A DNA stretch of 29,064 nucleotides from an uncultured Sphingomonadales bacterium. Its GTDB lineage: Bacteria > Pseudomonadota > Alphaproteobacteria > Sphingomonadales > Sphingomonadaceae. Below, piece after piece: positions 1-29,064 of this stretch; position 1 is the stretch's first letter, and every line of letters starts with the position of its first letter. Where the stretch lies: positions 1 through 29,064 of the forward strand of contig CAJBSR010000169.1 in assembly GCA_903958285.1 (NCBI GenBank), in the 5' to 3' direction. Made by a program: the position numbers and the translations under genes. The notes beneath the pieces are model-generated. The model saw only the letters and a list, made by a program, of their open reading frames with translations, made no database searches and had not been told where the DNA came from.

Positions 1-1
1 C

Positions 2-29
2 TGTCATTCCCGCTTTCGCGGGAATGACA
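2..29. repeat. Dispersed intergenic palindrome
   Basis: Perfect inverted repeat: TGTCATTCCCGC (2-13), loop TTTC, GCGGGAATGACA (18-29). This 'GTCATTCCCGC..GCGGGAATGAC' palindrome is a familiar dispersed extragenic element in many proteobacterial genomes. It lies only 7 bp past the stop codon of the kinase gene on the minus strand, so in RNA it would form a strong hairpin at that transcript's 3' end, although no T-run follows. Only one copy is in this window. Confidence 0.8.
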
Positions 30-36
30 AAGTCGG

Positions 37-1032
37 TCAGCCCAAGCGGGCGGCCACAAGCGCCTTCAAATCAGCTTCCGGGCGCGGGCCATAATGCGAG
101 ATGATTTCCGCAGCACAGACCGAGCCCATGGTGAGGCTGTCGGCCAAGCTGCGGCCTTCGGACTGTCCGGCCAAGAAGCCCGCAGCAAACAAATCCCCGG
201 CGCCAGTGGTGTCGATAACCTTCTCGACAGGCTCTGCCGCCACTTCAGCCCGCACGCCGTTCTGGATCGCAATCGCGCCCTTCTCGCTGCGGGTGACGAC
301 CAGCGTCTCGGCAAGAGGGGCTGCGGCAGCCACAGCCGCTTCGAAATCCTCTGTGTCCATCAACGTGCAGATTTCACCCTCATTCGCGAACAGGATGTCG
401 ATGTCACCGGCGTTCAAGAGCGCGCGGAAATCGTCACCATGGCGCGAAATGACGAAGTTGTCGGAAAGCGTGAAGGCAACTTTACGGCCCGCATTCTTGG
501 CAATGGCAATCGCCTCACGCATCGCAGCGCGCGGCTCTTCCGGATCCCAGAGATAGCCTTCAAGGTACAGCACAGCGGCCCGCTCAATCATCACTTTGTC
601 GAGCGCCTTGGCCGGCAAATACTGCGACGCGCCAAGGAAGGTGTTCATCGTGCGCTGCCCATCGGGCGTCACGAAGATGAGGCACTGGGCCGTCGGCGGC
701 TCTTCGCCCCGCATCGGCGTTGTAAAGTCGACACCGATCGCGCGGATATCATGGCTGAAGACCTTGCCGAACTGGTCATCCGCCACTTGCCCGATAAATC
801 CGCATTTCCGGCCGAGTGCTGCCATGCCGGCAATCGTGTTGGCAGCCGAACCGCCCGAGATTTCATGGGCTGTGCCCATTTTGCCGTACAGCACATCGGC
901 ACGCGCGGCGTCGACGAGCTGCATGCCACCCTTGGTCAGGCCCTCGGCGTCAATCAGCGCGTCATCCGCCGCAGCGATAATGTCGACAATCGCGTTGCCC
1001 ACGGCAACGACATCAAGAGAGGCAGCAGTCAC
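37..1032 (-). CDS. PfkB-family carbohydrate kinase, probable adenosine kinase
   Basis: 331-residue cytoplasmic sugar/nucleoside kinase of the ribokinase (PfkB) fold; alphaproteobacterial members of this type are annotated as adenosine kinases (adenosine + ATP to AMP + ADP). The first PfkB signature, GGSAANT, is at about residues 60-66. The second, DTTGAGD, is near residues 274-280 and supplies the catalytic Asp (about 280) and the anion hole. Length fits the family. The start codon is GTG, chosen because GGGGGA sits 6 nt upstream and the protein then begins directly with the first beta-strand (LDVVAVGNAIVD). The methyltransferase gene lies upstream on the same strand with a 76-nt gap, so co-transcription is possible. 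Substrate specificity (adenosine versus another nucleoside or sugar) is inferred from overall resemblance, not from a visible residue. Confidence 0.9.
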   Translation of the reverse strand: MTAASLDVVAVGNAIVDIIAAADDALIDAEGLTKGGMQLVDAARADVLYGKMGTAHEISGGSAANTIAGMAALGRKCGFIGQVADDQFGKVFSHDIRAIGVDFTTPMRGEEPPTAQCLIFVTPDGQRTMNTFLGASQYLPAKALDKVMIERAAVLYLEGYLWDPEEPRAAMREAIAIAKNAGRKVAFTLSDNFVISRHGDDFRALLNAGDIDILFANEGEICTLMDTEDFEAAVAAAAPLAETLVVTRSEKGAIAIQNGVRAEVAAEPVEKVIDTTGAGDLFAAGFLAGQSEGRSLADSLTMGSVCAAEIISHYGPRPEADLKALVAARLG

Positions 1033-1108
1033 GGTTTTTCCCCCAAAGGATAAGCGGAATGGATGGTGGTTGCGCGCCCGCTATCGACACGCAGCCAGGC
1101 TTGCAAGG

Positions 1109-1726
1109 TTATTTGCCGTCGGGCTTCCACGCCCAGAAAAGAAAGCAGGGCGGAATGTTCCAATATTCAGTGGCCTTTTCGATGCGCGGAAAATGGGGCG
1201 CCAGAAAATCCCGAACCCTCGCGCGATACTGATATACAAGAAACGCACCGCCGGGCCGCAGCACCCGGGCCGTCGCCGCAGAGATGGCAGCACCAATACC
1301 GGGCGGCAAGGTGGAGAAGGGAAGCCCGGACAGAACATAGTCCGCATGGGTGTATCCGCTGTCCCGGACAATCTGTTCAACATCGGCGGCCGACCCATGG
1401 ATCGGCCGGAAACGGCTGTCCTTGATGGTGGCGGAGAGGAAATCGACAAAGTCCTGATTCAGGTCGATCGCGACGTAAGTTGCTTCAGGAGAAAGATTTT
1501 TTAAAATCTGTTGACTGAAAGTCCCGACGCCGGGGCCATATTCCACAAAGAGTTTACACGTCTTCCAATCTACCCGGCTCAACATATGCGTAACCAACGC
1601 GTCGCTCGATGGAATGATCGATCCAACCATGACCGGATTTTTAAGGAACCCGCGAAAGAACATTGCCCAAGGGCCCCATGGCTTCTTCTGCAACCACCGG
1701 GACGTGGCAACGCGGCTACTTGTCAT
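1109..1726 (-). CDS. Class I SAM-dependent methyltransferase, PmtA-like
   Basis: About 205 residues. SAM-binding motif I appears as VEYGPGVGTFS, followed by an acidic AIDLN strand end that would hold the ribose, and a later SGLPFSTLP segment in the position of the catalytic-loop motif. The N-terminal stretch FFRGFLKNPVMVGSIIPSS, together with SGLPFS, is typical of the Rhodobacter/Sinorhizobium PmtA group, which methylates phosphatidylethanolamine towards phosphatidylcholine. The relatives of this group are also related to rRNA adenine methylases, so the substrate is not certain. I chose the ATG at 1726 because GAGGAG lies 12 nt upstream; a GTG at 1759 is in frame but has no ribosome binding site. 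It is divergent from the ABM monooxygenase gene, with about 120 bp between them that must hold both promoters. Confidence 0.75.
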   Translation of the reverse strand: MTSSRVATSRWLQKKPWGPWAMFFRGFLKNPVMVGSIIPSSDALVTHMLSRVDWKTCKLFVEYGPGVGTFSQQILKNLSPEATYVAIDLNQDFVDFLSATIKDSRFRPIHGSAADVEQIVRDSGYTHADYVLSGLPFSTLPPGIGAAISAATARVLRPGGAFLVYQYRARVRDFLAPHFPRIEKATEYWNIPPCFLFWAWKPDGK

Positions 1727-1845
1727 TTGGGCTGGATGCTCCTCAGAATTACTTGGCACCAGTTTGCAGATTGCCGAAGGGCTTTCAACCCGTATGGGCC
1801 ATTAAAGGGGTTACGCAGGCGACAAGCGGTGGGTATCTGGAGCCC

Positions 1846-2181
1846 ATGGGAAGCGACCGTAAGGGCGACATCGCCGTCATTTTTGCCTCGACGCGCACCG
1901 AATTTGATCCGGACGGCTATCAACAGGCCGCTCAGGCTATGGCGGCGCTTGCCGAACATCAGCCCGGCTATCGCGGCATAATGTCCACGCGCGGAGCGGA
2001 CGGCTTCGGGATCACTGTCAGCTATTGGGCGGATGATGCAGCGGCCATCGCTTGGCGCGACCACCCGGAACACACCGCCATCCGGGAACAGGGCCGCGCG
2101 CATTGGTATTCCTCCTATAGTCTAGACGTAGCACGCGTGGAGCGCAGTTATGCGTGGTCAAAGGCGCCGGCCAATGGCTGA
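1846..2181 (+). CDS. Antibiotic biosynthesis monooxygenase (ABM) domain protein
   Basis: 111-residue single-domain protein of the ABM/dimeric alpha-beta barrel superfamily. Visible features are an N-terminal IAVIFASTRT strand, a central QPGYRGIMSTRG segment (the usual 'PGflg' turn) and a SYWADDAAAIAWRDHPEHTAIREQGR stretch spread over the middle, matching the W-x-D/H-x-x-H helix of the fold. Members include quinone-forming monooxygenases and heme-degrading enzymes; the reaction cannot be told from sequence. Start chosen at ATG 1846 with GGAG 4 nt upstream; the frame is open further upstream but that part overlaps the divergent methyltransferase. Its 3' end overlaps the start of the MFS gene, indicating a two-gene operon. 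Confidence 0.8.
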   Translation: MGSDRKGDIAVIFASTRTEFDPDGYQQAAQAMAALAEHQPGYRGIMSTRGADGFGITVSYWADDAAAIAWRDHPEHTAIREQGRAHWYSSYSLDVARVERSYAWSKAPANG

Positions 2182-3475
2182 TGCACGTCAGAATAACCGC
2201 GATTTTACGCTGCTGTTCCTTGTCATGCTCATCACAGGGGCCGGGAACACGGCACTGCAATCTGTATTGCCCACTTTGGGTCGCACAATTGGCGTGCCCG
2301 ACAGCGTCATCGCAGCGGCTTTTTCTGTGTCTGCCGCCATCTGGGTGTTCTCCGCACCAAAATGGGCGCGTCGATCCGATAGGGACGGCCGGCGTGAGAT
2401 GGTCATGCTCGGGCTCGTCGGCTTTGTCTCGTCGGTTGGACTGTGCGGCATTGTGCTGACGCTCGGGTTGCACAAAGTTCTGGGGCCAGTTGTGACGATG
2501 ATCGCCTTTATCGCGGCGCGCATGCTGTACGGCATCTTTGGCGCAGCCGCCCCGCCCGCTGCGCAGGCCATGGTCGCGCTACGCACATCGCGCAAGGAAC
2601 GCACCAAGGCGCTGACGATGCTCGGTTCCGCCTTCGGGCTGGGGACCATCCTCGGCCCGGCGGCCGCCCCTTGGCTCGTGGGCTTGCCTGTGGTCGGGCT
2701 TGCAGGGCCGGCCTTTATTTTCGCGATCTTTGGGTCCGTCGTGCTGTTCTTTGTCTACCGCTATCTGCGGGACGATTTGCCGACTGATGCGGGGCATGGT
2801 GCGGCTGTCAGCTATCCATCCATTGGTGGCGCACCGACAGGCGGCAGTGTGACGGCAGCGACATCCCCCCAATCCAAGCCGCTTGCCCTGCGTGATCCGC
2901 GCATCTGGCCCTGGATGCTGCTCGGCCTTGTTATGGGCCACGCACAGGCGATGACGGGGCAGGCCGTGGGCTTTCTCGTCATTGACCGGCTGCAATTGCC
3001 ACTGGCCGATTCGCAGCAGGCCATTGGCATCGTCCTGATGATCGGCGCAGGCGCGGCTCTATTGGTGCAATGGGGGCTGATCCCCCTATTCAATCTGGAA
3101 CCGCGCAAGATGGTTGTGGTGGGGCTGGCCGTCGCGGCGGTCGGCTCGGCGCTCACAGGTGTAGCGACTTCGCTCTACGGGATCGCATCCGCCTATGCGA
3201 TTGCGTGCATTGGCTTCGGCTTCACCCGACCCGCGTTTACCGCAGGCGCATCGCTGGCTGTCGACCGAAAGCTCCAAGGCGCGGTGGCGGGGCGCGTGAC
3301 CTCCGTCAACGGTGCGGCATTTGTGCTCGGGCCATCAATCGGTGTCGGGCTCTATGAAATCTGGGGACCGCTCCCTTATTACCTTTCCGCGGTGATTCTG
3401 GTCCTGCTGATCTTTTACGTCATGGCACGGATCAAGCCATTGGAACCATTGGGATCTCCGCCGCGGGAGCGGTAA
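2150..3475 (+). CDS. MFS transporter
   Basis: 441-residue membrane protein with the hydrophobic profile of a 12-helix major facilitator. Helix 1 (FTLLFLVMLITGAG) is followed after helix 2 by the conserved loop 2-3 signature in the form APKWARRSDRDGRR (G-x-x-x-D-R-x-G-R-R-like). A hydrophilic central loop around residues 215-250 separates the two six-helix halves. The second half starts at the WPWMLLGLVMGHAQ helix. Start at 2150 is supported by GGAG 7 nt upstream, giving a 32-nt overlap with the ABM gene; an alternative ATG at 2174 has AAGG 12 nt upstream and would still overlap by 8 nt. Pairing with a small monooxygenase suggests efflux of a modified or toxic compound, but the substrate is unknown. 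Confidence 0.88.
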   Translation: MRGQRRRPMADARQNNRDFTLLFLVMLITGAGNTALQSVLPTLGRTIGVPDSVIAAAFSVSAAIWVFSAPKWARRSDRDGRREMVMLGLVGFVSSVGLCGIVLTLGLHKVLGPVVTMIAFIAARMLYGIFGAAAPPAAQAMVALRTSRKERTKALTMLGSAFGLGTILGPAAAPWLVGLPVVGLAGPAFIFAIFGSVVLFFVYRYLRDDLPTDAGHGAAVSYPSIGGAPTGGSVTAATSPQSKPLALRDPRIWPWMLLGLVMGHAQAMTGQAVGFLVIDRLQLPLADSQQAIGIVLMIGAGAALLVQWGLIPLFNLEPRKMVVVGLAVAAVGSALTGVATSLYGIASAYAIACIGFGFTRPAFTAGASLAVDRKLQGAVAGRVTSVNGAAFVLGPSIGVGLYEIWGPLPYYLSAVILVLLIFYVMARIKPLEPLGSPPRER

Positions 3476-3691
3476 ATCTGAACCTCTAGTCTTCCCTTTT
3501 GTGCAGGTGCGAAAGCGATGCCGTCTGCTCCGTTTGGCTGAGATTGAGCCGCGGGAGAGTTGCAGGGCATGGGCAGCCCTTAGGGCGCGGATGTGGCCAG
3601 GGCGCCCTGCATCCTTAGGTTAGACCGGCGTATTTCAGCCAAAATCCTCAGAGGAACGCGAGTTACCGGCCACGCCCCACCCCTTTCAGGC
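3476..3691. other. Non-coding stretch with nested inverted repeats
   Basis: This is the first part of the longest gap (3476-3851). I see no plausible gene. It contains TGCAGGGC (3561-3568) repeated inverted as GCCCTGCA (3604-3611), enclosing GGGCAGCCC and a competing GGGCGC/GCGCCC pair (3583-3588 with 3602-3607). A structured RNA is possible on either strand, but there is no T-run after either arm and no clear promoter. The only open frame across it (96 codons, plus strand from 3593) has no ribosome binding site and runs into the LysR gene. Confidence 0.4.
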
Positions 3692-3726
3692 ACAAAAAAG
3701 AAGGCCAGCCCCGAGGGACTGGCCTA
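3692..3726 (-). terminator. Intrinsic terminator on the minus strand
   Basis: Stem GGCCAG(3703-3708)/CTGGCC(3719-3724) plus an inner CCC/GGG pairing. On the minus strand it is followed by TTCTTTTTTGTG. Direction is clear from the A-run on the plus strand at 3693-3702. It would end the candidate small RNA; the plus-strand MFS transcript gets no T-tract from it. Confidence 0.75.
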
Positions 3727-3767
3727 TGAAAGTTTGTATAGGAGAGGATGCCTGAAAGGCACCCTCT
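3692..3767 (-). ncRNA. Candidate small RNA, divergent from lysR
   Basis: Read on the minus strand, this segment has two hairpins. The first pairs 3757-3767 with 3743-3753 (11 positions, 3-nt loop, one G-U only on this strand; the plus strand has an A-C mismatch there). The second is a GGCCAG/CTGGCC stem (3703-3708 with 3719-3724) extended by CCC/GGG and followed by TTCTTTTTT, a strong intrinsic terminator. Between them lies an unpaired UCCUCUCCU-like pyrimidine tract, complementary to Shine-Dalgarno sequences, as in several alphaproteobacterial regulatory RNAs. A weak promoter, TTGCAC-N17-CACATA (3790-3795 and 3767-3772), would start RNA near 3760, shortening hairpin one to GCCU-UUC-AGGC. No minus-strand gene exists that would need this terminator. 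I do not recognise the family. Confidence 0.42.
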
Positions 3768-3814
3768 ATGTGCACCGCACCCAGTTATTGTGCAAATGCG
3801 AAATGAAAAACCGT

Positions 3815-3833
3815 GATTGCAGTTTATGCAATC
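3815..3833. promoter_or_regulatory. LysR-type operator (T-N11-A box)
   Basis: Perfect palindrome GATTGCA-GTTTA-TGCAATC. Its inner part TGCA-N5-TGCA fits the T-N11-A consensus of LysR-type regulator recognition sites. It ends 18 bp before the start codon of the lysR gene, so it probably serves autorepression. Its centre (3824) is also about 64 bp from the predicted start of the divergent small RNA, the usual distance for LysR-type activation. Confidence 0.75.
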
Positions 3834-3851
3834 GTTGTGTATCTAGAGGCC

Positions 3852-4739
3852 ATGCGCCGCCTTCCCTCCCTCGCCGCAATTGAAGCCTTTGTCCAAGTGG
3901 CCCGCCTCGGGTCGATCAAGGCCGCGGCCGAAGAGCTTTCCCTGTCATCGCCTGCACTCAGCCGCAGGATTCAGTCGCTGGAGGCCTTTGTTGGCCGACC
4001 TTTGTTCGAACGGGGGCACCAGTCGATTCGACTGAATGACGATGGCGAGGAACTAATGGCCCTTGTCGTGCAGCCCATAGAAATGCTGGGGGACGCGATC
4101 GAGACGATGACGTCGCGGGACCATGTGATGCGCCTGCGGCTGGGTGTGCCCTCGCTTTTTGCATCGCAACGGCTGATCCCGCACTTCCCGGCGATGCGGA
4201 AAATCCATCCGCAACTTCATATCGACCTGGATACAGCGTCCCATGCGTTATCCCGCCTTGGCGACGGGCTTGATTGCGCCATCGCTTTGGCCGGGGAGTT
4301 GGACCCTGCCCTTTTTGGCGTCCGCATTTATCGCGACAATATCTACACCGTGGGCGCACGACGGCTTGTGCAGGGCCCGCACGCCATCACCCGCCCGGAA
4401 CAGGTGGCTGAGATGACGGTGATGATCCACCGCGAGTTGGAAGAAACCTTTGACGCTTGGCGCGAAGCGGTCGGCCTGCCCGATCTCGAGCCTGCCGCGA
4501 TCGACTATTACGACTCAGGCCAGCTGATGCTGGAGGCGGCGGCCCAAGGCATGGGCATCGCCTTCCTCCACCAGAATTTGCTCGCCGACTATTCCGACGA
4601 ACGGCTCGTCCGGATGTTCGCGGACATCGAAGTGCGCAGCCCATACAGCTACTGGTTCGCCTGCCGACCCCGCGCACTGGAAAGCCAGCCAGTGCGGTTA
4701 TTCCGCGACTGGCTGGTCAATCTCTATGCGGCTGATTAG
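3852..4739 (+). CDS. LysR-family transcriptional regulator
   Basis: 295 residues. The N-terminal winged helix-turn-helix (about residues 1-60) reads LPSLAAIEAFVQVARLGSIK followed by AAAEELSLSSPALSRRIQSLE and the wing GRPLFER, an almost textbook LysR signature of the GcvA-like branch. The remainder is the two-lobed periplasmic-binding-protein-like effector domain. I start it at the ATG at 3852 (GAGG just upstream), since the upstream GTG at 3813 would place the operator inside the coding region. The upstream palindrome indicates autoregulation. Apart from the candidate small RNA there is no divergent partner gene, so its target and inducer are not apparent. Its TAG stop overlaps the TAA stop of the convergent cyclophilin gene. 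Confidence 0.92.
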   Translation: MRRLPSLAAIEAFVQVARLGSIKAAAEELSLSSPALSRRIQSLEAFVGRPLFERGHQSIRLNDDGEELMALVVQPIEMLGDAIETMTSRDHVMRLRLGVPSLFASQRLIPHFPAMRKIHPQLHIDLDTASHALSRLGDGLDCAIALAGELDPALFGVRIYRDNIYTVGARRLVQGPHAITRPEQVAEMTVMIHRELEETFDAWREAVGLPDLEPAAIDYYDSGQLMLEAAAQGMGIAFLHQNLLADYSDERLVRMFADIEVRSPYSYWFACRPRALESQPVRLFRDWLVNLYAAD

Positions 4740-5182
4740 GCGACCGTCGCTTTGACGATCTTGCCGGGCTTCGCCGGCGGCTCACCCTTTGGCAGGGCAT
4801 CGACATGTTCCATGCCCGACGTGACCTGACCCCAAACCGTGTACTGACGGTCAAGGAAGCGGGCATCGTCAAAGCAGATGAAGAACTGGCTGTTGGCGCT
4901 GTTCGGGTTTGACGAACGCGCCATGGAGCAAACACCACGGACGTGCGGCTCTGCGTTGAATTCGGCGGCGAGGTCCGGCTTATCCGAACCGCCCATGCCG
5001 GTGCCGGTCGGATCGCCACCCTGCGCCATGAAGCCCGGGATGACGCGGTGGAAAACCACACCGTCATAAAAGCCGGACTGCGCCAGTTCCGCAATACGGG
5101 CGACATGGCCGGGGGCCAGATCAGGACGCAACTGGATGACAACGTCACCGGTTTCGAGAGTAAAGGTCAGTGTATCGGCCAT
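4736..5182 (-). CDS. Cyclophilin-type peptidyl-prolyl isomerase
   Basis: 148 residues, a compact cytoplasmic cyclophilin that catalyses cis/trans isomerisation of X-Pro bonds during folding. The active-site segments are all present: FHRVIPGFMAQGGD (catalytic Arg in FHR), the GTGMGGSD loop, SMARSSNPNSANSQFFI and the C-terminal YTVWGQVTSGM strand. No signal peptide is seen. Start chosen at ATG 5182, where the first beta-strand (LTFTLETGDVVIQL) begins; a longer frame upstream overlaps the neighbouring gene. The luciferase-like gene ends 37 nt upstream on the same strand, suggesting co-transcription. The stop codon overlaps the stop of lysR by 4 bp in convergent orientation. Confidence 0.93.
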   Translation of the reverse strand: MADTLTFTLETGDVVIQLRPDLAPGHVARIAELAQSGFYDGVVFHRVIPGFMAQGGDPTGTGMGGSDKPDLAAEFNAEPHVRGVCSMARSSNPNSANSQFFICFDDARFLDRQYTVWGQVTSGMEHVDALPKGEPPAKPGKIVKATVA

Positions 5183-5219
5183 GACTGGACTTTCTGCTGA
5201 TGAAAAACTGCGCCCGCCC

Positions 5220-6248
5220 CTACGCGGCTTGGGCAGGGGATGCCAACCCATATTCGGCAGCGATCAGGCGATAGCTGCGCTTACGGGCCTCATGGTCGGG
5301 CATGATGTTGACGAGCATCATTTCATCCGCGCCATAGAATGCCGCAGCCTCATCCACCTGCGCCTTCACCTCGGACGGGCTACCAAGGATCGACCGACGA
5401 TTGCGCTGCGGAGCGTCAACAATGGTTGCGGCCCAGTTTTCGGCCTTCTCCACCGACGGGACGGGAATCAGTTCACCGCGCACGAGATGATGGAACATCA
5501 TGCGTGCCGGAACGGCCAGCCGCTCTGCTTCGGCACGCGAGGGCGCTGCAATCGCCCAACTTGCGACCATCAGATAAGGCTTATCCAGCCAGCGTGAGGG
5601 ACGGAAGTGGCGTTTGTAAAGTTCGGCCTGCGGCAAGCCATCTGAATTGATGAAGTCGGCAATGCAGTAAGGCAGACCAACCTCTGCCGCCCAAGCCGCA
5701 CTTTCGATGGACGAACCGAGCAACCAAGGCTCCACCGTGCCACCGCCGGTGGGCAGCGTGTCTTTTAGGCTGGCAAAGGGGTGATCCTCGGGCAGGCCGT
5801 TGCCGAGATAGGCGAGCACCTCCGCCAGATTCTGCGGAAAGTCATCCACCGGCATCCGGCGCGACCGATCCCGCTGGAGCGCATAAGACGTCCGCCCATC
5901 GGTACCCGGCGCACGCCCCAGCCCAAGGTCGATTCGGTCCGGCGCCAAGGCGGCGAGGAGTTTGAAGGTCTCGGCAACCTTGAACGGCGAATAATGCGGC
6001 AGCATGATGCCGCCCGACCCCAGACGAATGCGGTGCGTGGCGAGCGCGACTGGGCCCATCAGCACTTCGGGCGCGCATCCAGCAAGTCCCGGCGAGGCAT
6101 GGTGTTCTGCCAGCCAATAGCGGTGATATCCGGCCGCCTCGCAGGTCTGGGCAAGGTCAATCGTGTTGCGCAGCGCATCTGAGGCCGTGTGGCCTTCCTC
6201 AATCGGAGACTGGTCGAGCACGGAAAGGAGAAATGTGTCTGTCATCAT
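5220..6248 (-). CDS. LLM-class flavin-dependent oxidoreductase (luciferase-like)
   Basis: 342-residue TIM-barrel flavoprotein of the bacterial luciferase superfamily, group 1/MsnO8 type. The N-terminus [11 protein letters not shown], the YWLAEHH segment with its conserved histidines, [15 protein letters not shown] and [14 protein letters not shown] are the classic motifs for FMN/F420 binding in this family. Such proteins use reduced flavin and oxygen on diverse substrates; the substrate is unknown here. The first two codons are both ATG (6248 and 6245) and the GGGA upstream fits the second slightly better. The gene faces away from mgtE across about 100 bp and is followed by the cyclophilin gene on the same strand. 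Confidence 0.9.
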
Positions 6249-6350
6249 CCCAATCTAGCAACGCTTTGGCGGGATGGAAGGCAAAGCTTGCCATGCTGAA
6301 TCAGCGCGCCTAACCACGCAACGTTGAACGCCAGCCTGACGGAAGGGACG

Positions 6351-7757
6351 ATGAGCGAAACCGACATCACCCGCACCGCCGACCCCGTGGTCGCAAATCA
6401 GCTGGACGAAGACGACCATCTGAAGCGTGAATTCGTGCGCGACGTGCTTTCCGCCGTCGATGACGGTGACGATGATGGCGCGCGCACGCTTGTCGCCCCG
6501 CTCCACCCGGCCGACATCGCCGACTTGATCGAACAGACGCCCGCCGATGATCGTCGGGCTCTGGTGCGGGCTTTGTCTGACCTCATTGACGCCGACGTCA
6601 TTGCGGAAATGAACGATTATGTCCGTGAGGATTTGATCGACGATCTGGCGCCCGAGCAGGTGGCTGACATCGCCGCTGAACTCGATACCGACGATGCCGT
6701 CGCCATCATCGAGGACATGGAAGAGGACGACCAGCGCGCCGTTCTCCGCGCCTTGGCACCCGATGACCGCGCCGCCATCGAAGAGGCGCTCTCTTATCCG
6801 GAAGAATCCGCTGGCCGCCTGATGCAGCGTGAGCTGATCGCGGTGCCCGAGCATTGGACGGTCGGGCAGGTCATCGATTACCTGCGCGAAAATCAGGATC
6901 TGACGACCGATTTCTGGGAAGTCTTTGTCGTCGATCCGCAGCACCGTCCGGTCGGCACCTGCCATTTGAGCTGGGTGCTGCGTACCCCACGTGCCGTCAG
7001 CATGGCGGATGTCATGAAGCGCGAACAGACGCTGATCCCGGTCGAGATGGATCAGGAAGAAGTCGCACTGCGCTTCCAGAAATATGGCCTGATCTCGGCG
7101 GCCGTCGTAGACCCGTCCGGTCGTCTGGTCGGGATGATCACGGTCGATGACATCGTCCACATCATTCAGGAAGAGGCGAGCGAGGACATCCTCAAGCTCT
7201 CCGGCGCCGGTGAAGGCGACATTCACGAGCCGATCTTCGACAGCTACAAAACGCGCGTCCGCTGGCTGCTCGCCAATCTCATCACGGCGCTGTCTGCGGC
7301 GACGATCATCAATTTCTTTGAAGGCACGATTGAGAAGATGGCCGTGCTGGCCGCACTCATGCCAATGGTCGCAGGCGTCGGCGGCAATGCAGGCACACAG
7401 ACGATGGCCGTCGCCGTCCGCGCTATCGCCACCAATGAACTGACCCGGTCCAACACCTGGCGCACAATATTGCGTGAAATCCGCGTCGCGATTCTCAATG
7501 GCCTAACCGTCGCCCTCGTCATGGGTGTCGGCGTCGCCTTCTTCCTTAGCAACATGCAATTGGGCGGCGTGATTGCAGCGGCCATGCTCACCAATATCGT
7601 GATTGCAGGTCTTGCCGGTGTGTTCGTGCCTGTCCTGCTGGACCGGATGGATGTCGACCCGGCGGTCGCCTCGTCCATCTTTGTGACGATGATCACCGAT
7701 TCGATGGGCTTTCTGGCGTTTCTGGGGCTGGCCGCCGCGACCGGGCTGGTCGGCTAA
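6351..7757 (+). CDS. mgtE: Magnesium transporter MgtE
   Basis: 468 residues. Order of parts: an acidic N-terminal superhelical MgtE_N domain (LHPADIADLIEQ, LDTDDAVAIIEDMEEDDQRAVL), a tandem CBS pair (VFVVDPQHRPVGT and AAVVDPSGRLVGMITVDDIV), a connecting helix, and a C-terminal five-helix pore domain including PMVAGVGGNAGTQTMAVAVRAIA, the conserved MgtE pore motif. It mediates Mg2+ influx across the inner membrane and is gated by Mg2+ bound to the cytoplasmic domains. Start chosen at ATG 6351 with GGAAGGGA directly upstream; an ATG at 6324 is in frame but lacks such a site. The stop codon overlaps the next start in a TAATG. No room exists in the 100-bp leader for an M-box riboswitch. Confidence 0.95.
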   Translation: MSETDITRTADPVVANQLDEDDHLKREFVRDVLSAVDDGDDDGARTLVAPLHPADIADLIEQTPADDRRALVRALSDLIDADVIAEMNDYVREDLIDDLAPEQVADIAAELDTDDAVAIIEDMEEDDQRAVLRALAPDDRAAIEEALSYPEESAGRLMQRELIAVPEHWTVGQVIDYLRENQDLTTDFWEVFVVDPQHRPVGTCHLSWVLRTPRAVSMADVMKREQTLIPVEMDQEEVALRFQKYGLISAAVVDPSGRLVGMITVDDIVHIIQEEASEDILKLSGAGEGDIHEPIFDSYKTRVRWLLANLITALSAATIINFFEGTIEKMAVLAALMPMVAGVGGNAGTQTMAVAVRAIATNELTRSNTWRTILREIRVAILNGLTVALVMGVGVAFFLSNMQLGGVIAAAMLTNIVIAGLAGVFVPVLLDRMDVDPAVASSIFVTMITDSMGFLAFLGLAAATGLVG

Positions 7758-8167
7758 TGCCGCTTCATTTGTCGCGGGTGGCCTTTGGCGCCGCCGCCTT
7801 TGCTGATCTCGTCAACCGCATCGAAGCGAACCGCACAGGCAACACCGTGCGGCTGACCACGCGCTATCTGCCCAAGCGCCATGCCGAGATTCTGGAGGGC
7901 GGCTCGCTCTACTGGATCATCAAGCACCAGTTGGTCGGTCGTGCGCGCGTTTTGGGATTTGAAGATACGCCGGAAGGCCGCGTCAACATCGTGCTGGAGG
8001 CCAAGGTCATCCCCGTCAATCCGATGCCCCGCCGCGCGCATCAGGGCTGGCGTTATCTGGAAGACAAGGACGCTCCCGCCGATCTTGGTACCGTCCGCGA
8101 AGGCGAGGATGTATCCGACTTACCGCCGACACTGATGAGCGAACTCGCGGATTTGTCGCTAATTTGA
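7757..8167 (+). CDS. DUF1489 family protein
   Basis: 136 residues, matching the alphaproteobacterial DUF1489 family of unknown function: MPLHLSRVAFG at the start, LTTRYLPKRHAEIL, GGSLYWIIKHQLVGRARVL-type centre and a conserved HQGWRYL motif. It looks soluble, with no signal peptide or membrane helix. It overlaps mgtE by one base (TAATG) and so is probably translated by re-initiation after mgtE. Nothing in the sequence ties it to magnesium beyond that arrangement. It converges on the GIN-domain gene with only 24 bp between the stops and no obvious terminator there. Confidence 0.82.
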   Translation: MPLHLSRVAFGAAAFADLVNRIEANRTGNTVRLTTRYLPKRHAEILEGGSLYWIIKHQLVGRARVLGFEDTPEGRVNIVLEAKVIPVNPMPRRAHQGWRYLEDKDAPADLGTVREGEDVSDLPPTLMSELADLSLI

Positions 8168-8191
8168 GGAAGAGGCTCCCATCGGCGGAGG

Positions 8192-8896
8192 TTATTTCCC
8201 GCAGGTGACCTGTCCATTGCCGCCATTGTTCACGGTGCAAGCGGGCTTTCCCGACACAAGGACATTGCCGGTGCCGGTAGAGGTGATCTTTGCCGTACGT
8301 GTGGCCGCAAGATCGGCGTCGCCAGCGCTTTCCCATGTGACAGCAAGATCATCGACGGAGAGGGCGCCGCCCTTCACAGACCCTGCGCCACGACCGGTGA
8401 TCGAGGCGTTGCGCGCCTTTCCAGACAACGTCACTGTGCCAGTGCCAACGACACCGATGTCCATCCTGTCGGCCTGAACATTGGTGGCGGAAAGGCTACC
8501 GGAACCTTCCACGACAACCGCGACGCGCAGGCCCTTCATACCTGAGAGCGAGAGCGCGCCGCTGCCCGCAAGCGAGGCCTCTCTCAGCGCAGGCGCACGG
8601 ATAGTGATGACGGCAGGTGGCCCCTTATCTTCAGCGCCGCCAAAGTTCGTGCGGTCCAGCCGGATGAATAAGGTCTGGCCCTGCACGTCGAGCCGGACGC
8701 GATCGAGCGCGTCATTGCTGCCCTTGCCCCGTACGGTGGTCAACCGGTCCGCAATGACGTCAACACGGAACGGCCCGATCACGCGGATGCGTCGGAAGTC
8801 GGAGATGGAAAAGGTCCGCTCCGCAGCGCTGGCCTCAATCGGAACGGCGAACCCGGCGAGGAGGGCAAGGACGGCGAGGGGAAAGGCGCGGTTCAT
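8192..8896 (-). CDS. Exported GIN-domain (DUF2807) protein, first paralogue
   Basis: 234 residues. An N-terminal Sec signal peptide (about residues 1-24, AVLALLAGFAVPIEASA) is followed by a right-handed beta-helix-like GIN/DUF2807 domain. The domain shows repeated short strands rich in G/S/T such as LAGSGALSLSGMKG, VEGSGSLSATNVQ and VVGTGTVTLSG. The C-terminus carries a Cys pair (ACTVNNGGNGQVTCGK) likely to form a disulfide in the periplasm. Function of the family is unknown; it is commonly found in envelope-associated contexts. It lies 42 nt downstream of a paralogue on the same strand and is presumably co-transcribed from the promoter at 9706-9735. Confidence 0.85.
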   Translation of the reverse strand: MNRAFPLAVLALLAGFAVPIEASAAERTFSISDFRRIRVIGPFRVDVIADRLTTVRGKGSNDALDRVRLDVQGQTLFIRLDRTNFGGAEDKGPPAVITIRAPALREASLAGSGALSLSGMKGLRVAVVVEGSGSLSATNVQADRMDIGVVGTGTVTLSGKARNASITGRGAGSVKGGALSVDDLAVTWESAGDADLAATRTAKITSTGTGNVLVSGKPACTVNNGGNGQVTCGK

Positions 8897-8938
8897 GCCG
8901 GGGGTATGGAACCTGCTGCCGACAGGAGCAAGCCATCC

Positions 8939-9676
8939 CTATTCCCGCGCAACGCCGCAACGCACATCGCCGACGCCCGTCTTGCTGACGGCGCAGCGGG
9001 CAGGCCCGGCAATGTCGACATTGCCGACGCCCGAGAGTGTCCCCGTCGCGAGTTCGCTGGCGCTGGCAGAGATGTTTCCGGCCCCTGTGAGGTCCGCCGT
9101 CACTTCACGCGCGGTGAGCGCCACGGCGTCAATGCTGCCCGATCCGGTCAACTGGGCCTTTACAGTGTCGGCGACACCACGTAGCTTCAAGCTGCCGGCC
9201 CCTGTCAAGGTGAGGTCCACCGCCTTAGCGCGGCTATTGGCCACCGTCATGTCGCCAGAACCCGACAGGCGGGCAGCAAAGGCATCTTCCGGCGTCGCGC
9301 TGGAGATGTTTAAGTCACCCGCACCCGACAAGGTGGCCGCGCGGATCATGGGCAGCGTCACCGTGACCAGCGCTGATGCGCTCTTCGTGTCCCAACCGAT
9401 CTTCCACCCCTTGTCTTCCTTTTGGGCCACGATGAGCGTCGCCCCTTCGGTGCGGATATCGAGCCGGTCCAGCGCATGGGGCGCACCCGTGGCGGCGACA
9501 GCAAAGTCCCGCCCGTAAATGACATTCACATCGTCAGCCCCGCTGAGCGTGACCTGATCAAAGTCCTTAAGGGCGAACGTCCGCGTCTCATCCCGGCCTT
9601 GTTCGGCCTGACTATGGCCGCACCCGCCAAGCGTGAGGGTCACGGCCAAAAAGCCCACCAGAATTCCGTTTCGCAT
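8939..9676 (-). CDS. GIN-domain (DUF2807) lipoprotein, second paralogue
   Basis: 245 residues. The signal sequence MRNGILVGFLAVTLTLGGC has a lipobox (LGGC, Cys19), so it is probably a lipoprotein, unlike its soluble neighbour. The rest is a GIN domain with strand repeats (LSGADDVNVIYG, LSGAGDLNISS, LSGSGDMTVANS, LTGAGSLKLRG, LTGAGNISAS). The C-terminal Cys pair (RCAVSKTGVGDVRCG) is at the same place as in the first paralogue, supporting origin by duplication. Start is fixed by a perfect GAGGAGG 6 nt upstream. It is the promoter-proximal gene of the pair; a 20-bp palindrome overlaps its promoter. Confidence 0.87.
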   Translation of the reverse strand: MRNGILVGFLAVTLTLGGCGHSQAEQGRDETRTFALKDFDQVTLSGADDVNVIYGRDFAVAATGAPHALDRLDIRTEGATLIVAQKEDKGWKIGWDTKSASALVTVTLPMIRAATLSGAGDLNISSATPEDAFAARLSGSGDMTVANSRAKAVDLTLTGAGSLKLRGVADTVKAQLTGSGSIDAVALTAREVTADLTGAGNISASASELATGTLSGVGNVDIAGPARCAVSKTGVGDVRCGVARE

Positions 9677-9693
9677 GATCGTGCCTCCTCAAC

Positions 9694-9713
9694 TGTATTA
9701 CTATAATAATACA
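9694..9713. promoter_or_regulatory. Palindromic operator over the GIN promoter
   Basis: TGTATTA (9694-9700), spacer CTATAA, TAATACA (9707-9713): a perfect 7-bp inverted repeat with a 6-bp spacer. It overlaps the predicted -10 element of the GIN operon and lies 17 bp upstream of the start codon, an arrangement expected of a repressor site. The TGTA...TACA form is reminiscent of GntR/YtrA-type operators, but no such regulator gene is in the window. Confidence 0.6.
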
Positions 9714-9735
9714 CATGAACAGGCCGATGCGTCAA
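9706..9735 (-). promoter_or_regulatory. Promoter of the GIN operon
   Basis: On the minus strand: -35 TTGACG (9735-9730), 18-bp spacer, -10 TATTAT (9711-9706), close to the sigma-70 consensus. It begins immediately after the T-run of the carD terminator. The following leader carries the operator palindrome and GAGGAGG. Confidence 0.6.
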
Positions 9736-9738
9736 ACA

Positions 9739-9767
9739 AAAAGGGCGGCCAAATTGACCGCCCTTTT
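9739..9767. terminator. Bidirectional intrinsic terminator after carD
   Basis: AAAAGGGCGG (9739-9748) pairs with CCGCCCTTTT (9758-9767), with an inner CAA/TTG. On the minus strand, which carD uses, it is followed by TTTTTGTTTG. It separates carD from the GIN operon. Confidence 0.85.
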
Positions 9768-9795
9768 GCCCCTCGGGATCCTTGGATCGCGAAGC

Positions 9796-10329
9796 TTAGG
9801 CTTCAGCCGCAACCTTTTGATATTGCGGGGCGGCCTTCTTCAGGATCTCGATGATCTTGACGGCAGCTGCCTTTTCGTCGGTCTGTTCCATGGCCGCAAG
9901 CTCACGGGCAAGACGGCTTGTCGCGCCTTCAAAGATCTGGCGTTCGGAATAGCTCTGTTCCGGCGCATCTTCCGGACGGAACAGATCGCGGACCACTTCG
10001 GCAATCGACACAAGGTCGCCCGAGTTGATCTTCGCTTCATATTCCTGCGCACGGCGCGACCACATGGTGCGCTTGACCTTGGGCTTGCCCTTCAGGGTGA
10101 TGAGCGCTTCGTTCATCTGCTTGTCCGACGACAGCTTACGCATGCCGACGCTTTCCGCCTTGTTCGTGGGAACACGGAGCGTCATCTTTTCCTTTTCAAA
10201 GCGCAGAACATAGAGTTCCAGCTTCATACCGGCAATTTCAGAGCTCTGCAGTTCCACGACGCGGCCAACGCCATGCTTAGGGTAAACGACGTAATCGCCG
10301 ACGACGAAATTCAATGCGTTAGAAGACAT
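9796..10329 (-). CDS. carD: CarD-family RNA polymerase-binding regulator
   Basis: 177 residues. The N-terminal Tudor-like RNA polymerase interaction domain (CarD_CdnL_TRCF, about residues 1-70) includes GDYVVYPKHGVGRVVE and YVLRFEKEKMTLRVP. The helical C-terminal domain includes RRAQEYEAKINSGD, AEVVRDLF and SYSERQIFEGA. In other bacteria CarD/CdnL binds the beta subunit and stabilises open complexes at growth-related promoters, including rRNA promoters; this gene is expected to be highly expressed and possibly essential. Start ATG 10329 has GGAAAGG about 10 nt upstream. Two candidate promoters lie in the 268-bp region before it, and a strong terminator follows. Confidence 0.95.
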   Translation of the reverse strand: MSSNALNFVVGDYVVYPKHGVGRVVELQSSEIAGMKLELYVLRFEKEKMTLRVPTNKAESVGMRKLSSDKQMNEALITLKGKPKVKRTMWSRRAQEYEAKINSGDLVSIAEVVRDLFRPEDAPEQSYSERQIFEGATSRLARELAAMEQTDEKAAAVKIIEILKKAAPQYQKVAAEA

Positions 10330-10469
10330 TTACTGCGACCTTTCCAACCGATGTGCCCATTGAGACCTCGCAGGATGCGCGCGTCGGACGGAACGGCGAC
10401 GCAGAGTGCGCAAGGCTTTTGGTCTGGACAACTTTATCCGGGTGCGGGTGAACCCCGCTGTCGAGACGG

Positions 10470-10475
10470 AGTATA
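10470..10475 (-). promoter_or_regulatory. Extended -10 element, proximal carD promoter
   Basis: On the minus strand the sequence TG-T-TATACT is an extended -10 motif (TGnTATAAT type), about 140 bp before the carD start codon. The -35 region is weak (TGGCAT), as is usual for extended -10 promoters. Confidence 0.5.
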
Positions 10476-10556
10476 ACAGATTCGCAACAAAAATGCCAGC
10501 CTAGCTTCCTTTGTTACGCAGTGATGACGCAAATGGCGCTTCCAGACACCATTCAC

Positions 10557-10584
10557 GCTATAGAAAACACACTCTATCGATCAA
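10557..10584 (-). promoter_or_regulatory. Possible distal carD promoter
   Basis: On the minus strand TTGATC (10584-10579), 16-bp spacer, TATAGC (10562-10557). It sits just past the stop codon of the L,D-transpeptidase gene and points at carD. Confidence 0.35.
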
Positions 10585-10597
10585 CCAGTTGCGCGGA

Positions 10598-11971
10598 TCA
10601 GCCGACCGGGGCGGGCGCGACAACGGGTGCAACCGCCGCCGGTTCAACCCGAGGTCGGGCAAAAGCGGCGAGCACTGGCGCGTCCCGACCATAAAGATCA
10701 GGGAAGCTCTGCAACGCCTTACTGCCTGCGGTCGCCATGGTGAAATAGCCGATATGAACAGGGATCGATTCCTTGAACGGATATTTCTCCGTCTTGCCGG
10801 CACGGATCAGCGTGACGAGATCATCGGCGATCCGTTCCCGCACCGTCACGTCATCCAGCCGTTCGCCCGACTGGATCAGGCTCAGGAGAATGCCAAGTTC
10901 ATAGGCACGATCGGTGCGCAAGCAGCCATGGCTATAGGCGCGCGGATTGTTGGCAAAGAGCGTCTTGTTGGGCGTGTCGTGCAGAAAAATGGCTTCGCCA
11001 TTCGGCATGTCGATCTTCAATTGGCCGAGCGCAGCCGTCGGACCAGGCTTCTGAATGACCGACAACGTCTTGCCGGACCCCGTCCAGACATAACCGCGCG
11101 CGCGTGCCAGAGCCGGGTTACGCGCAATGAGCGGACCCACCTCTTGGCGAATGATGCTCTGCGGCAAGATCCAAGGCGGATGCACAACGATTCCCACGGC
11201 CTTGGCCGATAGCTGCGGCGTTGCCGTATCTTTCTTGCCAACGATGACACGATAGGCGGCAATGTTGCGGCCATAGGTGTTCACCCGCACCATATATTCC
11301 GGCACATTGGCCAGAACATGCTTTTCACCGAGCGTCTGCGGCATCCACCGCCACCGTTCCAGATTCACCCGCAACAGACCAATTTTGGCCGCGTCCGATG
11401 CAGGCGTCTTTGCAAGTTCCGCCTTCAGCGCGGCATAATCGGGGTGCTTGGGCTCCAACGCCGTCAATGCGCCGTCAATATCGTGTGATGCCAACGCTTT
11501 GGTCAGTGCAACGTGGATCGGCAGGGTGACCGCATCACTGTCAACGATCAACCATTGCACACGGGCTGCGCGCGGCGTCCGGCCGTCGCGCAGATCTGTT
11601 GCGAGCCGCGTGAAAATGCGCGTCGCGACATCGTTCAGCGCCACACCTTCACCGCCTGCGATCGCCGCTTGAAGCGCATCGGGTTCATAGTCCGCAACAA
11701 TAAGCCCGCGCTTTGCGACGGCACGAACAATGCCCAGAAGCTTGCTTGCGTCTGCAAGCGACCAAGCCGGCGCAAGCGGGGCAATCTCAGCAGGGGCTGC
11801 CGCTTCGGGAGACGGCAAAACTGGCGCCGGTAGGGGCGATGGCACCGGAGTCGGTGTTGCCTGAGTCACCGCAGGCGGGAGAATATTCTTCGGCGCCTGC
11901 TGCGCAAAAGTGGCCGTCGCTGCCATGAGAAGTGCGGGGACCAAGACGAACGCGTTCCGGACAAAAATCAT
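10598..11971 (-). CDS. YcbB/LdtD-type L,D-transpeptidase
   Basis: 457 residues. A signal peptide (MIFVRNAFVLVPALLMAATATFAQQ, broken here by cleavage near residue 23) leads into a Pro/Ala-rich linker (about 25-75). A scaffold domain follows, then the YkuD catalytic domain with IFLHDTPNKTLF and SHGCLRTDRAYELG; the nucleophile is about Cys350. Enzymes of this family form 3-3 crosslinks in periplasmic peptidoglycan or attach proteins to it. They resist most beta-lactams other than carbapenems. The start at 11971 is chosen because it exposes the signal peptide; a longer frame (to 12067) adds a non-signal-like leader. The C-terminal tail is again Pro/Ala-rich. Divergent from the EAL-domain gene. 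Confidence 0.93.
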   Translation of the reverse strand: MIFVRNAFVLVPALLMAATATFAQQAPKNILPPAVTQATPTPVPSPLPAPVLPSPEAAAPAEIAPLAPAWSLADASKLLGIVRAVAKRGLIVADYEPDALQAAIAGGEGVALNDVATRIFTRLATDLRDGRTPRAARVQWLIVDSDAVTLPIHVALTKALASHDIDGALTALEPKHPDYAALKAELAKTPASDAAKIGLLRVNLERWRWMPQTLGEKHVLANVPEYMVRVNTYGRNIAAYRVIVGKKDTATPQLSAKAVGIVVHPPWILPQSIIRQEVGPLIARNPALARARGYVWTGSGKTLSVIQKPGPTAALGQLKIDMPNGEAIFLHDTPNKTLFANNPRAYSHGCLRTDRAYELGILLSLIQSGERLDDVTVRERIADDLVTLIRAGKTEKYPFKESIPVHIGYFTMATAGSKALQSFPDLYGRDAPVLAAFARPRVEPAAVAPVVAPAPVG

Positions 11972-12214
11972 CTTCAATTTACCCTTGGCGACGAGCGGCC
12001 GCTGCAGCGCTCCAAATGCACGAAACCCACTGGGTCTGGCAAGGCCAGACATTTGCGGCATGAACATTCACAAGGCGGCGGCTGCCGACCCTTAGGTTTA
12101 CCGCCATTCTGACCCAAAACGGATTGATTAGGCACGATAATCGAGCAATATACGACAACAGGAAATTAACCACTTTGGGTTTATCTGGTCCAAACAAAAT
12201 GACCCGAGGCCCAA

Positions 12215-14494
12215 TTGCTCCACCTCGTTAAACAGTTTTGGACGACCCTGACCGGAAAGCGGAACCGCCCGCTTTTATGGGCGTTTGTCGCATGTCTGGT
12301 CGTCGCGGTGTTGGAAATTTCATCGCCGCTGGACGATGTGATGCGTGTTATGCGCAACCATGCGCGTGCCCATGACGCCAGCGGACAAATCGTCGTCGTC
12401 ACTATCGACAGTCCAACCGTCGCCGCGCACGGCGAATGGCCCTGGCCCCGCAACAAGGTGGCCGATCTTGTTGAACGTATTGATGCCGCGGGCGCCAAAC
12501 AGTTGGCCTTTGAACATGTCTTTGTGCCGACAGGCTCTGCAGACATGGACGCCACTTTGGCCAAGGCGTTTGGTCGCCTGCCGTTGAAACCACTCATCGG
12601 CGCCAATTTCGATAAGGATCCTGTGACGCATGAGCGCAGCTTCCAGAAGCCGGCGATGATCTTCGATAAAGTCGCCTCCACTGTAGGAATCCCACTCTAT
12701 TTCAACGGCTTTGGCCATGCCTGGCACGCGGCGTACAGCATGCAGGCTGAAGGCGAGGAGTTTCCGAGCCTCGCCGCGGCGATGGCCGGTGCCCAACGGA
12801 TGCACAACCGGCCGGATGTTATCATCGACTATTCCATTGACCCGCAATCAATCCCCCAGATCAGCGCTTTGCAAGTGATGGATGGCACTGCCGGATCTGC
12901 CTTGAAAGGCAAGACGGTGCTCGTTTCAACTGGCCGGTTTGCAGAGAATGTCCCCGGCGGAGAGCCTCTGCCCACCGCCCTGATCCACGTGACTGCTGCC
13001 GAAACCATGCGCCTCGGCCCCCAGACCAATCTGGGTTGGGTGCCGGGATTTGCATTTGCCGTGCTGTGCTCGCTGGTCCTGTGGTTCGGCCGGCGGCGCG
13101 TTGCCGCGGCTGTGGGCGTCGTTGCGGGCGGCACATTAATGTTCGGCCCAATCCTGCTTGAAGCCCGGAATATCTATGTGAATCCTGCACCGGGCTTGCT
13201 GCTTTGCACCTGTGTCCTCGTCATCAGAGCCTGGCGCAGTTACCGCCGCGGCGATGCCCGCGTAAACCCGCTAACGGGCCTGCCCAACCTGCTTGCCCTG
13301 AAAGAGCGTAAGAGCGCAGATGGCGATGCCGTCGTTGCTGTCCGGGTTAAAAACTATGCGGAACTTGTCGCCGCCCTCGCCCAGAATGAGGATGTTCTCG
13401 CAACGCAGATTGCAGCGCGGCTAAAGGCGGGCAACGCATCAACACTCTATCATGGTGATGACGGCATTTTCTGCTGGGTCGCCAACGGCGTCGCGCATGA
13501 CGAACTGTCCGACCAGTTGGAAGCGATCCACAGCTTCTTCCTGATGCCCGTCGCGGTCGGCAATTGGCAGGTCGACGTGTCCATAGCCTTTGGCATTGAA
13601 TCGGGCACGACGGCAGATCTCGGTTCCCGCTATGCAAGTGCACTTGTCGCGGCGGATGAGGCAGCTGCCGCTGGCCACCGCTGGAAATACTATGATCCCG
13701 CCCGTCTCAACGAGGCCGAATGGAATATGTCGCTGCTCGGTCGGCTTGATACGGCCATCGAAACCGGGGAAGTCTGGGTCGCCTATCAGCCTCAGATTGA
13801 CTTACGGACCGGGCAGGTCACAGGCGCTGAAGCGCTTGTGCGCTGGACACACCCGGAGCGGGGCTCTGTCTCTCCTGAAGAATTTATTTCGGTGGCCGAA
13901 GCCCATGGCCGCATCGACAAGCTGACCTATTTTGTTTTGGATCAGGCGCTGGCCATGGTTGCGGCCACCCATGGCCGCTTGGGTGTTGCCGTCAATTTGT
14001 CCGCCCAGATGTTCAGTCGGAAGGACTTTGTCCGCAAAGTGCAAGAGGCGCTGCGGCGCTACCGCGTGAAAGCAAGGATGCTGACCATCGAAATCACGGA
14101 GTCTGCCGCGGTCGAGAATGAGGCGGACATGTTCGCAACGGTCAACGCGTTGACCGCGCTTGGGGTGACCGTGTCTATCGACGATTATGGGACGGGCTAT
14201 TGCACGCTTGAATATCTCAAAACGATCAAAGCAACCGAACTCAAGATCGACCGGGGCTTTGTAGCTGCGATGGATCAGAGCCGGAGCGACCGCGTGCTCG
14301 TCAATGCGACGATCGAACTCGCCCATTCGCTTGGGCATAGCGTCGTGGCCGAAGGTGTCGAGACACTCGAAACACTCGATCTGCTCAAATCCATGGGCTG
14401 CGACAAGGCCCAAGGCTTCTTCATTTCGCGCCCCATGCCGCGTGAGGAGTTTTTCCAATTTGTCGACCGACAAGTGCGGCCCGAGGCGGCTTAG
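12215..14494 (+). CDS. CHASE2 sensor with degenerate GGDEF and intact EAL domain (c-di-GMP phosphodiesterase)
   Basis: 759 residues. An N-terminal membrane anchor (about 19-36) precedes a periplasmic CHASE2 domain (about 40-265, with IVVVTIDSPTV and GEWPWPRNKVADLV), three transmembrane helices (about 270-345), a GGDEF-like domain, and a C-terminal EAL domain. NPLTGLPN keeps the GGDEF front motif, but the GGDEF loop itself is replaced by HGDDG, so cyclase activity is unlikely. The EAL domain keeps the catalytic set: EAL (Glu539), VNLS, EITE, DDYGTGY (Asp656-657), KIDR and AEGVET (Glu713). It should hydrolyse cyclic di-GMP in response to an extracytoplasmic cue. The start codon is a TTG with GAGG about 7 nt upstream; no ATG or GTG precedes the first membrane helix in this frame. 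Confidence 0.92.
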   Translation: MLHLVKQFWTTLTGKRNRPLLWAFVACLVVAVLEISSPLDDVMRVMRNHARAHDASGQIVVVTIDSPTVAAHGEWPWPRNKVADLVERIDAAGAKQLAFEHVFVPTGSADMDATLAKAFGRLPLKPLIGANFDKDPVTHERSFQKPAMIFDKVASTVGIPLYFNGFGHAWHAAYSMQAEGEEFPSLAAAMAGAQRMHNRPDVIIDYSIDPQSIPQISALQVMDGTAGSALKGKTVLVSTGRFAENVPGGEPLPTALIHVTAAETMRLGPQTNLGWVPGFAFAVLCSLVLWFGRRRVAAAVGVVAGGTLMFGPILLEARNIYVNPAPGLLLCTCVLVIRAWRSYRRGDARVNPLTGLPNLLALKERKSADGDAVVAVRVKNYAELVAALAQNEDVLATQIAARLKAGNASTLYHGDDGIFCWVANGVAHDELSDQLEAIHSFFLMPVAVGNWQVDVSIAFGIESGTTADLGSRYASALVAADEAAAAGHRWKYYDPARLNEAEWNMSLLGRLDTAIETGEVWVAYQPQIDLRTGQVTGAEALVRWTHPERGSVSPEEFISVAEAHGRIDKLTYFVLDQALAMVAATHGRLGVAVNLSAQMFSRKDFVRKVQEALRRYRVKARMLTIEITESAAVENEADMFATVNALTALGVTVSIDDYGTGYCTLEYLKTIKATELKIDRGFVAAMDQSRSDRVLVNATIELAHSLGHSVVAEGVETLETLDLLKSMGCDKAQGFFISRPMPREEFFQFVDRQVRPEAA

Positions 14495-14531
14495 GAAAAT
14501 TAAACTCTTGTAAACCATATTGGCTGAATCC

Positions 14532-14586
14532 AATCTTCTCCTTGTCACCGGTTCCCCCGGTGGCTGTGTGTGACAAGGGGAAGATT
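14532..14586 (+). promoter_or_regulatory. 17-bp hairpin enclosing the ribosome binding site
   Basis: Bases 14532-14548 pair without interruption with 14570-14586 (17 pairs, one G-U at 14539/14579), leaving a 21-nt loop. The 3' arm contains AAGGGGAAG, the ribosome binding site of the next reading frame, and the arm ends on the base before its ATG. A smaller hairpin, CACCGG/CCGGTG (14546-14551 with 14557-14562), competes for three bases of the 5' arm. ATTGG/CCAAT (14519-14523 with 14530-14534) competes for its first bases. This looks like translational gating (thermometer-like or fold-back protection against read-through) rather than a terminator, because no T-run follows on either strand. Confidence 0.72.
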
Positions 14587-14670
14587 ATGAAGACGACGAC
14601 AACGGCGCGCCCCGCCCCGACCAAAGGTTTTTGGGACTGGGTCATGGGTGGCGGCTGGAAGAACGGCTAA
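14587..14670 (+). CDS. Trp-rich 27-residue peptide with hairpin-gated translation
   Basis: Short frame with a very good ribosome binding site (AAGGGGAAG, 3-11 nt upstream of the ATG) and a TAA stop. The peptide has a Thr/Pro/Ala-rich, basic N-terminal half (MKTTTTARPAPTKG) and an aromatic, Gly-rich C-terminal half (FWDWVMGGGWKNG) with three Trp. It is too short and polar for a membrane-spanning helix but could lie on a membrane surface or bind a protein partner. The unit appears complete: leader hairpin, coding region, and intrinsic terminator within about 210 bp. It lies between the EAL gene (93 bp upstream, same strand) and the convergent beta-lactamase gene. I do not recognise a family. 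A weak promoter TTGTAA-N17-CAATCT (14508-14536) is possible. Confidence 0.55.
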   Translation: MKTTTTARPAPTKGFWDWVMGGGWKNG

Positions 14671-14701
14671 GCCTGAAAAGGCTAGCTATTCAGCCACTTT
14701 T

Positions 14702-14741
14702 GAAGGGCTTCGTGCTTCGGCGCGGGGCCCTTCTTCCATTT
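14702..14741 (+). terminator. Intrinsic terminator with UUCG tetraloop
   Basis: Bases 14702-14715 pair with 14720-14733 (14 pairs, wobbles included) around a C(UUCG)G tetraloop, then TTCCATTT. A smaller AGCCT-GAAA-AGGCT hairpin at 14670-14683 precedes it, overlapping the peptide's stop codon. Confidence 0.75.
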
Positions 14742-14818
14742 GGATCGAGCAAGCCGCCGGTGCAGTGATCATCTGTTTGTATGAACTCGACACGACCACA
14801 ATTTGCCTGCGAGTGGCG

Positions 14819-14842
14819 CCGAATCAGGAACGCTTGATTCGG
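14819..14842. terminator. Hairpin at the 3' end of the beta-lactamase gene
   Basis: CCGAATCA (14819-14826) and TGATTCGG (14835-14842) form a perfect 8-bp stem containing the TGA stop of the beta-lactamase gene. There is no T-run on the minus strand, so it may protect the 3' end or act with another factor rather than terminate alone. Confidence 0.35.
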
Positions 14843-15735
14843 TGATTCGTTCCATATTGAAATGATTCCAAGGCGATCTTGACGGCCTCGGCATGAATTT
14901 TTTCCATTTCGGACGAAGTTTCTTGTCCCTCTTTGGGACCCTCAAAAAAGCAACTGAAGACGATGGGCGATGCCCCAGGCGGCCAGACAATGGCAACATC
15001 GTTCACCTTGACCGCCATGCCGTCTGCAAAAGCGGTTCCCGTCTTATCACCGGCGATCCATGTGTCTGGCAGACCCGCGCGCAGCCGTTTCAAGCCCGTG
15101 CCCGTCTCCACGGTCCAACGCACGAGCTTCTGGCGTGAGAGAGAGGAAAGGAGGCTGCCCGTCGTCAGCTTTGCAACTGTCTGGGCAAAGGCCCGCGGTG
15201 TCGTTGTATCCCGATCATCGCCGGGGAGTACCAGATTGAGTTCAGTCTCATATCGGTCCAGCCGCGTCGTCGCATCCCCGATCGATCGCAGCCAACCCGT
15301 AAAGGCCGCTGGCCCTCCAAGCCGCCGCAGGACGACATTGGCCGCGACATTGTCGCTGGTTTTCTGGGCGGCCTCGACAAGCGCCTCAATCGTCATCCCA
15401 CCTTTGCCGATCAGCGGGCCGGTGACCGGCGCGTGTGAGACGCGATCCTGCTCCGTCAGCGGCAGAACCTCATCGAGTTGAAGTTTGCCCAGATCCGATA
15501 AATGCAGCGCCCATGCCGCAAATGGCAACTTGAAGGTCGAGCACATCGCAAAGCGCGCATCCAGACGATGGCCCATCACGCGCCCTGTGCCAGTATCGAG
15601 CAGACAAAAACCCAGCCGACCGCCCGAACGGCGTTCCAGATCGGCAAGGAGGCCCTTGGGCGGTCGTGCCATGGACGCCGCCGCCCATGGCAGCAATAAT
15701 CCTCCCGCCAGCACATGCCGACGGGAGATATGCAT
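14824..15735 (-). CDS. Class A beta-lactamase with twin-arginine signal
   Basis: 303 residues. The N-terminus SRRHVLAGG followed by a hydrophobic stretch is a twin-arginine (Tat) signal, so the enzyme is likely exported folded. All class A active-site elements are present: S-x-x-K as STFK (Ser66, Lys69), SDN in KTSDNVAAN, the omega-loop E-x-x-L-N as ETELN (general base Glu), and KTG in GDKTGTA. It should open the beta-lactam ring by acyl-enzyme hydrolysis; spectrum cannot be read from sequence. The start at 15735 overlaps the accC stop (TGATG), so translation is coupled to a housekeeping operon. No ampR-like regulator is nearby. A weaker upstream ATG/alternative frame start at 15765 would destroy the Tat signal position. 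Confidence 0.93.
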   Translation of the reverse strand: MHISRRHVLAGGLLLPWAAASMARPPKGLLADLERRSGGRLGFCLLDTGTGRVMGHRLDARFAMCSTFKLPFAAWALHLSDLGKLQLDEVLPLTEQDRVSHAPVTGPLIGKGGMTIEALVEAAQKTSDNVAANVVLRRLGGPAAFTGWLRSIGDATTRLDRYETELNLVLPGDDRDTTTPRAFAQTVAKLTTGSLLSSLSRQKLVRWTVETGTGLKRLRAGLPDTWIAGDKTGTAFADGMAVKVNDVAIVWPPGASPIVFSCFFEGPKEGQETSSEMEKIHAEAVKIALESFQYGTNHRIKRS

Positions 15736-17090
15736 CAGCCCTTGGCCTCTTCCGCCGCGAGCCATTCTTCAAGCCATTTGATCGAATAATTGCCATCGAT
15801 GACATCGGGTTGCGCCAACAGATCCTGATGCAGCGGGATATTGGTCTTCACGCCGTCGACGACCATTTCCTCCAGCGCACGACGCATCCGCATCATGCAG
15901 CTTTCGCGCGTCCGTCCATAGACGATCAGCTTGGCGATCATGCTGTCATAATAAGGCGGGATCTTATAGCCCGCATACAGCCCGCTATCGACGCGGACGT
16001 GCATGCCGCCCGCCGGATGATAGGCACGGATCGTGCCCGGCGATGGCGCAAAGGTGCGTGGATCTTCCGCGTTGATCCGGCATTCGATCGAATGGCCGCG
16101 AAATTCCAGATCTTCCTGTTTGACCGACAAAGGCTTGCCTTCGGCCACGCGGATCTGCTCGCGCACAAGATCAAAGCCGGTGATCATTTCGGTCACCGGG
16201 TGTTCGACCTGAATGCGCGTGTTCATTTCGATGAAATAGAATTCGCCATTTTCCCAGAGGAACTCGATGGTCCCCGCACCGCGATAGCCCATATCGGCCA
16301 TGGCTTTGGCGACGATGCCACCCATGCGCGCACGCTCTTCTGCGGTAATGACGGGCGAGGGCGCTTCTTCCAAAACCTTCTGGTGGCGGCGCTGGAGCGA
16401 ACAGTCCCGCTCCCCCAGATGGATGGCATTGCCATTGCCATCGCCGAACACTTGGAATTCGATGTGGCGCGGATTGCCGAGATATTTCTCCAGATAGACG
16501 GTCGCGTCCCCAAAAGCCGCTTTCGCCTCGGTACCGGCCTGCTGCATCTGGGTTTCGAGTTCTTCCTCGTTCGACACGACCTTCATGCCGCGGCCACCAC
16601 CGCCCGATGCGGCCTTGATGATGACGGGATAGCCGACCTCACGCGCAATGCGCTTGGCCTCTTCCACATCGTCAATGGCGCCGTCAGATCCGGGAACGAG
16701 CGGCAGACCAAGGGCGCCGGCCGTCTTCTTGGCCATCACCTTGTCGCCCATAGTCCGGATATGCTCCGGCTTCGGGCCAACAAAAATCAGCTTATGCTCT
16801 TCGATAATCTCCGCAAAGCGCGCGTTTTCCGACAGGAAACCATAGCCCGGGTGGATGGCATCAGCGCCCGAAATTTCAGCGGCGGAAATGATCGCGGGAA
16901 CGTTGAGATAGCTGTCCTTCGCCGATGGCGGCCCGATGCAGATCGCTTCATCGGCCAAGCGCACATGCATGGCATCTGCATCAGCGGTCGAATGGACCGC
17001 CACCGTCTTGATGCCCATTTCATGTGCGGCGCGGTGAATGCGCAGCGCGATCTCGCCGCGATTGGCGATCAGGAGCTTTTCGATTGTCAT
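15735..17090 (-). CDS. accC: Biotin carboxylase subunit of acetyl-CoA carboxylase
   Basis: 451 residues, full family length. Biotin carboxylase N-domain with [13 protein letters not shown] at the start, an ATP-grasp domain with the glycine-rich lid GGGGRGMK (about 163-170), [23 protein letters not shown], the catalytic [14 protein letters not shown] segment, and the C-domain ending in the family's usual place. It carboxylates biotin on AccB using ATP and bicarbonate, the first half-reaction of malonyl-CoA synthesis. It follows accB by 12 nt and overlaps the beta-lactamase start by one base. Confidence 0.97.
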
Positions 17091-17102
17091 GCGTGCGCGC
17101 CG

Positions 17103-17570
17103 TTATTCAATGACGACGAGCGGCTGGTCATATTCGACCGGCTGACCGTTGGCGACCAGAACCTGCGTCACCTTACCGCCCTTAGTGGCGGTGATGGGGT
17201 TCATGACCTTCATCGCTTCGATGATAACGACGGTGTCACCTTCTTTGACGCTATCCCCCACCGAAACGAAGGGCGCGGCCTCTGGCGAGGCGGCGAGATA
17301 GACGGTGCCCACCATGGGCGACTTGAGCGCGCCGGGATGATCGGCAGGCGGGGTCGGCGCGACAGGTGCCGCCACGGGCGCTGCTGCGGGCGCAGCCGCC
17401 GGGGCCGGTGCAGCAACGGCAACCGAGGCTGCCTGCACGGTGCGCGCGACGCGGATCTTGCGATCATCATCTTCGACTTCGATTTCGGTCAGCCCGGTTT
17501 CATTGAGCAGTTCCGCCAATTGCCGGACCAACTTGATATCTACCTGCATCGTACCTGTTCTCTCAGCCAT
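17103..17570 (-). CDS. accB: Biotin carboxyl carrier protein of acetyl-CoA carboxylase
   Basis: 155 residues. N-terminal segment (VDIKLVRQLAELLNETGLTEIEVEDDD), a flexible Ala/Pro-rich linker (about 47-79), and a C-terminal biotinyl domain (about 80-155) with the biotinylation motif EAMKVMN (Lys121). Biotin on this lysine shuttles the carboxyl group between AccC and the carboxyltransferase. Start chosen at 17570 because GGGGG lies 4-5 nt upstream; a second ATG seven codons later is possible. Lies between aroQ (37 nt upstream) and accC (12 nt downstream), the usual alphaproteobacterial order. Confidence 0.96.
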   Translation of the reverse strand: MAERTGTMQVDIKLVRQLAELLNETGLTEIEVEDDDRKIRVARTVQAASVAVAAPAPAAAPAAAPVAAPVAPTPPADHPGALKSPMVGTVYLAASPEAAPFVSVGDSVKEGDTVVIIEAMKVMNPITATKGGKVTQVLVANGQPVEYDQPLVVIE

Positions 17571-17607
17571 TTGACCCCCAAAGGATGTGATATTGTGCCG
17601 CCCTTTG

Positions 17608-18048
17608 TCAGAGCTTGGCGGCGGCGTCCAGCGCGAGCGCATAGCTCAACGCCCCAAATCCGGCGATGGTTCCCTTCGCCGCTTCCCCAACGTAACTCTT
17701 ACGGCGGAAGCTTTCCCGCGTGTGCGGGTTCGACAAATGAACCTCAATCACCGGCGTTTTGATCGCCTTTATGGCGTCATAGAGTGCAACTGACGTGTGC
17801 GTGAAAGCCCCTGCATTCAAAAGCACGGCCTTAGCCCCCATCGCCTGCGCTTCATGCAACCAGTCGACCAGATGGCCTTCATGATTGGACTGACGGACGT
17901 CCAAGGCAAGGCCCAGCGCCTGCGCCTGATCTTCCAGCCGCCCGGCAATATCGTCTAGCGTGTCGCCGCCGTAAATCTCCGGCTCGCGCGTGCCGAGCAG
18001 GTTGAGGTTGGGACCATTTAGGACATAGATAACAGGCTTTTCGGCCAT
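17608..18048 (-). CDS. aroQ: Type II 3-dehydroquinate dehydratase
   Basis: 146 residues, the normal size for the dodecameric type II enzyme converting 3-dehydroquinate to 3-dehydroshikimate. The signature VLNGPNLNLLGTREPEIYG includes the catalytic Tyr (about 26). QSNHEGHLVDWLHEA, NAGAFTHTSVALYDA and EVHLSNPHTRE follow in order. The ATG at 18048 begins directly at the first strand; the frame is open upstream but that portion overlaps the divergent thiSG promoter region. First gene of the aroQ-accB-accC-bla operon. Confidence 0.96.
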   Translation of the reverse strand: MAEKPVIYVLNGPNLNLLGTREPEIYGGDTLDDIAGRLEDQAQALGLALDVRQSNHEGHLVDWLHEAQAMGAKAVLLNAGAFTHTSVALYDAIKAIKTPVIEVHLSNPHTRESFRRKSYVGEAAKGTIAGFGALSYALALDAAAKL

Positions 18049-18074
18049 GCGGGCAGGCTCCGGATGATGTGCGG

Positions 18075-18102
18075 TTGCGACGCTGGGTTCCTCCCCTATA
18101 TG
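18075..18102 (+). promoter_or_regulatory. Promoter of thiSG
   Basis: TTGCGA (18075-18080), 16-bp spacer, TATATG (18097-18102), about 38 bp before the thiSG start. The predicted leader is only about 30 nt, too short for a TPP riboswitch. Confidence 0.5.
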
Positions 18103-18139
18103 GACCGGCAGCAAAAGGCAAAGGAACGGACGGTCGCCC

Positions 18140-19117
18140 ATGATTTCCATCCAGTTGAACGGAGAGCCGCGGCAGGTGCGCGCAGGCGCATCGATCGCCG
18201 ATCTCGTGACCGAAATCGGGCTGGAACCGGCCAAAGTGGCGGTGGAGCGCAACCGCGAAATCGTGCCGCGCTCAACACTGCATCAGGTACAATTGGGGGA
18301 AGGAGATCAATTGGAGATCGTACATTTCGTCGGTGGCGGCGCGGAGAACAGCGACAGCTGGACCGTCGCAGGCCGCACCTTCACCTCGCGCCTTATTGTC
18401 GGCACCGGCAAGTATAAGGACTTCGCCCAGAACGCTGCCGCGCTTGAAGCGTCAGGCGCGGAGATCATCACGGTGGCCGTCCGCCGCGTAAACGTGTCCG
18501 ACCCCAGTGCGCCGATGCTGACCGATTTTATTGACCCGAAGAAATACACCTATCTGCCCAACACCGCAGGCTGCTTTACCGCCGACGACGCCATCCGCAC
18601 GTTGCGACTGGCGCGGGAAGCGGGCGGCTGGGATCTGGTGAAGCTGGAAGTGCTGGGCGAGGCGCGCACGCTCTACCCCGATATGCGTGAGACGCTGAAG
18701 GCAACCGAAGTGCTGGTGAAGGAAGGCTTCAAGCCGATGGTCTATTGCGTGGACGATCCCATCGCCGCCAAGCAACTGGAAGAGGCAGGCGCCGTCGCCA
18801 TCATGCCGCTGGGTGCCCCCATTGGCTCCGGCCTTGGTATCCAGAACCGCGTGACCATCCGCCTCATCATTGAAGGGGCAAAGGTGCCGGTGCTAGTGGA
18901 CGCAGGCGTCGGCACGGCGTCTGATGCCGCCGTTGCCATGGAATTGGGCTGTGAAGGCGTGTTGATGAACACCGCCATTGCCGAAGCCAAAGACCCGATC
19001 CTGATGGCACATGCCATGAAGCTCGCGGTGGAAAGCGGACGAGCCGCCTATCGTGCCGGACGCATGGGACGGCGCATGTATGCCGACCCGTCTTCGCCAT
19101 TGGCAGGGTTGATCTAG
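18140..19117 (+). CDS. thiG: ThiS-ThiG fusion: sulfur carrier and thiazole synthase
   Basis: 325 residues. Residues 1-67 form a ThiS ubiquitin-like domain ([13 protein letters not shown]..., [18 protein letters not shown]), followed after a very short linker by a complete ThiG TIM barrel (about 74-325). In Thi[10 protein letters not shown] carries the Schiff-base Lys (about 168), and [23 protein letters not shown] and [10 protein letters not shown] are the phosphate-binding segments. ThiG makes the thiazole phosphate of thiamine from DXP, dehydroglycine and sulfur from ThiS thiocarboxylate. In stand-alone ThiS the Gly-Gly must be C-terminal; here it is internal (65-67), so either processing occurs or another chemistry is used. 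No frameshift is visible. Convergent with bpt, sharing CTAG at the stops. Confidence 0.93.
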
Positions 19118-19905
19118 GCCCCGATCATCACCCGCGCGAGTTCTGGCGGAAAGACACGTTCTTTCGCTTCCTCCGCCTCAAAGCGGCCCCACCCCTGCGG
19201 GCCGAGCCGTTCAAGCGGCTGGAAACGCGTTTTATATTCCATCCGCGGGGAACCGGCGATCCAATAGCCGAGATACACATAGGGCAGGCCCGCCTCTGCC
19301 GACCGCATGATGTGGTCGAGGATGATGAAGGTGCCAAGGCCGGGCCGTGACGGCAGATCCGGATCAAAAAAGCTATAAATCATCGACAGGCCATCGACCT
19401 GCCGGTCGGTTAGGCAGGCACCAATCAGCCGACCGGGCTTTCCATCGACCGACGGCTCGCGATATTCGATGACATTGGTGTCGACAGGCGTCGTTTCCAC
19501 CATGTCCGCATAGTCAATGTCATCCATCTGCGACATGCCGCCGCCCGGATGGCGCGCGCCGAGATAGCGCCGCAGAAGCGCGAACTGCTCTTCCGTGGCC
19601 CAAGGCTGGCAGGCAGACACTTCCAGATCGGCATTGCGGCGCAGCAGCTTCTTTTGCGAGGCGTTGGCTTCAAACTCCCCCGTCACCACGCGCACAGAGA
19701 CGCAGGCCGAACAATCAAGGCAGCTGGGGCGATAGGCGACGCCCTGGCTGCGGCGAAAGCCAATCTTGCTCAACGCCTCATTGAGTTCACCTGCATGAAG
19801 GCCGTTCAGGTCCGTGAAGACTTTGCGTTCAAACTTGCCCGGCAGATAGGGGCACGGCGCAGGGCTCGTCACGAAGAAGCGGGGAAAGCGGAATTGTGCT
19901 GTCAT
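19114..19905 (-). CDS. bpt: Aspartate/glutamate leucyltransferase (bacterial Ate/Bpt)
   Basis: 263 residues. N-terminal [22 protein letters not shown] and the Cys cluster [15 protein letters not shown] are the hallmark of Bpt/ATE-like transferases. The C-terminal half holds the GNAT-like catalytic part ([45 protein letters not shown]). Bpt adds Leu from Leu-tRNA to proteins starting with Asp or Glu, feeding them to ClpS/ClpAP degradation. Start at 19905 has AAAGG close upstream. The stop TAG overlaps that of thiSG in opposite orientation. ilvA lies 135 bp upstream on the same strand, with no terminator recognised between them. Confidence 0.94.
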
Positions 19906-20040
19906 CGCCTTTGCCGAGCCTCTTGCGGTTGAACATCCACGCCCGACGCGTGCAACACCGCCGACGTGGACTCACTTATGTCGGGTGAACGACATTGTGA
20001 AAAGATCGTTTACCAACAAATCGCGGTTAAAGCGGAGATA

Positions 20041-21282
20041 TTAGGCCAATTCGACAAGGCTGGCGTCATATCCGCCTTCAGCCAGACCAGCCAACAGCGC
20101 CTCCAAATGAGCCCGATCGCGCAATTCGCATTCGATATCGGTAATCAGACCCTTGGCGGGAAGCGTCGTGAACACGCGCTGGTGGTAAATTTCGAGCACA
20201 TTGGCATTCAGCTCTGCAAAAATGCCAAAAACGCCGAACAAAGCGCCCGGCCGGTCTTGCAGACGCAGCCGGATGCGCGCGAGTCGGCCAGAACGGGCCA
20301 GATCCCGCAGCAGAACATTGGCGAGAAGGCGCGTGTCGATATTGCCGCCGCATAAAACGATGCCGACATTGCGGCCACGGAACATCTCCGGATTGGCAAG
20401 CAAGGCAGCAAGGCCGGCAGCGCCTGCGCCTTCTACCACTGTCTTTTCGATCTGGAGCAGCAGGCTCACCGATTCTTCAAGATGCCGTTCCCCGACCAGC
20501 TGGATGTCATCCACCAGATCACGCACAAAGGTGCGGGTCAGGTCACCGGGATATTTGACTGCAATCCCTTCGGCCAGCGTATCGCCGCCAATGGGCAGGT
20601 TCGTACCCTTGATGACATTGTACATGCTGGGGAAAAGTTCCGCCTGCACACCGATGATCTTCGCCTCAGGCTTAAGCGCACGGGCGACTGTCGAAATCCC
20701 AGAAATGAGCCCGCCGCCGCCAATCGGCACGGCAAAGCAATCAATCTCCGGCGCGTCTTCCAGCATTTCGAGCGCAAGCGTCCCCTGACCGGCAATGATT
20801 TCCGCTTCGTCAAACGGATGCACGAAGGTCAGATTTTCGGCCGCCTCCATCTCGCGGGCATGGGCATAGGCTGCATCAAAGGTTTCCCCGAACAGCACAA
20901 CCCGGGCATCATGGCTTTCCGTCTGGATGATCTTCACGATGGGCGTCGGCTTGGGCATCACGATGGTGACAGGCACCCCGAGACGCTTGCCGTGATAAGC
21001 CAGACCCTGCGCATGGTTGCCGGCAGACGCTGCAATGACACCCGCCTTGCGCGCTTCCAGCCCAAGTTGAAGCAAGCGGTTGAGCGCCCCGCGTTCTTTA
21101 TAAGCGGCTGTGAATTGCAGATTTTCAAACTTCAGCCAGACATTAGCCCCCGTCAGTTGTGACAGCGTTTGGCTGTGCAGCGTCGGCGTGCGGACAATAG
21201 AGCCTGCAATGCGCGCGCGGGCAGCCCTTACGTCATCGATGGAGACAGGCAGCGATTTTCCGGGGGCAGGTGCAGTGGCCAT
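20041..21282 (-). CDS. ilvA: Threonine ammonia-lyase with C-terminal ACT domain
   Basis: About 413 residues. The PLP fold begins near residue 14; NLQFTAAYKERGALNRL holds the PLP Lys (about 62). SAGNHAQGLAYHGKRLGVP, the Gly-rich phosphate cradle PIGGGGLISGIS and the C-terminal CGGNIDT strand complete it. A single C-terminal ACT domain (about 335-413, LQDRPGALFGVFGIFAELNANVLEI) matches the shorter, catabolic-like enzymes rather than the two-ACT-subdomain biosynthetic IlvA. Reaction: threonine to 2-oxobutyrate and ammonia. The ATG at 21282 is preferred; an in-frame TTG at 21321 adds a basic leader without a ribosome binding site. Divergent from the dehydrogenase gene with 110 bp between. Confidence 0.93.
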   Translation of the reverse strand: MATAPAPGKSLPVSIDDVRAARARIAGSIVRTPTLHSQTLSQLTGANVWLKFENLQFTAAYKERGALNRLLQLGLEARKAGVIAASAGNHAQGLAYHGKRLGVPVTIVMPKPTPIVKIIQTESHDARVVLFGETFDAAYAHAREMEAAENLTFVHPFDEAEIIAGQGTLALEMLEDAPEIDCFAVPIGGGGLISGISTVARALKPEAKIIGVQAELFPSMYNVIKGTNLPIGGDTLAEGIAVKYPGDLTRTFVRDLVDDIQLVGERHLEESVSLLLQIEKTVVEGAGAAGLAALLANPEMFRGRNVGIVLCGGNIDTRLLANVLLRDLARSGRLARIRLRLQDRPGALFGVFGIFAELNANVLEIYHQRVFTTLPAKGLITDIECELRDRAHLEALLAGLAEGGYDASLVELA

Positions 21283-21392
21283 AATGGCGCGGGCCTTGGG
21301 CTTTCTTGCGCAAAAAGGCAAGACAAAGCCAGCCTGACGGCACCTGTCACCAGCCTCTGGCCAAGGCTGTGAAGCCGCCTTAAGGATGTGTC

Positions 21393-22262
21393 ATGGGAAA
21401 AATCGCATTTATCGGGCTGGGCGTCATGGGTGGGCCAATGGCCCGCCACCTTGCCGCCGCAGGGCATGAGCTCACCGTCTATAACCGCACGCGCGGCAAG
21501 GCGGAGGCGTGGGTTGCAGCGCATGGCGGGACCGTCGCCGATTCGCCGGCCAAGGCCGCAGAAGGCGTAGATGCCGTCATCAGTTGCGTCGGCACCGATG
21601 AGGATCTTGCCGCCGTCACTGTGAGCCGTGATGGTGCCTTCCGGTCGATGACACCGGGGACGGTTTACGTCGATCACACGACCGTCTCGGCGCAGATCGC
21701 GCGGCAATTGGCTGTCGAAGCCAAGGATGTCGGCGTCAAAGTGGTCGATGCGCCGGTCACAGGCGGGCAAATTGGGGCCGAGCAAGGGACGCTCACGCTG
21801 ATGTGTGGCGGCAGGGACGATGCCATCGCAGCCGCGACACCCTTTATGGAGGCCTATTCCCGCAAGATCGTCCATGTCGGCCCCGCAGGCGCCGGACAGA
21901 CGACCAAGATGGTCAACCAGATCACTTTTGCCGGGATCATCCAGAGCCTGTCCGAAGCGATGCGTTTTGCGCAAGCGGCGGAACTGGACCTCGATAAGGT
22001 GTTTGAATCGATCTCCGGCGGTGCCGCCTCCAGCTGGCAGATGCTCAACCGCTGGGACACAATGGCCAAGGGCGAATTTGACTTTGGCTTTGCGGTGGAT
22101 TGGATGCGTAAGGACTTAGGTCTCGCTTTGTCCGAAGCCCGCGCCAATGGCGCCACGCTGCCGCTCGCAGCTCTCATCGACCAATTCTATGCCGAAGTGC
22201 AGGATATGGGCGGCGGCCGTCAGGATACCAGCGCGCTTATCCGGAGATTGAAAGCCAAATGA
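21393..22262 (+). CDS. NAD(P)-dependent beta-hydroxyacid dehydrogenase (3-hydroxyisobutyrate dehydrogenase family)
   Basis: 289 residues. The Rossmann motif GLGVMGGPMARHL (about 8-20) is the family signature. DAPVTGGQIGAEQGTLTLMCGG (about 119-140, split by a turn) is the substrate loop, and GAGQTTKMVNQ carries the catalytic Lys (about 172). Members oxidise 3-hydroxyisobutyrate or reduce glyoxylate/succinic semialdehyde/tartronate semialdehyde; NRT after the second strand is compatible with NADP use, so a GarR/GLYR-type reductase is possible. ATG 21393 has AAGGA 6 nt upstream. It overlaps the amidohydrolase gene by ATGA, a translationally coupled pair. Confidence 0.92.
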   Translation: MGKIAFIGLGVMGGPMARHLAAAGHELTVYNRTRGKAEAWVAAHGGTVADSPAKAAEGVDAVISCVGTDEDLAAVTVSRDGAFRSMTPGTVYVDHTTVSAQIARQLAVEAKDVGVKVVDAPVTGGQIGAEQGTLTLMCGGRDDAIAAATPFMEAYSRKIVHVGPAGAGQTTKMVNQITFAGIIQSLSEAMRFAQAAELDLDKVFESISGGAASSWQMLNRWDTMAKGEFDFGFAVDWMRKDLGLALSEARANGATLPLAALIDQFYAEVQDMGGGRQDTSALIRRLKAK

Positions 22263-23965
22263 TCCACTCCAAGCGTATCGCCGCCGTCGCTGCGGTCCTT
22301 CTGGCCGCATCGCCCACCACCCTGCTGGCCGATACGCTGGTTGAAAATGTAAATGGCCTGACGCTCGATGCGAAGGGCGAGGTGGTCCGCTTTACGGGTC
22401 TCGTGATCGGGAAGGATGGCAAGATTGCCCGGCTGATCCGCTCCAACGAAATGGCGGGCGACCCGAAGAAGAAAAAGAAGAGCAAGAAAGAGCAGCCCGA
22501 GGCGTTCGACTATCGGCTGGACGGCCAAGGCCGCGTGCTGATGCCCGGCCTCATTGATGCGCATGGCCATGTCATGGGGCTGGGATTCCAGCTGATGACG
22601 CTGGACCTGTCCGGCACGAAAAGCCTTGCCGAAGCACAGGCGAAGATTGCCGACTATGCCCGCGCCAACCCCAACCGCAAATGGATCATCGGGCGCGGCT
22701 GGAACCAGGAAAGCTGGAACCTCGGCCGCTTCCCGACAGCGGCGGAGCTGGATGCTGCTGTCTCTGACCGGCCTGTCTGGCTGGAGCGCGTCGATGGCCA
22801 TGCCGGCTGGGCGAACACCGCTGCTATGGCGGCGGCCGGTGTGACCGCCGCCAGCAAAAGCCCGCCGGGCGGGCAAATCCAGATGGACGGCGGAAAGCCG
22901 AGTGGTGTCTTCGTCGATGCGGCGTCGTCACTGGTTGAAAAGGCCGTCCCCAAGCCCCTGTCCAAGGAACGCGATGTAGCGCTCGCCAAAGCGCAGGAGC
23001 ATCTGCTCGCCTTTGGCATTACCGGCATTGCCGATATGGGCACCTCAACCGAGGATTGGGCCTCTTATCGCCGCGCGGGCGACGCCGGATGGCTCAACGT
23101 CCGCATCTTCAGCTATTCCGCCAATATCGAACCGATGCTCGCCATTGCGGCAGGCGAACCCACGCCTTGGCTCTATGGCGACAAGCTGCGCATGGCAGGC
23201 GTGAAGCTCTATGCCGATGGCGCCCTCGGCTCCCGTGGGGCTTGGCTCAAGCAACCTTATGCCGACAAGCCGGGCGAACGCGGGCTGCAATTCCTCGACG
23301 ATGCCAAGCTGCGCAATCTGATGAGCCGCGCGGCCATGGATGGTTTTCAGGTCGCTGTGCACGCGATTGGCGATGCCGCGAACGCGCAGGCGCTCGATTC
23401 GATTGCGGAGATGACGCAGACCTATGGCGGCGACCGGCGCTGGCGGATTGAACATGCGCAGATTGTTGATCCCGTCGATATCCCCCGCTTTGCGCGATTG
23501 GGCGTCATCGCCTCGATGCAGCCGGTCCACCAGACGAGCGACCGGCTGATGGCCGAAGCACGACTGGGCACGGGCCGACTGGCCGGCGCCTATGCCTGGC
23601 ATGCCATGCAGGTCGCAGGCGCGCGGCTGGCCTTTGGCTCCGACGTGCCGGTTGAAAGCCCGGACCCTTATGCCGGGCTGGCGACCGCTTTCACCCGCAT
23701 GGATGCCAAGGGCGAGCCCTTTGGCGGATGGCAACCGCAGGAACGCGTTTCCCGCGAAGATGCGCTGGCCGGATTCACAACCGGGGCGGCTTATGCGAGC
23801 TTTGCCGAGGGCAAGGTCGGGCGCCTTTCGCCCGGGCTCTGGGCGGACTTCATTCTCGTGGATAGAGATCCTCTGCTCGCCACGCCAGCGGAACTGCGCG
23901 CGACCAAGGTTTTCGAAACTTGGGTCGGCGGCAAAAGGGTCTGGGCGGCGAAGCCGGCGGACTGA
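22259..23965 (+). CDS. Secreted YtcJ-like amidohydrolase
   Basis: 568 residues. A Sec signal peptide (about 1-25, ending LLAD) precedes a metallo-dependent amidohydrolase of the YtcJ/imidazolonepropionase-like group. Metal-site elements are HGH in LIDAHGHVMG, a DGHAGWANT loop, YADGALGSRGAWL, VHAIGDAANAQALD, RIEHAQIV and FGSDVPVESPDP. The product would be periplasmic and hydrolyse a cyclic amide or a similar bond; substrate unknown. An unusual lysine-rich stretch (DPKKKKKSKKEQPE, about residues 67-80) sits between the N-terminal beta sandwich and the barrel. It overlaps the preceding dehydrogenase gene by 4 bp. Confidence 0.9.
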   Translation: MIHSKRIAAVAAVLLAASPTTLLADTLVENVNGLTLDAKGEVVRFTGLVIGKDGKIARLIRSNEMAGDPKKKKKSKKEQPEAFDYRLDGQGRVLMPGLIDAHGHVMGLGFQLMTLDLSGTKSLAEAQAKIADYARANPNRKWIIGRGWNQESWNLGRFPTAAELDAAVSDRPVWLERVDGHAGWANTAAMAAAGVTAASKSPPGGQIQMDGGKPSGVFVDAASSLVEKAVPKPLSKERDVALAKAQEHLLAFGITGIADMGTSTEDWASYRRAGDAGWLNVRIFSYSANIEPMLAIAAGEPTPWLYGDKLRMAGVKLYADGALGSRGAWLKQPYADKPGERGLQFLDDAKLRNLMSRAAMDGFQVAVHAIGDAANAQALDSIAEMTQTYGGDRRWRIEHAQIVDPVDIPRFARLGVIASMQPVHQTSDRLMAEARLGTGRLAGAYAWHAMQVAGARLAFGSDVPVESPDPYAGLATAFTRMDAKGEPFGGWQPQERVSREDALAGFTTGAAYASFAEGKVGRLSPGLWADFILVDRDPLLATPAELRATKVFETWVGGKRVWAAKPAD

Positions 23966-23990
23966 TACCCCTCCCATTTCTCCGTTTGGG

Positions 23991-24058
23991 CTGAGCTTGC
24001 CGTAGCCTCGTCCTTCTTTCTCTGATGAACAGAAAGGACGGCCCTTCGACAAGCTCAG
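23991..24058. repeat. Imperfect REP-like palindrome between convergent genes
   Basis: A 25-bp arm beginning CTGAGCTTG (23991-24015) is repeated inverted at 24034-24058 (ending AAGCTCAG) with six mismatches, around an 18-bp centre. The right arm contains CCCTTCGACAAGCTCAGGG, a motif dispersed between genes in many sphingomonads and other proteobacteria. It lies between the ends of the amidohydrolase and mobA genes and could fold as a common 3'-end structure for both. Confidence 0.75.
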
Positions 24059-24072
24059 GGTGAGCGTTTAGT

Positions 24073-24588
24073 CTATAATGCAGCCAAATCTTCCGGCCGG
24101 TTGATGTTGGCAGGGGGCTGGGCGACTGCCACACGACGCGCGCCTGCATGGTCTGCAAAGCGATAGACAGATCGGTTCGCCGGGTCCGCCATCCAGTCGC
24201 GCAGGGTGTCGGCCAGACCTGCGGGCCAGAGCCCGACAATCGGCAGCACATCGAGCACAGTTGGCGCGGGCGAGAGTGCGGCCACAGCCTCCGCCTTCAG
24301 CCCGACCGTATCACACCCGCAGGTCAGGACGAGATCGAACCCCGCCGTCTGGGCATAGGTCAGCGCGCCGAGCAGCCCGCCAAGCGGACCAAGGCCGGGC
24401 GCTGGTTGATCCTCAACGCGCACCAATCCCGGCCAGTCCCGTCCGACAGTGATGACAGCCTCCACATGCGGGCGAAGCCCGGCCCAGGCGTGGTCCATGA
24501 GCGGGAGCCCATGTAGCACGGCGACCGCCTTGTCAGACCCGAAGCGGCTTGACTGTCCGCCACCAAGGATCGCGCCAAGGACGCGCAT
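24073..24588 (-). CDS. mobA: Molybdenum cofactor guanylyltransferase
   Basis: 171 residues, somewhat short for MobA. The nucleotide-binding signature LGGGQSSRFGSDKA (about 8-21) is intact. The central acidic motif reads CDTV instead of the usual CDMP, and the C-terminal ANINRPEDL matches the N-x-N-x-P-x-D-L motif. It transfers GMP to molybdopterin to form the bis-MGD precursor of DMSO-reductase-type enzymes. Start at 24588 overlaps the stop of the upstream deacylase gene (TGATG), so it is the last gene of the zur operon. No other Mo-cofactor gene is in the window. Confidence 0.85.
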   Translation of the reverse strand: MRVLGAILGGGQSSRFGSDKAVAVLHGLPLMDHAWAGLRPHVEAVITVGRDWPGLVRVEDQPAPGLGPLGGLLGALTYAQTAGFDLVLTCGCDTVGLKAEAVAALSPAPTVLDVLPIVGLWPAGLADTLRDWMADPANRSVYRFADHAGARRVAVAQPPANINRPEDLAAL

Positions 24589-25079
24589 CAGTCTTGAGCA
24601 GGAACGTCGACGATGACGGGGGGATGCCCCCAATGCGTGAGCGCGCGAACCAGATCAGCGCCCGACAGGCCAAGCGTCGCTGTATTGCGCAACGGGTGGC
24701 AATTGACGCGATCCGCAGAGGCCAGCGATGCATCCAGCACGATGGTGACGGCGCCCGCCGCATCGGCAATCGCCCCCAAAGGTGTGACCGAACCCGGCGT
24801 GACCCCGATCAGCCGTTCCATATCCTCACCCTTGCCAAAGCTGACCCGCTTGGCGCCCATCACGGCTGGCAGCGCCTTCAGATCAGCGCGGAGGGCCGCC
24901 GGCACAGTGACGAGCCAGAAGCGCCCGCCGGCGTCTTTCAGGAACAGGTTCTTCGTGTGGGCGCCCGGGATGTCGCCATCGACCGCTTGGCTTTCCTCAA
25001 CGGTGAAAACCGCCGGGTGGTCAACAACGTCATAGGGAATGTCGAGCGCCTGCAAGTCGTCGTAGAGCTTCGTTTCCAT
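24588..25079 (-). CDS. Prolyl-tRNA editing deacylase (YbaK/ProX family)
   Basis: 163 residues, a free-standing YbaK-fold domain of the ProXp-ala/PrdX type. Characteristic segments are LDIPYDVVDHPAVFTVEESQ, GAHTKNLFLKD (the conserved Lys that contacts the misacylated tRNA), the GSVTPLGAIAD loop and NCHPLRNTATLGL. The family clears Ala-tRNAPro in trans. Start at ATG 25079, eleven bases after zur; a longer frame starts inside zur. mobA follows with a one-base overlap. Its place in a zur operon is not explained by function. Confidence 0.9.
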   Translation of the reverse strand: METKLYDDLQALDIPYDVVDHPAVFTVEESQAVDGDIPGAHTKNLFLKDAGGRFWLVTVPAALRADLKALPAVMGAKRVSFGKGEDMERLIGVTPGSVTPLGAIADAAGAVTIVLDASLASADRVNCHPLRNTATLGLSGADLVRALTHWGHPPVIVDVPAQD

Positions 25080-25089
25080 GAGGGGTGCC

Positions 25090-25557
25090 TCAGGCGCAGT
25101 CAGCGCAGGTGCCGCGCACCTCAATCACCGGGCGGACGGGTTTGAAGCCCGCCTTGCGCGCCGCAGCGCGAACGCCCTGTGTCACGTCATCATCATCGAT
25201 ATGCGTGGTGTTGCCGCAATCATCGCAGACCAGAAAGATGCAGTCATGATCACAATCAGGATGCGCATTGGCCAGATAGGCATTGGCGCTTTCAACCCGC
25301 GTCGCGACATTGGCCGCCACGAACAGATCAAGGATGCGGTAAACGCTGTTGGCCGCCACACGCCGGCCCTGCGATTTGGAAACCGCATCGGCGATGTCAT
25401 AAGCTGAGGCGGGATTTTCAAACGCGGCAAGCGCGTCGAACACGCTGGCCCGCATCGCCGTCCATTGTTCGCCCGATCGGGCCATGGCGTTGCGCGCGGC
25501 GTCGATCAGGTCGTCGCCGGCAGGATGGTCGTGGTGGTTGTGTGCGTGGGTGGCCAT
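25090..25557 (-). CDS. zur: Fur-family regulator, probable Zur
   Basis: 155 residues. A His-rich N-terminus (HAHNHHDH) precedes the winged helix (ARSGEQWTAMRASVFDAL, SAYDIADAVSK, ANSVYRILDLF). The metal-binding dimerisation part contains the cluster HPDCDHDC, CDDCG and a C-terminal CADC; the two CxxC pairs form the structural zinc site of the Fur superfamily. The short length, His-rich tail, both CxxC pairs and the Zur-like box at 26022-26035 favour a zinc-responsive Zur over Fur, which usually has a longer C-terminus. It lies 49 bp after the MerC-like gene and 10 bp before the deacylase gene. Confidence 0.82.
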   Translation of the reverse strand: MATHAHNHHDHPAGDDLIDAARNAMARSGEQWTAMRASVFDALAAFENPASAYDIADAVSKSQGRRVAANSVYRILDLFVAANVATRVESANAYLANAHPDCDHDCIFLVCDDCGNTTHIDDDDVTQGVRAAARKAGFKPVRPVIEVRGTCADCA

Positions 25558-25606
25558 GGGCCAAACTTACGACGCCAAGCGACGCGCCGCAAGCATCAGG
25601 GAAGGA

Positions 25607-25972
25607 TTAGCAAACGGCGCGGCGGTTGAGATCATGCCCCAAGGCGACGAGGATAACCCCGAGGACCGTGACCATCGCCTCTGTGCCATCATGCGGCAAG
25701 GTGAGCGCGCCGAGCATCACGCCGAGACCCAGAGCACCAATCCAAGCCGGCATGGCATAGCCGTGCGTCAGAACGCCGCGGCCAAGCCCGATCGCACCGA
25801 ACAGGATCGCGAGCAGCAGGCCAACTTCATGGAAAAGCGGGTTGAGCAAGGCGCCACCGACGGAGGCGAGCATCGCGAAGAACACCGCCGTTGCCACGCA
25901 ATGGGCGACGCAAAGGCCCGACAGGACAATAGCCCATCGGTCAAAACGTTCCCAAGTCGGTCGTGGCGTCAA
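25607..25972 (-). CDS. MerC-domain small membrane protein
   Basis: About 121 residues with four hydrophobic segments. The first helix carries a Cys pair in LSGLCVAHCVATAVF, the place of the metal-binding cysteines in MerC transporters; a further Cys ends the protein. Start: TTG at 25972, selected because AGAGGA lies 8 nt upstream; the longer frame starts at another TTG (26017) with no ribosome binding site. The family name comes from mercury uptake, but here no other mer gene is present and the neighbour is zur. With a Zur-like box in the promoter region a role in zinc movement or zinc shortage is more likely. First gene of the merC-zur-deacylase-mobA unit. Confidence 0.78.
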   Translation of the reverse strand: MTPRPTWERFDRWAIVLSGLCVAHCVATAVFFAMLASVGGALLNPLFHEVGLLLAILFGAIGLGRGVLTHGYAMPAWIGALGLGVMLGALTLPHDGTEAMVTVLGVILVALGHDLNRRAVC

Positions 25973-26021
25973 CGTGCGAGTCCTCTCACTTTGTCCCAGC
26001 CTATGCCATATCGCCAACCAC

Positions 26022-26035
26022 GTTACAATATATCA
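26022..26035. promoter_or_regulatory. Zur-box-like operator
   Basis: GTTACAATATATCA agrees at 12 of 14 positions with GTTATAATATAACA, the core of Zur boxes known from alphaproteobacteria (from memory, not searched). It lies about 50 bp before the merC-like start codon and overlaps a possible -35 (TTGTAA on the minus strand). It is also about 100 bp before ctaA on the other strand. Confidence 0.6.
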
Positions 26036-26135
26036 TCTGTATATCTTTCATGTGGCTCGCTCTCCCTCTGAAGACGCTTGCCCTTTGGTGAAGCGAGGCT
26101 TTCGCTGGTCTGGCCGCAGGTCTATAGACGCCGCC

Positions 26136-27167
26136 ATGTCAGAAACCTCTGCCCGTCCCCTTGCTATTGCCCGCTGGCTCTTTGCCGTTGCCGGCCTTGT
26201 TTTCATCATGGTCGTCATTGGCGGCATCACGCGCCTGACCGAATCGGGTCTGTCGATCACGGAATGGAAGCCCGTCACAGGGGCGATCCCACCGCTGAAT
26301 GAGGCAGACTGGCAGGCGGAATTCGCCAAGTATAAAAATAGCTCTCAATATGTGCTGATGAATGCGGGCATGGACCTTGCCGCGTTTAAGTGGATCTACT
26401 TCTGGGAATTTTTCCATCGCCTGTTCGGACGCGTGATCGGCCTTGCTTTCCTCTTGCCGCTCATCTGGTTCGGTCTCAAGCGGGCCATTCCCGGTCGCCT
26501 GACCGGCCGCCTTGTCATCTTGCTCTTTCTGGGCGGAATGCAGGGGCTGATCGGCTGGCTGATGGTGAAAAGCGGCCTGGTCGACCGCGTCAATGTGCAA
26601 CCGGTGATGCTCGCCGCGCATCTGACAATGGCGCTCTTGTTGCTATCGGCCCTCGTCTGGACGGCATTGGACTGTCTTCAGATCCACCGCGGCGCCACAG
26701 CACCGCTCGCGCGGGTGACGCCCTTTGCACTGCTGACGGGCGCGGTGCTCTTCTTCCAGATCATCTGGGGCGCGCTGACGGCGGGCATGCGCGCGGGGCA
26801 GGTGTCGAACACATGGCCATTGATGAACGACCATTTCGTTCCGGAAGGCATCGATTGGGCCAAGGGCGCGCTTTATGCCGCGACGCATGACCCCTTCCTC
26901 GTCCACTTCATTCACCGCTGGTGGGCGTGGGTGGTCGTCGGCGTGCTGATCGTCCTCGCCCGCAAGCTCAAAGCGCAAGGCGCACGTCGCGTCTCGATTG
27001 CCGTGCACAGCAGCTTCGGCACGCAGATCCTGCTCGGCATTGCGACGGTGATGACAGGCGTGAACATCGTCTTTGCTGTGCTGCATCAGGCCGTCGGCGC
27101 GCTGGTTGTCATCGCTACAATCTGGGGCCTGCACGTCCTTGGCCGCCGCGAAACCAAGGCCTCTTAA
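26136..27167 (+). CDS. ctaA: Heme A synthase, COX15/CtaA family
   Basis: 343 residues with eight predicted transmembrane helices. Conserved heme-binding and catalytic features of type 2 (COX15) enzymes: GGITRLTESGLSITEWKP near the N-terminus, EFFHRLFGRVIG, a LAAHLTMAL helix, TWPLMNDHFVPEG, VHFIHRWWAW and AVLHQAVGALV with paired histidines. It oxidises the C8 methyl of heme O to a formyl group, giving heme A for aa3-type cytochrome oxidase in the inner membrane. Start at ATG 26136 chosen by homology of the N-terminus; no strong ribosome binding site is visible. rplM follows after 138 bp. Confidence 0.93.
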   Translation: MSETSARPLAIARWLFAVAGLVFIMVVIGGITRLTESGLSITEWKPVTGAIPPLNEADWQAEFAKYKNSSQYVLMNAGMDLAAFKWIYFWEFFHRLFGRVIGLAFLLPLIWFGLKRAIPGRLTGRLVILLFLGGMQGLIGWLMVKSGLVDRVNVQPVMLAAHLTMALLLLSALVWTALDCLQIHRGATAPLARVTPFALLTGAVLFFQIIWGALTAGMRAGQVSNTWPLMNDHFVPEGIDWAKGALYAATHDPFLVHFIHRWWAWVVVGVLIVLARKLKAQGARRVSIAVHSSFGTQILLGIATVMTGVNIVFAVLHQAVGALVVIATIWGLHVLGRRETKAS

Positions 27168-27211
27168 CCCTAACGGTATTATTTTACCCGTTTGGAAAAG
27201 CCTGCAAAAGC

Positions 27212-27283
27212 TTGACTCAGCGGGCATGTGCTGCAAAAGGCGCCCCATCGTCGCTGCCTTTCGGGGCGGCGCGTTTTCGTTTT
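27212..27283 (+). promoter_or_regulatory. Overlapping rplM promoter and terminator-like hairpin
   Basis: TTGACT (27212-27217) is a good -35; the -10 region 15-17 bp on (GCAAAAGG) is weak. Bases 27235-27244 pair with 27268-27277 (AAAA/UUUU and GCGCC/GGCGC around one mismatch), with an alternative CGCCCC/GGGGCG stem (27241-27246 with 27263-27268), and T-runs follow at 27274-27283. RNA from ctaA would contain the full hairpin and could terminate; RNA started at this promoter would lack part of the 5' arm. Confidence 0.4.
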
Positions 27284-27305
27284 ACCGTCAAGAGGACGCA
27301 TCCTT

Positions 27306-27785
27306 ATGAAGGCGCTCACCCGCGTGACCAAACCGGCAAAGCCGGCAGAAGTCGAAAAGCAGTGGCACATCATCGACGCCGAAGGGCTCGTTGTTGGCCG
27401 TCTCGCAAGCATCATTGCCAACGTTCTGCGTGGCAAGACCAAGCCAAGCTACACCCCCCATGTCGATTGCGGTGACAATGTCATCGTCATCAATGCAGAC
27501 AAGGTGCGCTTCACCGGCCGCAAGCTGGGCCAGAAGATCTATTACAAGCACACCGGTTATGCCGGCGGCATCAAGTCGATCACGGCAGCCAAGGTTCTTG
27601 AAGGCCGCTTCCCGGAGCGCGTTCTTGAAAAGGCCGTGGAACGCATGATCCCGCGTGGTCCGCTCGGTCGTCAGCAGATGCGCAACCTGCGCCTCTATGC
27701 GGGCACAGAGCATCCGCACGCCGCGCAGAACCCCAACGTCCTCGACGTCGCGTCGATGAACCGCAAGAACAAGGTGGGTGCATAA
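27306..27785 (+). CDS. rplM: 50S ribosomal protein L13
   Basis: 159 residues. L13 hallmarks: [16 protein letters not shown] near the start, [44 protein letters not shown] and [20 protein letters not shown], ending close to HPHAAQNP. It is an early-assembling large-subunit protein and is paired with S9 in nearly all bacteria. ATG 27306 has AAGAGGA upstream with 9-nt spacing. The stop overlaps the rpsI start (TAATG), so the two are translationally coupled. Confidence 0.98.
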
Positions 27786-28351
27786 TGTCCGACACCGATA
27801 CCCGTCAGTCGCTCGCTGATCTCGGCGATCTCACCAAGGCTGCTGCAGAAGCACCTGCCGCTGTTGAAGCGCCCGCCGCTGAAGCAGTTGCTGCAGACGA
27901 AGCTCCTGCTGCTCCCGTCGTTCAAACCCCGACGATGCCACTTCGCGAACGTGAAGTTGACGCGCAGGGCCGTTCCTATGCAACCGGCCGTCGTAAGGAC
28001 GCCGTTGCCCGCGTCTGGGTAAAGCCCGGCACCGGCAAGATCACGGTCAATGGCCGCGATCAGGAAGTCTATTTCGCACGTCCGACGCTGCGTCTCGTCA
28101 TGAACCAGGTGTTCGGCGTTGCCGATCGCGAAGGTCAGTATGACGTTGTCGCAACGGTCAAGGGCGGTGGCCTTTCCGGTCAGGCCGGCGCTGTAAAGCA
28201 CGGCATCAGCCAGGCGCTGACCAAGCAGGAGCCTGCGCTCCGCTCGGTCGTCAAGGCTGCTGGCTTCCTGACCCGCGATAGCCGCGCTGTTGAACGTAAG
28301 AAGTACGGCAAGGCCAAGGCGCGTAAGAGCTTCCAGTTCTCGAAGCGTTAA
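27785..28351 (+). CDS. rpsI: 30S ribosomal protein S9 with N-terminal extension
   Basis: 188 residues against about 130 for the usual S9. The S9 core starts around residue 62 ([20 protein letters not shown]) and continues through [17 protein letters not shown] to the invariant C-terminal QFSKR, whose tail reaches the P-site tRNA. The first 60 residues are Ala/Glu/Pro-rich and low in complexity ([16 protein letters not shown]), an extension also seen in other sphingomonads. Codon choice in the extension resembles the core, so it is genuinely part of the gene. A strong terminator follows 41 bp after the stop. Confidence 0.97.
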
Positions 28352-28392
28352 GCTTTACCGTCGATATTCCTCAAAGAATATTGCTGCAGATC

Positions 28393-28429
28393 AAGGGATC
28401 GTGGGTCGCCACGGTCCCTTTTTCTTTTG
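28393..28429 (+). terminator. Intrinsic terminator of rplM-rpsI
   Basis: AAGGGATCGTGG (28393-28404) pairs with CCACGGTCCCTT (28409-28420), one wobble, 4-nt loop, then TTTCTTTT. Confidence 0.92.
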
Positions 28430-28597
28430 CATGGCTTGCGGGGTGGCAGGAGCCCTATCCCCAACGGGCGTCGTTGCACTTGAAATTGCCAGCAATCCGG
28501 CATCAACTTGTGTTGCGTCGGCACATCGCCAAGCATAATCGAATTTCGCAATAATTTAGGTGCGCATTTGCATCTATATGAATTTTGGGAATTTTAG

Positions 28598-28936
28598 ATG
28601 AAAATGAATGTACGAATTCTGCTCGCTGCCGCAGTTGCAGGCGCGATGCTCAGCGGTTGCGCAAGCATCGAATCAGTGAAGCGTGCGCAGTCAACGGCTG
28701 ATCAAGCCGTGACACTTGCCAAGCAGGGCAATGCTGCTGCGCTGAATGCTCAGGCAACAGCTGATGGCGCAACCTCGGCCGCTCAGACAGCTCAGGCAAC
28801 CGCAAATGGCGCTCAAACTGCGGCCGATGCTGCTGACACCAAAGCGGATGCCGCTGGCACCGCTGCAACCAGCGCCCAGAAGACAATTGACGATCACCTC
28901 GCCCGCCAGCGTCGCTACTACCGCAAAAGTAAGTAA
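28598..28936 (+). CDS. Ala-rich Lpp/OprI-like outer-membrane lipoprotein
   Basis: 112 residues. Lipoprotein signal peptide with lipobox LSGC (Cys21). The mature part is almost entirely helical, low-complexity Ala/Thr/Gln repeat (TADQAVTLAKQG, AQATADGATSAAQTAQ, ADAADTKADAAG) with small residues at heptad positions, like the trimeric coiled coil of Lpp and the Ala-zipper of OprI. It ends RQRRYYRKSK, resembling the C-terminal Tyr-Arg-Lys of Braun's lipoprotein through which L,D-transpeptidases attach Lpp to peptidoglycan. The terminal Lys (112) or Lys110 could serve here. GGGAA lies about 8 nt before the ATG; a CATAAT at 28532-28537 region may be part of its promoter. Sequence similarity is by composition and architecture only. 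Confidence 0.75.
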   Translation: MKMNVRILLAAAVAGAMLSGCASIESVKRAQSTADQAVTLAKQGNAAALNAQATADGATSAAQTAQATANGAQTAADAADTKADAAGTAATSAQKTIDDHLARQRRYYRKSK

Positions 28937-29020
28937 GTCTCTGCAAGGCAATAGGGCTGCTGCCTTTTAGGCATCATCGCGGGCAATAAACGGCAGCACA
29001 GCTTGCAGATCAAAACAGCA

Positions 29021-29051
29021 AAGGGGCTGGCCGCAAGGCTGGCCCCTTTTT
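29021..29051 (+). terminator. Intrinsic terminator after the lipoprotein gene
   Basis: AAGGGGCTGGCC (29021-29032) pairs with GGCTGGCCCCTT (29037-29048) including two G-U pairs, GCAA tetraloop, then TTT. It lies 84 bp after the lipoprotein stop, with only short imperfect repeats in between. Confidence 0.85.
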
Positions 29052-29064
29052 GCATCAGGAACGC

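Follow-up and report, generated by a model that had tools for sequence, protein, structure and literature searches.

Immediately downstream of a CHASE2-EAL gene, an uncultured Sphingomonadales bacterium carries what is probably a conserved monocistronic micropeptide gene whose CtrA-type promoter doubles as a translational insulator against run-in RNA. The gene lies in a stretch of 29,064 nt that was analysed as a whole and is referred to here as the window. In the proposed mechanism, the DNA of the -10 element and discriminator is the complement of the gene's own Shine-Dalgarno (SD) sequence. RNA running in from the EAL gene would contain this anti-SD segment and fold into a long hairpin that shuts the SD, whereas RNA from the gene's own promoter would begin inside the 5′ arm of that hairpin and be translatable. 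Because the anti-SD is placed in the -10/discriminator region, transcripts from the predicted start should lack it, and with run-in RNA locked and own-promoter RNA open, the peptide would be made only when its own promoter fires. We infer the start site, CtrA control, read-through and translation, all four, from sequence. The parts are ordinary but their combination is unusual: the comparative evidence argues strongly for a new peptide family and for a trick known from phage that here recurs, in variant form, throughout a bacterial family. The features concerned, by position in the window, are as follows.

12215-14494, + strand: CHASE2 - degenerate GGDEF - EAL gene, a 759 aa frame from TTG (Pfam, synteny)
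14500-14514, + strand: CtrA-type box TTAA-N7-TAAA, one mismatch to TTAA-N7-TTAA (sequence)
14508-14513, + strand: predicted -35 element TTGTAA (anchor motif)
14519-14534, + strand: competing hairpin ATTGG/CCAAT (sequence)
14531-14536, + strand: predicted -10 element CAATCT, 17 nt after the -35 (NANNNT at spacing 17)
14532-14548, + strand: 5′ arm of the SD-burying stem (complementarity, fold)
14535-14543, + strand: anti-SD part of the 5′ arm (complementarity, fold)
14543-14544, + strand: predicted transcription start, within the 5′ arm (7 nt after the -10; minimum of SD-opening cost)
14546-14562, + strand: inner hairpin CACCGG/CCGGTG (sequence; SD-opening energy up for 5′ ends 14547-14555)
14570-14586, + strand: 3′ arm, containing the SD AAGGGGAAG at 14575-14583 (sequence, fold)
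14587-14670, + strand: micropeptide gene MKTTTTARPAPTKGFWDWVMGGGWKNG (homologues; dN/dS 0.30 in its own genus, 10 pairs)
14702-14733, + strand: terminator-like stem of 14 pairs with a UUCG loop and a weak T tail (sequence)
14824-15765, - strand: class A beta-lactamase-type gene, convergent to the mini-gene (Pfam Beta-lactamase2)

The hairpin can be read directly in the sequence: 17 bp, one of them G-U, join 14532-14548 (AATCTTCTCCTTGTCAC) to 14570-14586 (GTGACAAGGGGAAGATT), and the 3′ arm ends one base 5′ of the ATG at 14587. A previous sequence-only reading had described it in these terms, together with a 28-codon frame, two smaller competing hairpins and a 14-pair terminator stem. The frame is borne out, with a coding part of 27 residues (14587-14667) and a stop codon (14668-14670), and both smaller hairpins are present, the loop of the inner one containing a second anti-SD-like UUCCCC (14552-14557). 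The terminator-like stem is also there, although its weak T tail does not pass a stricter T-run test. The RNA fold of 14495-14741 has an energy of -106.7 kcal/mol (z -5.3; equally stable shuffles 0/200). Folded alone, the leader region 14519-14620 gives a modest z of -1.9 (equally stable shuffles 8/200), and weight was therefore placed on comparison between genera and not on the single-sequence statistic. In an Rfam scan of the window at gathering thresholds, no family matched at the hairpin. The sole match lies elsewhere (3687-3767, - strand), to the suhB/mmgR small RNA (RF00519; 46.4 bits against a gathering threshold of 41).

In total, 105 genomes, belonging to 44 genera within a single GTDB family, yielded 105 homologues of the mini-gene, with one copy found per genome, including the window's own. 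Within the window's genus, the region was recovered by a DNA search from the window's own genome and from 4 of 12 others, and a fifth relative (G003) has a divergent copy; the tally is 6 carriers among 13 genomes and 7 genomes without a match, several of which are incomplete assemblies. Another weak DNA match (L006) proved on reading to be a chance match within a larger frame. Profile searches yielded 49 loci, 30 examined first and 19 later; the 30 were the best from a first search with matches in 183 of 397 genomes at E<=1, most of the weak ones probably due to chance. When the whole order was searched, 37 of 396 genomes matched at E<=0.01, all but one within the family; the outsider has E 0.0067, in a 75-residue frame. 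Class-wide, 11 of 337 genomes matched at E<=0.05, of which 2 belong to the family, and the nine others all have E>=0.002 and fall within open frames of 54-374 residues. The earlier case had been staked on the conservation of frame and stem in relatives, and both are conserved: five aligned copies from the genus differ by an in-frame codon insertion and by conservative V/L/I replacements, the stop and core are retained, and the pairing is kept.

The encoded peptides range from 11 to 41 residues. Their usual core, [FI]W[DE]W, has an acidic residue flanked by two aromatic ones, and some members deviate from it. Peptides of 11-12 residues occur in g5, g16, g42, g80 and g90 among other genera (e.g. 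MFRSIWDWIYS, MWRSIWDWILK and MRRSIWDWIFS), encoded about 60 nt past the EAL stop with their own SD hairpin and terminator. At one locus of genus g84 (L173 in genome G108), a GTG-started frame encodes MIDLIAIALGSRRGS, which has no Trp; the locus shares the position and the promoter box, has a strong SD hairpin (GCAAGGTCT..AGACCTTGC), and may be a diverged or decaying member. Two loci of genus g37 (L203, L204) feature other short aromatic peptides, MFDWCLNWFEHWV and MWDWALNWFERWV, in the same place and with their own hairpin; a -35-like anchor was not found there by the anchor rule described below. Computed for 8 of the 44 genera, with the divergent g1 copy L058 excluded, dN/dS is 0.30, 0.11, 0.16, 0.34, 0.23, 0.31 and 0.28 in seven, the one exception being g99 (1.18, 3 pairs). 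Coding conservation and low dN/dS thus point to the peptide as the selected product. A terminator by the strict test lies 3′ of the stop in 81 of the 105 homologues, the window's own not among them.

At E<=10, no family was found in Pfam or NCBIfam for the peptides of 3 members, and PADLOC, PHROGs and PDB sequences gave no match for the window's peptide. A literature search that included the peptide strings found no published description of it. The earlier statement that the peptide matches nothing therefore stands for the family libraries searched but fails more generally, since many unannotated relatives exist. Expression of small frames has been reported for isolates from marine biofilms, Sphingomonadaceae being one of the families represented (PMC11683478), and the lists in that report might include members of the family.

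The mini-gene had also been described as self-contained, a view that needs correcting in that it nearly always sits directly 3′ of a CHASE2-EAL gene. Among the 49 loci found without using the EAL gene, a same-strand CHASE2-EAL homologue lies directly upstream in 46, and the three exceptions (L018, L019, L021) all belong to genus g2. These and two detached Blastomonas loci (L077, L090) retain promoter box, hairpin and peptide. In one genome (G206), a CHASE2-EAL gene is on another contig. An independent pattern scan of 84,980 named genomes returned 32 stretches, of which 5 lie within long unrelated frames and 27 are short frames; CHASE2-EAL is upstream in 24 of the latter, the others being two from Blastomonas and one from Altererythrobacter. 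All but one of these 27 records are labelled sphingomonad or Sphingomonadales-type, and the remaining one, a MAG labelled Rhodospirillales, encodes a peptide identical to that of a g103 genome (G127). Viewed in reverse, a search of 199 family genomes gave 104 CHASE2-EAL homologues at E<=1e-60, in 89 genomes. The 3′ flanks of 102 of these homologues were inspected, and a mini-gene follows in 71. Of 101 flanks, 56 were picked out by an automatic Trp-pattern test; reading for SD, promoter box and position by eye brought the count to 70, and with locus L030 added the tally is 71 of 102. The remaining flanks belong, by eye, mostly to paralogues with other neighbours, e.g. tRNA genes in L141 and L149. 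Genes further downstream differ by genus in family and strand. In the window the next gene is the convergent beta-lactamase-type gene, which occupies the same place in G009 and G002 and is not a listed neighbour in G008 or G012.

The product of the upstream gene matches Pfam CHASE2 at residues 38-279 and EAL at 510-740, with no Pfam match for GGDEF. The motifs EALVRW and DDYGTG are retained, which, together with the lack of a Pfam GGDEF match, makes a phosphodiesterase likelier than a cyclase, and the protein is likely a c-di-GMP phosphodiesterase. A literature search found nothing on CHASE2 together with EAL domains in Sphingomonas. The hairpin follows the EAL stop at a distance of 48-358 nt (median 81), and a terminator-like site between the EAL stop and the predicted start was found by the strict test, which also misses 24 of the 105 terminators behind the mini-gene, at only 1 of 102 loci.

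A half-site TTAACC or GGTTAA is present at -110 to -20 in 93 of the 105 loci, against 7.0 expected from mononucleotide shuffles. A site that differs from TTAA-N7-TTAAC at no more than one base occurs in 55 of the 105 loci, where shuffling gives 1.4. The -35 anchor was defined as a TTGnTA or TTTACA hexamer in or beside the CtrA-type box; 8 of the 105 loci have no such -35-like anchor and were omitted from the promoter, swap and 5′-end analyses (n=97). NANNNT occurs 17 nt past the -35 in 45 of the 97 anchored loci (genus mean 0.44, with A in second place in 86%). Its genus mean does not exceed 0.19 at any other spacing but 12 (0.38; 36 of 97 loci), which is where the CtrA half-site falls. The -10 is degenerate, the mean number of TATAAT matches being no better at spacing 17 (2.67) than at 15 (2.75), and the promoter call is fair, not certain. 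A scan for consensus sigma-70 promoters, which also misses the mini-gene's own promoter, found none in 14300-15000 in either orientation. A TTAA-N7-TTAA type site over the -35 is reported for most promoters that CtrA activates in Caulobacter (PMC11264516), and the mini-gene is probably under CtrA control. CtrA is reported to be dispensable for growth in Sphingomonas melonis (PMC8116508). In L111, L125, L128 and other GTTAA-rich leaders, a further TTAA half-site (GGTTAA) often overlaps the -10. In Caulobacter, CtrA can act as a repressor from this position, according to PMC11264516, and its effect on the mini-gene might include repression besides activation.

The coupling between promoter DNA and SD was assessed by a swap test on the 97 anchored loci from 39 genera, in which the cost of opening six SD bases at 30 °C was computed for three leaders: one from the predicted start, one of run-in RNA with its own upstream 45 nt, and one of run-in RNA in which these 45 nt were replaced by those of other genera sharing the promoter type (at most 3 loci per genus). 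Mean opening costs are 3.24 kcal/mol for the native leader, 8.53 for the own run-in leader and 5.23 for the swapped one. Closure by the own segment exceeds that by swapped segments in 33 of 39 genera (Wilcoxon P=5.8e-9), and the own segment beats at least 90% of swaps in 20 of 39. Nine genera are weak (percentile below 0.7), namely g103 (15 loci), g13, g79, g116, g122, g26, g112, g20 and g97. With swaps from any promoter type and at most 6 loci per genus, the corresponding values are 3.46, 8.50 and 5.32 kcal/mol (P=2.3e-9). In their lowest-energy folds, 81 of 97 run-in leaders have at least four of the six SD bases paired. For leaders that begin at the predicted start the number is 40 of 97, the window's own being one of the 40. 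The swap test across genera indicates that the SD-burying hairpin is conserved as pairing.

When the 5′ end of the leader is moved stepwise, closure stays at about 8.2-8.6 kcal/mol up to position -14 relative to the predicted start and drops between -12 and 0, reaching 3.23 at 0 and 3.28 at +2. In a version with a different anchor rule, 5′ ends at +16 to +20, to which 19-21 genera only contribute, give slightly lower values still (3.0-3.2 kcal/mol). If transcription began 4 nt before the predicted start, about 5.3 kcal/mol of closure would persist. For 26 of 32 strongly closed genera the steepest fall is found between -14 and 0, and its position scatters by 7.1 nt relative to the predicted start, against 10.9 relative to the start codon and 11.1 relative to the SD. 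Outside that interval are g1, g10 and four others, with g1, the window's own genus, falling at +11. Since closure falls just upstream of the predicted start, the anti-SD would lie mostly in the -10/discriminator, which the gene's own promoter would not transcribe.

In the window itself, the predicted cost of opening the SD is about 15 kcal/mol when the 5′ end lies at 14532 or earlier (15.0 for the run-in leader), falls to 3.6 with the 5′ end at 14543 and to a local minimum of 3.0 at 14544, climbs back to 12.3 at 14552, and vanishes past 14557. Behind the rise is the ability of GGGGAA to pair with the second UUCCCC, which lies in the inner loop. Accessibility thus has a narrow local optimum at the predicted start, and four close relatives share such an optimum (predicted 0.7-3.4 kcal/mol at or beside offset 0). 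In its lowest-energy fold the window's native leader still pairs the SD, via the second UUCCCC, so the lock is not fully absent from native RNA. The sequence-only reading had offered transcription starting inside the 5′ arm as one of its options, and this one gains support: the predicted start falls within the arm, and across 39 genera the SD-closing segment is located directly upstream of it.

Another option would make the hairpin part of the native 5′ UTR, a true switch (thermometer, or target of a helper RNA or protein) on transcripts starting upstream of the 5′ arm. The two competing hairpins and the SD pairing kept in 40 of 97 native leaders fit such a switch, and the promoter call that speaks for the alternative is itself a prediction. 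We nevertheless consider it unlikely, as the -35/-10 geometry places the start within the arm, closure tracks the predicted start in 26 of 32 genera, and Rfam has no match at the hairpin. The thermometer that had been considered finds no support and was rejected, since the predicted stem does not melt over the physiological temperature range: opening the SD of the run-in structure would cost 15.8 kcal/mol at 25 °C, 14.9 at 30 °C, 12.7 at 42 °C and 11.3 at 50 °C.

The hairpin could instead serve chiefly the EAL transcript, as a 3′ end protector or an RNase III site at which the two messages are trimmed or cut apart, SD closure then being incidental. A stable stem at this distance past the EAL stop, with no clear terminator between, would indeed sit in the EAL 3′ UTR. 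Against this, the coupling is specifically between upstream segment and SD, in genera of differing sequence, and the three detached g2 loci keep the stem without an EAL gene upstream (own closure 5.3, 6.2 and 4.3 kcal/mol), making this role decidedly unlikely. The same three loci also bear on promoter-embedded insulation: with no EAL gene upstream, run-in from it is not the reason for the hairpin there. A type I toxin-like or dual-function RNA, with a membrane-active aromatic peptide and a message silent until processed, would account for the short, basic, aromatic product and for an SD-burying structure of the kind familiar from type I toxins. It appears very unlikely given that the gene is vertically inherited, mostly syntenic and found in one copy per genome, that the peptide shrinks to 11 residues and has no membrane helix evident by eye, and that no antisense gene was identified by the consensus promoter scan of 14300-15000 and Rfam; synteny with CHASE2-EAL likewise disfavours a mobile toxin-antitoxin system. 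A leader peptide attenuating a downstream operon, as the Trp codons followed by a terminator might suggest, can practically be dismissed, being contradicted by a gene context in which the window's next gene is convergent and downstream genes vary by genus in family and strand, and by a Trp number that varies down to none in L173.

With promoter-embedded insulation as the preferred reading, the function of the peptide is a matter for guesswork: it could be a membrane binder, or a partner of the CHASE2-EAL protein that tunes c-di-GMP turnover. Tight linkage, an aromatic amphipathic core and a CtrA-type promoter suggest, as a guess from context, a peptide at the membrane surface, which would act on CHASE2-EAL or c-di-GMP signalling in a cell-cycle window. 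It is tempting to speculate, tentatively, that an ancestral CtrA-timed micropeptide (reduced to as few as 11 residues, e.g. MFRSIWDWIYS) and CHASE2-EAL form a two-part c-di-GMP module whose promoter was selected as the complement of its own SD, serving as -10/discriminator for one transcript and as lock in the other, i.e. a family-wide bacterial case of insulation by a promoter-embedded anti-SD. If true, a promoter element would be under selection for its pairing with the ribosome binding site of a transcript that does not originate from this promoter, and bacteria could bar run-in expression of a tightly timed gene without a terminator. Such insulation could be searched for elsewhere by the swap test. 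To our knowledge, few small proteins are known from sphingomonads, to which this work adds a widespread and apparently unannotated micropeptide family, some members having 11 residues, which is linked with a c-di-GMP enzyme and, probably, with the cell-cycle regulator CtrA.

Several known systems resemble parts of this arrangement. CydX-type peptides are small-protein partners of larger membrane proteins, and the mini-gene peptide is similarly very short and encoded beside a membrane enzyme. It differs from them in that no sequence relation was found, its promoter is separate, and any interaction is hypothetical. RNA thermometers such as ROSE and fourU also place a hairpin over the SD, whereas the stem of the mini-gene is predicted to be too stable to melt, has no Rfam match, and probably lacks its 5′ arm in native RNA. 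As in CtrA regulon promoters, a TTAA-N7-TTAA type site (one mismatch in the window) lies over the -35; unlike in these, the site is putative, there are two promoter forms, anchored by TTGnTA or TTTACA, and the target is a micropeptide gene. The closest parallel comes from phage T4, in which the SD of the late genes e (lysozyme), soc and I-TevI is reported to be sequestered on early run-in transcripts, while a late promoter inside the 5′ strand of the hairpin gives late transcripts that lack the 5′ portion and are well translated (PMC3014915, PMC2988022), with a 100-fold effect quoted for gene e in the review cited. As predicted here for the mini-gene, upstream transcripts carry the SD-inhibiting stem, promoter-proximal DNA encodes its 5′ strand, and transcripts from the gene's own promoter are made without that strand. 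Transposon genes are protected from outside promoters in a similar way. Unlike the T4 late genes, the mini-gene is bacterial and chromosomal, has a CtrA-type promoter and extends over 44 genera, and across these genera it is presumably non-transcribed DNA of the promoter that appears coupled to the SD.
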